Notes under the pieces: generated by a model
What the model saw: only the letters and a program-made list of their open reading frames with translations
The model's database searches: none
What the model was told of the DNA's origin: nothing
In this document: positions 1-64,000 of the stretch, piece by piece
Numbering within the stretch: the stretch's first letter is position 1
How the letters are laid out: the number at the start of each line of letters is the position of its first letter
Program-made: the position numbers and the translations under genes
Source of the DNA: Acidimicrobiales bacterium
GTDB lineage: Bacteria > Actinomycetota > Acidimicrobiia > Acidimicrobiales > GCA-2861595
NCBI GenBank assembly: GCA_036262515.1
Contig: DATAIT010000100.1
Span: 1 to 64,000 of the forward strand
DNA: 64,000 nucleotides
Direction: 5' to 3'

Positions 1-223
1 TGATCCCGAAGAGGAACAGCACCACGATGGCCCCGATGTAGACCAGCACCTGCACGACGGCGGTGAACTCGGCGGCCAGCAGGATGTAGAGCGCGGCAAC
101 GCCGGCCAGTACCACCACCAGGTGCAGGGCGGCGTGCACGATGTTCTTGGTGGTCACCACCCGGATGGCGGCGATGCCCATCGCCGCCGCGATGGCCCCG
201 AAGATGACGTTCTGGGCGACCAT
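1..223 (-). CDS. nuoJ: NADH-quinone oxidoreductase subunit J, second complex I cluster (partial)
   Basis: This is the N-terminal 74 codons of a membrane subunit of the proton-pumping arm of complex I; the gene runs off the left edge of the window. It begins with ATG at 223, three bases after the nuoI stop codon. The visible part holds two hydrophobic helices and the conserved segment [16 protein letters not shown], which matches the pi-bulge helix of NuoJ. It is a second copy: a full nuoJ lies at 10048-10674. The rest of this cluster (presumably nuoK, L, M, N) must lie beyond the window. Confidence 0.9.
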   Translation of the reverse strand, partial: MVAQNVIFGAIAAAMGIAAIRVVTTKNIVHAALHLVVVLAGVAALYILLAAEFTAVVQVLVYIGAIVVLFLFGI

Positions 224-226
224 CGT

Positions 227-718
227 CTACTTCTTGGCACCCTTCTTGGCCTCGGCGCCGGCCTCCAGCGCAGGAGGCTCCGGCACCGTCTCCATCCACT
301 CGCCCAGCTTGGTCTTGTCGTGCAGGAGGTCGGCGATCTTCACCTCTGAGTACTCGTACTCGGGACTCCAGAACAGGGCGTCGAAAGGGCAGACCTCGAC
401 ACAGATCCCGCAGTACATGCAGACGCCGTAGTCGATGTCGAAGCGATCCAGCTTCTGCACCGTTCTGGGCTTGCCACCCTCCCGGCGGGGCGGCGCCTTG
501 TCCTTGTAGCCCTCGATGTAGATGCACCAGTCGGGGCACTGCCGGGCGCACAGCATGCACACCGTGCAGTTCTCCTCCTTGAGGGCGATGACGCCCCTGG
601 CGCGGGTGGGCGGCGCCTCCTTGACGTGCGGGTACTGCACGGTGACGGCCGGCTTCAGCATCGTCTTGAACGTCACGCCGAGGCCCTTGAGGAGACCCTC
701 TCCGGGCAGGTGCGGCAT
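227..718 (-). CDS. nuoI: NADH-quinone oxidoreductase subunit I, second cluster
   Basis: This 163-residue peripheral subunit carries two [4Fe-4S] clusters (N6a and N6b) that pass electrons towards NuoB. Both ferredoxin motifs are intact: [12 protein letters not shown] and [12 protein letters not shown]. The ATG at 718 is two bases after the nuoH stop and is followed by a typical NuoI N-terminus ([14 protein letters not shown]). A longer upstream reading would run through nuoH and is rejected. At 163 residues it is shorter than the paralogue at 10671-11303 (210 residues), which has a longer C-terminal tail. A lysine-rich tail closes this copy. Confidence 0.95.
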
Positions 719-720
719 GG

Positions 721-1746
721 CTAGAACACCACCTTGAGGACACCGGTGGCCAGGATGTTGACCAGCGAGAGCGGGATGAGGTACTTCCACGCCACCGCCT
801 GGAGCTGGTCCTCCCGGAACCGGGGGTAGCTGAAGCGGATCCAGAAGATCAAGAAGGCGACGAACATGATCTTGGCGCCCAGCACCAGAGGACCGAGCCA
901 GTCGGCCAGCGCACCCTCGACGCCGGGCACGTGCCACCCGCCGAGGAACAGGGTGGCGCCGATGGCGGAGAAGGCGAAGGCGGTGCCGAACTCGCCCATG
1001 AAGAAGAACAGGAACCGGAAGCCGGTGTACTCGGTCATGTACCCGGCCACGAGCTCCGACTCGGCCACCGGCATGTCGAACGGCGTCTGGGTGAGCTCGG
1101 CCTGGGCGGCGGCCAGGAAGAGCCCGAAGCCGATGATCTGGGTGAGGATGAAGGGGTTGCCGATGAGGCCCACGCCGAAGATCTCGCCGTCGGCCTGGGC
1201 GTGCACGATGCCCTGGAGGCTCATCGTCCCGGCCTGCACCACCACGCCGACCACGGCCAGGACCAGCGGCAGCTCGTAGGCGATGAGCTGCCCCGCAGCC
1301 CGGAGGGCGCCGATGAGCGAGTACTTGTTGGCCGACGACCAGCCCGCCATGAGGATGCCGAGCACCGACAACGACGACACGGCCAGGGCGAAGAAGATGC
1401 CGGTGTCGAGGTCCTCCACCACCAGCCGCGGCCCGGCCGGGATCACGATGTAGAGCAGGAACGTCGACATCAGCACGACGATGGGCGCCGACGCGAACAC
1501 GAAGCGGTCGGCCCGGGCCGGGAAGATGTCCTCCTTCTGCATGAACTTCACCCCGTCGGCCACCAGCTGGAGCACACCGTGCGGGCCCGCTTCCATCGGG
1601 CCGAGCCGGCTCTGCATGTGGCTCATCATCTTCAGCAGGAAGACGTAGCCGAGGATGATGGCGCCGGCCGGGATGAGGCTCAGCACCACGACCACCTTCA
1701 GCGTCGTGGTGGCCCAGTAGGCCGTCAGGTCCACGCCGTAGATCAC
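721..1746 (-). CDS. nuoH: NADH-quinone oxidoreductase subunit H, second cluster
   Basis: This 341-residue integral membrane subunit lies at the junction of the peripheral and membrane arms and helps form the quinone chamber. It shows about eight hydrophobic helices and family motifs such as [14 protein letters not shown] near residue 47 and the acidic loop [15 protein letters not shown]. The GTG start at 1746 has GGAGG about six bases upstream. It overlaps by four bases (GTGA) the stop of the small ORF at 1743-1856. It is shorter than NuoH of the first cluster (397 residues), which carries an extra C-terminal extension. Confidence 0.95.
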
Positions 1747-1856
1747 CGTCCGCCTCCGGCGGACGCCGACCCCGGATCAGCCGACGGCACCGCCGCGTCG
1801 GAGCAGAGAATGGGGGCGCCGCCGGCGCACCACGCCGTCCGGGATGACCAGGTCAT
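1743..1856 (-). CDS. possible 37-residue protein between nuoD and nuoH
   Basis: A 37-codon reading frame fills the gap between nuoD and nuoH. Its ATG overlaps the nuoD stop (ATGA) and its TGA overlaps the nuoH GTG start (GTGA), so it would be translationally coupled on both sides. The peptide is hydrophilic, with two cysteines and a Ser/Ala/Gly-rich tail, and matches no family I know. There is no clear ribosome binding site before its ATG, and the GGAGG near its end serves nuoH. It may be a coupling spacer rather than a functional protein. In a standard operon nuoE, nuoF and nuoG would sit here. Confidence 0.35.
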
Positions 1857-3025
1857 CGATCGATGTCGCCCAGGATGAAGTAGAGGCTGGCGAGGATGGT
1901 GATCACGTCGGGAACGTAGACGCCGCGGAGCAGCCACGGGGTGATCGAGACGTTGTTGAACGAAGGGGTGCGGATCTTGACGCGGAACGGTCCGAGACCG
2001 CCCTTGCTGACCACGTAGTAGCCCATCTCGCCGAGCGGGTTCTCGGTGTGCACCCAGGACTCCCCCGCCGGCACCTTGATGATCCGGGGCACCTTGGCCT
2101 GGATGGAACCTGCGGGCAGCGAGTCGAGCAGCTGGTCGACGATCTTGGTGGCCTCGCGCGTCTCCTGGAGGCGGACCCAGTAGCGGGCGAACGAGTCGCC
2201 GTCGGGGTGGGTCCAGACCTTCCAGTCGCACTGGTCGTAGACGAGAGGCGACCGCTCGTCGCGGCGGATGTCCCAGTCGACGCCGCTGGCCCGGATGTTG
2301 GCCCCCGACAGGCCGTACTCGAGGCCGACCGCAGGCGGGATCACGCCGATCCCGCGAGTGCGGGTCTGGAAGATCTCGTTCCCCATGAGGAGGTCCTCGA
2401 TCTCGTCGCAGAAGCCGCGCATCTTCTTCATGGCGACCTTGCACTCCTCGATCCAGCCTCTCGGGAGGTCCTCCTTCAGCCCGCCGATGCGGTCGTAGTT
2501 GGGGTGGAAGCGGCCGCCGGTGGCCGCCTCCATCAGGTTGAGCACGTGCTCACGGTCGCGGAAGGCGAAGAAGATCGGGGTGATGGCGCCGAGCTGGACG
2601 CCCATGTCGCCGAGGAAGAGAGTGATGTTGGCGATACGGGCCATCTCGAAGAAGATCGTCCGGATCCACTGCGCCCGCGGCGGCGCCTCGATGCCCATGA
2701 GGTTCTCGGCGGCCAGGATGAACGGCACCTCGTTGGCGAAGTGGCCCAGCCAGTCGATGCGGTTCACGAGGGTGGTCACCTGCGGATAGGTACGGACCTC
2801 GCACAGCTTCTCGTACCCCCGGTGCATGTAGCCGGCCACCGGCTCCGCCCACACGACCTGCTCTCCGTCGAGACGGACGACGATCCGGAGGGTGCCGTGG
2901 GTCGCCGGATGCTGCGGGCCCAGGTTGAGGGTCATCCCCTCGGTCTCGAGCTCGACGTTCACGCGGGCGTCGGCCGCCTGGCCGGCGATGTAGGCCGACT
3001 TCTGCCAGTCCTGGGTGGCCACCAT
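1853..3025 (-). CDS. nuoD: NADH-quinone oxidoreductase subunit D, second cluster
   Basis: This 390-residue 49-kDa-type subunit forms the quinone site next to cluster N2. The hallmark LGPQHPATHG lies near residue 38, followed by PVAGYMHRGYEK, WIRTIFFEMARI and a C-terminal [18 protein letters not shown]. The ATG at 3025 shares one base with the nuoC stop (TGATG). Reading further upstream would run through nuoC and gives no NuoD-like sequence. It is about 50 residues shorter than the first-cluster NuoD (442), mainly at the N-terminus, and the two copies are clearly diverged. This argues for an old duplication or separate acquisition, not a recent copy. Confidence 0.95.
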   Translation of the reverse strand: MVATQDWQKSAYIAGQAADARVNVELETEGMTLNLGPQHPATHGTLRIVVRLDGEQVVWAEPVAGYMHRGYEKLCEVRTYPQVTTLVNRIDWLGHFANEVPFILAAENLMGIEAPPRAQWIRTIFFEMARIANITLFLGDMGVQLGAITPIFFAFRDREHVLNLMEAATGGRFHPNYDRIGGLKEDLPRGWIEECKVAMKKMRGFCDEIEDLLMGNEIFQTRTRGIGVIPPAVGLEYGLSGANIRASGVDWDIRRDERSPLVYDQCDWKVWTHPDGDSFARYWVRLQETREATKIVDQLLDSLPAGSIQAKVPRIIKVPAGESWVHTENPLGEMGYYVVSKGGLGPFRVKIRTPSFNNVSITPWLLRGVYVPDVITILASLYFILGDIDR

Positions 3026-3768
3026 CAGGCGTCGGCCCCCTCGGTGTCGCCGTCGGGTGCCGCCTCCTCGCCGGGCATGGCCTCGACGTCGACCAGCCCG
3101 GGCCAGGGCTTCACCTCGCGAGCCAGGAGCGGGAAGTCCTTGCGCATCGGGTGGCCCTCGAACTCCCCCGGCAGGTACATGTGGCGCAGCCCCGGGTGGC
3201 CGTCGAACTCGAAGCCGTACATCTCCCAGGCCTCGCGCTCGTGCCAGTCGGCACCGCGGTAGACCGGGACCCACGAGCCGATGCGGGGGACGCGCTCGTC
3301 GAGGTCGGCCTTCAGGGTGATGCCCACCTTGGCCGTGGTGGAGAAGACCCGCGCGAAGACCTGGAAACGGGTGTCCCCGCCGGCCACGCCGGTCTTGAGG
3401 CTCCCGGCGTCGTCGACCACCTCCACATCGCCGCCCTCGTCGCCCTCCTCGAGCGACGCCCCGCCGTCGGGATCCCAGACCTTCTCACCGGAAAGGTCGG
3501 GGTTCACCATCCAGTCGAGCCCGGACAGGAAACAGAAGTAGTCCATGCCCATGGCGTTGCGCAGCACCTCGGCCGCCTGGGCCCACGAGCTGCGCTCGAG
3601 GCGCACCCAGACGTCGCCACCGGCGGTCTCCGACGCCAGGACCGCCGTGCCGAGCTGGCGGCGGAGGGTCTCGAGCAACTCGGTCCGGACCGTGTCGACG
3701 GCGGCGCCGGCCCCCTCGTCGACAGCGGGCGGCGTGCCGCCCTCAGCGCCCGACGACAATCGGCTCAC
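3025..3768 (-). CDS. nuoC: NADH-quinone oxidoreductase subunit C, second cluster
   Basis: This 247-residue 30-kDa-type subunit has the C-terminal signature [18 protein letters not shown] followed by [21 protein letters not shown]. Roughly residues 97-133 form an acidic, Gly/Asp-rich insert that the first-cluster NuoC lacks. The frame opens with GTG at 3768, overlapping the end of nuoB by 26 bases; a GTG further in is possible, so the first 25 residues are uncertain. The protein is longer than the first-cluster copy (173 residues) because of this N-terminus, the insert and an acidic C-terminal tail. Confidence 0.92.
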
Positions 3769-4246
3769 CCTTCCATCGCTCCGCCATGTCCTCGTTCTGG
3801 ATGCGTTGCTGCAGGAGCACGATCCCTTCGAGGAGTGCCTCCGGCCGGGGCGGGCACCCCGGGACGTACACGTCGACGGGGATGATCTGGTCGACCCCCT
3901 TGGTCACCGAATAGCTGTCCCAGTAGGGGCCACCGCAGTTGGCGCACGACCCCATGGAGATGACGTACTTGGGATCGGGCATCTGCTCGTAGAGCCGCCG
4001 GATGGGCGGCGCCATCTTGTCGGTAACCGTGCCGGAGATGACCACCAGGTCGGCCTGGCGGGGGCTGGCCGGGAAGGGGATCACCCCGAGGCGCATCACG
4101 TCGTAGCGGGGCGACCCGAAGGCGGCGCCCATCTCGATGGCGCAGCAGGCGAGGCCCCACTGGTACACCCACAGGGAGTACTTGCGGCTCATGTTGAGCA
4201 GGTGGGTGAGGGGCTTGGGGATCCGCCCCTTCTCGACTAGGCCCAC
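3743..4246 (-). CDS. nuoB: NADH-quinone oxidoreductase subunit B, second cluster
   Basis: This 167-residue peripheral subunit binds the terminal [4Fe-4S] cluster N2. The tandem cysteine pair ([10 protein letters not shown], residues 34-35), [10 protein letters not shown] and [11 protein letters not shown] supply the cluster ligands. The chosen start is GTG at 4246, which overlaps the end of nuoA by ten bases; reading further upstream would run through nuoA. It shares the core with the copy at 18979-19536 but differs clearly around it. Confidence 0.93.
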
Positions 4247-4602
4247 CGGAGCACGCCCTTGCGCCACGCGTAGACGAGCCCGAGGGCGAGGATCACGATG
4301 AACACGATCATCTCCACCAGGCCGAACACGCCGAACGCCTCCAGGCGGACGGCCCACGGGAAGATGAACACGGCCTCGACGTCGAACATCACGAACAAGA
4401 GGGCGAAGATGTAGTAGCGGACCTGGCTCTGGGACCACCCGGTGCCGACGGGGTCGACGCCGCTCTCGTAGGCGATGTACTTCTGCGCCTGCGGCCGCGT
4501 GGGACGAAGCAGGCTGCCCATGCCCAGCATCATCCCCACCATGCCCACCGCAGCCGCCCCGAAGATCAGCACGCTCAGGTAGCTGCGGAGGAAGCCAGAC
4601 AT
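4237..4602 (-). CDS. nuoA: NADH-quinone oxidoreductase subunit A, second cluster
   Basis: This 121-residue membrane subunit has three hydrophobic helices. The family signatures are YESGVDPVG after helix 1 and the [12 protein letters not shown] stretch in helix 2. The ATG at 4602 is preferred over a TTG three bases upstream. It is the first gene of the second complex I cluster. The 72 bases separating it from the nuoN stop at 4675 contain a Rex-like operator (4615-4632), so the second cluster may have its own promoter. Confidence 0.93.
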
Positions 4603-4614
4603 CAAGGCGAGCCT

Positions 4615-4632
4615 ACGTGAGCGGGTTCACAA
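4615..4632 (-). promoter_or_regulatory. candidate Rex operator upstream of second nuoA
   Basis: On the minus strand the site reads TTGTGAACCCGCTCACGT. One half (TTGTGAA) matches the known actinobacterial Rex operator half exactly and the other is degenerate. Two further sites in this window (25301-25318 and 36772-36789) share the same 17-base frame, CGTG-N5-GTTCACAA on the plus strand. The site lies 13 bases upstream of the nuoA ATG, where bound repressor would block transcription. A 7-bp hairpin arm pair overlaps it. A rex gene is present at 36087-36752. Confidence 0.6.
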
Positions 4633-4674
4633 CCCGCCAGACCAGAAACAGCCGCCGTTCGCCTGCCGGAAACC

Positions 4675-6207
4675 TCACAGGAGCAGGGTCGCCTGGCGGG
4701 CGAAGTGGATCATGGGCGAGGGCACGAGGCCGAAGCCGATGGTGAAGGCAGCGGCCACCGCCACGACCAGACCCGTGGCTGCCGGCACCGCCATGCGCCG
4801 CACACCGTCGGCGCCCCCGGCATCTCCCTGCGGCGCGCTGTCGTCGACCTGGGCGTACATGAGCACGGTGATGCGGAGGTAGAAGAAGGCGGCGATGACC
4901 GCCGAGAGCATGCCGATCAGCGCCAGCGCGTACGACCGGGACTGCACGGCGGCGGAGATCACGTAGAACTTGGCCAGGAAGCCGGTGGTGAACGGCACCC
5001 CGGCCTGGGACAGGAGGAGCACGGTGAAGGCCAGCGCCAGCGCCGGGCGCCGGGCCGCCAGCCCCCGATAGGCGGACAGGTCGTGGTCGGCGTCGCCCCT
5101 CCGCCCGACCACTGTGATGACGGCGAAGCTGCCGAGCACCATGAAGGTGTAGGCCAGGAGGTAGAACAGCGATCCGGCGATGCCCTGCCGCGTGGCCGCC
5201 TGGAGGCCGATGAGGACGTAGCCGGCGTGGCTGATCGACGAGTACGCCAGCATCCGCTTGATGTCCGACTGCACCACCGCGAGCACCGAGCCGACCAGCA
5301 GGGTCACCACGGCGAGGACCAGGATCACCGGGCGCCAGTCGAACCGAAGCGTGGAGAACGTGGAGAAGAACACCCGCAGCAGCCCCGCGAACCCGGCGGC
5401 CTTCGCCGTCGCCGCCATGAACCCGGTGGCCGGCGACGGTGACCCCTGGTACACGTCGGGTGTCCAGGTGTGGAACGGCACGACTGCCACCTTGAAGCCG
5501 AGACCGACCAGGATGAGCGCCGCGCCGGCCAGCAGGACACCCGCGTTGGGCGCCACGTTGGACGCGAGGAACTGGCGGATCTGCCCGAGGTTCGTGCTCC
5601 CCGTGGAGCCGTACACCAGTGCGATGCCGTACAGGAACAGCGCCGAGGAGAAGGCGCCGAGCACGAAGTACTTCATGGCCGCCTCCTTCGACTCGATGCG
5701 GCGCGGATGGAACCCGGCGAGCACGTACAGGGCGATGGAGAGGATCTCGAGTCCGAGGAACAGGACGATGAGGTCGTTGGCCGACGCCATGACCACGCCC
5801 CCCGACGCCGACAGCAGCATGAGGACGTAGAACTCGGGGCCTTCGAATCCCTCGCGGTCCAGGTAGGCCGACGCGATGAGCGAGCCCAGGATCACGCAGA
5901 CGCTGATGAGCACCATGAAGAACACGGCGAACCCGTCGACCACGAGGGCACCGGCGACGACCCGGCGAGGACCGTCGTCGCGGACGTCGAACCAGAGGAC
6001 GAGCGAGGCGGCCATCGACGCCGCCCCGGTGACCAGCGTGGTCGTCGCCCACAGCCACGGCGGCCGGTGACGCACGACCGACACCACCACGAGGAGGAGC
6101 ATGGCCCCGCCGATGAGGACGAGCTCGGGGAGCATGGCCGAGTACTCGACGTTGGGCGTGTCGATCGGCGTGAGCGGCACCGAGGCCTGGGCGAGCAGCG
6201 GGATCAT
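4675..6207 (-). CDS. nuoN: NADH-quinone oxidoreductase subunit N, first cluster
   Basis: This 510-residue antiporter-like subunit of the proton-pumping arm is the last gene of the complete first cluster. Fourteen or so hydrophobic helices can be picked out. Conserved charged residues lie in FLGLEILSIALYVLAG and in the KVAVVPFHTWTPDVYQGSP lysine-helix segment, followed by DIKRMLAYSSISHAGY. The ATG at 6207 overlaps the nuoM stop (ATGA). The length is normal for the family. Confidence 0.96.
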   Translation of the reverse strand: MIPLLAQASVPLTPIDTPNVEYSAMLPELVLIGGAMLLLVVVSVVRHRPPWLWATTTLVTGAASMAASLVLWFDVRDDGPRRVVAGALVVDGFAVFFMVLISVCVILGSLIASAYLDREGFEGPEFYVLMLLSASGGVVMASANDLIVLFLGLEILSIALYVLAGFHPRRIESKEAAMKYFVLGAFSSALFLYGIALVYGSTGSTNLGQIRQFLASNVAPNAGVLLAGAALILVGLGFKVAVVPFHTWTPDVYQGSPSPATGFMAATAKAAGFAGLLRVFFSTFSTLRFDWRPVILVLAVVTLLVGSVLAVVQSDIKRMLAYSSISHAGYVLIGLQAATRQGIAGSLFYLLAYTFMVLGSFAVITVVGRRGDADHDLSAYRGLAARRPALALAFTVLLLSQAGVPFTTGFLAKFYVISAAVQSRSYALALIGMLSAVIAAFFYLRITVLMYAQVDDSAPQGDAGGADGVRRMAVPAATGLVVAVAAAFTIGFGLVPSPMIHFARQATLLL

Positions 6208-7739
6208 TCGCCGACCGCCTCGCGTCGAGTCGCCACAGCGGGCTGGCGGTGGTCGGTGGCCTTCTCGACACGGCTCACGAGAGCCTCGACGGCGGGATTG
6301 ATGCGGTCGAGCACCGGCTGGGGGTACACGCCGAGGAAGACGATCAGGGCGAGGAGCGGTGCCATGACGGCCCGCTCGCGCCACGTCATGTCGGGAAGCC
6401 CGACGTTGTCCCCCGTGGGCGTGCCGTGGAAGACCCGCTGATATGCCCACAGGAGGTACAGCGCAGCCAGGATGACGCCGGCCGTGGCCACGACCGCCCA
6501 CCACCGGCGGGTGATGAAGGTGCCGATGAGGACGAGGAACTCGCCGACGAACCCGTTCAGCCCGGGGAGGCCGATCGACGAGAGCATCACCACCGTGAAC
6601 ACTGCGGCCATGAGGGGCATCGACTTCTGCAGGCCGTGCAACTCGGCGATCTGGCGGGTGTGGCGGCGCTCGTAGATCATGCCGACGAGGAGGAACAGGG
6701 CCCCGGTGGACAGCCCGTGGTTCACCATCTGCAGCACGCCGCCGGCGACGCCCTGGTTGGTGAGCGCGAACGTGCCCAGGACGATGAACCCGAGGTGGGC
6801 CACCGACGAGTACGCCACCAGCCGTTTGAGATCCTTCTGGACGGTGGCCACCAACGCCCCGTAGATGATGCCGATGGTGGCCAGCGTGAGCAGCAGCGGC
6901 GCCATGTCGACGGCGGCGGCGGGGAACAGGGAGACACCGAAGCGCAGGATCCCGTAGGTGCCCAGCTTCAGCAGCACGCCGGCGAGGATCACCGATCCAG
7001 CGGTGGGCGCCTCGGTGTGGGCGTCCGGGAGCCAGGTGTGCACCGGGAACAGCGGGATCTTCACGGCGAAGGCGGCGGTGAAGGCGAGGAATACCCACCG
7101 GGCGGTGTTCTCCGCCAGCGCGCCCCGCTCGGCCAGCTCCCGCACGTCGAAGGTGACCGGGCGACCCTTGGCGCTGAGGAAGACGAGGGCCAGCATGCCG
7201 ACGAGCATGAAGGCCGATCCGAAGAGCGTGTAGAGGAAGAACTTGATCGACGCGTAGACGCGGTTGTCGTAGCCCCAACCACCGATGATGAAGTACATCG
7301 GGACCAGCGTGATCTCGAAGAACAGGAAGAACACGAATAGGTCAAGGGCCACGAACGATCCGAGGCAGCCCGCTTCGAGCACCAGCATCCACGCCACGTA
7401 GGACTTGACGTCGCGGTGCACCTTCGGGCCGATGAGGGCGATGGGGAACAGCACGCCCGTGAGCACGACGAGGAACAGCGAGATGCCGTCGACCCCGACG
7501 ATCCACGAGATGCCGAGATCCTCGATCCAGTTGTGCTGGGACACGAACTGGTACCCGGCGTCGCCCGCCTCGAAGGCGAAGGCGAGCCACACTGTGAGCA
7601 CGCCGGTGGCCAGAGCGGCGAGGAACCCGACCATCCTGATGACGTCGGGCCGGTTCCTCGGGAGGACGGCGACGGCGGCGGCGGCGGCGGCGGGGACGAG
7701 GACGATGGCGCTCAGGATGGGGAAGTCGAGGTCGTTCAC
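6204..7739 (-). CDS. nuoM: NADH-quinone oxidoreductase subunit M, first cluster
   Basis: This 511-residue antiporter-like membrane subunit has the conserved glutamate helix (FFEITLVPMYFIIGGWG), the lysine helix with PLFPVHTWLPDAHTEAPT, and KDLKRLVAYSSVAHLGF. It starts with GTG at 7739, just after the nuoL stop at 7741. An alanine-rich run near residues 16-24 reflects a GCC/GCG-rich stretch and lies in the first helix. Its C-terminus overlaps nuoN. Confidence 0.96.
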   Translation of the reverse strand: MNDLDFPILSAIVLVPAAAAAAVAVLPRNRPDVIRMVGFLAALATGVLTVWLAFAFEAGDAGYQFVSQHNWIEDLGISWIVGVDGISLFLVVLTGVLFPIALIGPKVHRDVKSYVAWMLVLEAGCLGSFVALDLFVFFLFFEITLVPMYFIIGGWGYDNRVYASIKFFLYTLFGSAFMLVGMLALVFLSAKGRPVTFDVRELAERGALAENTARWVFLAFTAAFAVKIPLFPVHTWLPDAHTEAPTAGSVILAGVLLKLGTYGILRFGVSLFPAAAVDMAPLLLTLATIGIIYGALVATVQKDLKRLVAYSSVAHLGFIVLGTFALTNQGVAGGVLQMVNHGLSTGALFLLVGMIYERRHTRQIAELHGLQKSMPLMAAVFTVVMLSSIGLPGLNGFVGEFLVLIGTFITRRWWAVVATAGVILAALYLLWAYQRVFHGTPTGDNVGLPDMTWRERAVMAPLLALIVFLGVYPQPVLDRINPAVEALVSRVEKATDHRQPAVATRREAVGE

Positions 7740-7740
7740 G

Positions 7741-9735
7741 TCACACCCCGCCCGACCGCACCATGACCCAGCCGAGGAGCACGGTGGCCCCGAAGGCGAC
7801 GCCGAGGGCGTAGTTGCGGACGTAGCCGGTCTGCACCCTCCGGAGGATTGTGCCGCCGCCCCGCACCAGGCTTCCCATGCCGTCGACCACGCCGTCGATG
7901 ATCCTGGCGTCCACGACGTAGGCGGCGAAGGCCGAAAGCGCCCGTCCCGGCGTGACGATGACGGCGGCGTACAGCGCGTCGATCCCCCATGCCCGCTTGA
8001 GGATCGCCGGCTCGAACGCGTCGATGCGGCGGCCCTTCATGAAGGTGGCGTAGGCGAAGGCGATGCCGGCGGCGGCGGCCGCCACGGCGACGGCGGCCAG
8101 CGTGAGCTTGGTGCCGCTGGTGGCCTCCACGTCGTGGAGGGCCTCGCCGAACACCGGCTCCAGCCAGTGCTCCAGGCGCCCTCCCGTGCCGAAGGGCAGG
8201 TTGATCACCCCGCCGATCACCGAGAGGCCGGCCAGCACCACGAGCGGACCGGCCATCAGCCACGGCGACTCGTGCGGCTCGGCTCCGTGGCCGCCGTGAG
8301 CCGCAGGGACGCCGGCGTGGCCAACGGCGGCCGGCTCGTGGCCCGACGGGGCGTCGGGTGCCACCGGCTCGGGCTCGGTGAGCTCGTGCTTGTCGGCGGC
8401 CGGTGCCGTCCGCCAGCGCTCGCCGCCATAGAACACGAGGAACACCTGGCGGGACATGTAGTACGCGGTGAGCAGGGCCGTGACCAGGCCGACGGCCCAC
8501 AGCGCGGCGCTCTTGTCGTAGGCGTTGAGGAGGATGTCGTCCTTCGACCAGAACCCGGCGAACGGCGGCACGCCGGCGATGGCGAGCCAGCCGATGATGA
8601 ACGTGGCCGACGTGACGGGCATCCACCTCTTGAGCGCGCCCATGCGCTTCATGTCCTGCTCGTCGTGGAGGCCGTGGATCACGGATCCGGCGCCGAGGAA
8701 CAGCAGGGCCTTGAAGAAGGCGTGGGTGACCATGTGGAAGATGGCCGCCACGTAGGCACCGCTGCCGACGGCCAGGAACATGTACCCGAGCTGCGAGATC
8801 GTGGAGTAGGCGAGGACGCGCTTGATGTCGTCCTGGGCGCAGGCGACGGTGGCGGCGAAGAGCGCCGTCACCGCGCCGACGACGGCGATGGTGGTCCCGA
8901 CGTCTGGCGTGAGGGCCAGCAGCGGGGCCACGCGAGCCATGAGATAGACCCCGGCGGTGACCATGGTGGCGGCGTGGATGAGGGCCGACACCGGCGTGGG
9001 GCCCTCCATGGCGTCGGGCAGCCAGACGAACAGGGGCAGCTGAGCCGACTTGCCACAGGCGCCGACGAACAGGAGCAGGGCGATGGCGGTGACGGTGGTG
9101 TGGGAGGCGCCCTCGGCTCCCTCGATGATGCCGGCGTACTGCAGCGTGCCGAAGGTGGCAAAGCACAGGAACATGGCGATCATGAAACCGAAGTCGCCGA
9201 TGCGGTTGACGACGAAGGCCTTCTTGCCGGCGCTTGCCGCCGACTCGCGCTCGAACCAGAAGGAGATCAGCAGGTAGGAGCAGGCGCCCACACCTTCCCA
9301 CCCGAGAAAGGTGAGCAGGAGGCTGTCGCCCAGGATGAGCATGAGCATCGAGAACACGAAGAGGTTCAGGTAGACGAAGAACCGGTGGAAGCGCTCGTCG
9401 CCGTGCATGTAGCCGATCGAGTACACGTGGATCAGGAAGCCGACGCCGGTGACGAAGAGGGCCATCGTGACGGACAGGGGGTCGAGCAGCAGCCCGGCGT
9501 CGACACGGAACCCGCCGACCTGGATCCAGGTGAAGAGGTGGTCGCCGACCGAGCGGGCCCCGTCGTCCTTGCCGACCAGCTCCAAGAAGGCGACCAGCGT
9601 GCACAGGAACGAGCCGCCCACGGCCGAGGCGCCGATCCATCCCGCCGACGGATCGCCGGCCCGGCGCCCGACGGCGGCGAGGACGCCGAACCCCAGCAGG
9701 GGCAGCAGCGGGATCAGGAAGGCGTTGTCGAGCAC
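7741..9735 (-). CDS. nuoL: NADH-quinone oxidoreductase subunit L, first cluster
   Basis: This 664-residue distal antiporter-like subunit has core motifs GWEGVGACSYLLI, PDAMEGPTPVSALIHAATM and DDIKRVLAYSTISQLGYM. A His/Pro/Glu-rich soluble loop near residues 455-500 precedes the C-terminal part, which carries the long lateral helix that clamps the membrane arm. The GTG at 9735 lies ten bases after the nuoK stop and leads directly into a hydrophobic first helix (LIPLLPLLGFGV). A longer upstream reading would enter nuoK out of frame and is rejected. Confidence 0.96.
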   Translation of the reverse strand: MLDNAFLIPLLPLLGFGVLAAVGRRAGDPSAGWIGASAVGGSFLCTLVAFLELVGKDDGARSVGDHLFTWIQVGGFRVDAGLLLDPLSVTMALFVTGVGFLIHVYSIGYMHGDERFHRFFVYLNLFVFSMLMLILGDSLLLTFLGWEGVGACSYLLISFWFERESAASAGKKAFVVNRIGDFGFMIAMFLCFATFGTLQYAGIIEGAEGASHTTVTAIALLLFVGACGKSAQLPLFVWLPDAMEGPTPVSALIHAATMVTAGVYLMARVAPLLALTPDVGTTIAVVGAVTALFAATVACAQDDIKRVLAYSTISQLGYMFLAVGSGAYVAAIFHMVTHAFFKALLFLGAGSVIHGLHDEQDMKRMGALKRWMPVTSATFIIGWLAIAGVPPFAGFWSKDDILLNAYDKSAALWAVGLVTALLTAYYMSRQVFLVFYGGERWRTAPAADKHELTEPEPVAPDAPSGHEPAAVGHAGVPAAHGGHGAEPHESPWLMAGPLVVLAGLSVIGGVINLPFGTGGRLEHWLEPVFGEALHDVEATSGTKLTLAAVAVAAAAAGIAFAYATFMKGRRIDAFEPAILKRAWGIDALYAAVIVTPGRALSAFAAYVVDARIIDGVVDGMGSLVRGGGTILRRVQTGYVRNYALGVAFGATVLLGWVMVRSGGV

Positions 9736-9745
9736 GGGGCGGCCG

Positions 9746-10051
9746 CTATCCCTTGAGGAGGTGGAGGTCGTCGGCCGTGGCACCGGCCCGGCGGCGGAAG
9801 ATGGCGACGATGATCCCCAGGCCGACCACGACCTCGGCTGCCGCAACCACGAGCACGAAGAACACCAGTGCCTGGCCGCCGATGTCGTCGAGCATGCGGG
9901 CGAAGGTGACGAACGTGAGGTTGACGGCGTTCAGCATGAGCTCGACGCACATGAACATCACGAGGACGTTCCGGCGCACGAGCACCCCGACAGCGCCGAT
10001 GGTGAACAGGGCGGCGGCCAGGGTGAGGTACCACTCTCCGCCGACGGTCAT
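9746..10051 (-). CDS. nuoK: NADH-quinone oxidoreductase subunit K, first cluster
   Basis: This 101-residue protein has three transmembrane helices. The conserved membrane glutamates are visible in [13 protein letters not shown] and [13 protein letters not shown]. The ATG at 10051 overlaps the nuoJ stop by four bases (ATGA). Length and motifs are normal for NuoK, and the C-terminus HLLKG is a common ending in this family. Confidence 0.96.
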
Positions 10052-10674
10052 ACGCCGTCCTCGTCGGCCATTGCCACCTCCAACACCGTCGGCTCGGCGG
10101 TGGCCCCCTGCCCCTCGTCGTCGACCGGCTCGGAAGGTGGCCTGCGGACGAGTGTGACGGCGCCCACCACGGCGATGACCAGCAGCACCGAGGTCACCTC
10201 GAAGGCGAACAGGAAACGCGTGAAGATGCTCTCGGCCAGCTTCTCCACGTTGGGCTGCGGGCCGCTGGCCGGCCCTGCGACCGACCGCGCCCCGGTGGCC
10301 CAGTCGGTGCCCCGGGAGAGCAGGAGGATCTCGGCCAGGGCCACGATGCCGAGGAGGACGGCGATGGGGCGCTGTGCGGTGAGCGGTTCCTCGCGGACGT
10401 TCTCGGCCCGATCGACGCCGATCAGCATGATCACGAACAGGAAGAGCACGACGATGGCGCCGGCGTAGACGATCACCTGCACGGCGGCGAGGAAGTGGGC
10501 GTCCTGGGCCACGAACAGGACGGCCACGCCGAACAGCGTGAGCACCAACGACAGGGCGGCGTGCACGGGATTGGACGAGATCACCACGCCGATGGCCCCC
10601 GACAGCACGATCACGGCGGCGGCCACGAAGACGCCGGCGTCGGCCTTGGTGGCGGCGGCCAGCAACACCGTCAT
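10048..10674 (-). CDS. nuoJ: NADH-quinone oxidoreductase subunit J, first cluster
   Basis: This 208-residue membrane subunit has five hydrophobic helices. The conserved helix 3 segment [20 protein letters not shown] is followed by a soluble loop near residues 90-140, a last helix pair, and an acidic C-terminal tail of about 30 residues. The ATG at 10674 overlaps the nuoI stop (ATGA). It is diverged from the partial nuoJ at the left edge. Confidence 0.95.
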
Positions 10675-11303
10675 TCGACCGTGCCGTCCGCCGGCGGCGG
10701 GAGAACGGCTTGGGCGTCGCCAGCCTGCGCCGGCTCGGGCGGCCGAACGCCGTACCCGAGCTCCCCGGACCACTGGACACGACCTTCGTAGCGCGCGTTT
10801 CCCGAGGGTGCGGTGGCCCGGACCCACGCCGAGGTGTGGATGTCGTCGCCCTCCCGCCAGTCCTCCCACGGGAGCTTCTGCGGTTTCCCGTCGTCGCCGA
10901 CGACGAGCTCGTCCTTGGTGTAGATGGCGTCCTTGCGGTCCGTGAAGGAGAACTCGAACAGCTTCGACTCGGTGATGGCCTCGGTGGGACACGCCTCGAC
11001 GCACAGGTCGCAGTGGATGCAACGCAGGAAGTTGATCTCGTAGACGAAGCCGAACCGCTCCCCCGGGGAGACCGGTGCGTCGGGCGGGTTGTCGGCGCCC
11101 CGGACGTAGATGCACCGGGCCGGGCAGACACCTGCGCACAGCTCGCAGCCGATGCACTTCTCCATCCCGTCCTCGTAGCGGTTCAGCACGTGCCGGCCGT
11201 GGAAGCGCTCGGGCTTCGGGCGCTTCACGTCGGGGTACTCGACGGTGACACGCTTCTCGAACATCGTCCTGAACGTGACCTTGAAGCCGTCGAAGTAGCC
11301 CAT
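10671..11303 (-). CDS. nuoI: NADH-quinone oxidoreductase subunit I, first cluster
   Basis: This 210-residue peripheral subunit carries two [4Fe-4S] clusters, with motifs [12 protein letters not shown] and [12 protein letters not shown]. It starts like other NuoI proteins ([18 protein letters not shown]). The start at 11303 directly abuts the nuoH stop at 11304. A C-terminal extension of about 60 residues, ending in a Pro/Ala-rich tail, is common in actinobacterial NuoI and is missing from the second-cluster copy. Confidence 0.96.
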
Positions 11304-12497
11304 CTACGGGGTCTCCTCGAAGGCGGGCATCGAACCGATGCGGCCTTCCGCCGTGGCTCGGCCGATGTGGAGGGCGCGCACCAGCAGGCCTCCCAGCACC
11401 GCGCCGCCGATGAAGACGGCGAAGCCGTACTTACGGTCGAGCCGCATGCCGGCGAGCACGAGCAGCCAGAACAGGGACAGGGGGATGAGGCGCTTCCAGC
11501 CGAGGTCCATGAGCTGGTCGTAGCGGAAGCGGGGCAGGGTGGCCCGCAGCCACACGTAGGTGAAGAGGAAGACGAACATCTTGGCGAGGAACCAGCCCAC
11601 CGGGACGATGGCGCCGAGGAACCCGCCATCGGGCGCCGGCCCGGCCGGACCGCCGAGGAACAGGGTGACGATGACGGCCGACATCACCACCGTGCTCATG
11701 AACTCGGCCAGGAAGAACAGGGCGAAGCGCAGCGAGGAGTACTCGGTGTGGAACCCGCCGACAAGCTCCTGCTCCGCCTCCACCAGGTCGAACGGCGGCC
11801 GGTTCAGCTCTGCGGTGGCGGCCAGGCAGAAGATGACGAAGGGCACGAACCCGAGGCGGAAGATGTTGTAGCTGAACAGCGTCTCGCCCGATTGGGAGGC
11901 GACGATGTCACTGGTGTTGAGCGATTCGGTGACCAGGACGACGGCCGCCACCGAAAGCCCCAGTGCCGCCTCGTACGACACCATCTGGGCCGACGCGCGG
12001 ACGGAGCCCAGCAACGGGTACTTCGAACCGGACGACCACCCGGCCAGCATCACGCCGTAGACGGCCACCGACGACATGGCCAACAGGAAGAGGATACCGA
12101 CGGGGGGGTCGGCCAGCTGGAGCCGCGTGGTGTGCTTGCCGAAGGTGACCACCCCGCCGACGGGCACGATGGCGAACGTGAGGAAGGCCGGCACGAGCGA
12201 GAGGTAGGGGGCCAGCCGGAACACCGCCCGGTCGGCCTGGTCGGGGAGCAGGTCTTCCTTGAAGAAGAGCTTGATGCCGTCGGCCAGGGTCTGGAGGAGT
12301 CCCCACGGCCCGGCCCGGTTGGGACCGATGCGGGCCTGCATGTCGGACACCAGCTTGCGCTCGAACCACACCATGAACAGCACCGACACCATGAGGACGG
12401 CGAAGACGACCAGCACCTTGACGGCCACGATGAGCACGACGGCGCCGTCCACCCCCTCGCCGAAGAGCGGGTCGCCGGCGATGAGCAGCCCGGTCAC
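11304..12497 (-). CDS. nuoH: NADH-quinone oxidoreductase subunit H, first cluster
   Basis: This 397-residue membrane subunit forms the quinone-access channel. Motifs include ERKLVSDMQARIGPNRAGP, the loop PFDLVEAEQELVGGFHTEY and VWLRATLPRFRYDQLM. The GTG at 12497 overlaps the nuoG stop (GTGA). A C-terminal extension after the last core helix makes it longer than the second-cluster copy (341). Confidence 0.96.
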   Translation of the reverse strand: MTGLLIAGDPLFGEGVDGAVVLIVAVKVLVVFAVLMVSVLFMVWFERKLVSDMQARIGPNRAGPWGLLQTLADGIKLFFKEDLLPDQADRAVFRLAPYLSLVPAFLTFAIVPVGGVVTFGKHTTRLQLADPPVGILFLLAMSSVAVYGVMLAGWSSGSKYPLLGSVRASAQMVSYEAALGLSVAAVVLVTESLNTSDIVASQSGETLFSYNIFRLGFVPFVIFCLAATAELNRPPFDLVEAEQELVGGFHTEYSSLRFALFFLAEFMSTVVMSAVIVTLFLGGPAGPAPDGGFLGAIVPVGWFLAKMFVFLFTYVWLRATLPRFRYDQLMDLGWKRLIPLSLFWLLVLAGMRLDRKYGFAVFIGGAVLGGLLVRALHIGRATAEGRIGSMPAFEETP

Positions 12498-15197
12498 GGC
12501 GTCTCCACCCGCACGTCGGTGACGACGGCCTGGGCGTCGATGAGGCTTCCTGCGCCGTCGCCGCCGGGATCGATGCTGTTGAACGCCAGCGAGATCGACC
12601 CGCGCGGGATGCCGGCGTCGGGCTGGGCGTCGACCAGGAAGTTGGCCCGGTTCGAGCGGACCCGTACCCGCCCGCCCCTGCCCATGCCGAGCCGGTCGAG
12701 GTCGGACGGGTTGGCCCGCGCGCATGGCAGCTCGGCCAGGGCGGCGAGCGCCGGCGCCATCTGCGTGAGGGTTCCGGCGCCGTACAGCGTGCGGGCCGAG
12801 ACCAGCCGCAGCGAATAGGCGTCGAGGGGCGGGAGCGGCACGGACGGCGCCCCGCCGGAGAACGACAGCAGCGAAGGGCGGGGCATCTCCGTCATGGCCG
12901 GGGCCCCGTGCCGGTCGTCGGGCGACGCCGCAGGCTCGGGAGCCACGCCGGTGGCGGGAACGCCCTGGGTCTCGGCCGCGTCGATCCCCGGATCGGCGAT
13001 GGGGTCGACGGCTCCAGGGACATCGGTGGTGGCCCCCGAGGAGGTGTCGGTTCGCGACTGCGGGGACGGGCCCGCCGGTGCGTGCGCCGGGACGTCGAAG
13101 GGCGCAGTGACGCCGTCGCGCCGGCCGCGGTCGCCGAGAACGGCCCGGGTGATCCCGGCGTGGGACGGGGCGGTCCGCTCGATCTCGTCCCACACCTGCT
13201 CGACGCTCTCGAAGCCCAGCTCGGTGCCGAGCCGGGCGGCGAGCTCGACGGCGATCATCCAGTCGGCCCAGGAGACGCCGTGGGGGACGATCTTCTGGCC
13301 GAGTGAGGTGATGCGGCCCTCGATGTTGGTCGTGGTGCCCCGGCGCTCCGCGAACGCGGCGGCCGGCAGCACGACATCGGCCTGGCGCGACGACTCGGTG
13401 AGAAAGGCGTCGACGGCGACGACGAACCCGGCGCCGGCCAGCGCCTGCCGAGCCAGCTGGCGGTCGGGGAAGTCGGCCGCCGGGTCGGCCCCGAGAAGGA
13501 CGAGGGCCTGGATGCGACCCTCGGCGGCGGCGGCCAGGGTGCCACCGGTGTCGAGCCCTCGGCCGGCGGGAAAATTCGGCCATGCGTCGCCGAACCACGC
13601 CCGACCGGCGTCGAGGGAGACCCGGCCGGGCAGAACGCCCGGCGCCAGGCCCATGTCGAGGGCGCCCATGACGTTGCCGCGGCGCAGGGCGGGCAGGAAG
13701 CGCACACCCGGGAGGGTGGCCAGCTCGGCGGCTGCTGCGGCGATCGAGGCGGCCGACTCCGCCAGCGACGGTCGCCCCAGCACCACTACGGCGCCGTCGG
13801 CGACCAGCGCGCGCGCCTCGTCGATGGCGGCGGCCGGGATGCCGGCGACGGCGGACGTGGAGCCCGAGACGAGCGCCTTGGCCAGCACGGCGGCCTCCCC
13901 CGGGCGGTACGCCAGGGACGACGTGCAGTACCGGGTGAGGCCCGTTCGCTGGGGCGTGAGCTCGACGAGCGGGACTCCCTTGTCGACCGCCGCCTCCCGC
14001 AGGCGCAGGTAGAGGACGGGGAGCTCCTCTTTGATGTCGGGGGCCAGCAGGACGACGGCGGGGGCGGAGCACGCCTCGTCGATCGTGGCGCGGGGCAGCC
14101 CGAGGACCACCTCGGCCGGGAGCCCGTCGCCCATCTGCGCGTCGACGTTGTCGGTGCCCAGGACCCCCTTGGCCAGCTTGGCCCAGGCGTACGCGTCCTC
14201 GTTGGCCAGACGTGCGCCGCCCAGCACGGCGATGGCGCCCGGACCATGCACGGCCCGCGCCGCGTCGAGCGCCTTGGCCGTCATCGATAGCGCCTCTCCC
14301 CAGGACGCCTCCACCAGCTCGTCGCCCTTGCGCACGAGTGGGGAGGCGAGCCGGTCGTCGCTGTTGACGTACTGGTAGCTGAAGCGGCCCTGGTCGCACA
14401 GCCAGCCGTGGTTGACCGGCTCGCTGTCGACACCGAGATAGCGGGTGAGCTGGTTGGAGGAGGACTGCACCGCCACCCGGCAGCCGACCGAGCACATGGT
14501 GCAGGTGCTCTCGACCTGCTCGAGGTCCCAGGGCCGCGCCTTGAACCGGTACGGCCGGGCCAGGAGCGCGCCGACGGGACATATCTGGACGGTGTTCCCC
14601 GAGAAGTAGGACGCGAAGGGTTGGTCGGGAAACGTGTTGACCTCGATGTGGTCGCCCCGGCCGACGAACTCGATGAGCGGATCGCCTGCGACCTCGTCGG
14701 CGAAGCGGGTGCAGCGGTCGCACTGGATGCACCGCTCGCGGTCCAGGTACACCAGTTCGGAGAGGGCGATGGGCTTGGCCCAGTGCCGCTTCTCCTCCAC
14801 GAACCTCGTCTCGCCCGGGCCGAAGGCGAGCGTCTGATCCTGGAGTGGGCACTCCCCGCCCTTGTCGCACACGGGGCAGTCCAGCGGGTGGTTCACGAGC
14901 AGGAACTCGAGGACCCCGTCCTGCGCCTTCTTCACAGTCGGAGACGTGGTGACGACCTCTTGGCCCTCGGCGGTGGGGACGAAGCAGGCGGGCGAGAGAG
15001 CGAAGCCCCGTGGGCCTTTCACCTCGACCAGGCACATGCGGCACATGCCCACGGGCCGCATGCGGGGGTGGTAGCAGAACCGGGGGATGTACACGCCGGC
15101 CCGCTCGGCGGCGGCGATGAGCATCTCGCCGGGCTTGGCCGTGACCTGTTCGCCGTCGATGGTGATGGTCACGGTGTCGGGCTTGTTCTCGGTCTGC

Positions 15198-15205
<8 letters not shown>
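12494..15205 (-). CDS. nuoG: NADH-quinone oxidoreductase subunit G, first cluster
   Basis: This 903-residue iron-sulfur subunit belongs to the NADH-input module. In order it has a [2Fe-2S] domain (cysteines 44, 55 and 58, plus CPVCDKGGECPLQD), ferredoxin-like clusters with CIQCDRCTRFADEV, and the N7-type [4Fe-4S] motif CTMCSVGCRV. A long molybdopterin-oxidoreductase-like region follows. The ATG at 15205 overlaps the end of nuoF by eight bases. A Pro/Ala/Asp-rich stretch near residues 700-770 looks like a flexible linker before the C-terminal formate-dehydrogenase-like domain. The gene is normal for actinobacteria. Confidence 0.95.
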
Positions 15206-16501
<1,296 letters not shown>

Positions 16502-16502
<1 letters not shown>

Positions 16503-17128
16503 CAGGTGGTTCCCGGGCTCTGCGGTCGGGCGCCGCCGGGCGCGGACGGGACCTCGGGCCCCGGGCCCGACTCCGGCGTGGCTGCGGCCGGGAGGCCGAC
16601 GGCGCGCCGGACCCGGCACAGCGTGCCGTGGGGCGGGACCTGCTCGGCCAGTGCGCCGGAGCGGAGGTCGGCCACCAGCGTGTCGAAGCGCTCGGGCGTG
16701 ACGTCGCCGAAGAAGCGCCAGTTGACGGCCAGGCACGGCGCCTGGCCGCACAAGGCGATGCACTCCACCTCTTCCAGGGTGAATTCGCCGTCGTGGGTGG
16801 TGCCGCCGCCCGAGACGCCCAGGGTCCTCTCGGCGTGCTCGAGCAGCTCCAAGCCGCCGTTGAGCAGGCATGCGATGTTGGTGCACACCGACACCAGGTG
16901 GCGGCCCACCGGATGAGTGAAGAACATGTCGTAGAACGAGGCCGTGCCGTAGACCTCGGCGGCGGTGAGGTTCAGCAGCTCGGCGACGTGGGCGATGGCG
17001 TCGGGCATGAGCCAGCCGTCCTGCTCCTGGGCGACGTGCAGCATGGGAATGAGTGCCGACCGCGACTCGGGGTAGAGGGCGATGAGGTCCCGCGCCCGCT
17101 TCTCGTTCTCCGCCATGAGGCGTGCCAT
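16502..17128 (-). CDS. nuoE: NADH-quinone oxidoreductase subunit E, first cluster
   Basis: This 208-residue thioredoxin-fold subunit binds one [2Fe-2S] cluster (N1a). The ligands C82, C87, C123 and C127 are in VCTNIACLL and ECIALCGQAP. A Pro/Gly-rich tail of about 40 residues follows the domain. The start ATG shares a base with the nuoD stop. Confidence 0.95.
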
Positions 17129-18456
17129 CAGCGGTCCACCCCACCCATCACCGGGTCCACCGACGAGATGACCGCCACGGCGTCGGCCACGAAGCCGCCG
17201 CGGAGCATGACCGGGAGCGTTTGCAGGTTCACGAACGAGGGGTCCCGCATGTGGAAGCGGTACGGCTTGGCCGACCCGTCGGAGACGAGGTAGCCACCCA
17301 GTTCACCCCGCGGCGACTCGACGGCGACGTACGCCTCTCCGGCGGGCACCTTGAAGCCTTCGGTGAACAGCTTGAAATGGTGGATAAGCGCCTCCATCGA
17401 CTCGTCGATACGGGCCCGCGGTGGCGGCGTGACCTTCTTGTCCTGGACGCGGTAGTCGCCGCCGGGGACCAGGTCGACGATCTGGCGGACCAGCCTGATC
17501 GACTCGCGGATCTCGTTGAGGCGGATGGCGTAGCGGTCGAAGGCGTCACCGTGAGTGCCGACCACCACGTCGAACTCGAGCTGGTCGTAGTGCATGTACG
17601 GCATGTCACGGCGGAGGTCCCACTCCACGCCGGTGGAGCGCAGCACCGGGCCGGTGGCCGCCAGGGCGATGGCCTCCTCGGGCGTGAGCACGCCCACCCC
17701 TTGCGTGCGCTCCTGGAAGATGGGCTGGCCGGTGAGCAGGATGTCGTACTGGTCGAGGCGGGGCAGGATGGTCTCGCAGATCGACAGGATCTCCTCGCGC
17801 CAGCCCTCCGGCAGGTCGGCGGCGACCCCACCCGGGCGGACGTAGTTGCAGTTCATCCGCAGCCCTGTGGTGCGCTCGAAGAAGGCCAGCACCAACTCCC
17901 GCTCGCGCCACCCGTAGAGCATCATCGAGATGGCGCCCAGGTCCATGCCGTTGGTGGCCATGAACAGCAGGTGGGACGACACCCGGTTGAGCTCCATGAA
18001 CAGCATGCGGATCCACGTGGCCCGCTCGGGCACCTCCACCTCGAGCAGGGTCTCCACCGCCAGCGAGAACACCGTCTCGTTGAAGAAGTTGGCCAGGTAG
18101 TCCATACGCGTGACGTTGGTGGACCCCTGGATGTACATCAGGTCTTCCTGGGTCTTCTCCATTCCCGTGTGGAGGTAGCCCACCACGGGCTTCGACCGCA
18201 CCACCGTCTCCCCGTCGAGCTCGAGCATGAGGCGCAGCACACCGTGGGTGCTTGGGTGCTGCGGCCCCATGTTGATGATCATGGTCTCGTCCTCGTTCAC
18301 CTCGACGTTCATGTCGCCGGGGTCGAGCACGGCCCCCTCGGGCAGGCGCAGCACGCCGCCCTCGCGAAGGAGCTCGTCCGGATCGGTGGCGGCCCGGCGG
18401 TGCAGCTCCTGGGCACCCTCGGAGGTGCCGGCGACGCCGGAGGTGGGAGCGGTCAC
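17128..18456 (-). CDS. nuoD: NADH-quinone oxidoreductase subunit D, first cluster
   Basis: This 442-residue subunit forms the quinone-reduction site. It contains MGPQHPSTHGVLRLML, PVVGYLHTGMEK and a C-terminal AVISSVDPVMGGVDR, which is the classic ending of the family. The GTG at 18456 gives an Ala/Gly/Glu-rich N-terminus of about 45 residues before the conserved core, and lies five bases after the nuoC stop. Both NuoD copies appear intact. Confidence 0.96.
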   Translation of the reverse strand: MTAPTSGVAGTSEGAQELHRRAATDPDELLREGGVLRLPEGAVLDPGDMNVEVNEDETMIINMGPQHPSTHGVLRLMLELDGETVVRSKPVVGYLHTGMEKTQEDLMYIQGSTNVTRMDYLANFFNETVFSLAVETLLEVEVPERATWIRMLFMELNRVSSHLLFMATNGMDLGAISMMLYGWRERELVLAFFERTTGLRMNCNYVRPGGVAADLPEGWREEILSICETILPRLDQYDILLTGQPIFQERTQGVGVLTPEEAIALAATGPVLRSTGVEWDLRRDMPYMHYDQLEFDVVVGTHGDAFDRYAIRLNEIRESIRLVRQIVDLVPGGDYRVQDKKVTPPPRARIDESMEALIHHFKLFTEGFKVPAGEAYVAVESPRGELGGYLVSDGSAKPYRFHMRDPSFVNLQTLPVMLRGGFVADAVAVISSVDPVMGGVDR

Positions 18457-18460
18457 CTCG

Positions 18461-18982
18461 TCACCGCGACGCCGGGGCGGCCTTGAACTGCACCGGCACC
18501 CGGCCCGTGGCGTAGTCCTTGCGGAGCGGGTGTCCTTCCCAGTCCTCGGGCATCAGGATCCGGGTGAGGTCCGGGTGACCGTCGAAGCGAATGCCGAGCA
18601 GGTCGAACGCCTCCCGCTCCATGGCCTCGCAGCCGGGGTGGACGCCGAACAGCGACGGGACGCTCGGGTCGGCCTCGGGCACCTGCACCCGGATACGCAG
18701 CCGCTCCCGCCTGCTGTGCGACACTAGGTTGACCACGACCTCGAACCGCTCGGCCACGACGCCGTCGGGCAGCACCCGGGCCGGCTGGGCCAGGTAGTCG
18801 ACGGCGCAGAGGTCGACGCAGACGTTGAACCCTTCGGACTCGAGCGCCTGGACCAGCCCGAGGTAGGAGTCCCGGTCGGCGTGCACGACCTTCTGACCCA
18901 CGGACCAGCTGACCGGCGCTCCGTGTACGAGCTCCGGCGGCGCCGGCTCCGGAACCTCGTCCTCGGTCGCCTGGTCGCTCAC
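18461..18982 (-). CDS. nuoC: NADH-quinone oxidoreductase subunit C, first cluster
   Basis: This 173-residue 30-kDa subunit has the signature [18 protein letters not shown] followed by [14 protein letters not shown]. The GTG at 18982 overlaps the nuoB stop (GTGA) and is the natural coupled start. Reading further upstream would enter nuoB. The length is typical of a stand-alone NuoC. Confidence 0.94.
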
Positions 18983-19536
18983 TTGGGCGTGGCCACGGCC
19001 AGGTGGGGCTTGGGCGGTGCGCCCGGCAGATCGAGCCCGGCGCCCGCGCCGGTGGCCGAGCGCCGCCGCAGGATCTCGCCGGTGCGGATCTTCTCGTGCA
19101 GCGTGAGGATGGCGTGCAGCAGGGTCTCGGGACCGGGCGGGCACCCGGGGGCGTACACGTCGACCGGGACGACCTGGTCGACGCCCTGCACGATGGCGTA
19201 GTTGTTGAACATGCCGCCGCTCGAGGCGCACACCCCCATGGAGATGACCCACTTCGGCTCCATCATCTGGTCGTACACCTGCCGCAGCACCGGTGCCATC
19301 TTCTGCGACACCCGCCCGGCCACGATCATGAGGTCGGCCTGGCGCGGGGACCCGCGGAAGACCTCCATGCCGAATCGGCTGATGTCGAAGTTCGACGCGC
19401 CCGTGGCCATCATCTCGATGGCGCAGCACGCCAGACCGAAGGAGGCGGGCCACACGCTGTTCCTGCGGGCCCACCGAACGACGTCCTCGATGCGCCCGGT
19501 GAGGAAGTTGTGGCTGAGATCCTCCATGCCGGGCAC
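18979..19536 (-). CDS. nuoB: NADH-quinone oxidoreductase subunit B, first cluster
   Basis: This 185-residue cluster N2 subunit has the tandem cysteines in [11 protein letters not shown] (37-38), [15 protein letters not shown] and [12 protein letters not shown]. The GTG at 19536 is preferred because AGGAGG lies ten bases upstream; an ATG at 19527 would shorten the protein by three residues. It has a Gly/Ala/Pro-rich C-terminal tail that the second copy lacks. Confidence 0.94.
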
Positions 19537-19538
19537 GG

Positions 19539-19976
19539 CTACGCCGCCTCCTGGCTGCGACGTACACGTCGGACCGTGGACTCGGAGGTGCGGATGCCGT
19601 CGTCGGTGCGACGTCCCCGCGCCGGGCCCCAGTCGAGGGCGCCGTTGCTCAACAGGTACACGAACGAGACGAACACGGCGATGGCGAACACCACCATCTC
19701 GATGAGGCCGAACAGCTGCAGCCGGCGGAAGACGACGGCCCAGGGATAGAGGAAGATGATCTCGATGTCGAAGATGATGAAGATCATCGCGATCAGGTAG
19801 AAGCGGACCGGGAATCGCTCGGGCGGGGCACTGGTGGGGACGATGCCGCACTCGTAGGGGGCCGTCTTGGCCGCGTCGGGCCGGCGGGGACCGAGGACCC
19901 GTGCCCCCATGAACGACCCGGCCGCAAAGAGGGTGGCCAGCACCATCAGCATCAGGATGGGCAGGTACTCACTCAT
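19539..19976 (-). CDS. nuoA: NADH-quinone oxidoreductase subunit A, first cluster
   Basis: This 145-residue membrane subunit with three helices has the motifs [20 protein letters not shown] and [15 protein letters not shown]. It is the first gene of the complete nuoA-N operon. The C-terminus has a basic extension of about 30 residues. The ATG at 19976 is preceded by a 68-base gap holding a 14-bp perfect palindrome and a TAGCCT sequence that could serve as a -10 element. Confidence 0.95.
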
Positions 19977-19992
19977 CGAGGGCCGAGGCTAG

Positions 19993-20006
19993 CCGGTCCG
20001 GACCGG
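19993..20006. promoter_or_regulatory. 14-bp perfect palindrome upstream of nuoA-N
   Basis: CCGGTCCGGACCGG is perfectly self-complementary and sits 17 bases upstream of the nuoA start in the short gap after the bc-associated operon. It could be an operator or part of a terminator, but no T-run follows. In such GC-rich DNA a GC-only palindrome of this size can also arise by chance. Confidence 0.3.
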
Positions 20007-20044
20007 GCAGTGGAGGGACGATCGCGGCGAAAGTGCCGCCCGGC

Positions 20045-20815
20045 TCACCCGGCGACGGCCAGGGCGCGCGTGCGCATGATCTCCTTGTCCCGCTCGTGGA
20101 GGTTCCAGCAGCAGACCCCGAAGACCGTGCCCGCGAACAGCATCACCAGAAACGGCGGGAGCCGGAGGTGCCCGAGGTCGCGGATCATCAGGATGGTGGT
20201 GGTGGGGGCGGTGAGATCGGGCTGGGGCTTGAGCCCGGCGGGGGGCTTCTCGAACAGGGCCGGCTTCACCTGGATGAGGACGTAGTGCGGCCGGTGGCGC
20301 AGCGTGAAGAAGTACTTCTCGCCGCCGTGGCGGTAGCCGTCGAGCAGGACGTAGTCACTCGTCTCCGAGAACGGCGAGTCGAAGCGCTCCGTGATCGGGT
20401 CGGGCTTCTCCTCCTCGCCGTGGCCGGCCGCCGGCGCCGCGCTCGGCGCCAGGATCTTGTCGGCCGTCGCCTGGGCGTCGGCCAGCTCGGCGTCGCCTGG
20501 ATGCAGCTCCTCCCAATGCTTGGGGAACCCGTCCGCCACCGGGAGCAGGGACTGCGACGTGGGACCGGTGAACGCCTCCTTCGCCTTCCACACGGGCTCC
20601 GGTCCCTTGAGCCCGATGCCGAACACGAGCCAGACGGTGGCCATGATGGTCATCCACCCGGCCAGACCGGTGAGCGCCAGGACGAAGCCCATCTTGGCGC
20701 CCATGTTCGTGGCCAGCAGGAGATAGACGCTCCCCGGCAGCATCACGACCCCGGCCAGGACGATGGCGGCGCCGCGGATCTGCGGGTCCCAGGTGAGCGC
20801 CGCCAGGAGATGCAT
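20045..20815 (-). CDS. unrecognised membrane protein of the bc-complex operon
   Basis: I do not recognise this 256-residue protein. It has two hydrophobic helices near the N-terminus (about residues 15-35 and 42-68). A soluble region of about 140 residues with a charged Glu/Lys/Asp stretch follows, and one helix lies near residues 220-238 before a short basic tail. No haem or iron-sulfur motif is seen. The ATG at 20815 shares one base with the stop of the dihaem cytochrome c gene (TGATG), so it is translationally coupled to the bc-type complex. It is probably an accessory or assembly subunit; that role is inferred from position only. Confidence 0.8.
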   Translation of the reverse strand: MHLLAALTWDPQIRGAAIVLAGVVMLPGSVYLLLATNMGAKMGFVLALTGLAGWMTIMATVWLVFGIGLKGPEPVWKAKEAFTGPTSQSLLPVADGFPKHWEELHPGDAELADAQATADKILAPSAAPAAGHGEEEKPDPITERFDSPFSETSDYVLLDGYRHGGEKYFFTLRHRPHYVLIQVKPALFEKPPAGLKPQPDLTAPTTTILMIRDLGHLRLPPFLVMLFAGTVFGVCCWNLHERDKEIMRTRALAVAG

Positions 20816-21834
20816 CACAGCCCACGCTCGTACTCGATGATGGCGTCGATCTGTTCCTTGGTGAGCATCTTGCCGAACCCTGGCATGCCGCCTCCTTCGT
20901 CGCCGCCCACGCCGCGCAGGCCGTAGGGCTTGGCGTACTCCGCGCCCTCCGTGATGAACTCGGTGTGCGACTTCAGGTCGGGGAACTGCCGCACCGTCTC
21001 TCCGTTGCGGAGGTTCGGGCCGAACGCGCCGCCCGCCGTCTCCTGCGGCTCGCCGATGGACCACCCGAGCGTGTGGCACCGCGAGCAGAAGCCGTCGAAG
21101 AGCTTGGAGCCGTCGGTGCCGAACTCCTTCAGGGCCGACGCACGGACGTCTTCGGGGTCGAGCTGCAGGGTCTCGATGTACGCGATGAGATCGTCGATCT
21201 GCTGGTCGTTCATGGGGCCGCCGCCCTCGACACCCCATGCCGGCATGGGCGTGTTGGCCCGGCCGTAGACGAGAATCGCTTTGACCTCCTCCTTCGAGTA
21301 CCGCAGGAGCACCGTGTTCAGGGCGGGCACCTGCCAGGTGACCTCACGCGGAGGCTTGTCGGGATCGAGCGGATCCGGCATGACGTACTTCGTCGAGCCG
21401 CCCTGGCCCTCGGTGCCGTGGCACCCTCCGCACCCGAAGTGGCCCACATTGCCCTCGGGGATCGGCGATCCCGAAGGCTGGAAGAGCACCAGGCCGCGAC
21501 CGGCGGCGCGGTTGTCGAAGCCGCGGACGGCGCCCTCCTGCCTGCTCGGCTCGCGTGCCCAGTACAGCGGCAGGCCGACGGCGACGATGACCATGAGGGC
21601 GAGGCCGCCCAGCAGGGCGCGGTCGAGCCGGGGACCCTCCAGGCCGTCGTCGTCGAAATAGGGCTTGCGGTTGGGAGCGAGCTCCATCTCGGCGCCCGGA
21701 GGAGGGGTGCCTTCGCGCTTCAGGTGGGTGAGGATGTACGCAGCCCACCCGATGGTGAGGAGCACGACCACGGCGAAGCCGAACTTCTGCTGCGTGGTGA
21801 ACGCGGCCAGCAATGGTGCCGTTCGAGGGCTCAT
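20815..21834 (-). CDS. qcrC: dihaem cytochrome c subunit of bc-type complex
   Basis: This 339-residue membrane-anchored protein has two class I cytochrome c domains. The haem sites are C135-GG-C138-H139 and C250-SR-C253-H254, with likely methionine ligands in TPMPAWG and GMPGFGKM. Two hydrophobic helices (about 17-37 and 73-92) anchor it. It would take electrons from the Rieske centre, as QcrC does in the actinobacterial bc1 complex, which also carries two haems c. Here, however, both anchors are N-terminal. The ATG overlaps the Rieske stop (ATGA). Confidence 0.85.
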   Translation of the reverse strand: MSPRTAPLLAAFTTQQKFGFAVVVLLTIGWAAYILTHLKREGTPPPGAEMELAPNRKPYFDDDGLEGPRLDRALLGGLALMVIVAVGLPLYWAREPSRQEGAVRGFDNRAAGRGLVLFQPSGSPIPEGNVGHFGCGGCHGTEGQGGSTKYVMPDPLDPDKPPREVTWQVPALNTVLLRYSKEEVKAILVYGRANTPMPAWGVEGGGPMNDQQIDDLIAYIETLQLDPEDVRASALKEFGTDGSKLFDGFCSRCHTLGWSIGEPQETAGGAFGPNLRNGETVRQFPDLKSHTEFITEGAEYAKPYGLRGVGGDEGGGMPGFGKMLTKEQIDAIIEYERGL

Positions 21835-22682
21835 GCGCAGTGGGGCCCCTCGGCCTCTTGGCCGGTGGTGTTGGTGCCGATCGGCGGACCCTGGATGAGC
21901 GTGCTCGTGTCGACGCTGAGGACGCCGCCGCTGATCTCCACCCCGAACCGGTCGAGGCCGCGGGGCGCGGGCCCTGCCTTCTTCTCACCGACACGGTTGT
22001 ACTTCGAGCCGTGGCACGGGCACTCGAACCACTGGGAGCTCTTGCAGTAGGGAACGCGGCACCCGAGGTGCACGCACTTCTGGTACAGGGCGACGACACC
22101 CTCCTTCATGCCCCCGAGGACGGCGCCGTTGTAGGCCTTCGAGGCCTTGCCGACGGCGTCGGTGGGGTACGGGGCGATCCACGTGCGCGCCTCGGCCAGG
22201 TAGAACGGCTCGCGCGTGGTGCGGATCTCGCCCAGGATCTCGTCGAGCTTGCCGACCTTGATCTTGGCCCCGAATCCGCCCGACAGCGTGGGCCAGAGGA
22301 ACCCGATGGAGGCTGCCCCGAAGCCCGTGAGGCCGAGCGTGAAGAACCCGACGATGCTGCGGTTGAATAACTGGCGGCGGGTGACGCCGAGTGCCTCGGG
22401 GTCCATGGGCGCCCGCGGCGCCGGCGGGGCACCTCCGGGGGCCACGACGACGAGGCTGCCGCCCCGCCGGGAGAGGACGGCTGCCCGCTCGACCTCGCGA
22501 CCGCTGACCGACGACGCCGTCTCGCCGGACGACACCCGTGAGGCGGCCTCGTCGCGCGCCGCCTGGCGCGACCTGGCCAGGGCCGCGGCGCGGTCGCGCC
22601 GGGCCGAGGTCGTGAAGACGAAGAGACCTCCGAGCAACACGACCACCACCACGGCGATCAGTACGACGGTGCTGCTGCCCAT
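21831..22682 (-). CDS. qcrA: Rieske [2Fe-2S] subunit of bc-type complex
   Basis: This 283-residue iron-sulfur protein has both cluster-binding loops, C203-VHLG-C208 and C221-PCHGS, so Cys/His ligation is complete and the disulfide cysteines are present. An N-terminal helix (about 5-24) and a second helix (about 108-132) flank a basic, Arg/Ala-rich segment. The second helix is preceded by RRQLF, resembling a twin-arginine signal. The extra N-terminal helix echoes actinobacterial QcrA proteins, which have three helices. The start ATG is at 22682. Confidence 0.9.
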   Translation of the reverse strand: MGSSTVVLIAVVVVVLLGGLFVFTTSARRDRAAALARSRQAARDEAASRVSSGETASSVSGREVERAAVLSRRGGSLVVVAPGGAPPAPRAPMDPEALGVTRRQLFNRSIVGFFTLGLTGFGAASIGFLWPTLSGGFGAKIKVGKLDEILGEIRTTREPFYLAEARTWIAPYPTDAVGKASKAYNGAVLGGMKEGVVALYQKCVHLGCRVPYCKSSQWFECPCHGSKYNRVGEKKAGPAPRGLDRFGVEISGGVLSVDTSTLIQGPPIGTNTTGQEAEGPHCA

Positions 22683-22694
22683 GACCGAGTGCTC

Positions 22695-23423
22695 CTAGAG
22701 GTCGAAGATGTCGTGCACGCCCTGCCGCCACGGCAGGATGAAGTTGAACCCCTCACCGCGGAAGAACGACCCGATGATGACGAGGGTGGCCCAGAACATG
22801 AGGAACAAGGTCATCAGCGCGATGGCGAACTTGCGGTCCTCGGGCTTGTTGCTCGGGTTCTTGTCGATGTAGCCGGCGGCACCCAGTGCGATGAGGCCCA
22901 TGCCCGGGATCGTGACCCCGGCGACCATGGGGTGGAACATCGTGAGCAGCTCCTGGAGCCCGAGGAAGTACCACGGCGCCTTGGAGGGGTTGGGCGTGCG
23001 GTTCGGGTTGGCCATGCCGAGCAGGGGCGCATTGACGACGGCCGAGAACACCAACAGGAACGCCGTCATGGCCATGGTGGCGACGAACTCCCCGACCAGC
23101 AGGTGGGGCCAGGTGTGGACCTTGTCGGTGGGGACCGCCTTGACGTCCTGGATGGAACCGGACTTGACGACGGTGAGCAGGCGCTGGGTGTGACCGGCCG
23201 GGCCGGCCGCCGGTGCCGCCGTGGGGCGGGTGGTGGCCGGGGCCGTCGCCGTGGCCGTACCACCGCCCGCCGTGCTCCGCTCGAGCAGCGACGTCGGGAT
23301 CTTCCCGGGATCCCCGGCCGGTGCCGCCGCCGACGCGCCCCCGCCGCCCCCGCCACCCTGCGCCTCCAGGAATGCGCGGCGGTCACGCGACCGCTGCAGG
23401 AGATGATCGGGTACCTCAGGCAT
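22695..23423 (-). CDS. cytochrome b C-terminal subunit (subunit IV-like)
   Basis: This 242-residue protein corresponds to the C-terminal half of cytochrome b, separated as in the b6f complex. After a 90-residue Gly/Ala-rich N-terminus come PNPSKAPWYFLGLQELL and three hydrophobic helices. The N-terminus starts with VPDHLLQRSRDRR (residues 4-16) and repeats a looser copy, IPTSLLERS (42-50). A matching motif opens the cytochrome c at 25490-26131. The split cytochrome b is unlike the single QcrB of most actinobacteria. Confidence 0.88.
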   Translation of the reverse strand: MPEVPDHLLQRSRDRRAFLEAQGGGGGGGASAAAPAGDPGKIPTSLLERSTAGGGTATATAPATTRPTAAPAAGPAGHTQRLLTVVKSGSIQDVKAVPTDKVHTWPHLLVGEFVATMAMTAFLLVFSAVVNAPLLGMANPNRTPNPSKAPWYFLGLQELLTMFHPMVAGVTIPGMGLIALGAAGYIDKNPSNKPEDRKFAIALMTLFLMFWATLVIIGSFFRGEGFNFILPWRQGVHDIFDL

Positions 23424-23468
23424 GGGTGCCTCCGGGGGGACGCATCGAGCTCGGGAGGGTGGGATCCA

Positions 23469-24248
23469 TCACAGCGGGCCGGAGATGCCGCCGTCCTTGC
23501 GGACCCGCCAGAAGTGGACGGCCATGAAGATCACGATGACGAACGGCAGCATCAGCACGTGGAGGACGTACCATCGCAGCAAGGTGTCCGTGCCGATCTC
23601 GGCGCCGCCTAGGAGCACGAAGCGCACCTGGGTGCCGAACACCGGCGTGTACCCCATCATGTTGGTGCCCACGGTGACCGCCCACAGCGCCAGCTGGTCC
23701 CAGGGCAGCAGGTACCCGGTGAACGAGAGCAACAGCGTGAGCATGAGCAGCATCACGCCGATGACCCAGTTGAACTCCCGGGGCGGCTTGTAGGCGCCGT
23801 GGTAGAAGACGCGCGCCATGTGCAGGAACACCGACAGCACCATGAGGTGGGCGGCCCATCGGTGCATGTTGCGCACCAGCAGGCCGAAGGCGACCGACGT
23901 GTGCAGCGTGCGGATGTCGTTCCACGCGTTGGCCGCCGTCGGTCTGTAGAAGAACATCAGGAAGATGCCCGTGACGGTGAGCATGATGAACAGGAAGAAC
24001 GACAGCCCGCCCAGGCACAGCGTGTAGCTCACCTTGACGGCGTGGCGCTTCACCTTGACCGGGTGCAGGTGGTACAGCACCGAGTTCATGATGACGTAGG
24101 ACCGGTTCCTCGGGCTGTCCGTGTAGCCCTTGCGGAAGATGGACCCGGGCCGGAACACCGAGGCCCAGAACTGCGAGCCCTGGACCTTCTCGACCCGCTC
24201 GCTCAGCTTCTTGGAGACGTCGCCCTTGGCGACGAGACGCTTCGCCAC
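23469..24248 (-). CDS. cytochrome b N-terminal subunit (b6-like)
   Basis: This 259-residue protein carries the two b haems. Helix B has HRWAAHLMVLSVFLH (His-x13-His) and helix D has HVLMLPFVIVIFMAVH (His-x14-His). The D-helix spacing of 14 is the b6 type. PWDQLALW resembles the conserved quinol-side segment. About 60 basic, soluble residues precede the first helix. It starts with GTG at 24248. Together with the gene at 22695-23423 it makes a complete split cytochrome b. Confidence 0.9.
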   Translation of the reverse strand: MAKRLVAKGDVSKKLSERVEKVQGSQFWASVFRPGSIFRKGYTDSPRNRSYVIMNSVLYHLHPVKVKRHAVKVSYTLCLGGLSFFLFIMLTVTGIFLMFFYRPTAANAWNDIRTLHTSVAFGLLVRNMHRWAAHLMVLSVFLHMARVFYHGAYKPPREFNWVIGVMLLMLTLLLSFTGYLLPWDQLALWAVTVGTNMMGYTPVFGTQVRFVLLGGAEIGTDTLLRWYVLHVLMLPFVIVIFMAVHFWRVRKDGGISGPL

Positions 24249-24365
24249 CGTGCCCCTACCGCAGCCCTGCGCCGAGTCCGCGCACGTTCGTGATGCCCCC
24301 TTGGTCGATGGAAAGTTGTCCGAGCGCCCCCCGGTGACGCACCGGTGCCGTGCACGGAGACCCGA

Positions 24366-24384
24366 GCGATGTCCCGAACATCGC
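24366..24384. repeat. inverted repeat between ferredoxin and cytochrome b genes
   Basis: GCGATGT and ACATCGC form a 7-bp perfect inverted repeat with a five-base spacer, located 20 bases downstream of the ferredoxin stop. The 156-base gap between the ferredoxin and cytochrome b genes is by far the largest inside this operon. It may hold a processing site, an internal promoter or an attenuator. I see nothing else in the gap. Confidence 0.35.
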
Positions 24385-24404
24385 GGACGCTTCCTGGAGG
24401 AGCA

Positions 24405-24818
24405 CTAGAAGCGCATCCCGTACGAGTAGCCGTGCTTGTTGTCCCGTTGGTGCCGGTCGCCCTCCCGGGGTGCCACGCCCGCCTTGCCCATGATGATCAC
24501 GCCGGTGGGGCACCGGTCGACGCAGAGGCCGCACCGGGTGCACACGTCCTCGTCGACCACGAACACCACGTGGTCGTCGGGATCGAGGCCGGGTTGGGAC
24601 GTGTTGGGCGCCTCGGCGATCGACTCGGTGGAGAGCATGTGGATGCACTTCCACGGGCAGATGTCGACACACCCCTCGCACATGATGCACTCGGACTGGT
24701 CGATGTGGAGGAACTGCTTCGGCTTGACGGACTTCGACAGATCCTCGGGCGCCACCTCGGTGAGGACGTACTCACCGGGGAAGGACGGCATGGGCGGGTT
24801 CGCCTCGGTCTTTGCCAT
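24405..24818 (-). CDS. 2x[4Fe-4S] ferredoxin in bc-complex operon
   Basis: This 137-residue soluble protein has two complete ferredoxin motifs: cysteines 44, 47, 50 and 54 (CIMCEGCVDICP) and 93, 96, 99 and 103 (CTRCGLCVDRCP). They are separated by a loop of about 38 residues, longer than in small ferredoxins. An extra cysteine (58) follows the first motif. The ATG at 24818 is five bases after the preceding stop. Its place inside the operon suggests it donates electrons to, or is bound by, the bc-type complex; that role is inferred. Confidence 0.9.
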   Translation of the reverse strand: MAKTEANPPMPSFPGEYVLTEVAPEDLSKSVKPKQFLHIDQSECIMCEGCVDICPWKCIHMLSTESIAEAPNTSQPGLDPDDHVVFVVDEDVCTRCGLCVDRCPTGVIIMGKAGVAPREGDRHQRDNKHGYSYGMRF

Positions 24819-24823
24819 TCGAG

Positions 24824-25279
24824 TCAGACCTTCCTGACGAGGGGCCGGCCGAAGGCCGACAGCTCGATCGCAGGCGGCGGAGCGGTCTTCTTGCCGCGCT
24901 TCTGCCACCAGAGCCAGCCCACGATCTGGAGGACGAAGAAGATGATGTAGAAGCTGGCGGCGATGATGTCGCCGATGGCGGCGGCGGTGATGGTGATGCG
25001 GCCCCGGCCGAAGAAGGTGAGCCCGTTGGGCCACAGCCGGCCGAAGGGCGTGGGCACGCCGATCGAGTCGCTCCGCCACCCGAGCTCGTTGCCGGCCCAC
25101 TGGAGCCACTGGTTGGGCACGACGCCGTAGAACATGAGCATCAGGGCGAACATGAACGTGCCGGCCAGGAACCCCTCACCCCAGGTGAGGGGCGTACCGG
25201 GCGGGCGCCGCTTGCCGACGGACACGACGATGGCGCACATCGCCACCGTGATGATCATCGAGGCAAGAAAGGCGACCAT
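24824..25279 (-). CDS. unrecognised small membrane protein, first gene of bc-complex operon
   Basis: This 151-residue protein has three hydrophobic helices: about 1-22, 34-55 and 105-124. A loop containing PNQWLQWAGNELGW lies between the last two, and the C-terminus is basic. I do not recognise the family. The ATG at 25279 has GGGAG five bases upstream and is preferred over a GTG at 25285. As the first gene after the promoter and Rex-like operator, it is likely an integral subunit or anchor for the neighbouring ferredoxin; this is inference. Confidence 0.8.
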   Translation of the reverse strand: MVAFLASMIITVAMCAIVVSVGKRRPPGTPLTWGEGFLAGTFMFALMLMFYGVVPNQWLQWAGNELGWRSDSIGVPTPFGRLWPNGLTFFGRGRITITAAAIGDIIAASFYIIFFVLQIVGWLWWQKRGKKTAPPPAIELSAFGRPLVRKV

Positions 25280-25300
25280 CAACACTCCCGACAGCGGTGC

Positions 25301-25318
25301 TCGTGATTACGTTCACAA
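25301..25318 (-). promoter_or_regulatory. candidate Rex operator and promoter of bc-complex operon
   Basis: The minus strand reads TTGTGAACGTAATCACGA; the plus strand contains CGTG-N5-GTTCACAA, as at 4615 and 36772. Of the three sites this is the most symmetrical, with 7/7 and 5/7 matches to the Rex half-site. A good -10 hexamer, TAGAAT, overlaps its upstream edge (25318-25323), with a weak -35 (TCGACG) 16 bases further up. The operator would cover the transcription start, 22 bases before the first ATG. Confidence 0.65.
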
Positions 25319-25348
25319 TTCTACCCGGGCGACGCTCGACGTCGATTC

Positions 25349-25376
25349 GGGTCGTGGATCGGTTCTAGCACGACCC
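25349..25376. promoter_or_regulatory. 8-bp inverted repeat in divergent intergenic region
   Basis: GGGTCGTG (25349-25356) and CACGACCC (25369-25376) are perfect inverted copies with a 12-base spacer. They lie in the 210-base region between the divergent bc operon and cytochrome c gene. The spacing fits two adjacent major-groove contacts poorly, so it may be a hairpin in the cytochrome c leader or an operator of unknown type. Confidence 0.35.
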
Positions 25377-25489
25377 CTTTCCGATCTTCACATCGCCGGA
25401 GGACCGGGCGATGGCCTCCCCGCTTGGTCCAGACCCCTGCTGGGCGCGTACATTCGGGGCATCGGCTGTCGAGCGTCGGAGGTTCGTGC

Positions 25490-26131
25490 GTGACCGAAGT
25501 ACCCGAGCACCTCCTGGCCCGCTCACGTGAGCGGCGCGCAGCGCTCGGCCTGGGTGGCGGTGGGGCCGCTGAGCCGTCGGGCGACCAGCCGGCGTCGGCC
25601 CCGTCGAGCTCCCCCGCACCCGTGGCGGCCGCCTCGCCCGCACCGGTGGAAGCCGCCGCGCCCGCGGTCGTCGAGGAGGCGCCCCAACCCGTCCCCGCCT
25701 ACCTCACCCCGGCCGCCGCCCGTTCCCGGATGCCGGTCTGGATCATGCCCGTGCTCGCCATCCTCCCGTTCTGGGGGATCCTCTACGTCGGTGCGTTCGG
25801 CTCCCGGGAGAAGGCCGAGCCCCTCACCGGTGCCGCTCTCGGCGCCCAGGTCTTCCGGGGCCAGGGGTGCTCGGCCTGCCACGGTGCGGCCGGCGAAGGA
25901 GGCGTGGGGCCCGCCCTCGCCGGCGGCGAGGCGGCCAAGACGTTCCCGGACGAGGCCGATCACATCTCGTGGGTGAAGACGGGCTCGGCGCCCTTCCGGG
26001 GCCAGTACTACGGAGCGGAGGACCGGGAGGGCGGCCAGCACGGTCCGGCGACCGGCGGCATGCCCGCCTTCTCCAGCCTCTCCGACGCGGAGGTCGAAGC
26101 CGTCGTCCTCTACGAGCGAGAAGAGCTGTAG
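25490..26131 (+). CDS. membrane-anchored monohaem cytochrome c
   Basis: This 213-residue protein has one class I haem site, C127-SA-C130-H131, and a probable methionine ligand in GGMPAFSSLSD. A single helix (about 82-103) anchors it. The first 80 residues are Ala/Pro-rich and begin with VPEHLLARSRERR, which nearly matches the start of the cytochrome b C-terminal subunit encoded divergently. The GTG at 25490 has GGAGG eight bases upstream. It probably carries electrons between the bc-type complex and an oxidase, or is an extra subunit of the complex. Confidence 0.87.
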   Translation: MTEVPEHLLARSRERRAALGLGGGGAAEPSGDQPASAPSSSPAPVAAASPAPVEAAAPAVVEEAPQPVPAYLTPAAARSRMPVWIMPVLAILPFWGILYVGAFGSREKAEPLTGAALGAQVFRGQGCSACHGAAGEGGVGPALAGGEAAKTFPDEADHISWVKTGSAPFRGQYYGAEDREGGQHGPATGGMPAFSSLSDAEVEAVVLYEREEL

Positions 26132-26138
26132 CGCCGAA

Positions 26139-27407
26139 GTGGTCGCACACCACGAGGTGCTGGTCGTGGGCGGCGGCCCGGCCGGCGCCGCCTGCGCCTA
26201 CTGGCTGGCGGAGGCGGGCCACGACGTCCTGGTGGTCGAGAAGAAGCGGTACCCGCGCGAGAAGACGTGCGGCGACGGCCTCACCCCCCGCTCGGTGAAG
26301 CAGCTTTACGACATGGGCCTGGCCGACGAGCTGGCCGGACACCACCGCTTCGACGGGCTCCGCTCGATGGCGTTCGGACGGACCCTGGAGTTGCGTTGGC
26401 CCGACCATCCCGACTTCCCGTCGCACGGCTACGTCGTCACGCGCAAGGACCTCGACCACCTGGTCGCGCAGCGGGCCGAGAAGGCCGGCGCCACGGTCTG
26501 GCAGGAGTGCGAGGCCGTGCGCCCCCGGCTCGACGGCGAGCGGGTCACGGGCGCCCTGGTGCGGCGCACGGCGGACGGCGGCACCACGACCGAGGTCGAG
26601 GCGAGCTACGTGGTCGTGGCCGACGGTGCCAACTCCCGGTTCGGGCGGGCCCTCGGCACGAGCCGCGACCGTTCCGTGCCCATGGGCCTGGCCATCCGCG
26701 GCTACTACGAGTCACCCCGCCACGACGAGCCCTGGATCGAGAGCCACCTCGACATCCGCGACAAGACCGGCGCGGTGCTGCCCGGCTACGGGTGGATCTT
26801 CCCTGTGGGTGACGGGCGGATCAACGTGGGCGTCGGCCTCCTGTCCACGTCGAAGCGGTGGAAGTCGGTGAACACCTCCCACCTGATGGACTCGTTCGCC
26901 GCCTACGCGCCGGCGTCGTGGGGCATCCGGCCGGAGACCTCGTGCGGGGCACCGACCGGCGGCAAGCTCCCGATGGCGTTCTCGCTCTCCCCTACCATCG
27001 GGCCGACGCACCTGGTCATCGGCGACGCCGGTGGCGCCATCAACCCCTTCAACGGCGAGGGCATCTGCTACGCCTACGAAACCGGCCGTATGGCGGCGGA
27101 GGCGGTGTCGAACGCCCTCTCCACCGACCGCCGGGCCCTGCTCGAGTACCCCGAGCGGGTGCGAGCCGAGTACGAGCTGTACTACAAGGTCGCGTGCGCC
27201 TTCGTGAAGATCATCGGCCACCCGTCCCTGATGCGGGCGATGGTGGGCACCGGGATGCGCTCGCGCACGCTGATGGAATGGGTGCTCCGGATCATGGCCA
27301 ACCTGCTCCGCCCGGACGAGCTCGGCCCGGCCGAGGCCGCCTACAAAGCGGTGGCGGCCATCGCCCGGCTGGCTCCGGGTCCTGCTCCCGCCCTCCGCGC
27401 CGGCTGA
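26139..27407 (+). CDS. geranylgeranyl reductase family flavoprotein (possible menaquinone reductase)
   Basis: This 422-residue FAD-dependent enzyme has the dinucleotide fold GGGPAGAACAYWL near residue 11, the KTCGDGLTPRSV loop typical of the geranylgeranyl-reductase family, and the second FAD motif GDAGGAINPFNGEGI near residue 296. In mycobacteria a relative, MenJ, saturates one double bond of the menaquinone tail. The position beside complex I and bc genes makes a quinone substrate plausible, though an archaeal-type lipid or other isoprenoid substrate cannot be excluded. The GTG start is seven bases after the cytochrome c stop, so the two are probably cotranscribed. Confidence 0.85.
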   Translation: MVAHHEVLVVGGGPAGAACAYWLAEAGHDVLVVEKKRYPREKTCGDGLTPRSVKQLYDMGLADELAGHHRFDGLRSMAFGRTLELRWPDHPDFPSHGYVVTRKDLDHLVAQRAEKAGATVWQECEAVRPRLDGERVTGALVRRTADGGTTTEVEASYVVVADGANSRFGRALGTSRDRSVPMGLAIRGYYESPRHDEPWIESHLDIRDKTGAVLPGYGWIFPVGDGRINVGVGLLSTSKRWKSVNTSHLMDSFAAYAPASWGIRPETSCGAPTGGKLPMAFSLSPTIGPTHLVIGDAGGAINPFNGEGICYAYETGRMAAEAVSNALSTDRRALLEYPERVRAEYELYYKVACAFVKIIGHPSLMRAMVGTGMRSRTLMEWVLRIMANLLRPDELGPAEAAYKAVAAIARLAPGPAPALRAG

Positions 27408-27423
27408 TCCTGCCGGGTGGCTC

Positions 27424-27462
27424 TTGACACTGTCGGGCCGAGGTGCGAAGTTAACGTCGTTA
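27424..27462 (+). promoter_or_regulatory. promoter with palindromic operator before TetR gene
   Basis: TTGACA at 27424-27429 is a perfect -35 hexamer. TAACG-T-CGTTA at 27452-27462 is a perfect 5-bp inverted repeat around one base, placed where the -10 region and start would be. TATCCT at 27461-27466 is a possible -10 but is too far from the TTGACA. An autoregulatory site for the downstream TetR-family protein is the simplest reading. Confidence 0.45.
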
Positions 27463-27550
27463 TCCTTCTAGCCGCGGCCGTTGTGGCTGCAACAGGGAGT
27501 GGCCTGATGGGCGGCTGGCCGGGCGTCGAGACGGTGCGGGCACCTCGATC

Positions 27551-28201
27551 GTGCCCGGGACGACGGTGACGGGGGCGCTGCCCGCCGATCCCTCCACCCG
27601 CCGGCCGAGGGCCCGGCGGGGTGAAGGCGACCGTCTGCGGGAGGAGATCCTCGACGCCACGTCCCAGCTGCTCCTCGAGACGGGCGACCACCAGGCGGTC
27701 AACATCCGGTCGGTGGCGAACGCCGTGGGGGTCACCCCCCCGTCGATCTACCTGCACTTCGCCGACAAGGCCGAGCTGATCAAGGCGGTGTGCGGCCGCC
27801 ACTTCGCCTCGCTCGAGCAGTGCATCGAGGTGGCGGTGGCCGGCACGGAGGACCCGGGCGAGCAGCTGCGCCTCCGGGGTCGCGCCTACGTGCGTTTCGG
27901 GCTCGAGCACCCGGAGCAGTACCGCATCCTGTTCATGTCGAAGCAGGAGGCGACGCCGGGGCCACCCCACGAGGAGCTGCGGGCCGCGTCGGGCTTCACC
28001 GCCCTGGTGGACAACGTGGTGCGGGCGGCGGAGGCGGGCGCCATCGCCGCGCCCGACCCCCTCCTGGTCGCCACCGGGCTGTGGACCGTGGTGCACGGGA
28101 TCACGTCGCTCGCCATCTCGATCCCGCACTTCCCCGCCGTCGGCCTCGACGCCCTGCTCGACCACGTCCTCGAGGTCCACCGTCGCGGGCTGTGCCCCTG
28201 A
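27551..28201 (+). CDS. TetR family transcriptional regulator
   Basis: This 216-residue regulator has the N-terminal DNA-binding domain around residues 27-75; the recognition region is IRSVANAVGVTPPSIYLHF. The C-terminal domain (DVLEV at its end) resembles the TetR_C WHG-type ligand-binding domain, with HGITSLA near residue 180. The frame opens with GTG at 27551 but no clear ribosome binding site precedes it. The first 25 residues are Pro/Arg-rich, so the true start may be further in. The ligand is unknown. Confidence 0.88.
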   Translation: MPGTTVTGALPADPSTRRPRARRGEGDRLREEILDATSQLLLETGDHQAVNIRSVANAVGVTPPSIYLHFADKAELIKAVCGRHFASLEQCIEVAVAGTEDPGEQLRLRGRAYVRFGLEHPEQYRILFMSKQEATPGPPHEELRAASGFTALVDNVVRAAEAGAIAAPDPLLVATGLWTVVHGITSLAISIPHFPAVGLDALLDHVLEVHRRGLCP

Positions 28202-28243
28202 GTACGGCATCTGTGGCCCTCACCTGCACGTAGCATCGCCGGA

Positions 28244-28534
28244 ATGGCGACACCGCTGCCCACCGGGGTCGGGGAGGCCGTTCTCACCCGCCCCGACGAA
28301 GAGCTCCGGACGGCCGAGCCCGAAGCGGCGCACATCGTGAAATCCGACGGCGGCGACGCCGTGGCCCGCGTGCTCGAGGCGCGGATCCAGGGGACACCGC
28401 TCGAGGCGCTGTGCGGCACCGTCTTCGTCCCCCAGCGCGACCCCACCCGCCTGCCCCTCTGCCCCGTCTGCAAGGACATCTACGAGACGTACCGGGCGTT
28501 CAACGAAGGCCTTCCGGACAGCCCGGACAGCTGA
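28244..28534 (+). CDS. DUF3039 family protein
   Basis: This 96-residue protein matches the actinobacterial DUF3039 pattern: HIV followed by VARVLEARIQGTPLEALCG, then VPQRDPTRLPLCPVCKDIY. Three cysteines (one in ALCG, two in CPVC) suggest a small metal site. No function is established for the family. It is a lineage marker for actinobacteria and stands alone between TetR and a convergent gene. Confidence 0.85.
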   Translation: MATPLPTGVGEAVLTRPDEELRTAEPEAAHIVKSDGGDAVARVLEARIQGTPLEALCGTVFVPQRDPTRLPLCPVCKDIYETYRAFNEGLPDSPDS

Positions 28535-28588
28535 TCTCGCCTGCGTCCGGGCCGGCTCGGGTGCGGCCCCGGCGTGTACGGCGATCCC

Positions 28589-29239
28589 TTACGCCGGTGG
28601 CGCGTCGGCCTCTACCGGCTTGACCCGGCCAGCCGACGAGGTGTCGAGACCGGTCGTCGTGAGCACGCCCAGCACGATCGTCTCGCCGTCGGGGACGCCG
28701 ACCGCCACGCCGAGCTGCGGGCGCTTCCCGAGGGCGGCAGCGGCCCCGCCCTCGACGACGGCGGCCACCAGCGCGACGGTGTATGCGAGCACGACCGGCC
28801 CGCCCACGATCGCCCGCACGTCGCCGTCCTCCGCCGCCGCCAGCGGCATGAGGGCACGAAGACCCGGGGCGGGTATGTAGCCCGCCGCCTCCCAGGTCTG
28901 GTCGGCGAGCCACCCGGGATCCGGGAAGCCGGGACCACCGCTGAGGGCGGCCATGGCCTCGAAACGGCCGGGGCTGTTTCCGCGCACGACGTACAGCCCG
29001 AACCAGATGCCGGCCAGGTCGTCCGGCGGCGGCCGTTCCTCGAACTGGCGCACGAACCACGGGACGGCCTTGGCCACGTCGGCCGCGGTGTCGGTGGCGG
29101 CGATGGCGTCCCAAGCCGGCGAGGGCGCGTCGGCGGCCGCCATGGCAACCACCTCGCCGAGCACCTCGGGCAGCGGGCGGGCGGCCCGGACCGACGCCAA
29201 GGCGGCGTCGAGGATGCGATCCGTGAGGTCGGTGCTCAT
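28589..29239 (-). CDS. hypothetical protein
   Basis: I do not recognise this 216-residue protein. It is mostly helical in appearance, with acidic N-terminal half and Ala/Val/Gly-rich hydrophobic segments near residues 140-165 that could be a buried core or one membrane helix. No signal peptide or catalytic motif is apparent. It runs convergently with the DUF3039 gene, and is followed on the same strand only by a 54-base gap. Codon use looks like that of its neighbours. Confidence 0.65.
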   Translation of the reverse strand: MSTDLTDRILDAALASVRAARPLPEVLGEVVAMAAADAPSPAWDAIAATDTAADVAKAVPWFVRQFEERPPPDDLAGIWFGLYVVRGNSPGRFEAMAALSGGPGFPDPGWLADQTWEAAGYIPAPGLRALMPLAAAEDGDVRAIVGGPVVLAYTVALVAAVVEGGAAAALGKRPQLGVAVGVPDGETIVLGVLTTTGLDTSSAGRVKPVEADAPPA

Positions 29240-29281
29240 GCGCCGAGCCTACGACGCCGCAGGCCCACCCCGGTCGGAGCG

Positions 29282-29309
29282 GGCGGGCGCGTCGCGGCGG
29301 GCGCGTCGC
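29282..29309. repeat. 14-bp tandem direct repeat
   Basis: Two adjacent exact copies of GGCGGGCGCGTCGC lie in the 80-base gap between the hypothetical gene's start and the hemL stop. They are probably a local slippage duplication. No terminator or promoter is obvious in the gap. Confidence 0.5.
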
Positions 29310-29319
29310 ACCCGGCGTC

Positions 29320-30624
29320 CTACGGGGGAGGTGTCACCGTCGCGATCGCCGCCCGCGCCAGGTCGACCGTGCGCTCGATGTCCGATCGGCTGTGGGCCAG
29401 GCTCGGGAAGATCGCCTCGTACGGCCCGGGCGCCAGCGCCACCCCCCGCTCGAGCATCGCCCGGAAGAAGGCGGCGTAGAGACCGCTGCTGCACGACGCT
29501 CTTGCCTCGTCGTAGTCGCTGACCGGCCGGTCGGCGAAGAAGAGACCCACGAGCGGCCCGGCCACCGGCACCTGCACCTCGAACCCGGCCTCGGTGATCA
29601 CCTCCGCCAGCGCCGGGCCCAGCTCCGCCGCCCGCCCGGCCAGCATCGTGTAGGCGGCGTCGTCGAGGAGGTCGAGCACGGCCAGGCCGGCGGCGGTGGC
29701 GAGCGGGTTCCCCGAGAGGGTTCCCGCCTGGTACACCGGGCCCACGGGCGCGAGCGCCTCCATCACGTCGCGCCGCCCGCCGAACGCGGCCAGGGGCAGG
29801 CCGCCGCCGATGACCTTGCCGAACACCGACAGGTCCGGCCGCACCCCGAAGGCGCCCTGGGCGCCGGCCGGCCCCAGCCGGAAGCCGGTGATCACCTCGT
29901 CGAACACGAGCAGCGCACCGGACCGGTCGCACGCGGCCCGAAGTCCCTCGAGGAAGCCGGGTACGGGCGGGACCAGGCCCATGTTGGCGGCGACCGGCTC
30001 GACGAGGACGCACGCCACGTCCGCGCCGATGTCGGGCACCTGGTTGTAGGGGAGCACGAGGGTGTCGGCCACGGCGCCGGCAGGGACTCCTGCGGACGCC
30101 GGGAGCCCGAGGGTGGCCACCCCGCTGCCACCGGCGGCGAGGAGCGTGTCGCTGTGCCCGTGGTAGCAGCCGGCGAACACCACCACCCGATCCCGCCCGG
30201 TGAAGCCGCGCGCCACCCGGACCGCGCTCATGGCCGCTTCCGTCCCGCTCGACACCAGCCGGACCATCTCGCAGCCGGGCACCCGGTCCCTGATGGCCTC
30301 GGCCAGCAGGACCTCGCGCTCGGTGGGCGCCCCGTAGCTGGTGCCGTCGCCGGCGGCCCGGCGGATCGCCTCCACCACGGCCGGGTGGGCGTGGCCGAGG
30401 ATGGACGCCCCGTACGACTGCACGTAGTCGAGATAGCGGCGGCCCTCGACGTCCCAGACGTGGGCGCCCTCGGCTCGGGTCACGAAGTAGGGCGTGCCGC
30501 CGACGGAGCGGAACGAGCGCACGGGCGAGCTGACGCCGCCCGGGATGACCTCGCACGCCCGCTTGTAGAGCTGCTCGTTGCTGCTCGCCGTCGTTCCGGC
30601 CGTGGGGGTGGCGCGGTCAGCCAT
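29320..30624 (-). CDS. hemL: glutamate-1-semialdehyde 2,1-aminomutase
   Basis: This PLP enzyme converts glutamate-1-semialdehyde to 5-aminolevulinate, the second step of the C5 haem pathway. The 434-residue protein has GGVSSPVRSF at the N-terminus, VSSGTEAAMSAVRVARG, the PLP-binding VFDEVITGFR, and the Schiff-base lysine in FGKVIGGGLP. The ATG at 30624 overlaps the hemB stop by eight bases. It is the last gene of the rex-hem operon; the family's usual length is about 430 residues. Confidence 0.96.
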   Translation of the reverse strand: MADRATPTAGTTASSNEQLYKRACEVIPGGVSSPVRSFRSVGGTPYFVTRAEGAHVWDVEGRRYLDYVQSYGASILGHAHPAVVEAIRRAAGDGTSYGAPTEREVLLAEAIRDRVPGCEMVRLVSSGTEAAMSAVRVARGFTGRDRVVVFAGCYHGHSDTLLAAGGSGVATLGLPASAGVPAGAVADTLVLPYNQVPDIGADVACVLVEPVAANMGLVPPVPGFLEGLRAACDRSGALLVFDEVITGFRLGPAGAQGAFGVRPDLSVFGKVIGGGLPLAAFGGRRDVMEALAPVGPVYQAGTLSGNPLATAAGLAVLDLLDDAAYTMLAGRAAELGPALAEVITEAGFEVQVPVAGPLVGLFFADRPVSDYDEARASCSSGLYAAFFRAMLERGVALAPGPYEAIFPSLAHSRSDIERTVDLARAAIATVTPPP

Positions 30625-31603
30625 GGAGGGTCTCGGCCAACTCCCGGGCCAGGTAGGTGAGGATGACGTCGGCGCCCGCCCGCTTCATCGCCAGCGTGAG
30701 CTCGAGCGCCGTCGCCGGGCCGTCGACCCAGCCGCGGTCGGCCGCCGCCTTCAGCATGGCGTACTCGCCCGACACCGAGTACGCCGCGACCGGCACGTCG
30801 ACGGCGGCGCGCACGGCGGCGATCACGTCGAGATAGGCGAGGGCGGGCTTCACCATCACCATGTCGGCACCCTCGGCCACGTCGGCCGCCACCTCGGCCA
30901 GCGCCTCTCGGGCGTTGCCGGGATCCTGCTGGTAGCTGCGGCGGTCGGCCTCGCCGCCGGTGATGGCCACGTCGACGGCGTCCCGGAAGGGGCCGTAGAG
31001 GGCGGAGGCGAACTTGGCCGCGTAGGCGAGGATGGCGGTCGTGGCGTAGCCCGCGCCGTCGAGCGCGGCGCGTATGGCGGCGACCTGGCCGTCCATCATC
31101 CCGCTCGGTGCCACCACGTCGGCTCCCGCCTCGGCCTGGGCGACGGCGATGCGCTCGTACAGCTCCAGGGTGGCGTCGTTGTCCGGCTGGCCGGACCCGT
31201 CGAGGACGCCACAGTGGCCGTGGTCGGTGTACTCGTCGAGGCACAGGTCGGCCATCAGCACGACCCGGTCACCGATCTCGTCGCGCAGGTCACGCAGCGC
31301 CACCTGCACGATGCCCTCGGGGTCCCACGCCGCCGACCCCCGGGGGTCCTTGGCGGCCGGGACGCCGAACAGGACGACGCCGGGCACACCCAGCTCGGCC
31401 AGCTCGCGCACCTCCTTCACGAGGGACTCGCGAGTGTGCTGCACCACGCCGGGTAGCGAGGCGATCGGCGCCGGCTGGGCGATGCCCTCGCGCACGAACA
31501 GCGGGGCGACCAGGTCGTCGACACCGAGGCACGTCTCGGCCACCAACCGGCGTAGTGCGGGGGTGCGGCGCAGGCGGCGCAGGCGCTGGGCGGGGAAGGC
31601 CAC
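30617..31603 (-). CDS. hemB: delta-aminolevulinic acid dehydratase (porphobilinogen synthase)
   Basis: This enzyme condenses two 5-aminolevulinate molecules to porphobilinogen. The 328-residue protein has the two active-site lysine segments (AYAAKFASALYGPFRDA and MVKPALAYLDVI). The metal loop DLCLDEYTDHGHCG keeps two of the three zinc cysteines, as in other actinobacterial enzymes. The GTG at 31603 comes five bases after the upstream stop. A longer frame would run into cobA-hemD and is rejected. Confidence 0.95.
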   Translation of the reverse strand: MAFPAQRLRRLRRTPALRRLVAETCLGVDDLVAPLFVREGIAQPAPIASLPGVVQHTRESLVKEVRELAELGVPGVVLFGVPAAKDPRGSAAWDPEGIVQVALRDLRDEIGDRVVLMADLCLDEYTDHGHCGVLDGSGQPDNDATLELYERIAVAQAEAGADVVAPSGMMDGQVAAIRAALDGAGYATTAILAYAAKFASALYGPFRDAVDVAITGGEADRRSYQQDPGNAREALAEVAADVAEGADMVMVKPALAYLDVIAAVRAAVDVPVAAYSVSGEYAMLKAAADRGWVDGPATALELTLAMKRAGADVILTYLARELAETLHG

Positions 31604-31608
31604 GCCGG

Positions 31609-33069
31609 TCAGCGTACGGGGCCGAGTGCGTCGACCAACGCGCCCACCAGGCCGTCGAGGGTCGCCTCGGCCGCCGTCGCCGTGACGGCCAGCCCGGCGG
31701 CGCAGGCGGCCTCCGAGGTCACCGGGCCGATGCAGGCGACGACGGGCGGGGTGGCGCCCGCCCCGGCGGCGGCGACCCACGCCGTCACCGACGACGCCGA
31801 CGTGAACACGATGGCGTCGGCGCCCGTCGCCTCCGCCAGCCGAGCCGGCGCCACTGCCGCCGGCTCGGTGCGGTACGCCTCGACCACGTCGACCGTCCAG
31901 CCCCGCGCCCGCAGCCCGTCGGGCAGCACCTCGCGCCCCTCCGCCGCTCGCGGCACCAGGACGGCGGCCCCGCCGGCAGGAGGAGCGGGGAAGGCATCGA
32001 GCAGCGACTCGGCGACGAAGCGCGCCGGAACCAGGTCGGGCACCAGGCCGTGGCGCGCCAGCGCGGCGGCGGTGCCGGGTCCGATGGCGGCGATGCAGGC
32101 CCCGCCGAAGGCCCGGCTGTCGTGCAGGGTGGCGAGGAAGGGGTCCACTGCGTTGGCCGAGGTGAACACCACCCACGCGTACAGATGGAGCCGGGCGGCG
32201 GCGGCCCGCAGGGCGGCGCCACCGTCATGGGCGGGAACGATGGCGATGGTGGGCACCTCGACCACCGCGGCACCGGCGGCCCGGAGGCGGTCTGCCAGCC
32301 CTCCTGCCTGGTGCGGGGCCCGGGTCACCACGATCCTCCGGCCGAAAAGCGGAAGACGCTCGAACCAGGCCAGGTCCAGACCGGCGACCCGGCCGACCAC
32401 GATGGTGACCGGCGGCTCGAGCTCGGCATGGGGGAGCTCGAGGAGGGTCGTGCGCACGGTGCGCTGCTCCGGCCGGGTCCCCCACCGCACGGCCACGACG
32501 GGCGTCTCCGGCGCCAGGCCGCCGGCGATCAGGCGGGGCACGAAGTCGGCCCGGTGGGCGACGCCCATGAGCACCACGATTGTGCCGCCCGCCCGCCCGA
32601 GCGCCTCCCAGTCGGTGGGTCGGTCGGACCCGTGCTCGCGGTGCCCGGTCAGCACGGTGAACGAGGTGGACAGCCCCCGGTGGGTGAGGGGGACCCCCGC
32701 GTAGGCGGGGGCGGCGACGGCGGCGGACACGCCTGGCACCACCTCGAAGGCGACGCCCGCATCGAGGAGTGCCAGTGCCTCCTCCCCGCCCCGCCCGAAC
32801 ACGTAGGGGTCGCCGCCCTTCAGGCGGACGACGGCGCGCCCGGCCGCCCCGTGCGCCACGAGGAGCGCGTTGATGGCCTCCTGGTCGACGGGCCCGCCCG
32901 GGCGCTTTCCGACGTCGATGCGCTCCGCCGTCGCCGGAGCGAGGTCGAGCAACGACGCCGACGCCAGGCGGTCGTGCAGCACGACGTCGGCCCGGCCCAG
33001 CACCTCGGCGCCGCGCACCGTGAGGAGCCCCGGGTCCCCCGGGCCGGCCCCCACCAGGTACACCGTCAT
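31609..33069 (-). CDS. cobA-hemD: fused uroporphyrinogen-III C-methyltransferase / uroporphyrinogen-III synthase
   Basis: This is a 486-residue two-domain enzyme. Residues 1-240 are the SAM-dependent methyltransferase that makes precorrin-2: VGAGPGDPGLLTVRG, KRPGG, GGDPYVFGRGGEE and PGVSA are all present. Residues about 248-486 are the HemD synthase that closes hydroxymethylbilane to uroporphyrinogen III (IVVTRAPHQAGGLADRL, FTSANAVDPF, IVFTSASSV). The fusion is common in Gram-positive bacteria. It both makes and methylates the branch-point intermediate. The ATG is at 33069; upstream lies an exceptional 52-bp palindrome. Confidence 0.95.
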   Translation of the reverse strand: MTVYLVGAGPGDPGLLTVRGAEVLGRADVVLHDRLASASLLDLAPATAERIDVGKRPGGPVDQEAINALLVAHGAAGRAVVRLKGGDPYVFGRGGEEALALLDAGVAFEVVPGVSAAVAAPAYAGVPLTHRGLSTSFTVLTGHREHGSDRPTDWEALGRAGGTIVVLMGVAHRADFVPRLIAGGLAPETPVVAVRWGTRPEQRTVRTTLLELPHAELEPPVTIVVGRVAGLDLAWFERLPLFGRRIVVTRAPHQAGGLADRLRAAGAAVVEVPTIAIVPAHDGGAALRAAAARLHLYAWVVFTSANAVDPFLATLHDSRAFGGACIAAIGPGTAAALARHGLVPDLVPARFVAESLLDAFPAPPAGGAAVLVPRAAEGREVLPDGLRARGWTVDVVEAYRTEPAAVAPARLAEATGADAIVFTSASSVTAWVAAAGAGATPPVVACIGPVTSEAACAAGLAVTATAAEATLDGLVGALVDALGPVR

Positions 33070-33092
33070 CGGCCCTCCCCGGCCCGCCCGGC

Positions 33093-33144
33093 CGTTCTGG
33101 CAGCGGAAATCGACCGCTGGCGGTCGATTTCCGCTGCCAGAACG
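33093..33144. repeat. 52-bp near-perfect palindrome between hemC and cobA-hemD
   Basis: Two perfect 25-bp arms (33093-33117 and 33120-33144) surround a two-base centre. The left arm begins CGTTCTGGCAGCGGAAATCG and the right arm is its exact reverse complement. It fills most of the 85-base gap between the hemC stop and the cobA-hemD start. Expressed as RNA it would form a very stable hairpin, but no T-run follows on the minus strand. Its AT content is higher than its surroundings. It may be a mobile palindromic (REP-like) insertion or a processing or attenuation signal within the operon. Confidence 0.85.
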
Positions 33145-33154
33145 AGGGCTGGGT

Positions 33155-34054
33155 TCACGCCAGGCCCCGGAGGCTGTCGAGGAGCCACGCGCCGCCGGAC
33201 CGGTCGAGGAGGCGGCGGGCAAGGGCCCGGCCCAGCTCTTCCGGGTCGGTGCCGGTGTCGGTGCCCTGGAGGACGGTGTGGCCGTCAAGGCTCGCGATCA
33301 TGGCGGTCAGGGTGAGATTGTCGCCCGAGCCGACGACGGCGTGGGCGGCGACGGGAAGGTCGCAGCCGCCGCCGAGCTCGCGGAGGTAGGCACGCTCGGC
33401 GTCGACGGCCAGGCGGGTGGGCCGGTGCTCCGACGCTCCCAGGGCGGCGAGGACGGCGACGTCGTCCGCCCGGGCCTCGAGGGCGAGCGCGCCCTGGCCG
33501 ACCTGGGGCAGCATCACCGCGGGGTCGAGGACGTCGGCGACCTCGTGGCGGCCGAGACGGGCCAGGGCGGCGGCGGCCACCACGATGGCGTCGACGCCGG
33601 CGGCCTTTCGCAGGCGCGTCTCGATGTTGCCCCGCAGTCCGGTGAAGGTGAGGTCCGGGCGCAGCGATGCCAGCTGGGCCCGCCGGCGCACCGATCCGGT
33701 GGCGACCCGCGCACCGGCGGGCAGACCGGCGAGCGTGCAGCCCACCAGGGCGTCGCGGGCGTCCTCCCGTTCGGGAACGGCGGCCAGCACCAGGCCGTCC
33801 GGCGTCAGCGCGGGCAGGTCCTTGGCCGAGTGGACGGCGAAGTCGGCCCGCCCGTCGAGGACGGCCGCCTGAACTTCCTTGACGAAGACGCCACGGCCGC
33901 CGATGTCCCAGATCGGCACGTCCTGGCGGCGGTCCCCCACCGTGTCGACCACGACCAGCTCGACCGGCTGGTCCAGCAGGCCCGCCACGTGTCTGGTCTG
34001 GGCGAGGGCCAGGGCGCTCCCGCGGGTGGCCGCCCGGAGCGCCCGGGACGTCAC
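33155..34054 (-). CDS. hemC: porphobilinogen deaminase (hydroxymethylbilane synthase)
   Basis: This 299-residue enzyme polymerises four porphobilinogens to hydroxymethylbilane. It shows RGSALALAQ, VHSAKDLP, the catalytic ATGSVRRRAQL and GLRGNIETRL segments, and the dipyrromethane cofactor cysteine in GGGCDLPVAAHA. The GTG at 34054 is the likely start. A 145-base gap separates it from hemA upstream, with no strong feature visible there. Confidence 0.95.
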   Translation of the reverse strand: MTSRALRAATRGSALALAQTRHVAGLLDQPVELVVVDTVGDRRQDVPIWDIGGRGVFVKEVQAAVLDGRADFAVHSAKDLPALTPDGLVLAAVPEREDARDALVGCTLAGLPAGARVATGSVRRRAQLASLRPDLTFTGLRGNIETRLRKAAGVDAIVVAAAALARLGRHEVADVLDPAVMLPQVGQGALALEARADDVAVLAALGASEHRPTRLAVDAERAYLRELGGGCDLPVAAHAVVGSGDNLTLTAMIASLDGHTVLQGTDTGTDPEELGRALARRLLDRSGGAWLLDSLRGLA

Positions 34055-34199
34055 CGGTGTACCCCTCCGGCGCAGCCGTGGAGCGCTACCCGCACGCGGG
34101 GCCTCTCAGGAGACCGCTGCGACGTTCGGAACCCGCTCGAGCGCCGTCATGCCTCGTCCTCCGACGCCGCGAACCTCGCACGCGTCTCCTTTCGGGGCA

Positions 34200-35462
34200 C
34201 TAGAGGTCGAACAGCGCCCGGAGGGACTCGGCCAGGCGCTCGCCGCCGGGAGACCCCGCCGCCTCCTTCAGGCGCACGGTGGGTTCGTGGAGCAGCTTCG
34301 CCAGCAGCGCCTTGGTGAGGGCGTCGACCGCCTCGGCCTGGCGGGGATCGAGACCCTCGAGCCTGGGGGCGAAGCGCTCGAGCTCCGCCGCCCGCAGGTC
34401 CTCACCCCGCCGGCGCAGCGCCACGACCAGCGGCGCCAGCTCGCGGGCGGTGGCCACCGCGGCGTAGCGCTCGACCTCCTCGTCGACGATCACCTGCACT
34501 CGGTCGATCTCGCCGCGGCGGCCGGCCATCCCCGCATCGGCGAAGGCGCGCAGGTCGTCCATGTCGAGCAGGTCGACGCCGGGGAGGCGGCCCACGGCCG
34601 GATCGACGTCGCGCGGAACGGCGATGTCGACCACCAGGAGGGGCCGGTCGGGCCGCGCCGCCATCACCGCCTCGAGGTCGTCGGCGTGGAGCAGCACCGT
34701 GGGTGAGGCGGTGGACGTGAGGAGCAGGTCGGCGTCCTCGAGCGCGCTCCCGAGGACACCGAGCTCGACCGGACGGCCACCGACCTTGTGGGCGAGGGCG
34801 ACGGCGCCGGCCCAACTCCGGTTGGCGACCATCACGTCGGCGAGGCCGGGCGTGGCGGCGAGGGCGACGGCCATGCCTTCGCCCATGTCGCCGGCGCCGA
34901 GCACGAGAATGCGCCGGCCGGCCAGACCACCGAGCCGCTCCGAGGCCATGGCCACGGCCGCCTGGGAGACCGACGTGGTGCCCCGGCCGATGGCCGTCTC
35001 CGAACGCACGCGCTTGCCGACCTCGACGGCGTGGCGGAACAGGTTGCCGAGCACCGGGCCGGCGGCGCCCTCCGAGACCGCCTTCTCCCATGCGCCCCGC
35101 ACCTGCCCGAGGATCTCGCTCTCGCCCACGACCGCCGAGTCGATGCCCGACACGACCCGGAACAGGTGCGACGTGGCCCCGTCCTCGTAGTACGAGTACA
35201 GGTGGTCGGAAAACTCCTCGGGAGCGGTGAAGCCGAGCTCGGCCAGGAAGTTGCGGACGTCGACTACCGCCCCGTGGAAGCGGGCGGCCGTTGCGTAGAC
35301 CTCGGTGCGCATGCAGGTGGACAGGAGCACCACCTCGCCCAGGTTCTCCCGCCCGCGCAGGTCGGCCAGCGCCTTCGGGAGGCGGCCGTCGTTCACCGTC
35401 ATGCGCTCGAGGATCTCGAGCGGCACCGTGCGGTGGTTGAGGCCTACGACGAGGACAGACAC
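34200..35462 (-). CDS. hemA: glutamyl-tRNA reductase
   Basis: This NADPH enzyme commits glutamyl-tRNA to haem synthesis. The 420-residue protein has GLNHRTVPLEILER at the N-terminus, the catalytic cysteine C50 in LLSTCMRTEVYA, GESEILGQVRGAW, and the NADPH-binding VLGAGDMGEGMA followed by VANRS. The C-terminal dimerisation helices are present. The GTG at 35462 overlaps the end of the preceding dehydrogenase gene by 19 bases. The gene order rex, cysG-N, hemA resembles the Streptomyces rex-hemACD operon. Confidence 0.95.
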   Translation of the reverse strand: MSVLVVGLNHRTVPLEILERMTVNDGRLPKALADLRGRENLGEVVLLSTCMRTEVYATAARFHGAVVDVRNFLAELGFTAPEEFSDHLYSYYEDGATSHLFRVVSGIDSAVVGESEILGQVRGAWEKAVSEGAAGPVLGNLFRHAVEVGKRVRSETAIGRGTTSVSQAAVAMASERLGGLAGRRILVLGAGDMGEGMAVALAATPGLADVMVANRSWAGAVALAHKVGGRPVELGVLGSALEDADLLLTSTASPTVLLHADDLEAVMAARPDRPLLVVDIAVPRDVDPAVGRLPGVDLLDMDDLRAFADAGMAGRRGEIDRVQVIVDEEVERYAAVATARELAPLVVALRRRGEDLRAAELERFAPRLEGLDPRQAEAVDALTKALLAKLLHEPTVRLKEAAGSPGGERLAESLRALFDL

Positions 35463-36073
35463 GCCTGGAGGCGCTCCTTCGCTTGCTGGACGCGGCCGGA
35501 CCTGATGAGGTCGAGCATGTCGGAGTCCAGTGCTCTTCGCCAGTCCATGCCCTCGGTGGACCGTCCCTGCGCCCGCACGGCGTCGCGCTCCTCTGACAAC
35601 AGATCGGCGAGCACCTCGTATTCCGGGCCGACCTGGGCGCCGAGGCGCTCCTTCAGCCACACGGCCAGCGCCGGGCTGTGGCCGCCCGTGGACACCGTGA
35701 GCACGACCGGACCACGCCGGACGACGGCGGGCAGCGTGAACGAGCAGTTGGCCGGGTCGTCGGCGCTGTTCACCCAGATCCCGGTCCGCTCGCCCTCCTC
35801 GAACACGGCGCCGTCGACATCGGGAATCCCCGTGGCCGTGACGACGAGGCGACAGCCGGCCAGGTCGCCGGCCCGGTACGGGCGCTCGTCCCAGGTGACG
35901 CCGGGCAGGGCCCGCACACCGGCGCCGACGCGGGTGGCCACCACGTGCACCACCGCCCCGCACGCCAGCAGTCCTTCGGCCTTGCGGGCGGCCACGGGCC
36001 CACCGCCGACCACCAGGCAGCGCCGGCCCGCGACCAGCAGGTTCACCGGGTAGAGGGCGACGTCGACGGGCAC
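35444..36073 (-). CDS. cysG-N: precorrin-2 dehydrogenase / sirohydrochlorin ferrochelatase (CysG N-terminal type)
   Basis: This 209-residue NAD-dependent enzyme oxidises precorrin-2 to sirohydrochlorin and may insert iron to give sirohaem, like Met8p and the CysG N-domain. It has the Rossmann motif CLVVGGGPVAARKAEGLL near residue 19, WVNSADDPANCSFTLPA and STGGHSPALAVWLKERL. The GTG at 36073 is preferred; the frame upstream belongs to rex. It works with the methyltransferase domain of cobA-hemD in the same operon, so the sirohaem branch is partly encoded here. Confidence 0.9.
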   Translation of the reverse strand: MPVDVALYPVNLLVAGRRCLVVGGGPVAARKAEGLLACGAVVHVVATRVGAGVRALPGVTWDERPYRAGDLAGCRLVVTATGIPDVDGAVFEEGERTGIWVNSADDPANCSFTLPAVVRRGPVVLTVSTGGHSPALAVWLKERLGAQVGPEYEVLADLLSEERDAVRAQGRSTEGMDWRRALDSDMLDLIRSGRVQQAKERLQACLSSS

Positions 36074-36086
36074 CGTGGCGAAAAGC

Positions 36087-36752
36087 CTAGGAGGCGGTGT
36101 TCGAGTCGCTGCCCGGCACCGGGCGGCGCTGCTGGTAGAAGGACAGGATCTGGAGCTCGATCGACAGGTCCACCTTGCGGACCGACACCTGCGGCGGCAC
36201 CGAGAGCACCACCGGAGCGAAGTTGAGGATGGATCCCACCCCGGCGGCCACCAGCCGGTCGGCCACGTCCTGGGCGGCCGACGCCGGGGTGGCGACCACG
36301 CCGATGGCGAGCTCGAGCGACTCGGCCAGGGCGCCGAGCTCGTCGAGGTGGCTGATGTCGAGGCCGCCCACGTGCTCGCCGACCTTGGCGGGATCGGCGT
36401 CGAACAGCGCGACGATCCGGAAGCCACGGGCCATGAACCCGCGGTAGTTGGCCAGGGCGTGGCCGAGGTTGCCCATGCCGACGATGGCCACCGGCCAGTC
36501 CTGCGTGAGCCCCAGCTCCCTGCTGATCTGGTACAGCAGGTACTCGACGTCGTAGCCGACCCCCCGGGTGCCGTACGAGCCGAGGTAGGACAGGTCCTTG
36601 CGCACCTTGGCGGCGTTGACGCCCGCCATCTCGGCCAGCCGCTCCGACGAGATCGTGCCCGGACCGTCGGACAGTTCGTAGAGGCTGCGCAGGTACACCG
36701 GCAGGCGAGCCACGGTCGCCTCGGGAATGCGCCGTCGCCCGCGGTCTGCCAT
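36087..36752 (-). CDS. rex: redox-sensing transcriptional repressor Rex
   Basis: This 221-residue repressor senses the NADH/NAD+ ratio. The N-terminal winged helix includes SERLAEMAGVNAAKVRKDL, and SYLGSYGTRGVGYDV matches the Rex family block. The NAD(H)-binding Rossmann motif VGMGNLGHALANY begins at residue 91. The ATG at 36752 is taken; a TTG lies nine bases upstream. It heads the haem operon and has a candidate Rex operator 20 bases upstream of its ATG, implying autoregulation. In Streptomyces Rex controls nuo, cyd and rex-hemACD, and the same kinds of targets carry matching sites here. Confidence 0.95.
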   Translation of the reverse strand: MADRGRRRIPEATVARLPVYLRSLYELSDGPGTISSERLAEMAGVNAAKVRKDLSYLGSYGTRGVGYDVEYLLYQISRELGLTQDWPVAIVGMGNLGHALANYRGFMARGFRIVALFDADPAKVGEHVGGLDISHLDELGALAESLELAIGVVATPASAAQDVADRLVAAGVGSILNFAPVVLSVPPQVSVRKVDLSIELQILSFYQQRRPVPGSDSNTAS

Positions 36753-36771
36753 CGCCTCCAATCGTAAGACT

Positions 36772-36789
36772 TCGTGCGTCTGTTCACAA
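36772..36789 (-). promoter_or_regulatory. candidate Rex operator upstream of rex-hem operon
   Basis: On the minus strand the site reads TTGTGAACAGACGCACGA. It shares CGTG-N5-GTTCACAA (plus strand) with the sites at 4615 and 25301. It lies 20 bases upstream of the rex ATG, as expected for an autoregulated repressor operon. No convincing -35/-10 pair is visible around it. Confidence 0.65.
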
Positions 36790-36841
36790 AGGCGCCGTGC
36801 GCCGATGGCACGCCATCCGGCCTCGTCCCTACGCTGGGCTC

Positions 36842-37615
36842 GTGGTGCACACCGCTCTCGCCTCGGCCGCCGCCCTGGTGGGGCTGGCGTTCGCCATGTG
36901 CACGTTCGAGCGGTGGCTGGCCCGGCGCCGGCCGCACGAGCTGGCGTGGAGCGTGGCGCTGGCGATGTTCTCGCTCGCGTCGGCTGCGCTTGCCGCGGGC
37001 GCCGCCCTCGGGTGGGGCGGGGTGACGTTCCGCCTGTTCTACCTGTTCGGCGCCATCGTCAACGTGCCGTTCCTGGCCCTCGGCACCGTGTACCTGCTGG
37101 CGCCGCGTCGGCGGGCGGACCTGTGCGCCGCCGGGGTGGCCCTGTTCTCGGCCTTCGCCGCCGGCGTGGTGGCGGTGGCGCCGTTCACCGCCGCCCTCCC
37201 CCGCCACGAGCTGGCCCGCGGTTCCGAGGTCTTCGGGCCGGCCCCCCGCATCCTGGCCGCCTCGGCATCCGGCGTCGGCGCCCTCGTCGTGGTCGCGGGC
37301 GCGCTGTGGAGTGCCATGCGGGTCCGCAGGCGGCGCGTCGTGGTCGCCAACGCCCTCATCGCCCTCGGGACGCTCGTCACCGGCGCCAGCGGGCTCCTCA
37401 ACTCCGTGCTCGACGAGATGACGGGGTTCGCCGTGGCCCTGGTGGTCGGCATCACGGTGCTGTTCGCCGGGTTCCTCGTGGCCACGACGGGCACCCGTCG
37501 CGGCACACCGTCGCCGCCTGCACGCGCGCTGCCCGAGGGCGGCGGGCGACGGGCGGCCCACGTGACCGCTCCCGACGAGCCCGCCAGGCAGCCGGTGCGC
37601 CACCACGGCACCTGA
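36842..37615 (+). CDS. conserved membrane protein of unknown function
   Basis: This 257-residue protein has about seven hydrophobic helices. Helix 1 covers about residues 5-21 and ends at FERWLARRR, and the last helix is near residues 200-218. A Pro/Arg-rich soluble tail of about 35 residues follows. No transporter or enzymatic motif is recognised. It starts with GTG at 36842 and diverges from rex across an 89-base gap that contains the Rex site, so its expression could also be affected by Rex. Confidence 0.75.
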   Translation: MVHTALASAAALVGLAFAMCTFERWLARRRPHELAWSVALAMFSLASAALAAGAALGWGGVTFRLFYLFGAIVNVPFLALGTVYLLAPRRRADLCAAGVALFSAFAAGVVAVAPFTAALPRHELARGSEVFGPAPRILAASASGVGALVVVAGALWSAMRVRRRRVVVANALIALGTLVTGASGLLNSVLDEMTGFAVALVVGITVLFAGFLVATTGTRRGTPSPPARALPEGGGRRAAHVTAPDEPARQPVRHHGT

Positions 37616-37622
37616 GGACGCG

Positions 37623-37642
37623 GCCGGCGGGCACACGCCGGC
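37623..37642. terminator. hairpin between convergent genes
   Basis: GCCGGCG and CGCCGGC form a perfect 7-bp stem with a six-base loop. It lies between the convergent ends of the membrane protein gene (37615) and the small ORF (37645). No U-tract follows, which is usual for GC-rich actinobacteria. It could act as a bidirectional terminator. Confidence 0.45.
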
Positions 37643-37644
37643 GG

Positions 37645-37734
37645 TCAGGTGTTGAGCACGAAGAACTGCACGAGGGCGGCCCCGAGGATCAGGGCCAGGA
37701 GGAGCACGATGACGAGGGTGGTGCCGGGTCTCAC
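37645..37734 (-). CDS. 29-residue single-helix membrane peptide
   Basis: This small gene starts with GTG overlapping the stop of the SAM hydrolase-like gene by four bases (GTGA). The product has a three-residue polar start, one strongly hydrophobic helix (about residues 6-28, Leu/Val/Ile/Ala-rich), and a short end (LNT). The coupling and unbroken hydrophobicity support translation. No family is recognised. Confidence 0.55.
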   Translation of the reverse strand: MRPGTTLVIVLLLALILGAALVQFFVLNT

Positions 37735-38540
37735 GCCGCCTCCAGGGTGATCGCATCACCCGGGCGGAGGCGCAGCTCGTCGGCCGCCGACGCCCGGTCC
37801 AGCGCCACCGACACCAACCCGTACGAGTCCACGACCAACCCCACCTCCCCGGCCTTGAGGGCACCGTAGGTCGGGGCCCTGCTGGCCGTGCGCACCTGGT
37901 CGAGGCCCCACCGCAGCATGACCCGGTCGCCCAGCGGCGCGATGTCGTCGGGATCGACGTTCAGCTGGGCGTTGCCGAAGTGGTCGACCCACAGGACCTC
38001 GCCCACGAGCTTGCCGTCCTCGTTGCGGGTGAGGGGCAGCAAACCCGGTCGCAGCGTGATCGGGTCGAGCGCCGGGCCCAGGTCGGCCAGGTCCACTCCG
38101 TTGCAGAGGTGGGCGGCGGCGGGGCCGAACACGTCCCGCCCGGCGAACGTCGGGCCGGGCGCCTGCAACCGGAGCTCCTCGTTCGCCAGCTCGACCGCCC
38201 GCCCGGCACCGCCGACCATGGCCACTGCGGGGGCGAGCAGCCCGTTGTCGGGGCCCACCAGCACCGACTCGCCGTCGCCCACCTCCACCGCCACGGCCCG
38301 GCGGTCGGTGCCGACGCCCGGGTCGACCACGGCCAGCACGACGCCCGCCATCAGGTACTGCGCGCTGCGCCCGAGGGCCAGGGAGCCGGCCCGCACGTCG
38401 TGGGGAGGGATGTTGTGGGTGATGTCGATGACCGCTGCGTGCGGTGCGATGGACCGGATCACCGACGTGATCACACCGACGAACTCGTCGACGAGGCCGT
38501 AGTCGGAGAGGAAGGAGATGGTGTCGTGGTGGCGGCCCAT
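37731..38540 (-). CDS. SAM hydroxide adenosyltransferase / SAM hydrolase (DUF62)
   Basis: This 269-residue protein belongs to the DUF62 family, relatives of fluorinase and chlorinase. It has the N-terminal SDYGLVDEFVGV, then IDITHNIPPHDVRAG and VVDPGVGTDRRAVAVE, which match the SAM-binding site. The C-terminal beta-barrel domain begins with WVDHFGNAQLN. Housekeeping members hydrolyse SAM to adenosine and methionine using water; no halide specificity is claimed here. The ATG is at 38540. Confidence 0.88.
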   Translation of the reverse strand: MGRHHDTISFLSDYGLVDEFVGVITSVIRSIAPHAAVIDITHNIPPHDVRAGSLALGRSAQYLMAGVVLAVVDPGVGTDRRAVAVEVGDGESVLVGPDNGLLAPAVAMVGGAGRAVELANEELRLQAPGPTFAGRDVFGPAAAHLCNGVDLADLGPALDPITLRPGLLPLTRNEDGKLVGEVLWVDHFGNAQLNVDPDDIAPLGDRVMLRWGLDQVRTASRAPTYGALKAGEVGLVVDSYGLVSVALDRASAADELRLRPGDAITLEAA

Positions 38541-38580
38541 GGTGGTGACCGCAACCTACCGAACCCGGCCGAGAGGGCGC

Positions 38581-38787
38581 TCAGCCCGCCTCGGTGTAAC
38601 GGTCGCCCAGGTACTTGTCGACGTCGTCCTCCCGCAAGCGGTACGACTTGCCCACCCGGACGGCGGCCAGCTCCCCGGCGTTGATCAGCCGGTACACCGT
38701 CATGTTCGAGACCCGGAGGAGGGCCGCGACCTCGGCAACCGTCAGGAATCGAGCCTTTGCATGGTCTTCCCGTGCCAGTGCAATCAC
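38581..38787 (-). CDS. helix-turn-helix protein (BldC/excisionase type)
   Basis: This 68-residue DNA-binding protein has a MerR-like wing: FLTVAEVAALLRVSNMTVYR is the helix-turn-helix and VGKSYRLREDDVDKYL the wing. GTG at 38787 is the natural start. A small HTH gene of the same kind sits beside proC in mycobacteria (Rv0500A), so this is a conserved actinobacterial pairing. Its targets are unknown. Confidence 0.88.
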   Translation of the reverse strand: MIALAREDHAKARFLTVAEVAALLRVSNMTVYRLINAGELAAVRVGKSYRLREDDVDKYLGDRYTEAG

Positions 38788-38849
38788 CCCTCTCCGCGGC
38801 CCGCACTGTACGACACCGTGGCTGCTGAGGGAAGTGGGGCAGAAGTGAT

Positions 38850-39650
38850 TCAGCTCGCCCCGCCGCCCAGGCGGCGCGACCGCTCGGTCGCCGCCTGCAC
38901 GGCGGCGAGGAACGCGCCCCGGACGGCCCGGTCCTCCAGGGCCTGGAGGCCGGCGGCGGTGGTGCCGCCCGGCGACGTCACCGTGGCGCGCAGTGCCTCG
39001 GGCCCCTGCCCGGACTCCGACAGGAGGCGGGCGGAGCCGAGCAGCGTCTGGACCACCAGCTCGGCGCTCGTCGCCCGGGGGAGCCCGGCCAGGACGCCGG
39101 CCTCGATGAGCGCCTCGGCCACGAGGAAGACGTAGGCGGGGCCCGACCCCGACAGCCCGGTCACCGCGTCGAGCAGGTGCTCGGGCACCCGCACCACCAT
39201 GCCCACCGCCGACAGCAGCCGCTCCGCCCACGCCAGGTCGTCAGCGGTGGCGGTGGTGCCCGCGGCCACCGCCGCCGCGCCGGCGCCGACGAGCGCCGGC
39301 GTGTTCGGCATGGCCCGAACGACCCGGACGCCGCCGCCCAACCACCGCTCCAGCGACGACAGGGGCACGCCCGCCGCGATGGACAGCACCACGGGCGTGC
39401 CGGTCTCGGCCAGCGCCCGGCAGGCGGCTTCCACGTCGTCGGGCTTCACGGCGACCACGGCACCGTCGGACGCCGCAGGCCGGTCCGACACGGCCAGGCC
39501 CGGGAACCGCCCCGCCAGCTCCTGGCGGCGAGCATCGACCTTCTCCACCACGGCGATCTCGGCCGCGTCGCTCCAGCCGGCGGCCAGCAGCCCGGCCACG
39601 AGCGCCTCACCCATCCGGCCCCCGCCCATCAACGTCAGTCGCGTGCCCAC
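38850..39650 (-). CDS. proC: pyrroline-5-carboxylate reductase
   Basis: This 266-residue enzyme makes proline from pyrroline-5-carboxylate with NAD(P)H. It has MGGGRMGEALVAGLL at the dinucleotide site, VAVKPDDVE, RAMPNTPALVGAGA and the substrate-site GLSGSGPAYVFL. GTG at 39650 gives a start directly before the Rossmann fold; an upstream extension adds nothing conserved. The length is normal for ProC. Confidence 0.95.
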   Translation of the reverse strand: MGTRLTLMGGGRMGEALVAGLLAAGWSDAAEIAVVEKVDARRQELAGRFPGLAVSDRPAASDGAVVAVKPDDVEAACRALAETGTPVVLSIAAGVPLSSLERWLGGGVRVVRAMPNTPALVGAGAAAVAAGTTATADDLAWAERLLSAVGMVVRVPEHLLDAVTGLSGSGPAYVFLVAEALIEAGVLAGLPRATSAELVVQTLLGSARLLSESGQGPEALRATVTSPGGTTAAGLQALEDRAVRGAFLAAVQAATERSRRLGGGAS

Positions 39651-39795
39651 GCCGAGAACGCTGACCCACGCCGGAGCCGCCTGCAACTCCTATCCCGCCG
39701 ACGGCCCGCCACCGGGACTCCCGTCGCCGCTGCGGTGCGCGCCGCGGTGACGGGAGGATCCGGCGAGGGTGCGGAAGGGACCTCGGCGAGGAGCG

Positions 39796-41310
39796 TCAGG
39801 TGATGTCTGGAGCGCCGTCGGTGCGGGCGTACTCGATGACGAGCTTGCCGATCTTGCTGCCGACCTCCATGCCCACCGTGCTGTCGAGGGGCCAGTGGAT
39901 CCCGCCCCATGCCCTCGAGTTGGAGGCTTCCAGCGCCTTGGCCCGGAAGTCCTTCTCGCGCTTGGGGAACACGAATGACAGGACCTCGGCGATGGCTGCC
40001 GAGTACGTGGCGTGGCCCGAGATGTACGACGGGAAGAACGGCGTGTCGAACAGGGGCTTCCAGTTCGGGTCGACGCCCGAGTCCTGGATGCCGTTCTCCG
40101 GACGGGGGTCCCAGTAGGCGTACTTGGTGTCCCAGGCAGCCACGCCGGCGTCGGCCATGGCCACGTTGGCGAGGGCCATCACCCGCTCCGCCTGCGGCTC
40201 GCTCGGCCGCAGGTCCCGCAGGTAGGCGAGCGTGACCTCGTTCCAGATCCCGGCCGGGAGCGGGGTGCCCTGCCCGCCGGCCCAGTAGACGGCGGCCTTG
40301 CGCTGCTCCTCGGTCAGGTTCTGCTGGATGGCCACCACCTCCTTGGCTGCCGCCGTGAACTCGGGCGAGCCGAACACGGGCGGCGGGGGCGGCCGGAACT
40401 GGTCACCGGACTTCATCACCCAGGTCTTCCACGTGCCGGCCAGGGGCGACACCGGGTTCGCCACCTTGCCCGTCGGCGGCTCCCAGTAGCGGGGGCGGCC
40501 ACCCGGGCGCTTGCCGTCCCAGACCGCGTCCGACCCGTCGGCCTTGGCGTGGGTGATGACCGCCTCGGCCACCTTCTGGCCGAGGGCCAGCCCGGCGTCG
40601 ACGTCGCTGCGCCGTGCGGCGCCGGCCAGCACGCGAGAGTCGGCGGCCTGGTCGGCGTCCTCCTGGAGGCGCAGCGCAGGCCGCTCGGGGAACACGTAGG
40701 CGAGGACGCTGGCCGTGGCCTGGGCGATGGCCGCGTGCTCGTTGGGATAGGAGGGGTCGGGGCCGGCCTCCGCCAGCTTCGGCACGACGTCGGGTGCCTT
40801 GCGGTCGTACTTGTACTTGTAGTGCCAGGTGGCGACCATGGCGTCGTAGGCGGCGACGGCCACCAGCGCGTAGGCGCGGGACGAGGCGGCCGGGTCCTTC
40901 TCGCGGGCGGAGATGAACTCCAGCGCGCTGCCCATCCACGGTGCCGAGATCGGCTCGCCGTCACCGCTCCACTTGCGGACGAAGTCGGCGACCTCGGGGG
41001 TGCGCTCGGTCACCAACTTCCTCAGCTCGGCGTCCTCCGCCTTCTCCTCCGCCGATCCCGCACCGGGCGGCGGCGGAACCTGGAACTGCTCCGGCGACGT
41101 GAGGACCCACGTCTTCCAGTCCCCGGCGGTGGGCTCGGCGTGGGCCGCCTCCACGCCGGCCGCCGTGGTCCCGGTCGTGGCGTCGGAGGACGTGTCGTCG
41201 TCGCCTCCACAGGCACCGGCCACCAGGGCCATCGCCACGACGAGGGCGACCGGGCGGCGGGGCCGCCCCCGGCCGGGTGCACGCCGGGATGTACGGGAGA
41301 CCAGGATCAC
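39796..41310 (-). CDS. lipoprotein with two PAP2/vanadium-haloperoxidase-like domains
   Basis: This 504-residue predicted lipoprotein has its lipobox cysteine in LVAGACGG (residue 34). The protein is an internal tandem duplication. WKTWV followed by a poly-proline stretch and GS occurs at 65-86 and 294-315. PSYPNEHAAI (186) aligns with PSYISGHATY (427), each followed by a similar VFP(E/K)R helix. The C-terminal copy keeps PSY-x-SGHATYSAA and GGIHWPLDS, the phosphate/vanadate site of vanadium-dependent chloroperoxidases and PAP2 phosphatases. The N-terminal copy has NEH in place of SGH and lacks the second histidine. An extracytoplasmic phosphatase or haloperoxidase role is inferred. GTG start with AAAGGA upstream. 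Confidence 0.82.
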   Translation of the reverse strand: MILVSRTSRRAPGRGRPRRPVALVVAMALVAGACGGDDDTSSDATTGTTAAGVEAAHAEPTAGDWKTWVLTSPEQFQVPPPPGAGSAEEKAEDAELRKLVTERTPEVADFVRKWSGDGEPISAPWMGSALEFISAREKDPAASSRAYALVAVAAYDAMVATWHYKYKYDRKAPDVVPKLAEAGPDPSYPNEHAAIAQATASVLAYVFPERPALRLQEDADQAADSRVLAGAARRSDVDAGLALGQKVAEAVITHAKADGSDAVWDGKRPGGRPRYWEPPTGKVANPVSPLAGTWKTWVMKSGDQFRPPPPPVFGSPEFTAAAKEVVAIQQNLTEEQRKAAVYWAGGQGTPLPAGIWNEVTLAYLRDLRPSEPQAERVMALANVAMADAGVAAWDTKYAYWDPRPENGIQDSGVDPNWKPLFDTPFFPSYISGHATYSAAIAEVLSFVFPKREKDFRAKALEASNSRAWGGIHWPLDSTVGMEVGSKIGKLVIEYARTDGAPDIT

Positions 41311-41413
41311 GACTGTCCTTTCACGACGTCATGGCGAAGGTACGACACCGGCGTAACTGCGCCGTAAGCGTGGAGTACGCGCCCGGTCCGGCGACGGTGC
41401 GCCGGAAGGCTGG

Positions 41414-42280
41414 TCAGGACGGCGGGGCGAGGACCGCTGCCGTGTAGGCGATGCGGACCGGGGCGCACCAGATGACGATGGACCTGATCCTCTCCGGCGG
41501 CAGGTCGGCGGGCAGCACGTAGTTCTCGTTGCCCAGCGTGCTCTTCAGGTTCCCGAGCACCACGTAGGGCGCGTCGACCGCGTCCTTGCTGGTCTTCGGG
41601 GCGGGGGCCTCGCTCAACCACAGGAACAGGTCGGTGTTGCTGGACACCTCGAAGTCCTCCAGGCGCAGGGCCCGGGACCCGTCCGCCAGCTCGAGCATCC
41701 GGGCCTTGCCCTTGCCCTTCATCTCGATGTCGTAGAACTCGCCCTGGCCCAGCACCTTGGCCGTGTCCATGCCCGGCAGGGGTGGCTCGAGAAGGGGCGT
41801 GTCGATCTGCTGGTCGACCGTGATCTGCCACGGGCTGGTGGCCTTCACCACCAGCTTCACCTGGCCCTCCACGATGCCGTACCCGACCGCCTTCTCCGGT
41901 GTGGCGTCCGGGCCGACGCAGGGCGCATCCACCGTGGGCTCGGGGTGGCGCTGCTGCTTCGGGTCGCTCTCGATGGTGAGGTGGCCCGACTCGCAGTGCC
42001 AGCGCACCCGCCACTGGATCACATCGGGAGCGATGGCGAACGTCGGCGTGGTGGCATCGGCAGTGCCGGTGAACGTCGACACCGTCTCCCACCGCGGAGC
42101 CGACGTCTGGCGAGGGACGGCCGACGTGGTCGTTGCGGCGGCGGCCGTCGTCGTGGTCGCCGATCCGCTCTTCTCGGCGCTGTCGCCGCACGCAGGTCCG
42201 ACGATGGCCAGAACGGCCACGAGCAGCACGGGCACCGGTCGGCGACGGCAGTGCGCGACCGCGGATCTCGACGACGTCAT
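41414..42280 (-). CDS. lipoprotein with C-terminal DM13 domain
   Basis: This 288-residue predicted lipoprotein has a signal peptide and lipobox around C31 (IVGPAC), then a Thr/Ala-rich linker. A middle domain of about 100 residues is unrecognised and has two cysteines (near 95 and 121). The C-terminal region (about 180-286) matches DM13: GQGEFYDIEMKGKGKA, then LRLEDFEVSSNTDLFLWLS, LGNLKSTLGNENYVLP and IVIWCAPVRIAYTAAVL. DM13 domains occur with redox partners in animals and bacteria, with a proposed electron-transfer role. The ATG is at 42280. It is 103 bases downstream of the haloperoxidase-like gene. Confidence 0.8.
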   Translation of the reverse strand: MTSSRSAVAHCRRRPVPVLLVAVLAIVGPACGDSAEKSGSATTTTAAAATTTSAVPRQTSAPRWETVSTFTGTADATTPTFAIAPDVIQWRVRWHCESGHLTIESDPKQQRHPEPTVDAPCVGPDATPEKAVGYGIVEGQVKLVVKATSPWQITVDQQIDTPLLEPPLPGMDTAKVLGQGEFYDIEMKGKGKARMLELADGSRALRLEDFEVSSNTDLFLWLSEAPAPKTSKDAVDAPYVVLGNLKSTLGNENYVLPADLPPERIRSIVIWCAPVRIAYTAAVLAPPS

Positions 42281-42339
42281 CGGTCCTGACGGTACTTCGC
42301 GTCCGGGGAACCCTCGGAGGCGGGCGGGCCGGGCGCCCT

Positions 42340-43500
42340 TTAGGGCAGGTAGCGCATCGGGTTCTGGGGAGAACCACCGACCCTGGTCTCGAAGTGAAGA
42401 TGGGGGCCGGTGGAGTGACCGGTGGAACCGACGTAGCCGATGACGTCTCCCTGCGCCACGCTGGTGCCGTCGCTCGTGCCGAGACGGCTCTGGTGGGCGT
42501 AGAGCGTGCTGAGTCCCCCGCCGTGGTCGATGATCACGACGTTGCCGTAGCCGCTCATGACGCCGGCGAAGATCACGTCGCCCGCCTTGGCCGCCCGGAT
42601 CGGCGTGCCCGTGCCCGCGCCGATGTCGATGCCGGCGTGGAGGCGCCCCCAGCGCGTCCCGAACCCGGATGTGACGGGTCCCCGGATGGGCCACGAGAGG
42701 CCGGCGCCGGAGATCCGGCCGTCGGGTCCGGGATCGACGGCGTCGCCACGTGACGCACGGGACGACTCCCTGGACCGGATGAGGGCCGTGAGGCCCGACT
42801 CCTGCTGGGCCACGGCGTCGGCCTCGGCCTGGTACTCGCGGATGCGGGCGTCGAGGGCGGCCGACAGGCGCTGCTTCTCCTTGCGGGCCTTCTGGAGCTC
42901 GGACAGGCGGGCGAGCACGACCTGGCGGCGCTGGGCGGCCACGTCACGGGCGGCGTCCGCCTTGACCTTCTCGTCGCCCAGGTCCTCCCTGAGGGCGCGA
43001 AGGCGGTCGAGCACGTCGCGGTCCTTGTTGGTGACCTGGGCCAGCAGGGAGCTGCGCCGGCTGGCGTCGCCCAGGTCCTTGGCGCCGATGACGCCGACCA
43101 GCGCGTTGTCCTTCGGCCGGACGTACACCGACACGGCCCGGTTCACCACGGCAGTGTGCAGCGTGGTCATCTCGGTCTCGGTGGCCGCGATCTTCGCCTC
43201 GGACTCGGCGACGGCGGCGAGGGCGGCCGACACCGCCTGGCGGGCCGCGTCGGCGCCCGCCTGCTGCGCCGCCACCTGGCGGTCGAGGATCTTCACCGCA
43301 GACGTGAGCTGGGCGTCGGACGCCCGCAGGTGGTTCAGCTCGGCGGCGAGCTTGGCCCGCTTCTGCCGCGCCGCCTCGCGCTTGGCGCGGATGGTGCCGG
43401 TGGAATCGCTGGCGCCGGCGGGCGGGGCGAGGGAGAGGACGAGAAGGCCGACAAGGGCAAGGAAGGCGGCTCTCGACGTCTTCCGTTGCCGTGCAGCCAT
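42340..43500 (-). CDS. secreted coiled-coil M23 family peptidase
   Basis: This 386-residue exported protein has a signal peptide (cleavage after about residue 30, PAGA-SDS). A long charged coiled coil (about 35-245) precedes a C-terminal M23 domain. The catalytic pieces are LHAGIDIGAG, GGLSTLYAHQSRL and GPHLHFETRVGG, so all zinc and catalytic histidines appear present. It resembles EnvC/NlpD-type cell-wall hydrolases or activators at division. The ATG at 43500 has GGAGG about ten bases upstream. Confidence 0.9.
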   Translation of the reverse strand: MAARQRKTSRAAFLALVGLLVLSLAPPAGASDSTGTIRAKREAARQKRAKLAAELNHLRASDAQLTSAVKILDRQVAAQQAGADAARQAVSAALAAVAESEAKIAATETEMTTLHTAVVNRAVSVYVRPKDNALVGVIGAKDLGDASRRSSLLAQVTNKDRDVLDRLRALREDLGDEKVKADAARDVAAQRRQVVLARLSELQKARKEKQRLSAALDARIREYQAEADAVAQQESGLTALIRSRESSRASRGDAVDPGPDGRISGAGLSWPIRGPVTSGFGTRWGRLHAGIDIGAGTGTPIRAAKAGDVIFAGVMSGYGNVVIIDHGGGLSTLYAHQSRLGTSDGTSVAQGDVIGYVGSTGHSTGPHLHFETRVGGSPQNPMRYLP

Positions 43501-43781
43501 CCGCGCGCCTCCTTCTTGGCCCCCCGCGGAGCTCCCGGCACGGTAGTGACTCGGGTCATATAGCGCAACAACCGCCGCTGCGGCGGCTCCGGGCGGAGGG
43601 GCCGAGCCCCCGTCGAGGTGCGTGTGCGCCGAAGCCCGAGGAACCTCCCGACGTCATTCGCACTTCCCCGAACGAATGGCGCCGTTCCGCCCCTCGGGCC
43701 TCGACGCTGCTCACCGTAGCCCCCGCCCCCGGGGCCGACAAGGGGCCAGACCCATGGAATCTCCGCCCTGCCCCGGAGCGG
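43501..43781. other. 281-base intergenic region, nothing specific recognised
   Basis: This is the longest gene-free stretch, between mshA and the M23 peptidase gene, both on the minus strand. I looked for a c-di-AMP riboswitch, which often precedes actinobacterial cell-wall hydrolase genes, and cannot match its conserved blocks. CTATATGA about 60 bases before the peptidase start may be a -10 region. GCCGCCGC and GCGGCGG form a local stem. Confidence 0.4.
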
Positions 43782-45002
43782 CTACCGGCACTCCACCAGG
43801 CTGCGGGAGGTGAGCTCCGTGCACAGGGCGCTCACGCGGGAGGCGGCGCCCGACCAGGTGTAGCCGAGCGACCGGTGGGCGGCGCGCGCACCCATCTCGG
43901 ACGCCAACTGCGGGTGCAGCAGCAGCTGGGCGGCGTGGGCCGCGTAGTCGGCGGGATCGCGACCCTCGACGAGGAAGCCGGTGCGCCCGTGGTCGACGAG
44001 GGTGCGCAGGCCGCCCACGGCGGCGGCCACCACGGGGGTGCCGCAGGCGGCCGCCTCCAGCGCCACCAGGCCGAACGACTCGGATCGGCTCGGCACCAGG
44101 CAGACGTCGGCGGCCCGGTAGTACGTGGACAGCAGCTCGTGGGGGGCCGGGGGCATCATGTGGACGCGGCCGGTGAGGCCCAGCTCGGCCACGAGGCTGC
44201 GGATGCGGGCGACCTCGGCCGCGCCGTCACGGCCGCTCGGGCCACCCACCAACACGAGGAAGGCGTCGGGCACAGTCGCCACCACCTCGGCCAGCGCCCG
44301 CACGGCCACATCGAGCCCCTTGAGGGCCTGGATCCGGCCGACGAACAAGAGCATGGGACCACCGGCGGAGAGGCCGAGCGCCCGGCGGGCCTGCGGCCGG
44401 TGACCGGGCGAGAAGAACGCATGGTCCACGCCCGGCGGGACGATCTCGATGCGATGCGGGTCGGCGTCGTACAGTTCGGCGATCTGGGCCGCCTCCACGG
44501 TGCACGAGGCCAGCACGGCATCAGAACAGCCGATGACCTCCAGCTCGGCCCTGGTGCGGCGGTCGGGGTCGACGTCGCCCTCCGCCTTCACCCGGGCCAG
44601 CGTGTGGAAGGTGGACACGAGCGGGAGGCCCAGCCGGTGCTTGAGGGTGTGCCCGACCACGCCCGACAGCCAGTAGTTGGCCGAGATGGCGTCGGCCGGG
44701 TAGCCGCGCTCCATGCGGGCCAGCACGGCGTCGGTGAACTCACCGGTGAGGGCGGGGAGGTCCTCCTTCGCGACGTCGCCCAGCGGCCCGGCGGGCACGT
44801 GGTGCACGCGGAACCCCGGTTCGACCCGCACCACGGCGGCCAGATCGGGTGAGCAGGCCCGGGTGTAGACGTCGCACCCGACGCCGCTGCGGGCCAGTGC
44901 GGCGGACAGCTGGCGCACGTAGACGTTCATCCCCCCGCCGTCGCCCGAGCCGGGCTGGGCCAGCGGCGACGTGTGCATGGAGAGGACGGCGAGGCGGCGC
45001 AT
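43782..45002 (-). CDS. mshA: D-inositol-3-phosphate glycosyltransferase (mycothiol synthesis)
   Basis: This 406-residue GT4 enzyme transfers N-acetylglucosamine to inositol-3-phosphate, the first step of mycothiol synthesis. It carries the MshA start MHTSPLAQPGSGDGGGMNVY, ANYWLSGVVG and STFHTLARVK. The donor site is in VGRIQALKGLDVAVRAL, and PSRSESFGLVALEAAACGTPV closes the nucleotide pocket. Length and order are normal. With egtD in the same window, the cell probably makes both mycothiol and ergothioneine. Confidence 0.92.
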   Translation of the reverse strand: MRRLAVLSMHTSPLAQPGSGDGGGMNVYVRQLSAALARSGVGCDVYTRACSPDLAAVVRVEPGFRVHHVPAGPLGDVAKEDLPALTGEFTDAVLARMERGYPADAISANYWLSGVVGHTLKHRLGLPLVSTFHTLARVKAEGDVDPDRRTRAELEVIGCSDAVLASCTVEAAQIAELYDADPHRIEIVPPGVDHAFFSPGHRPQARRALGLSAGGPMLLFVGRIQALKGLDVAVRALAEVVATVPDAFLVLVGGPSGRDGAAEVARIRSLVAELGLTGRVHMMPPAPHELLSTYYRAADVCLVPSRSESFGLVALEAAACGTPVVAAAVGGLRTLVDHGRTGFLVEGRDPADYAAHAAQLLLHPQLASEMGARAAHRSLGYTWSGAASRVSALCTELTSRSLVECR

Positions 45003-45091
45003 GGATCAACGTCAACCCTACGTCGGGCTGTCGTCTTCCTTCCTCTCGCGACGGCCGCCGGCGCAAACGCCCAGACGGCGGGCGCGAGCCC

Positions 45092-45628
45092 CTACTCGAG
45101 CAGCGCGTCCACGCTCGCTTCGCCGGACTTGTAACGCCGGACGATCTCGGCCTGCAGCGCGTCCAGCCGCTCGAACACGGCGCGCCGGTCGGTCGAGACG
45201 GAGCGCTCCAGGTCGACCAGGGCGTCGGCGATGCGCCGCACCTCCTGCTCGTCGGTCTCGGGCAGCGCGCCGGCCTTGTCGACGTCGAAGATGGCGTCGA
45301 GCTCGGCGGTGAGGAGGCGGTGGTCGACGTCGGGGAGCGTGAGGCTCGGCAGGCGACCGGTCACGGTTCGGGTCCCGCCCTCGGCCAGGATCTCGCCCAG
45401 GTGGTCGACCAGCTCCGACAGCTCGCCGGTGCCGCCGGACGCCCGGTTCTCCAGCTCGGCCAGCACGATGTCGAGGCGGACCTGCACGAGGCGGCGCAGG
45501 TACGACAGCGCTCCCTCCACCTCGCTGCACTGCCTCTTCCGAGCCCGCAGGTCGGCCATGGGAAGCTGGCCCAGCGCGGCCACGTAGTCCTCGGAGAGGA
45601 TCCGGTCGAGATCGAACGGGTGGGCCAC
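45092..45628 (-). CDS. rsiG: RsiG-like c-di-GMP-binding anti-sigma factor
   Basis: This 178-residue helical protein contains the signature E-x3-S-x2-R-x3-Q-x3-D of Streptomyces RsiG exactly once (E38, S42, R45, Q49, D53). A second copy differs at one position (E141, S145, R148, F152, D156). In RsiG two such helices form an antiparallel coiled coil that binds a c-di-GMP dimer and then sequesters the sporulation sigma factor WhiG. The copies here are about 100 residues apart, with a third helical region between them, as in that fold. The start is GTG at 45628, ten bases after the sodX stop. No WhiG-like sigma gene is in the window. Confidence 0.82.
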   Translation of the reverse strand: MAHPFDLDRILSEDYVAALGQLPMADLRARKRQCSEVEGALSYLRRLVQVRLDIVLAELENRASGGTGELSELVDHLGEILAEGGTRTVTGRLPSLTLPDVDHRLLTAELDAIFDVDKAGALPETDEQEVRRIADALVDLERSVSTDRRAVFERLDALQAEIVRRYKSGEASVDALLE

Positions 45629-45637
45629 CCTGGGATG

Positions 45638-46060
45638 CTACCTGGCCGGCTCCCGGCGCAGCCGCCCGGCCCGGTCGGCCGGCCCGTACCTGTAGACGAC
45701 CCTGCCGACGACGCCGGGCACGGGGCCGAAGGCGCGACTGTCCGTGCTGGCCGAGGGATTGTCGCCGAGCACCACGTAGCCCGTGGGACCCACCGACGCC
45801 ACCCGCTTGACCAAAAGGCGTCCCGCCCGGCGCGGGTCCCGGACGACAACGAGATCACCGGTCCGCGGGCGTGGTGCACGCACGGCGAGCACGCGGTCGC
45901 CGGGGCGAAGGCCCGGCAGCATGCTCTCCCCCACCACCACCACGCGGCGCACCGCCCGGCCGCCGGCCACGAGGGCCACGACGGCGGCGGCTGTTGCGCG
46001 CAGCCACCAGCGGGTAGAAACGGGGGTCAGCGCTCGTACCCGTCGCACACGAAGGAGCAT
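45638..46060 (-). CDS. sodX: nickel superoxide dismutase maturation protease (S26 signal peptidase-like)
   Basis: This protein of up to 140 residues has one N-terminal helix (about 20-34), then the S26 motifs: GESMLPGLRPGDRVL with the catalytic serine, RPRTGDLVVVRDP, LLVKRVASVG with the catalytic lysine, and LGDNPSASTDSRAFGPV. Such proteases remove the sodN propeptide. The longest frame starts with ATG at 46060, five bases from the divergent sodN start. The true start may be GTG at 46048 or later, because the sodN promoter must lie in this stretch. Confidence 0.88.
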   Translation of the reverse strand: MLLRVRRVRALTPVSTRWWLRATAAAVVALVAGGRAVRRVVVVGESMLPGLRPGDRVLAVRAPRPRTGDLVVVRDPRRAGRLLVKRVASVGPTGYVVLGDNPSASTDSRAFGPVPGVVGRVVYRYGPADRAGRLRREPAR

Positions 46061-46065
46061 CGCCC

Positions 46066-46485
46066 ATGCCCATTGTCCTCCGCCTGCTCGAACTGGCAGA
46101 CCGCGTCCGCCCGCCGGTCACCGCGTCCGCACACTGCGACGTCCCCTGTGGCGTGTACGACCCTGCGCAGGCCCGCATCGAGGCCGACTCCGTCCAGAAG
46201 ATCATCGAGAAGTACCACGCGTCCGCCGACGAGGCGTTCAAGGCGCGCTGCCTGTTCATCAAGGAGCAGCGGGCCGACCTGGTGAAGCACCACCTCTGGG
46301 TGCTGTGGACCGACTACTTCAAGCCCGAGCACCTCGAGGCCTACCCCGACCTGCACGACCTGTTCTGGAAGGCCACCAAGGCGGCCGGCCAGGCCAAGCA
46401 GACCACCGATCCGGCCAACGCCGAGAAGCTGCTCGGCCTCATCGACGAGATCGCTGCCATCTTCTGGAAGACCAAGGGCCAGTAG
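46066..46485 (+). CDS. sodN: nickel-containing superoxide dismutase precursor
   Basis: This 139-residue precursor has a 22-residue propeptide followed by the nickel hook H23-C24-DVP-C28-GVYDP. After cleavage His1, Cys2 and Cys6 bind nickel. The usual HCDLPCG has Val for Leu. The mature protein of 117 residues is the usual size. The ATG at 46066 has AAGGAG nine bases upstream. TAGAAA at 46015-46020 is a possible -10 element lying inside the divergent sodX frame. The helical bundle sequence (DLVKHHLWVLWTDYFKPEHL) is typical. Confidence 0.95.
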   Translation: MPIVLRLLELADRVRPPVTASAHCDVPCGVYDPAQARIEADSVQKIIEKYHASADEAFKARCLFIKEQRADLVKHHLWVLWTDYFKPEHLEAYPDLHDLFWKATKAAGQAKQTTDPANAEKLLGLIDEIAAIFWKTKGQ

Positions 46486-46584
46486 GGACGACCGCGTCGG
46501 GCCGGGCGCCCGATCCCCGTGTCCGCCCCGTGGCCGCCGGGCGGAGCTAGCTTCGCCCCGACGAGCAGAACGGGGGTTGCGTCC

Positions 46585-47313
46585 ATGGAGGTCTTTTCGC
46601 GAGCGGGCGGCGAGATGCTGTCCCGCTGGGGCCACTACATGGCGGGCGTCACGTGGATCGGGCTGCTGTACTACTTCAACTTCGTGCAGGCCCCCTCGTT
46701 CGCCGAGTTCGAGGCGGCCGCCCGCACCGACGCGCTGTCGAAGCTCGTTCCCCGGGCGCTGTGGTGGTTCAAGTTCGCAGCCATGCTGACGCTGACCACC
46801 GGGATCATGATCCTCGGCTTCCAGAAGCACCTCAGCGGAGGCGCCTACTTCAAGACGGCGCCCGGCATCAGCATCTCCACCGGCATCCTGCTGGCACTCG
46901 TCATGTTCGGGAACGTGTTCAGCGTCATCCTCCCGAACCAGAAGGTCGTGATCGCCTCGGCCCAGTCGGTGGCGGCCGGCGGTGACGCCGACCCCGCCGC
47001 GCCGGCCGCCAGTCGGAAGGCGCTGCTGGCGTCTCGCACCAACGCCTTCTTCTCCATCCCGATGCTGTGGTTCATGGGCGTCACGAGCCACCTGGCCCCG
47101 GCCTATGCCGTGCATCCCAAGGGCGCCAGCCGGGGCATCTACTGGCTCGTCACCTTGGCGTTGGTCGTCGTGCTCGAGCTCAACGGCACCGGGCGCATCG
47201 GCGGCACGGCGCCCGGCGGCACCAACGCCTACCTCGACGACCACACGAAGGCGATCATCGCCGGCTTCGCGCTGTGGGCCGTGTTCGTGATCCTGTGGGA
47301 GGTGCTCTTCTAG
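46585..47313 (+). CDS. membrane protein related to urate oxidase N-terminal domain (PuuD-like)
   Basis: This 242-residue protein has about seven helices. WGHYMAGVTWIGLLYYFNFVQ at the N-terminus and the overall helix pattern resemble the Urate_ox_N (DUF989) membrane domain of the cytochrome-linked urate oxidase PuuD. The C-terminal cytochrome c domain of PuuD is missing, and no CxxCH is present. Conserved histidines (GHY, SHLAPAYAVHP) could bind haem b, though this is not shown. The ATG at 46585 is used; the frame extends upstream but is not conserved. Substrate and role are open. Confidence 0.75.
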   Translation: MEVFSRAGGEMLSRWGHYMAGVTWIGLLYYFNFVQAPSFAEFEAAARTDALSKLVPRALWWFKFAAMLTLTTGIMILGFQKHLSGGAYFKTAPGISISTGILLALVMFGNVFSVILPNQKVVIASAQSVAAGGDADPAAPAASRKALLASRTNAFFSIPMLWFMGVTSHLAPAYAVHPKGASRGIYWLVTLALVVVLELNGTGRIGGTAPGGTNAYLDDHTKAIIAGFALWAVFVILWEVLF

Positions 47314-47358
47314 AGGGTCGGGCTCGGCCCGTTCGCAGGCGCCCTGCCCCTCGGGGCG

Positions 47359-48234
47359 CTAGTCCAGGACCAGCACTGCGACCAGGCACCAGACCGGCGC
47401 CAGCACCAGCAGCGAGTCGATGCGCCGCAGGGCAGGGACGTTGGCCCGCCGGTCGCCCATCAGCGCCGAGGCCGCGTACGGACCGAGCGGCGCCAGCACG
47501 ACGGCCAGGCCGCCCAGCACCCATGGCGTGGCACCCCGGAACGGCGGCACGAGCACGGCTGCCACGGCGAGGGTGACGGCGGCGATGCTGGCCGCACCGG
47601 CGGCCGGCCCCTCCCAGGCGCTGGTGGCACCGGTGCCCACGACGTACACGCTGGCATCGTGCACGGCGGCGAAGGTGAGCAGGACGAACACCGGCACGAT
47701 GCCCCGGGCGAGCAGGAGCACGGGTGAGGCGGCCGCCAGGCCGACGACCCCTGCGGCCACGAGCGTGACCACGGGCTCGACCTTGCCACTGCCTCCGACG
47801 GCCACCGCAGCCACCACGGTGCCGACGACGACCAGGGCCACAACGCCCATCGCCGCCGGTCCGGCGGCGGCGGCGACGACGAGCAGCGCGGCGCCAGCGG
47901 CCGCGACCGGGGCCGACGGCCGGGGACGGGTGCGGCGGGAGCGCACGGCCTGGAGGGCGGCGAGGCCGGCGGTGGGTGCGAGGAGGGCGGCCAGCCCCGG
48001 CCGACCGGCGGCCAGGGCGGCAAGGGAGCCCATGTACCAGACGAGTCCGAGGCGGGCATGGGGGCCGACGACACGCGGCCGCTCCTCGAGCGAGCGGAGG
48101 GTGGCGTACCAGCCGCCTCGGGTGACCGCAGGACCGGTGGACACGACGGGTCCCGACGGTCCGTCCGACCGGTTCCGGTTTGGCCGGCCGCCGGCCGGCC
48201 GCAACCCGCCCAGGCGGACGGATCGCTCCGCCAC
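47359..48234 (-). CDS. membrane protein with CdsA-like C-terminus
   Basis: This is a 291-residue polytopic protein of about seven or eight helices, with a hydrophilic N-terminus of about 60 residues. The end (RRANVPALRRIDSLL followed by a final helix) resembles the C-terminal signature of phosphatidate cytidylyltransferase CdsA. The family's S-x8-K-R-x3-K-D region is not clearly intact, since DRRANVP replaces the usual KD and glycine loop, so activity is doubtful. GTG at 48234 lies two bases from the MoaD stop, suggesting cotranscription. It could be a diverged paralogue rather than the main CdsA. Confidence 0.6.
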   Translation of the reverse strand: MAERSVRLGGLRPAGGRPNRNRSDGPSGPVVSTGPAVTRGGWYATLRSLEERPRVVGPHARLGLVWYMGSLAALAAGRPGLAALLAPTAGLAALQAVRSRRTRPRPSAPVAAAGAALLVVAAAAGPAAMGVVALVVVGTVVAAVAVGGSGKVEPVVTLVAAGVVGLAAASPVLLLARGIVPVFVLLTFAAVHDASVYVVGTGATSAWEGPAAGAASIAAVTLAVAAVLVPPFRGATPWVLGGLAVVLAPLGPYAASALMGDRRANVPALRRIDSLLVLAPVWCLVAVLVLD

Positions 48235-48236
48235 CG

Positions 48237-48479
48237 TCAGGTGCTCCCGCCGGAGACGGGAGGGAGCACGGCCACCTCGTCACCGCCGCCGACGGCCACA
48301 TGGTCCCCCGCCGGCTCGCCGTTGACCCACACGTTGGCTGTGGCCAGCACCGCCGAGAAATCCTCGCCGTACCGCTCTCGGGCGGCGGCGAGGACGTCGC
48401 CGACCGTGCCTGCGTCGATCTCGTCCCGCCCGGTCCCGGCCGCCTCCCTCGCGGCGGCGAACAGCCTCAGCACGGCCAT
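48237..48479 (-). CDS. moaD: MoaD/ThiS family sulfur carrier protein
   Basis: This 80-residue ubiquitin-fold protein has the MoaD start VLRLFAAAREAAGT, ANVWVNGEPAG and the tail AVLPPVSGGST. MoaD normally ends in a bare Gly-Gly that is adenylylated; here Ser-Thr follow the diglycine. Unless these are removed, the protein cannot be activated in the usual way. The start at 48479 is about 20 bases after the MaoC-type gene's stop. Confidence 0.85.
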   Translation of the reverse strand: MAVLRLFAAAREAAGTGRDEIDAGTVGDVLAAARERYGEDFSAVLATANVWVNGEPAGDHVAVGGGDEVAVLPPVSGGST

Positions 48480-48498
48480 GCGCGCGCCATCGGCCCTT

Positions 48499-49347
48499 TC
48501 AGGGCGAGACCTCGGCCCGCCCGTTGGAGATCACCAGGGCGCCGTCGCTGTGCGCTTCGAATGCGTAGACGTGGCGACCGTCCGCCGGCCCGGCGTCGTA
48601 CATGCTCGTCACCACGTCGTTGCCGGGGAACACCGGGCGGGAGAACCGCACGGCGAGGCGCCGGAGCCTGGCCGGGTCGCCTTGCGCGGTGGTGGCGATC
48701 ACGGCCTGGCTGGTCATCGCCATGGTGCACAGGCCGTGGACGATGATGCCTGGTAGACCGACCGCGGTCGCCACCGCGGGGTCCACGTGGATGGCGTTGT
48801 CGTCGCCGGACGCCTCCTTGTAGCGGTACGTCTGGTCGTCGTCGACGTGGACCGTGCAGGAGCCCACAGGCTGGTCCCGCGCGCCCCGGGGGAAGTTGTG
48901 GTCGGGCTTGTCGGGGCCGGCGCTCTCGCCGTCGCTCATGTTCCGGATGAACATCGTGACGTACTGCTCGAGCACGAGTCCTCCCGCCGTCGTGTCCTCG
49001 CTGAGCACCTTCATCGTGTAGCGGGTGCCGGACCGGCCGGGCCGGACGCTGTAGGCCTCGGCGGTGGTGGCGAGGACCTGACCGGGCGTCAACGGCTGGT
49101 GGAAGTGCATGTCCTGCTCGCCGTGCACGATCATGAGGAACGCCTCTGGCGGCACCATGGAGGTGAGGGCGTCGCTCATGGCACGCCACGTGGGCACCAC
49201 GCCGAACACGGGCGGTGCGAGGGCCCCCGACATGTAGGCGGGGTTGAGGTCGTTGGTGGCGGCTGCGTACGCCCTGGCCCGATCGGCGTCCACCGGCTCG
49301 GCCTCGACCGACCACGTCGTTCCGAGCTTCTCGGTGGGTAGCGCCAT
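48499..49347 (-). CDS. double hotdog MaoC-type hydroxyacyl dehydratase
   Basis: This 282-residue protein has an N-terminal FAS1-DH-like hotdog (about 10-150; PPVFGVVPTWRAM, QDMHFHQPLTPGQVL) and a C-terminal MaoC hotdog (about 165-282). The (R)-hydratase signature DDNAIHVDPAVA with GLPGIIVHGLCTM gives the catalytic Asp-x4-His. FSRPVFPGNDV follows. It probably hydrates an enoyl-CoA or dehydrates a 3-hydroxyacyl-thioester. The ATG at 49347 is chosen; the upstream frame is not conserved. No other fatty acid genes are near. Confidence 0.88.
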   Translation of the reverse strand: MALPTEKLGTTWSVEAEPVDADRARAYAAATNDLNPAYMSGALAPPVFGVVPTWRAMSDALTSMVPPEAFLMIVHGEQDMHFHQPLTPGQVLATTAEAYSVRPGRSGTRYTMKVLSEDTTAGGLVLEQYVTMFIRNMSDGESAGPDKPDHNFPRGARDQPVGSCTVHVDDDQTYRYKEASGDDNAIHVDPAVATAVGLPGIIVHGLCTMAMTSQAVIATTAQGDPARLRRLAVRFSRPVFPGNDVVTSMYDAGPADGRHVYAFEAHSDGALVISNGRAEVSP

Positions 49348-49405
49348 TCCCGAACGGTACCGGACGCCTCCGTCGGTCCCCTGCCGCCGTCCTACGCTGG
49401 CCGGC

Positions 49406-50023
49406 ATGGCACCGGTCCTGCTCCTCCGGCACGGGCAGTCGACCTGGAACGCCGAATCACGGTGGCAGGGATGGGCCGACGCGCCCCTGTCCGACGAGGG
49501 CCTGCGCCAGGCTGCGGCCATGGGCGCCCAGCTGGCGTCGTGGCCGCAGCGGTTCGGCCGGGTGGTGTCGTCGGACCTGGCCCGGTCCGTCGACACGGCG
49601 GCCGTGATCGCCCGGATCCTCGACCTCGGCGACGTCGCCGTGGAGGCCGGTCTGCGCGAGCGCGACGTCGGCGACTGGACCGGGCGCACGACCGAGGAGA
49701 TCGAGATCATCTGGCCGGGAGCCATCGCCGCGTGGCGGGCCGGCCGCCTCGACCGCCCGCCCGGCGGCGAGCACGAGCCCGACTTCCGGGCGCGCATCGT
49801 GCGGGCCGTCGAACGGCTGGCCGCGGACACGGAGGGGCCGGCGCTGGCGATCACCCACGGCGGCGTCGTCCGGGGCCTCGCGCGCCACCTCGGCGGCGAC
49901 CCGGACGCCGCCCCCAACCTCAGCGGGAGGTGGTTCGAGCTGGGCCCCGACAACCGGCTGCGCTCCGGCCCGCCGGCCGGACTGGCCGAGGTCCCGGCCG
50001 AGTCGATCACGAGGGCTCTCTAG
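49406..50023 (+). CDS. histidine phosphatase / phosphoglycerate mutase family protein
   Basis: This 205-residue enzyme has the phosphohistidine motif LLLRHGQSTWNAE, the QGWADAPLSDEG segment, and the second histidine in THGGVVRGLARHL. Conserved arginine and glutamate are in ERDVGDWTGRTTEEI. Close relatives are broad-specificity phosphatases, so glycolytic mutase activity is not assumed. The ATG at 49406 diverges from the MaoC-type gene. Confidence 0.9.
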   Translation: MAPVLLLRHGQSTWNAESRWQGWADAPLSDEGLRQAAAMGAQLASWPQRFGRVVSSDLARSVDTAAVIARILDLGDVAVEAGLRERDVGDWTGRTTEEIEIIWPGAIAAWRAGRLDRPPGGEHEPDFRARIVRAVERLAADTEGPALAITHGGVVRGLARHLGGDPDAAPNLSGRWFELGPDNRLRSGPPAGLAEVPAESITRAL

Positions 50024-50067
50024 CCCATCCACCGTGACCGTCACACCCCGGCGCTACCTTCCCGGCC

Positions 50068-50544
50068 GTGGACGTCGAGGTGATCCGGAGCCCCCGCAGG
50101 CGCAAGACGGTGCAGGCCCGCAAGGTCGGGGGGGTCCTGCGGGTTTCGATACCTGCCACCATGAGCACGGCCGACGAGCAGCGCCACGTGGCCGAGATGG
50201 TCCGGCGCATGGAACGGCGGTCGGAGTCGTCGGTGATCGACCTCGCCGGCCGGGCAGCCGGGCTGGCGTCGGCCCACGGCCTTCCCCGACCGGTCTCGAT
50301 CCGCTGGGTCGACAACCAGGAGTGGCGCTGGGGCTCGTGCACGCCGTGCGACGGCACCATTCGCATCTCGGCGAGGCTCGCGGCCGAGCCGGCGTGGGTC
50401 CTCGACTACGTGATCGTGCACGAGCTGGCCCATCTCGTCGTGGCCGGCCACGGGCCCGCATTCTGGAGACTCGTGGAGCGCTATCCGCGCACGGAGCGGG
50501 CGCGAGGGTTCCTGATGGCGCGTGGGCTGGAGCACGCCGGGTGA
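50068..50544 (+). CDS. YgjP/SprT-like zinc metallopeptidase domain protein
   Basis: This 158-residue protein has the zinc motif H118-ELA-H122 and a third histidine H128 (GHGPAFW), with WRWGSCTPCDGTIRIS upstream, as in the YgjP (DUF45/WLM) family. These proteins are predicted cytosolic metallopeptidases with poorly known substrates. The start is GTG at 50068, 44 bases after the phosphatase stop, in the same direction. Confidence 0.88.
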   Translation: MDVEVIRSPRRRKTVQARKVGGVLRVSIPATMSTADEQRHVAEMVRRMERRSESSVIDLAGRAAGLASAHGLPRPVSIRWVDNQEWRWGSCTPCDGTIRISARLAAEPAWVLDYVIVHELAHLVVAGHGPAFWRLVERYPRTERARGFLMARGLEHAG

Positions 50545-50792
50545 TCGACCCGGCGTCGAACGGCGACTCGCCGGAGCCACGTCGCAGGCAGGCGCCGGTT
50601 CCCCTCGTCCTGTCGTGCGCCGCCGGGGCGGCTGGGCTCGTGCTCCTCGTCGCCGGAGCGGTGTCGTCCACGACGGCGCTGTCGGTGGCGGGCGTCGTGG
50701 CCGGGAGCCTGTCGCTCGGGGCGGCGCTGTACTGGCGATCCCTGCTGATCAGCTCGTGGTCGGCCCAGAAGCGGGGCCGGCCGCCCCGCTGA
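50541..50792 (+). CDS. small two-helix membrane protein
   Basis: This 83-residue protein is coupled to the YgjP-like gene (GTGA overlap). After about 18 polar residues it has two hydrophobic helices (about 22-40 and 45-65) and a basic tail. Its last 44 bases overlap the convergent end of the alpha/beta hydrolase gene. No function is known. Confidence 0.65.
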   Translation: MIDPASNGDSPEPRRRQAPVPLVLSCAAGAAGLVLLVAGAVSSTTALSVAGVVAGSLSLGAALYWRSLLISSWSAQKRGRPPR

Positions 50793-51783
50793 GCCGGCCG
50801 CCTCCCGCCTTACCGGCCGCCGTCGCACCCGGCGCCTCCGACAACCGCTTCGCCGTCTCGGCCAGGATGCGGTCGGCCAGCTCGTCGGTGAGAAGGTCGC
50901 CGCCGTGGCCGCCGCCCGGGTACCACCACAGCGCCTTCGGCTCCTTCGCCCACTCGTGGATGCTCTCGGCGTGGCGGGGCCCGAAGTACCAGTCGTCGGG
51001 GTCGTGCACCACCACCGTGAACGCCGGGGCGATACCGGCCACGAGCGAGCCGGCGTCGGGGAGGAAGATGCAGTCGGCGCCCACCCTCGTGCGCAGCGCA
51101 GTGGCCAGCACGAAGCGGCCCGCCCGCCCGCTCACCAGCCTCCGGACGCGGTGGGTCCCCGCCCGGTCAAGATCACCCCAGGCCGGGGCGCTGATGCCGA
51201 CGGTGCCCGCCACGCCCCCGTACGCACCGGCGTGCATCAGCACGGCGGCCCCGCCCAGGCTGGTGCCCACCGTCACCACCGGCAGCCCCTGCGGGGCGGC
51301 GGCCACGGCGGCGGCCACGTCGAGGGGCTCGTTGCGACCCATCGAGCACAGCCCCCCCGAGCGCCCGTGACCACGCATGTCCGGCACGATGACGTGTCCG
51401 CGCCGGGCGAGGAGGTGGGCGAAGCGGTGGACGCCCGGCGAGCGCGAGGAGTTCACGAATCCGTGCACGAGGACGAACGTGCACAGGGCGTCCTCCGGCC
51501 CCGGGACGCGCCAGGCGTTGAGGCGGATGCCGTCGTCGGTGGTGAGCGTGAGCTGCTGATCGGGGCGGTAGCGGGGTGGAGCGAGGTAGAGCCGGTAGTA
51601 GCGGGTGACCCGGCCGCCGGCCGCGGCGGCACGGGGACGGCGGCCGAGCAGATCGGCGCCGGGGAGGCGACGGCGCAGAGATGACGCGGCTCCGGGCGGC
51701 GAAGAAGCGGGTGCCGCCGCGGCTCCTGGCGGCGAAGAGGTGGGTGCCGCGACAGCTCCGGCCGGCTCCGACGGGCGGGTCAC
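50749..51783 (-). CDS. alpha/beta hydrolase
   Basis: This 344-residue protein has a hydrolase fold: LVHGFVNSS for the oxyanion region, the nucleophile in TVGTSLGGAA, an acid in VVVHDPDDWYFGP, and the histidine in GGGHGGD. About 60 Pro/Ala/Arg-rich residues precede the fold, and an Ala/Gly-rich tail follows it. The GTG at 51783 overlaps the ABC1-kinase stop (GTGA). The substrate is unknown. Its tail overlaps the convergent small membrane gene. Confidence 0.85.
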   Translation of the reverse strand: MTRPSEPAGAVAAPTSSPPGAAAAPASSPPGAASSLRRRLPGADLLGRRPRAAAAGGRVTRYYRLYLAPPRYRPDQQLTLTTDDGIRLNAWRVPGPEDALCTFVLVHGFVNSSRSPGVHRFAHLLARRGHVIVPDMRGHGRSGGLCSMGRNEPLDVAAAVAAAPQGLPVVTVGTSLGGAAVLMHAGAYGGVAGTVGISAPAWGDLDRAGTHRVRRLVSGRAGRFVLATALRTRVGADCIFLPDAGSLVAGIAPAFTVVVHDPDDWYFGPRHAESIHEWAKEPKALWWYPGGGHGGDLLTDELADRILAETAKRLSEAPGATAAGKAGGGRLSGAAGPASGPTTS

Positions 51784-53240
51784 CGCTTGGCCGCCGTCGT
51801 GCTCCGCCACTCCGCCTCCAGGCGCCCGAGCTCGGTCGACGGCGGCGTCCCCTTGCGGTACTCCGACAGGATGCCTCGCCAGTTGTTCGTGGCCTCGAGC
51901 CGGCTGAGGAGCGCGCTCACCCCCCACACGACGCGATCCAGGATCACGTACGAGGTCGGCATGTTCAGGGCCTTGATGAGATCGCCGTACCGGCCCTGCA
52001 CGTCGACGACGGTCTGGAGAGCCTTGCCGGTGGAGTCCCGGGTGTAGGTGTACCGCTCGGTGAGGAACGGTTCGTAGGGACCGCGGACGTACTCGAAGAC
52101 GAACTCGGGATCGAAGCCGTGGTCCGGTGCCAGGAACCGGGCCGTCACGGCCCGCTCGACGAGGGCCTGGGGGTCCTCGTCGAGGATGGCGTCGAGCAGC
52201 GGACCGAGACGCTCGAACTCGCCGGGCGCCCACCGCTTGACCAACCCGAAGTCGAGGAACGTGACGGACCCGTCCTCGTGGAACCGGTAGTTCCCCGGGT
52301 GTGGATCGCCGTTGAACACGCCGTCGCGATGGATCGATCCCTGGGCGAAGCGCAGGATCACCTCGCCGGCCCGGTCCTTGGCCGCCTGGTCCGAGCGCTC
52401 CAGGAACTCGTCCCACCGCATGCCGTCGACCCACTCGCTCGTGAGCACCCGGCGGCTGCTGCGCTCGGGCACGACCTTGGGGACGCGGATGAACGGGTGG
52501 CCCTCGTAGCGGGCGGCGAACTCGGCCTGGCAGGAGGCCTCGTAGCGGTAGTCGAGCTCGTCGGCCATGCGCGCCCGCAACTCGTCGACGAGGGCCTTGA
52601 CCTCGAGGTTCTTGAGGGCGAACTGGGCGAACAGGCCGTAGAGCATCTCGGCGTTGTCGAGGTCGCTCTTGATGGCGCCGTCCACGCCCGGATACTGGAC
52701 CTTCACCGCCACGATCCGCCCGTCCGGCATCACGGCCCGGTGGACCTGCCCGATCGACGCCGCCGCCACCGGGACCAGCTCGAAATCGAGGAACAGGTCG
52801 TGCGGGTCGGCGCCGAGCTCGTCACGGATCACGCTCTCGGCCAGGCGGGGCGCCATCGGCGGCACGTCGGCCTGCAGCGTGGCCAGGGCCGCCTTGGCCT
52901 CGGGCGGCAGCCCGTCGGCGATGAACGAGAGCATCTGGCCGGCCTTCATGATGGCGCCCTTCATGCCGCCGAGGACCTTGGCCACGTCCTCGGCCGAGCG
53001 GATGGCGAACTGCTCCTCCAGGCGGGCCCGCTCCTCCTCGGTCGCCCGCCTTCCCTTGATCTTCATCTGCGTGTAGTGGAGGGCCCGGCGGGACGTGAGG
53101 CGCCACACCCGGATCTGGCGCTCGAGGTGCACGCGGCGGGTCTGGTCCCGGAGGGCGACGGTGGCGTATGCGCCGGCGGCAGCTGCGGCCGTCACTGCAC
53201 CGAGGGCGACGGCGCGTGCTCGCGTGCTACTGGTTGCCAC
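51780..53240 (-). CDS. ABC1/UbiB family atypical kinase
   Basis: This 486-residue protein has the family blocks KxGQ (IMKAGQMLSFIADG), VAAASIGQVHRAV, the lysine in VAVKVQYPG, the catalytic FNGDPHPGNY and the metal-binding FLDFGLVKRW. An N-terminal helix near residues 9-26 may anchor it in the membrane. UbiB-type proteins support quinone synthesis, and here menaquinone or lipid biology is the likely context. GTG at 53240 overlaps the DksA-type gene by 14 bases. Confidence 0.9.
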   Translation of the reverse strand: MATSSTRARAVALGAVTAAAAAGAYATVALRDQTRRVHLERQIRVWRLTSRRALHYTQMKIKGRRATEEERARLEEQFAIRSAEDVAKVLGGMKGAIMKAGQMLSFIADGLPPEAKAALATLQADVPPMAPRLAESVIRDELGADPHDLFLDFELVPVAAASIGQVHRAVMPDGRIVAVKVQYPGVDGAIKSDLDNAEMLYGLFAQFALKNLEVKALVDELRARMADELDYRYEASCQAEFAARYEGHPFIRVPKVVPERSSRRVLTSEWVDGMRWDEFLERSDQAAKDRAGEVILRFAQGSIHRDGVFNGDPHPGNYRFHEDGSVTFLDFGLVKRWAPGEFERLGPLLDAILDEDPQALVERAVTARFLAPDHGFDPEFVFEYVRGPYEPFLTERYTYTRDSTGKALQTVVDVQGRYGDLIKALNMPTSYVILDRVVWGVSALLSRLEATNNWRGILSEYRKGTPPSTELGRLEAEWRSTTAAKR

Positions 53241-53616
53241 CGGGCAGCCGTACCTCGCGCTCCGCGGTGGCCTGATCGTCCAAACAGAACCGAGCGGCGG
53301 GAAGAGCCTCCAGCCGGCCGTCGTCGATCGGCCGGCCGCACGCCTCGCACGTGCCGTACGTGCCGTCGTCGAGGCGCTGCAGGGCGTGTTCGACGTCGGC
53401 CAGCTCGGCCTGGACCCGTTCCAGGATCGACAGGTCGCGCTCGCGGTTGAAGGTCTCGGTGCCCACGTCGGCCTGGTGCTGGTCGACCGACGACAGCTCT
53501 CCCAAGCTCTCGCCCTCGGACTCCGAGGTCAGGCCGTCGGAGACGAAGTCGTCGCGCAGGCTCGCCAAGCGGGCACGCTCCTCGTCGAGGCGGGCACGGG
53601 CCGCATCGTCTTCCAT
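53227..53616 (-). CDS. DksA/TraR-type zinc finger protein
   Basis: This 129-residue protein has a coiled N-terminal half and a zinc-finger C-terminal domain: GTYGTCEACGRPI and FCLDDQATAE. The first pair is Cys-x2-Cys, but the second pair is Cys-x2-Asp, so zinc may be bound with three cysteines and one acid, or not at all. Such proteins can contact RNA polymerase. The ATG at 53616 is chosen. Confidence 0.88.
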   Translation of the reverse strand: MEDDAARARLDEERARLASLRDDFVSDGLTSESEGESLGELSSVDQHQADVGTETFNRERDLSILERVQAELADVEHALQRLDDGTYGTCEACGRPIDDGRLEALPAARFCLDDQATAEREVRLPGGNQ

Positions 53617-53725
53617 CAGACTGACTGTAGCGGTGAGCCCGTGCGCTTTCGGTCGACTTCCGGCCCCCTGCGCCATACCTGGATCCGTGCCCCCGGTCGC
53701 CCGCCCCGCATGGATCACGTGCTCG

Positions 53726-53797
53726 TGGGGGCGGGGAGGATCGAACTCCCGACGCCGGGATTAAAAGTCCCGCGGTCTGCCACTGACCTACGCCCCC
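53726..53797 (-). tRNA. tRNA-Lys (anticodon TTT)
   Basis: All four arms fold. The 7-bp acceptor pairs GGGGGCG with CGCCCCC. The D arm has GGTC-AGTGGCAGA-CC. The anticodon stem CGGGA/TCCCG encloses the loop CTTTTAA with anticodon TTT. The T arm has GGGAG-TTCGATC-CTCCC. The discriminator base is A. CCA is not encoded. Confidence 0.95.
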
Positions 53798-53898
53798 GCC
53801 GGACCCGCGCCGGGCGCGGGTGGGCAGGGGTCCAATCGTAGGAGGCGCCCTCGGGCTCGGCCGGTTGCCCGGACGGCCGGGGACCGCCTCCCATGGGT

Positions 53899-53958
53899 CT
53901 AGGTGAGGATGAGGATGAGGATGATGATGAGAATGAGGGTTCCGACCCCGATGTACAT
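53899..53958 (-). CDS. 19-residue hydrophobic micropeptide
   Basis: The frame encodes MYIGVGT followed by a pure Leu/Ile/Thr stretch, 19 residues in all. A near-ideal ribosome binding site, GAGGAGG, lies six bases before the ATG. No larger gene covers this spot on either strand. The peptide would form one short membrane helix. It lies between the tRNA and a divergent small membrane protein gene. Very short hydrophobic peptides of this kind are often missed in annotation. Confidence 0.55.
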   Translation of the reverse strand: MYIGVGTLILIIILILILT

Positions 53959-54105
53959 GTTCGCCTCCTCGGTGCGGCGAGCTGGCCTCGACCGCTTGAC
54001 GTCTGCGGTGGTGCCCGTTCGGCGGCGGTGGCAAACCTCCAACCTGCGCGGCACGACGGCCGCCGGAGCCGTTTCCCTGCGGACGACCCAGGGAACATCG
54101 GGGGC

Positions 54106-54309
54106 ATGATCGCCTTCTTCGTCATCCTCGCCCTCCTGATGGTTCTGGTCGTGGTCGCCGGGCAGTGGAACGCCGGTCCCCGCCGGCGCGTGATCTACGA
54201 CCGCGACGTCGTCGTCGACCGTGGACCTCGCGTGGTCGAGGAGGAGATCGTCGAGGATCCGTACCCCGTGGCCCGAGCTCGCCGAGTGGTGCGCCGCCGC
54301 AGATACTGA
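54106..54309 (+). CDS. small single-helix membrane protein with charged tail
   Basis: This 67-residue protein starts with a 19-residue helix (IAFFVILALLMVLVVVAG) and then has a charged region, with alternating Arg/Asp/Glu and a terminal RRRRY. The ATG at 54106 is used because the longer upstream frame is not coherent. It precedes the phosphoribosyltransferase gene by 22 bases. The function is unknown. Confidence 0.6.
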   Translation: MIAFFVILALLMVLVVVAGQWNAGPRRRVIYDRDVVVDRGPRVVEEEIVEDPYPVARARRVVRRRRY

Positions 54310-54331
54310 CGGACGCCCGGGCGCGCAGCGG

Positions 54332-54976
54332 GTGCACGCGGCGCGCTTCGCCGATCGGCGCCACGCCGGGCGGGTCCTGGGAGCGGTGTGCGCGGCCCGC
54401 CCGGCCGGGCCGGCTCCAGTGGTGCTCGGCCTGCCCCGTGGCGGCGTCCCCGTTGCCGCCGAGGTGGCGCAGGCGCTGGGTGCCCCGCTCGACATCTTCG
54501 TGGTCCGGAAGTTGGGCGTCCCGGGACACGAGGAGCTGGCCATGGGAGCGATCGCGTCCGGAGGGGTCCGCGTGGTGAACGACGACGTCGTGCGGGCGCT
54601 CGCCATCTCGACCAGCGTGCTCGCCGCCGCCACGGACGCAGCCCGGCGTGAGCTGGCGGGCAAGGAGGCGGCGTACCGGGGGGACCGTCCGCCGCTGGCG
54701 CTCGCCGGTCGACCGGTGGTGGTCGTGGACGACGGGCTGGCCACCGGGTCGACCATGCAGGCGGCGGTGACCGCCCTGCGATCCTGCGTCCCCGCCTCGA
54801 TCACCGTGGCCGTCCCCGTGGCGCCGGCCGCCGCCCTCGTCCCGCTGTGGCGGCTGGCCGACGACGTCGTGTGCGTCTTCGCGCCGGACCCGTTCGTGGC
54901 GGTCGGGGCGTCGTACGTCGACTTCTCGCCGACCACCGACGGGGAGGTGGCCGCGCTGCTCGGAGCGGTGCCCTGA
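54332..54976 (+). CDS. phosphoribosyltransferase family protein
   Basis: This 214-residue protein has the PRPP-binding loop VVVVDDGLATGSTMQAA near residue 125, and GLPRGGVPVAAEVAQAL near residue 35 with VVRKLGVPGHEELAMGA. It belongs to the PRTase-like group that often sits beside dienelactone-hydrolase-type proteins; its substrate is not known. The GTG at 54332 is the chosen start, since the frame upstream overlaps the small membrane gene and shows no conservation. Confidence 0.83.
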   Translation: MHAARFADRRHAGRVLGAVCAARPAGPAPVVLGLPRGGVPVAAEVAQALGAPLDIFVVRKLGVPGHEELAMGAIASGGVRVVNDDVVRALAISTSVLAAATDAARRELAGKEAAYRGDRPPLALAGRPVVVVDDGLATGSTMQAAVTALRSCVPASITVAVPVAPAAALVPLWRLADDVVCVFAPDPFVAVGASYVDFSPTTDGEVAALLGAVP

Positions 54977-55000
54977 TGCCGTCGCGTGCACAATGGCGCG

Positions 55001-55549
55001 GTGGCGCGCTGGGTGATCCTCCTGCGGGGAATCAACGTCGGTCGCAGCGTGCGCCTGTCGATGGCCGACCTTCGCCGCATCCTCGAGTCCACCGGTGCGT
55101 CGGGCGTGGCCACGTACCTCCAGAGCGGGAACGCCGTGGTGCAGGCGCCGGGGCCGGCCAAGGCCCTCGAAGAGGAGATCGCCGCCGCAGTGGCGGCGGA
55201 CGTGGGGACGGAGATCACCGTGATGGTGCGCTCGGCCGCCGCCATGGCCAAGACGGTGGCGGCCAACCCGTGGCCTGAGGCCGCTGCCCGACCGAAGACG
55301 CTCCACGTCGCCTTCCTGACCGCGCCGGCCGGCCGCCGGTCCGTGGCGGCCATCGACCGCGAGCGGTTCGCCCCGGACGAGTTCGAGGTCAAGGGCTCGG
55401 TCGTCTACGTCCACCTGCCCGGCGGTTTCGCCAGGACGAAGCTCACGAACGACCTGTGGGAACGCTCGCTCGGCGTCCGCTCCACGATGCGGAACTGGAC
55501 CACCGTGAGTGCGCTAGCGGGCCTGGTGGCCGGCGACCCGCCGGCCTGA
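55001..55549 (+). CDS. DUF1697 family protein
   Basis: This 182-residue protein has the family's opening WVILLRGINVGRS and MADLRRILESTG, then TYLQSGNAVV, HVAFLTAPA and the C-terminal LTNDLWERSLGVRSTMRNWTT. No biochemical role is established. GTG at 55001 is preferred; an ATG-like start five codons upstream (54986) is possible. Confidence 0.88.
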   Translation: MARWVILLRGINVGRSVRLSMADLRRILESTGASGVATYLQSGNAVVQAPGPAKALEEEIAAAVAADVGTEITVMVRSAAAMAKTVAANPWPEAAARPKTLHVAFLTAPAGRRSVAAIDRERFAPDEFEVKGSVVYVHLPGGFARTKLTNDLWERSLGVRSTMRNWTTVSALAGLVAGDPPA

Positions 55550-55579
55550 CGGGGGCACGACCCAGGATTCGGCGGCGCG

Positions 55580-56590
55580 CTACGTGGCGAAGGACAACGA
55601 GAGGCCGAAGTCGCCGCCGGCGTCCGTCCACCAGTCGGCGAGGGCCAGGCCGGCTCCGGCCAACTCGGCCTCCACGTTCGGGCGTCGGAACTTGGCGCTG
55701 ATCTCGGTGACGACCAGCTCGCCGGCGTCGAGGTCGACGGTGAGCCCGGGGTCGGGAATCCGCACGGTGTGCGATCGCCGGGCCCGCAGCCCGAGCTCGA
55801 CCCACTCCTCGTCGGCGTCGAAGCGCGCCACATGCTCGAACGAGTCGACGTCGAAGTCGGCGCCCAGCTCGCGGTTCAACACAGTGAGCACGTTGCGGTT
55901 GAACTCGGCGGTGACCCCGGCGGCGTCGTCGTAGGCCGCCTCCAGGCGGGAGCGCCCCTTCACCAGGTCGGTCCCGAGGAGGAACGCGTCGCCGGGCACC
56001 ATCTGCGAGGCCACGTCGGCCAGGAACCGCTTGCGCTGCGGGGGGCGAAGGTTCCCGATGGTGCTGCCGAGGAACGCCACCAGCCGCCTGCCACCGCCGG
56101 GGAGCAGCCCGAGGTGGGAATCGAAATCGCCCACCACCCCGTGGACGGCGACCCCCGGGTACTCCGAGGTGAGGGCGGAGGCGGCCGACCGTATGGTTGA
56201 CTCACTGACGTCGAACAGCACGATCCGGCGGAGCGCGCCGCGGTTGACCATGGCGTCGAGGAGGAGGCGCGTCTTCTCCGACGTGCCCGACCCGAGCTCC
56301 ACCAGGGTGTCCGCTCCCGTGCGTGCGGCGACCGCCGCCGCCTGGCGCGCCAGGATCTCCCGCTCGCGCCGGGTGGGGTAGTACTCGGGCAGCCGAGTGA
56401 TCCGATCGAACAGCTCGCACCCGCGCTCGTCGTAGAACCACTTCGGCGGCAGCTCGCGGGGCCGGTTGCCCAGGCCCTCCCGCACGTCGTCACGCAGGGC
56501 GCCGGCCAGGACGTCGGGTGTCAGATGGACGTCGATTCGAGGGAGTGCGGGCGGCCGGCGGCGACCGTTGTTTCCCGGTGCGGCCGTCAC
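55580..56590 (-). CDS. egtD: L-histidine N(alpha)-methyltransferase (ergothioneine synthesis)
   Basis: This 336-residue SAM enzyme trimethylates histidine to hercynine. It has the EgtD N-terminus [22 protein letters not shown], the SAM site [28 protein letters not shown] and [16 protein letters not shown] for substrate binding. The GTG at 56590 overlaps the upstream esterase stop (GTGA). The usual partners egtA, egtB, egtC and egtE are not in the window, so the pathway must be completed elsewhere. Confidence 0.94.
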
Positions 56591-57270
56591 GACGCGGCCA
56601 GCCGCTTTCCGAGCCACACGGCGGCGTCGTCGAGGGCCTGGTCGGGGATCTCGTGGCCGGCGTCGTACCAGTGGAGCTCCACGTCGGCGCCCGCCGTCAC
56701 GAGGCCCTCCACCAGTTCCTCGTAGTCGTCGAGGGTGACGAGCTCGTCATTGCGGCCCGTCGCGCAGAAGATCTGCTTGTGGTCGAGCACGCGGCCGCCC
56801 GGCGGGCGGAACGGGGGGCGGCCGCTGAGGATGACGGCGCCGGCGACGGCCGCCGGGTCGTCGAGCGTCAGCGCGGCAGCGGCCGTGGCGCCGTCGGAGA
56901 AACCGAGGACCCAGACGTCTTCGGCGTCGAGGTCGAGGGCGCCGCAGGCGGCGGCGAGGAACGAGGCCAGTATTTCGACGCTCTCGTGCACCGCGACCAC
57001 CCACGGCGTGGGCAGATCGGGGTCGAGGCCCTCCTCCTCTTCGGGCGGGGGCCGCGGCGGGAGATGGCGGAAGCCGCCGTCCACGTCCTCCAACGGTCCC
57101 CGAGGACTGAGGACGGCGACGCCGGGCGCGATCCGGCGGGCGGCGGCGACGAGGTCGTCCTCAGTGCCGGCGGCGCCGTGCAGGGCGAGGATGGCGATGC
57201 CGCCGGTGTCGTCCTCGTCGGTGGCCGCGTCGAACCGGTAGAGCATGCCGAGCTCGGGAAGGTCAGACAT
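56587..57270 (-). CDS. phospholipase/carboxylesterase family serine hydrolase
   Basis: This 227-residue hydrolase has [12 protein letters not shown] near the N-terminus, the nucleophile in [12 protein letters not shown], and the catalytic histidine in [11 protein letters not shown]. The Asp is probably in the GRNDELV loop. Relatives hydrolyse small esters or acyl-thioesters. The start at 57270 is 25 bases after the sdhD stop. It may be cotranscribed with sdhCD and egtD. Confidence 0.87.
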
Positions 57271-57295
57271 CCGTTCGACGCTACCCGCAAGGCCG

Positions 57296-57709
57296 TTATG
57301 CGGAGAACGTGACGATCGTGAGCGTCCCGTAGCCCAGGAGCGCGAAGGACAGCGAGTACACGACGGCCTTGGTGGCGGCTCGCTTGGCCGGCGACCGGAC
57401 GTAGTCGTCGATGATCCACCTGAGGCCGTTCAGGCCGTGGAGCAGAGCCAGTACGAGCAGGGCCCAGTCGAACAGCCGCCACAGCGGGTTGTCCCACCGG
57501 CGAGCCACGAACCGGGCGTCCGTATCGGTGACGTCGGTGAGGATGTGGGTCAGCGAGAAGTGGATGAGGGCGAGGAACACGAGCACCAGGCCCGAGATCC
57601 GCATGAAGAACCACGACCACGTCTCGAAGCTCTGCCGGGGCCGGCGCCGCAGCGGTGTGCCGCCGTGGCCCGGTGCCGCCGCCGGCCGGCTGGTGGTGGA
57701 CGCGGTCAC
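57296..57709 (-). CDS. sdhD: succinate dehydrogenase membrane anchor subunit
   Basis: This 137-residue protein has three helices, with HGLNGLRWIIDDY in the second, containing the probable haem or quinone-site residues. The first helix begins near residue 36 (ISGLVLVFLALIHF). GTG at 57709 overlaps the sdhC stop (GTGA). The gene that follows is an esterase, not sdhA. Confidence 0.87.
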   Translation of the reverse strand: MTASTTSRPAAAPGHGGTPLRRRPRQSFETWSWFFMRISGLVLVFLALIHFSLTHILTDVTDTDARFVARRWDNPLWRLFDWALLVLALLHGLNGLRWIIDDYVRSPAKRAATKAVVYSLSFALLGYGTLTIVTFSA

Positions 57710-58086
57710 AGGAGGCGGCCGTCGATGAAGGGCTTCAAGATGACGTACCCCCCGACCAGCGTCAGCACGATGGTGAGGAACACCACGACGTCGAGCGCCC
57801 GCTTCTCGTTGCGGATACCACCCGGAAAGAAGTCGAGCATGACGACGCGCAGCCCGTTGAGGGAGTGGAACACGAGACCGAACAGCAGGCCCACCTCGAA
57901 CAGCCGCAGCAGGACGTTGCCGTAGAGCTCGTGCACCTCGTCGTACACGGCGGGGCGCGCCACGAGTGAGACATCGACGATGTGCAGCAGCAGGAAGAAG
58001 AACACGAGGAAGCCGGTGATGCGGTGGGTGACGAAGGCCCATTGCCCCGACCGGCCCCGGTACACGCTCCCCCGCTCCGGGCTCAC
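57706..58086 (-). CDS. sdhC: succinate dehydrogenase cytochrome b556 subunit
   Basis: This 126-residue protein has three helices. THRITGFLVFFFLLLHIVD is the SdhC start block and HSLNGLRVVMLDF carries the haem b histidine. The GTG at 58086 overlaps the stop of the small ORF upstream. The order is sdhC then sdhD with no sdhA or sdhB on either side in the window, unlike the usual sdhCDAB. Confidence 0.9.
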   Translation of the reverse strand: MSPERGSVYRGRSGQWAFVTHRITGFLVFFFLLLHIVDVSLVARPAVYDEVHELYGNVLLRLFEVGLLFGLVFHSLNGLRVVMLDFFPGGIRNEKRALDVVVFLTIVLTLVGGYVILKPFIDGRLL

Positions 58087-58211
58087 CGCCGCCTTCCCCG
58101 CACCCAGCGCCCGGCCCAGACCGTCGACGACAGCACGTACAGGGCGAAACCGGTGATGAGGAGGGTGACCGCGCCGAGGGCGGCGGCGAACAGCGCCTGG
58201 GCCGTGGTCAT
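58083..58211 (-). CDS. 42-residue membrane peptide upstream of sdhC
   Basis: The ATG at 58211 opens a frame whose TGA overlaps the GTG of sdhC (GTGA). It has one helix (about residues 6-30) and a basic tail ending in WVRGRRR. Translation coupling and a hydrophobic helix support it. It could be a small subunit or a leader for the sdhCD transcript; no family is recognised. Confidence 0.5.
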   Translation of the reverse strand: MTTAQALFAAALGAVTLLITGFALYVLSSTVWAGRWVRGRRR

Positions 58212-58263
58212 CGAAAAACGACGCTACTTCGACCCTCGGCGCCGAGCGCGCACGCGCCCGGAC

Positions 58264-59130
58264 TCAGTGCAGATGCGACCGCGGGACGACGGCGCGACCG
58301 GGCGCCCTGCCGCCGCGGCGCAGGAGGCGGTCGGCGCCCACGGAGACGGCGGCGAACACCACCGCGGCGGTGAGCACGATGGTGCCGCCCGGAGGAAGGG
58401 CCCACACACGCGCGGCCCCGAGGCCGACGACGCACGACGCCACCCCGACCCCCATGGCCACCCCGACGGCGGCTCGGAACGACCCGGCGATCAGCTGGGC
58501 CGTGGCCACCGGGAGCACCATCAGGGCGGCCACCAGCAGCAGTCCCACGACGCGCATGGCGCCGACGATGGCGACGGCGGCCAGGGCGGCCAGCATCGTG
58601 TTCAGCCCTTCGACGGGCAGCCCGGCGACGCGCGCCGACTCCTCGTCCAGCACCACGGCGAACAGAGCGCGACCCAGCAGGGCCATGATGACGACGATGG
58701 CGGCGCCGAGGCCGACGACCGTCCAGGCGTCGGCCGGCGACACGGTCAGGATCGACCCGAAGAGGTAGCTCAGGACGCTGGCGTCCAGGCCTCCGGACGC
58801 CCCTACCAGCACGACGCCGGCGGCGATGCCCGAGTAGAAGAACAGGGCCAGCGCGAGGTCACCGCTCGCCCGCCCCCGGGACCGCAGCCGCTCGATGCCA
58901 ACCGCCCCGGAGACGGCCACCACCAGGGCGGCGGCCACCGGCCACACCCCCAGCAGCAGCCCGGCCGCCACGCCGGCGAAAGCCAGGTGCCCGATGCCGT
59001 CGCCCATCAGCGACAGGCGCTTCTGGACGAGGAAGGCGCCGATCAACGGGGCCGACGCGCCGACGGCCAGCGCGGCCACCAGGGCCAGCTGCATGTACCC
59101 GCGGTCGAACGGATACGGCAGGGGCAGCAT
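58264..59130 (-). CDS. znuB: zinc ABC transporter permease
   Basis: This 288-residue integral membrane protein has about eight or nine helices of the ABC-3 type. MGDGIGHLAFAGVAAGLLLG is the conserved loop near residue 41. The ATG at 59130 lies four bases after the znuC stop. A Zur-type box precedes znuA upstream, so zinc (rather than manganese) is the likely substrate. Confidence 0.9.
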   Translation of the reverse strand: MLPLPYPFDRGYMQLALVAALAVGASAPLIGAFLVQKRLSLMGDGIGHLAFAGVAAGLLLGVWPVAAALVVAVSGAVGIERLRSRGRASGDLALALFFYSGIAAGVVLVGASGGLDASVLSYLFGSILTVSPADAWTVVGLGAAIVVIMALLGRALFAVVLDEESARVAGLPVEGLNTMLAALAAVAIVGAMRVVGLLLVAALMVLPVATAQLIAGSFRAAVGVAMGVGVASCVVGLGAARVWALPPGGTIVLTAAVVFAAVSVGADRLLRRGGRAPGRAVVPRSHLH

Positions 59131-59134
59131 GCGG

Positions 59135-59917
59135 TCAGTGGCCGTTGTCCGGCTTGACCAGGCCCTCGAGCCACAGCGGCAGGTCGTCGTGGTGCACGCC
59201 GAGGCTCACGCCGGTGGCCACCAGGTCTGCCGGGGGACCGTCGAAGAAGATGTGGCCCCGGCGCATCACGATCACGCGGTCGAGGTCGTCGGCCACGGCG
59301 CCGAGCTCGTGCGACACCAGCAGCACGGCGGCCGCATGCTCGGCCACCAGATGGGTCAGCGAGTCGCGGAAGCGGTGCTGGGACTCGGCGTCGACGCCGG
59401 CCACAGGTTCGTCGAGCACCAGGAGCTCCGGCTGGGCGGCCAGTGCCTTCGCGATGAAGGCCCGCTGCTGCTGGCCTCCCGACAGCTCGCTCACCCGCCG
59501 GCGCCGGTGCTCGAGCAGCGCCACCGACGACATGGCGTGCTCGATCTCGGTGCGGTCGGCGGCGTCGAACCGCCGTCGCCAGCCGCTGCGGGCCAGGCGC
59601 CCGGCGCCGACCACCTCCTCCACTGTGGCCGGCAGCTCCTTGGCCAGTCCGGCCCTCTGGGGGACGTACCCGAGCCGCCACCGCTGGCGCAGGTGGGCCG
59701 GTTCGGCGCCGAAGAGGCGGACGACGCCGGAGGTGGGCTTCAGCAGGCCGAGGAGGCAGCGCAGGAGGGTCGACTTTCCCGAGCCGTTCGGCCCGACCAG
59801 TGCGACGAACTCGCCGGGCGCCACGGCCAGGCTGACGTCGTCGAGCACCGGGTCCTGCCCGTACGCGAACGAGACGTTCTCTGCTTCGAGGACGGGGGGC
59901 ACAGGGCGCTCGCTCAT
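59135..59917 (-). CDS. znuC: zinc ABC transporter ATP-binding protein
   Basis: This 260-residue ATPase has the Walker A sequence GPNGSGKST, signature LSGGQQQRAFIAKAL, Walker B LLVLDEPVAGVD and the switch histidine in LLVSHELGAVADD. The ATG at 59917 is chosen; an ATG 15 bases upstream is equally in frame. A copy of the Zur half-site TGAGAATG overlaps this start. Confidence 0.92.
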   Translation of the reverse strand: MSERPVPPVLEAENVSFAYGQDPVLDDVSLAVAPGEFVALVGPNGSGKSTLLRCLLGLLKPTSGVVRLFGAEPAHLRQRWRLGYVPQRAGLAKELPATVEEVVGAGRLARSGWRRRFDAADRTEIEHAMSSVALLEHRRRRVSELSGGQQQRAFIAKALAAQPELLVLDEPVAGVDAESQHRFRDSLTHLVAEHAAAVLLVSHELGAVADDLDRVIVMRRGHIFFDGPPADLVATGVSLGVHHDDLPLWLEGLVKPDNGH

Positions 59918-59937
59918 GAGAATGCTTCCCATGACCC
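59917..59937 (-). promoter_or_regulatory. possible second, weak Zur site at znuC start
   Basis: TGAGAATG on the plus strand matches one arm of the full Zur-type box at 60877 exactly. The second arm is poorly conserved (CCAT only). It overlaps the znuC start, 95 bases from znuA. It may be a weak operator or chance. Confidence 0.25.
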
Positions 59938-60012
59938 TAGGCGAGGGTGCCGATCCTGGCATCGGCGTCGAACGGGCCTGGCCGCCTTACGCCGGACGCG
60001 GGCCACGGTCGC

Positions 60013-60861
60013 TCACGTGCAGCCGAGGGCGGCCCGGAGGGTTGCCAGGTTCTGGCGCATGGCCTCGGCGTACCCGTGCGCGAGCCGGCCCTCCAGCGGA
60101 TCGAGCACGGCGACCGCCACGCCCGCCTCCCGAGCCAGGGCCTCGGCCACCCGGGGCGACACCAGCCGTTCGGTGAAGACGGTCGTCACGCCCTTGTCGT
60201 GCACGAGATCGACGAGGCGGGCCAGCCGGGCAGGATCGGGCTCGGCCTCGGGGGAGATCCCGGTGATCGCCTCCTGGACGAGGCCGTACCGCCCGGCCAG
60301 GTAGGCGAAGGCGGCGTGGGCCGTGACGATCTCGCGGCGTTGGCAGTCGGCCAGTCCCGCCTTCATCTCCCGGTCGAGGGCGCCGACCTCCTCCCGCACG
60401 GCGGCCCCCCGCCGCCGGTACCCGGGCGCCCCCGTGGCGTCGGCGGCCACGAGCGTGCGCTCCACCGTCGACGCGGCGACGGCGTAGCGCTGCGGGTCGA
60501 GCCAGATGTGCGGGTCCTTGCGGTTGTCGGCCGGGAGGAGGTCGACGGCTCGACCGGCTCGGTGAGACGCCTCCTCCAGCCCGGGCTGGAACCCGCCACC
60601 GAAGAAGAACATCACGTCGGCGTCGTCGATGGCGTCGATGTCGTCGGACGACACCTCGAGGTCGTGCGGCTCGGCGCCCGGAGGGGTGAGGTCCGTGACG
60701 GTGACCCGGTCGCCCCCGATCGTGGCGGCCAGTTCGGCCAGCCGGGCGAAGCTGGCCACCACCCGGAGTCGCCCGTCGTCTGCGCCGCCGCTCGTCCGGC
60801 TGCAGCCGGCGGTGGCGACGAGGAGGACCGCGGCGGCGAGCGCGGCGGCGCGGCGGTTCAT
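60013..60861 (-). CDS. znuA: zinc ABC transporter substrate-binding lipoprotein
   Basis: This 282-residue extracellular lipoprotein has a signal peptide and lipobox (LVATAGC). Histidines for the metal lie in GAEPHDLEVSS, DPHIWLDPQ and VTAHAAFAYLA, with an acid in AVLDPLEG. There is no long histidine-rich loop. The ATG at 60861 is preferred; the Zur-type box ends 15 bases upstream. Confidence 0.91.
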   Translation of the reverse strand: MNRRAAALAAAVLLVATAGCSRTSGGADDGRLRVVASFARLAELAATIGGDRVTVTDLTPPGAEPHDLEVSSDDIDAIDDADVMFFFGGGFQPGLEEASHRAGRAVDLLPADNRKDPHIWLDPQRYAVAASTVERTLVAADATGAPGYRRRGAAVREEVGALDREMKAGLADCQRREIVTAHAAFAYLAGRYGLVQEAITGISPEAEPDPARLARLVDLVHDKGVTTVFTERLVSPRVAEALAREAGVAVAVLDPLEGRLAHGYAEAMRQNLATLRAALGCT

Positions 60862-60876
60862 GTGCGCCACCCTAAC

Positions 60877-60897
60877 TGAGAATGACCCTCATTCTCA
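60877..60897. promoter_or_regulatory. Zur-type operator
   Basis: TGAGAATGA-N3-TCATTCTCA is a perfect 9-bp inverted repeat, a clear match to the AT-rich TGA-n-AATGA pattern of actinobacterial Zur boxes. It sits between the zur stop and the znuA start, and its last three bases overlap the zur stop codon. It should control znuA and, in cis, the rest of the transporter. Confidence 0.8.
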
Positions 60898-61332
60898 ATC
60901 GCAACGGGCGCACAGCCCGACCAGGTCGAGACGGTGCGTGTGCGGGCGGAACCCGGTGGCGGCGGCCGCCTGGGCCACTGCTCGCGCAACCGTCTGCTCG
61001 AGGCGCAGGGATGCGGGCACGTCCTCCACTGTCCCGCAGCTCGTGCACACGAGATGATGGTGGTGCTCGGTGAGCGCCTCGGCCAGCTCGTGGCGCGCCA
61101 GGCCGTCGGGGCCGAGCATGCGGTGCACGACGCCGGCCTCCTCCAGCACGGTCAACGACCGGTACACCGAGCTCTGGGCCAACGACGGTCCGGCGTCGAG
61201 CAGCTCGGGGATGGAGACGGGCCGGCCGGCGCGGACCAGCACGTCGACCACGGCGCGTCGCACCGGCGTGTACCGCTGGGAGACGGCCCGGAGCCGCTCG
61301 GCCACCGCGGCGTGGAGCTCGGCATCCTGCAC
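60895..61332 (-). CDS. zur: zinc uptake regulator (Fur family)
   Basis: This 145-residue Fur-family repressor has a winged helix (YTPVRRAVVDVLVRAG, AQSSVYRSLTVLEEAG) and a C-terminal metal domain. HHHHLVCTSCGTVEDV and the end CARC form the Cys4 structural zinc site. GTG at 61332 is the start. Its place upstream of znuA with the box between them identifies it as Zur rather than Fur. Confidence 0.88.
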   Translation of the reverse strand: MQDAELHAAVAERLRAVSQRYTPVRRAVVDVLVRAGRPVSIPELLDAGPSLAQSSVYRSLTVLEEAGVVHRMLGPDGLARHELAEALTEHHHHLVCTSCGTVEDVPASLRLEQTVARAVAQAAAATGFRPHTHRLDLVGLCARCD

Positions 61333-61411
61333 ACAGCGAGCGTACCCAGCCCTCGATCGGTTCCGGGAGCTCCGGCCCCCGTGCACGCCACGCGGCCGGA
61401 TCCGCAGCGTC

Positions 61412-61431
61412 GTCCGTCGCCCCCGACGGAC
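61412..61431 (-). terminator. hairpin downstream of serS
   Basis: A perfect 8-bp stem (GTCCGTCG/CGACGGAC) with a four-base loop starts nine bases after the serS stop on the minus strand. No U-run follows. It is the best terminator candidate in the 107 bases between serS and zur. Confidence 0.5.
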
Positions 61432-61439
61432 CGCCGTCC

Positions 61440-62735
61440 TCAGGCCCGGGCCGGCGCGGGCACCACCTGCTGGCCGCGCAGGTACGGCGCCAGCACGTCG
61501 GGCAGGCGCACGGATCCGTCCGGCTGCCGGTTGCACTCCACCAGCGCCGCCCAGACGCGTGGGACGGCCAGGGCCGACCCGTTGAGGGTGTGGACGAAGG
61601 CGACGCCCTTCCCGCCGGCGGGTCGGTACCGGATGTTGGCTCGACGGGCCTGGTAGTCGCTGAACCAGGAGACCGACGACACCTCGAGCCACTGGTCGAC
61701 GCCCGGCGCGTACACCTCCACATCGAAGGCGCGGGCGTGCGACTGGCCGAGGTCGCCGGTACAGATCTCCACCACCCGGTACCCGAGCCCGAGCTCGCGC
61801 AGCACGCCTTCGGCCCGGCGCAGGAGATCGGCGTGCACCTCCGCCGCCTGCTCGGGCGTGGCGTAGGCGAGGATCTCCACCTTGTCGAACTCGTGCACCC
61901 GCAGCAGGCCGCGCGTGTCACGGCCGGCCGACCCGGCCTCCCGCCGGTAGCACGAGGTGTGGGCCATGAGCCGCACGGGGAGGTCGGCCTCGTCGAGGAT
62001 CTCGTCCCGGCCGAGCGACGTGAGGGGCACCTCCGCGGTGGGAATGGCCCAGAGGTCGTCGCGCTCGATGTGGTAGGCGTCGTCGGCGAACTTGGGCAGC
62101 TGGCCGGTGGCCGTGAGCGTGTCCGTGCGCACCAGGGTCGGGGGCCGGATCTCCTCGAACGCGTCGGCATTGCGGTCGAGCGCCAGCTGGCACAGCGCCC
62201 GCACGAGGGTGGCCCCCATGCCGCGGTAGGCGACGAACATCGACCCCGAGATCTTGGCGCCCCGCTCGAGATCGAGGATGCCGAGCTCGGCGCCGATCTC
62301 CCAGTGCGGCAAGCGCTGGTGGTCCGCGAAGGCGCCGGGGTCGTGGCCCTCGACGCGCAGCACGGGATTGTCCTCGGCGGAGGCGCCGTCGGGTGCATCG
62401 GCCGACGGAAGGTTGGGGATGCGGAGGAGGAGGTCCTGGAGGCGGCCGTCGACCTCGACCGTCTCGCTGTCGATCGACCGCTCCTCGTCGCCCAAGGCGC
62501 GGCTCTCCGCCGCCAGTGCGTCGGCCACGGCCTGGTCGCCGTCGCGCCGGGCCCTGCCGACCTGCTGGGAGATGGCCTTCACCTTGGCGCGGATGACGTC
62601 GCGGCGACCGGCCAGCTCGCGGCGGCGGACGTCGAGCTCGGCCGCCCGCTCGACGTCGGCGCCGTCGACCCCCTTGCGGGCCAGCGCCTCCTTCACCGCG
62701 TCCAGGTCGGTGCGCAGGAGGCGAACGTCGATCAT
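61440..62735 (-). CDS. serS: seryl-tRNA synthetase
   Basis: This 431-residue class II synthetase charges tRNA-Ser. The N-terminal coiled-coil arm covers about residues 25-105. Motif 2 is SCYRREAGSAGRDTRGLLR; motif 3 ends with NGSALAVPRVWAALVE. EVSSVSWFSDYQARR replaces the more common SSCSNF form. The ATG at 62735 is preceded by a divergent gene. The length is typical. Confidence 0.95.
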   Translation of the reverse strand: MIDVRLLRTDLDAVKEALARKGVDGADVERAAELDVRRRELAGRRDVIRAKVKAISQQVGRARRDGDQAVADALAAESRALGDEERSIDSETVEVDGRLQDLLLRIPNLPSADAPDGASAEDNPVLRVEGHDPGAFADHQRLPHWEIGAELGILDLERGAKISGSMFVAYRGMGATLVRALCQLALDRNADAFEEIRPPTLVRTDTLTATGQLPKFADDAYHIERDDLWAIPTAEVPLTSLGRDEILDEADLPVRLMAHTSCYRREAGSAGRDTRGLLRVHEFDKVEILAYATPEQAAEVHADLLRRAEGVLRELGLGYRVVEICTGDLGQSHARAFDVEVYAPGVDQWLEVSSVSWFSDYQARRANIRYRPAGGKGVAFVHTLNGSALAVPRVWAALVECNRQPDGSVRLPDVLAPYLRGQQVVPAPARA

Positions 62736-62762
62736 GAGGGGGGAACGGTAGCGTGCGCCGCC

Positions 62763-64000
62763 ATGGCGGCCGTCGAGATCTCCGACCTCGTCGTCCGCTA
62801 CGGCAGCCTGACGGCGGTCGCCGGCGTGTCGTTCGAGGCCTCTGTCGGTGAGGTGGTGGCCCTCCTCGGCCCCAACGGTGCAGGCAAGACGACCACGATC
62901 GAGACGCTGGAGGGATACCGCCGGCCGACGTCCGGAGCCGTCCGGGTTCTCGGTCTCGACCCGGTGGCGGCCCGCACCGACGTGATGCCGCACATCGGGG
63001 TGATGCTCCAGCGCGGCGGGGTCTACCCGTCCATGACGGCGCTCGACGCCGTCCGCCTCTTCGCCTCGTACTACGACGGCGCCGAGGATCCCGCGGCCCT
63101 GCTCGACCGTGTGGGCCTCACCGCAGTCGCCCACACTCGGTGGCGGAAGCTGTCGGGTGGGGAGCAGCAGCGCCTGTCGCTGGCGCTTGCGCTGGTGGGC
63201 CGGCCGGCGGTGGCGTTCCTCGACGAGCCCACCGCCGGGGTCGACCCCGCCGGGCGCCTCGCCATACGGTCGGTGATCGGCGACCTGCGGGATCGGGGGA
63301 CATGCGTCCTGCTCGCCACCCACGAGCTCGACGAGGCCGAGCACGTGGCCGACCGCGTGGTGATCGTCGACCACGGCCGCGTGGTGACATCGGGCACGAC
63401 GGCCGAGCTGCGGGCCGGCGGCGACACCCACCGCATCCGCTTCTCGGCGCCTGCCGGGCTCGACACGGAAGCGCTCGGTGCGGCGGTCGGCGCGAGCGTG
63501 GCCGAGCGGGCGGCGGGCGAGTACGAGGCCGACACGGAGCCCACACCGGCCACCGTGGCCCGCCTCACCGCCTGGCTGGCCGAGCACAACTTGGCCCTGG
63601 CCGACCTGCGCACGGGCCGCCAGACGCTGGAGGAGGCCTTCCTCCGCCTCACCGGTCCCGGCGCGCCCGCCCCGCGGCCGGCGGGGGAACCCGGCGCCGC
63701 CCACGAGGGCATGGCTGCCGGTCACGCCGCCGAGCAGCGCGGAGCCGGCGCAGCGTCGGGCGAAGCAGGCCCGACCGTGGAAACGCCGCCCACTCCGGTC
63801 GCAGACCGCAGGATCGCCCGGCTGGTGGCCCAGACGAGGGCAGAGATCACCATGACGCTCCGCAGGGGTGAGTCGGTGCTCCTCGCGCTCGGCATCCCCG
63901 TGCTGCTGCTGGTCTTCTTCTCCCTCGTCGACGTGCTGCCGACGGGCACCGACGAGCCCGTGGACTTCCTGGCACCCGGGATCCTCGCCCTGGCCGTCAT
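62763..64000 (+). CDS. ABC transporter: ATPase fused to ABC-2 type membrane domain (partial)
   Basis: The frame is open to the right edge (412 codons). Residues 1-about 300 are an ABC ATPase of the drug/antibiotic exporter group: Walker A GPNGAGKTT (36-44), signature LSGGEQQRL, Walker B AFLDEPTAGVD and switch ATHELDEAEHV. A Pro/Ala/Gly linker (about 303-350) then leads into ARLVAQTRAEITMTLRRGE and a membrane helix, as at the start of ABC-2 permeases. The fusion in one chain is the notable point. The ATG at 62763 diverges from serS across 27 bases. Confidence 0.88.
   Translation, partial: MAAVEISDLVVRYGSLTAVAGVSFEASVGEVVALLGPNGAGKTTTIETLEGYRRPTSGAVRVLGLDPVAARTDVMPHIGVMLQRGGVYPSMTALDAVRLFASYYDGAEDPAALLDRVGLTAVAHTRWRKLSGGEQQRLSLALALVGRPAVAFLDEPTAGVDPAGRLAIRSVIGDLRDRGTCVLLATHELDEAEHVADRVVIVDHGRVVTSGTTAELRAGGDTHRIRFSAPAGLDTEALGAAVGASVAERAAGEYEADTEPTPATVARLTAWLAEHNLALADLRTGRQTLEEAFLRLTGPGAPAPRPAGEPGAAHEGMAAGHAAEQRGAGAASGEAGPTVETPPTPVADRRIARLVAQTRAEITMTLRRGESVLLALGIPVLLLVFFSLVDVLPTGTDEPVDFLAPGILALAV

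Follow-up and report, generated by a model that had tools for sequence, protein, structure and literature searches.

A twin-motif RsiG anti-sigma factor in Acidimicrobiales with a variable stacking residue in its second c-di-GMP motif and candidate WhiG-type pilus promoters

Results

The window, a stretch of 64,000 nucleotides from a genome of the order Acidimicrobiales, encodes a genuine twin-motif RsiG, an orthologue of the c-di-GMP-dependent anti-sigma factor of Streptomyces venezuelae. The assignment to the RsiG family and the identification of WhiG as its partner can, taken jointly, be made with high confidence. Judged from its homologs, the Phe at the guanine-stacking position of the second motif is an unexceptional and common natural swap, and the switch of Acidimicrobiales probably acts on pili and c-di-GMP enzymes, not on spores.

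Identity of the RsiG protein

The rsiG gene (45092..45628, minus strand) starts with a GTG codon and encodes a protein of 178 amino acids. The protein matches the Pfam RsiG family PF22802 in two stretches with a score of 75.1 bits (E=3.4e-21), as compared to a curated cut-off of 27 bits, and a phmmer search matched S. venezuelae RsiG (6pfj) at E=6e-15, with the two motifs aligned in register. The AlphaFold2 model, for which 80 homologs were used as input, has a pLDDT of 88 and a pTM of 0.82, and it places motif 1 and motif 2 on two long helices that span residues 24-63 and 127-168, respectively. The only fold matches in the PDB at E<=0.001 were the four S. venezuelae RsiG chains (6pfv/6pfj), with E-values from 2.7e-5 to 2.5e-4 and TM-scores of 0.66-0.77. 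Sequence and fold thus bear out the preliminary description of the product as an RsiG-like anti-sigma factor, and the intact frame and conserved motifs speak against a pseudogene. The gene has been kept vertically within the order.

Motif 1 (residues 38-53, EGALSYLRRLVQVRLD; 45470..45517, minus strand) is an exact match to E-x3-S-x2-R-x3-Q-x3-D, with residues E38, S42, R45, Q49, and D53, and it also fits the broader form E-x3-S-x2-R-x3-[QH]-x3-D. Motif 2 (residues 141-156, ERSVSTDRRAVFERLD; 45161..45208, minus strand) deviates solely at the stacking position, where the literal Gln is absent and the codon TTC (45173..45175, minus strand) encodes Phe152. The residues E141, S145, R148, and D156, which correspond to the reported ribose and guanine contacts E, S, R, and D, are all present in motif 2. 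Both motifs had been read in the same way in the preliminary description. In alignments of 66 and 80 homologs, the motif residues are nearly the sole invariant columns; S42, R45, D53, E141, S145, and R148 are invariant, while E38 and D156 are nearly so.

Gene neighborhood

The gene for the nickel superoxide dismutase (Ni-SOD) maturation protease (45638..46060, minus strand; TIGR02754, 70.5 bits, cut-off 63.25) lies directly before rsiG, in the same orientation and with a gap of 9 bp, and the two genes possibly form an operon. An mshA-like glycosyltransferase gene of mycothiol synthesis (43782..45002, minus strand) follows 89 bp downstream, also on the same strand, and has TIGR03449 as its best family at 416 bits, below the cut-off of 462.5. 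These two flanking genes are the ones that had been named beforehand. The Ni-SOD gene (46066..46485, plus strand; PF09055, 157.7 bits) is divergent from its protease. Beside it, at 46519-47313, lies a gene for a membrane protein with a urate-oxidase N-terminal-like domain, which is conserved in close relatives.

Of 71 loci in the order, 55 have mshA downstream of rsiG and 27 have the Ni-SOD protease gene upstream of it, in each case on the same strand. Seven lineages with twin-motif RsiGs outside the class to which the order belongs have a gene with MshA as its best NCBIfam match within ~5 kb downstream; these matches are just under the cut-off, as in the window, and five of the seven were checked directly. 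The two genes are hence adjacent in the order and within ~5 kb of each other in other twin-motif lineages (L337-L343, L348). The rsiG-mshA arrangement is old. Given that mshA and the Ni-SOD protease gene are conserved neighbors of rsiG within the order, and mshA outside it as well, they give no indication of a new sigma partner.

The sigma factor partner

The host genome (3.41 Mb, 129 contigs, 97.8% complete) encodes a single protein above the curated cut-off of the FliA/WhiG profile TIGR02479 (189.6 bits), namely L031 on contig C127, which scores 274 bits and whose gene is adjoined by dprA. The absence of a WhiG-family sigma factor or of diguanylate cyclases had been proposed as an argument against a c-di-GMP-dependent system, but both are encoded, the latter with 23 GGDEF profile matches alongside 12 EAL matches. 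The sequence GG[DE]EF was found in 11 of the 12 GGDEF loci inspected. The alignment of the L031 protein to S. venezuelae WhiG scores 347 bits and places its residues K43, G47, and R48 exactly on K57, G61, and R62 of the latter, which are in contact with c-di-GMP in the solved structure. A second FliA-like sigma factor, L032 (contig C98, L032:1417-2346), scores 177 bits against the same profile and has D, N, and H at these positions. The class to which it belongs is scattered through the order, with some members near flagellar genes.

Among the genomes that are at least 90% complete, 52 contain both RsiG and WhiG, five RsiG alone, none WhiG alone, and 21 neither (Fisher P~1e-14, a value inflated by the relatedness of the genomes), while the second FliA-like class shows no association with RsiG (P=0.44). 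Two of the five exceptions are G076, which contains a WhiG fragment of 161.8 bits over 129 columns, and G087, which contains a damaged RsiG. In the latter protein (L076, contig C43), most of motif 1 is missing and the Arg of motif 2 is replaced by Cys; WhiG was not detected in this genome, an apparent case of decay following the loss of the partner.

Variation at the stacking position of motif 2

The first sample comprised 71 sequences, consisting of 70 RsiG proteins from 99 genomes of the same order and the S. venezuelae protein. The stacking position of motif 1 is Gln in 60 of these, His in seven, Glu in two, and Gly in one, while that of motif 2 is His in 52, Phe in 17, and Gln in two. Another sample, which overlaps in part with the first and was collected with a 10-sequence alignment, comes from named GTDB genomes of Acidimicrobiales/Acidimicrobiaceae and related MAGs; it contains Phe in 23 of 81 proteins, Leu in three, and His in nearly all others. 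None of the remaining motif residues have been lost alongside Phe in either sample. On the tree of 70 sequences, the Phe label requires 13 changes, at least five of which are forced by strongly supported branches, and Phe, His, and Gln are all represented in the window's own family. The twin-motif RsiGs beyond the order have Gln, His, Phe, Leu, Ile, or Met at this position and retain E, S, R, and D, with Gln being found in Streptomyces-type genomes and one other family. Gln at this site does therefore not define the RsiG family across the phylum. A survey from 2021, with mostly Streptomycetaceae, Geodermatophilaceae, and Pseudonocardiaceae in its sample, described the motifs as well conserved with a Gln to His change in helix 1 as the sole exception, and the motif-2 Gln is conserved in its logo (PMC8325347). 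One residue of the published binding motif is thus not conserved in half of the site.

These patterns suggest that what the helix-5 position requires is a side chain able to pack on a guanine base rather than Gln itself, in which case Phe would be no sign of decay. It is very likely that the predicted binding of c-di-GMP is kept despite the Phe, since His and Phe have repeatedly replaced each other while the other motif residues were kept, which speaks against its loss. The stacking residue of motif 2 may have drifted freely between His, Phe, Leu, Ile, Met, and Gln, with Gln or His retained in motif 1, and the two halves of the duplicated site may therefore be functionally unequal. No clear covariation was seen between WhiG residues and the Phe or His state of RsiG. 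One genome (G083) has two RsiG genes (L019 and L077), with His in motif 2 of one and Phe in the other. The single Gly at the motif-1 position belongs to L060 (G003, contig C5), which comes from a near-complete genome without a full WhiG match.

Candidate promoters

No exact match to TAAA-N13..17-GCCGATAA was identified in the host genome. With a spacer of 15 and one mismatch, the search of the 99 genomes gave 169 sites versus 144 control sites in the WhiG genomes, which is no excess, and with two mismatches, the host genome had 13 versus 15. Two conserved sites of the latter kind, one before clpC and the other before a small zinc-ribbon gene that precedes queuosine genes, were dropped as weak.

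A pattern with a spacer of 16, TMAA-N16-GCCGATAM, was modeled on the pilus cluster in four of the 99 genomes, the sites of which are thus not independent, and counted in all 99 genomes with the reversed pattern as a control. The promoters of this type have one or two differences from TAAA/GCCGATAA. In total, 147 sites were found versus 40 for the control. The counts were 73 versus 15 in genomes with WhiG and without the second FliA-like sigma factor, 38 versus 5 in those with both, and 23 versus 5 in those with the second class alone, while genomes with neither showed no excess (13 versus 15). The excess is thus limited to genomes with a sigma factor of the WhiG/FliA type. Many sites in the other genomes lack a plausible target or fall inside coding frames. 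In G076 (contig C89, from about 1161; L445), the frame that follows a promoter-like match resembles a translated CRISPR-type repeat array with a recurring GHFFYPSSIPR, and this match is therefore probably not a promoter.

Contig C25 of the host genome carries a type IV pilus cluster with pilB, pilT, pilC, pilA, a prepilin peptidase gene, and minor pilin genes. One candidate promoter, TCAA-N16-GCCGATAC, is located between the prepilin peptidase gene and a minor pilin gene (C25:8465), and another, TCAA-N16-GGCGATAA, 229 bp before pilA (C25:5011). The single exact TMAA-N16-GCCGATAM site of the host genome is the one before the minor-pilin operon, and a corresponding site occupies this location in both the sister species (G001) and G003. 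The pilA site has a counterpart 226 bp before pilA in G017 and a weaker one at 231 bp in G001.

Among the relatives, sites with the 16-spacer precede pilin genes (G035, G069), a Flp pilin gene (G015), flhA (G047, G049, G091), and flbD (G091). They also precede genes for c-di-GMP turnover domains, namely EAL (G047, G091), PAS-GGDEF-EAL (G004, G005), GAF-EAL (G005), and PAS-GGDEF (G019), a gene of the HD-GYP type (G004), and response regulator genes. When only the first match per genome was used and the pattern-shaping genomes were left out, four of 26 targets were related to pili or c-di-GMP as compared to a rough background of 1.7% (P~0.001). A second set of loci was partly picked near pilus or flagellar genes or for TAAA and is not unbiased. 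PilT and RsiG co-occur (P=2.5e-4). The host genome has no fliF, which makes the pili the likely target there. The PilB protein of the cluster (L387:353-2053, contig C25) has an MshEN domain, a domain that binds c-di-GMP in MshE, and the pilus may therefore be under c-di-GMP control at two levels.

Discussion

We infer from these comparisons that the window RsiG binds c-di-GMP, that it binds WhiG, and that the TMAA-N16-GCCGATAM promoters are read by WhiG. At high c-di-GMP, the two long antiparallel helices of RsiG would hold a c-di-GMP dimer, with E and S contacting the ribose, R and D contacting the guanines, and Q49 and F152 packing on the guanine bases; several different residues occupy this stacking position in natural RsiGs, F152 among them. 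The armed RsiG would bind the organism's own WhiG (contig C127) and prevent its association with RNA polymerase. A drop in c-di-GMP would release WhiG for transcription from the 16-spacer promoters, which in the host would include the minor-pilin operon and probably pilA, and in relatives also flagellar genes and genes for c-di-GMP synthesis and breakdown. We consider this explanation as a whole, from the arming of RsiG to the transcription of pilus genes, to be reasonably likely.

The RsiG-WhiG pair could be real while L032 reads the pilus promoters and the function of WhiG in this organism lies elsewhere, as might be suggested by the 177 bits of L032 to the FliA/WhiG profile, by the promoter excess in genomes with the second class alone (23 versus 5), and by a site upstream of one second-class sigma gene in G006. 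Yet the excess is strongest with WhiG and without the second class (73 versus 15), WhiG-only genomes (G004, G035, G049, G069, G091) have pilin, EAL, GGDEF-EAL, and FlhA targets, and PilT co-occurs with RsiG. We thus regard this division of labor as unlikely, and control of the host pilus by WhiG rather than L032 as moderately favored. The oxidative stress and mycothiol neighbors of rsiG had led the preliminary description to expect a different sigma factor as the target, and there are 12 sigma-70 matches besides WhiG in the host genome and no sigma gene adjoining rsiG. However, the distribution of RsiG across genomes matches that of WhiG rather than that of the second FliA-like sigma factor, the residues that contact c-di-GMP are conserved in WhiG and replaced by D, N, and H in L032, and the mshA neighborhood is ancient, so this expectation is corrected and such a target is very improbable.

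Equally improbable is a decaying or c-di-GMP-blind state of RsiG, signaled by Phe152, in which WhiG is bound constitutively or never. Although Phe falls outside the published range of Gln and His (PMC8325347), it has originated repeatedly with all remaining motif residues kept, and His and Leu are likewise used at this position. Moreover, WhiG is retained in 15 of the 17 Phe-bearing genomes, and those 15 hold 28 promoter sites versus one for the control. Co-transcription with the Ni-SOD protease gene and mshA could also tie the level of RsiG to oxidative stress, in line with the same-strand gaps of 9 bp and 89 bp and the conserved gene order. But the link is one of co-localization, no redox-sensitive residues were recognized in RsiG, and many rsiG loci have no SOD protease gene, all of which leaves such redox wiring rather improbable.

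The presence of RsiG in Acidimicrobiales is already known, with homologs counted in three of four species in 2021; these come from the same order and are of the same protein type, and neither Phe or Leu in helix 5 nor a regulon was reported for them (PMC8325347). In the literature searched, with most subscription journals outside its reach, we found no description of the variability of the helix-5 stacking position, of the conserved rsiG-mshA neighborhood, or of the 16-spacer promoters of the order with their pilus and c-di-GMP targets, and nothing that links RsiG with mycothiol or type IV pili with c-di-GMP in Acidimicrobiia. RsiG-WhiG has been described as the sole known pair of sigma and anti-sigma factors that is gated by c-di-GMP (PMC8325347). 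The sites presented here are concrete candidate promoters through which this switch may govern pili in an abundant and mostly uncultured order, and whether its original job concerned pili or spores is therefore a directly testable question.

Like S. venezuelae RsiG (PDB 6pfj/6pfv), the window protein is a single chain of the same length class with two motifs on two antiparallel coiled-coil helices and a connecting loop, and the host genome likewise has a WhiG with the K/G/R contacts. It differs in its Phe for Gln in motif 2, in an identity of ~30%, and in the lack of a sporulation context, the predicted output being type IV pili rather than spores. In its predicted regulon it resembles the RsiG of Rubrobacter radiotolerans (PDB 7lq2-7lq4), an organism in which WhiG promoters precede pil and dgc/pde genes (PMC8325347). 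Flagellar-type promoters are predicted before the pilus genes of the host and before the GGDEF/EAL genes of its relatives. However, while the RsiG of Rubrobacter has one motif and forms a homodimer, the window RsiG is of the twin-motif type.
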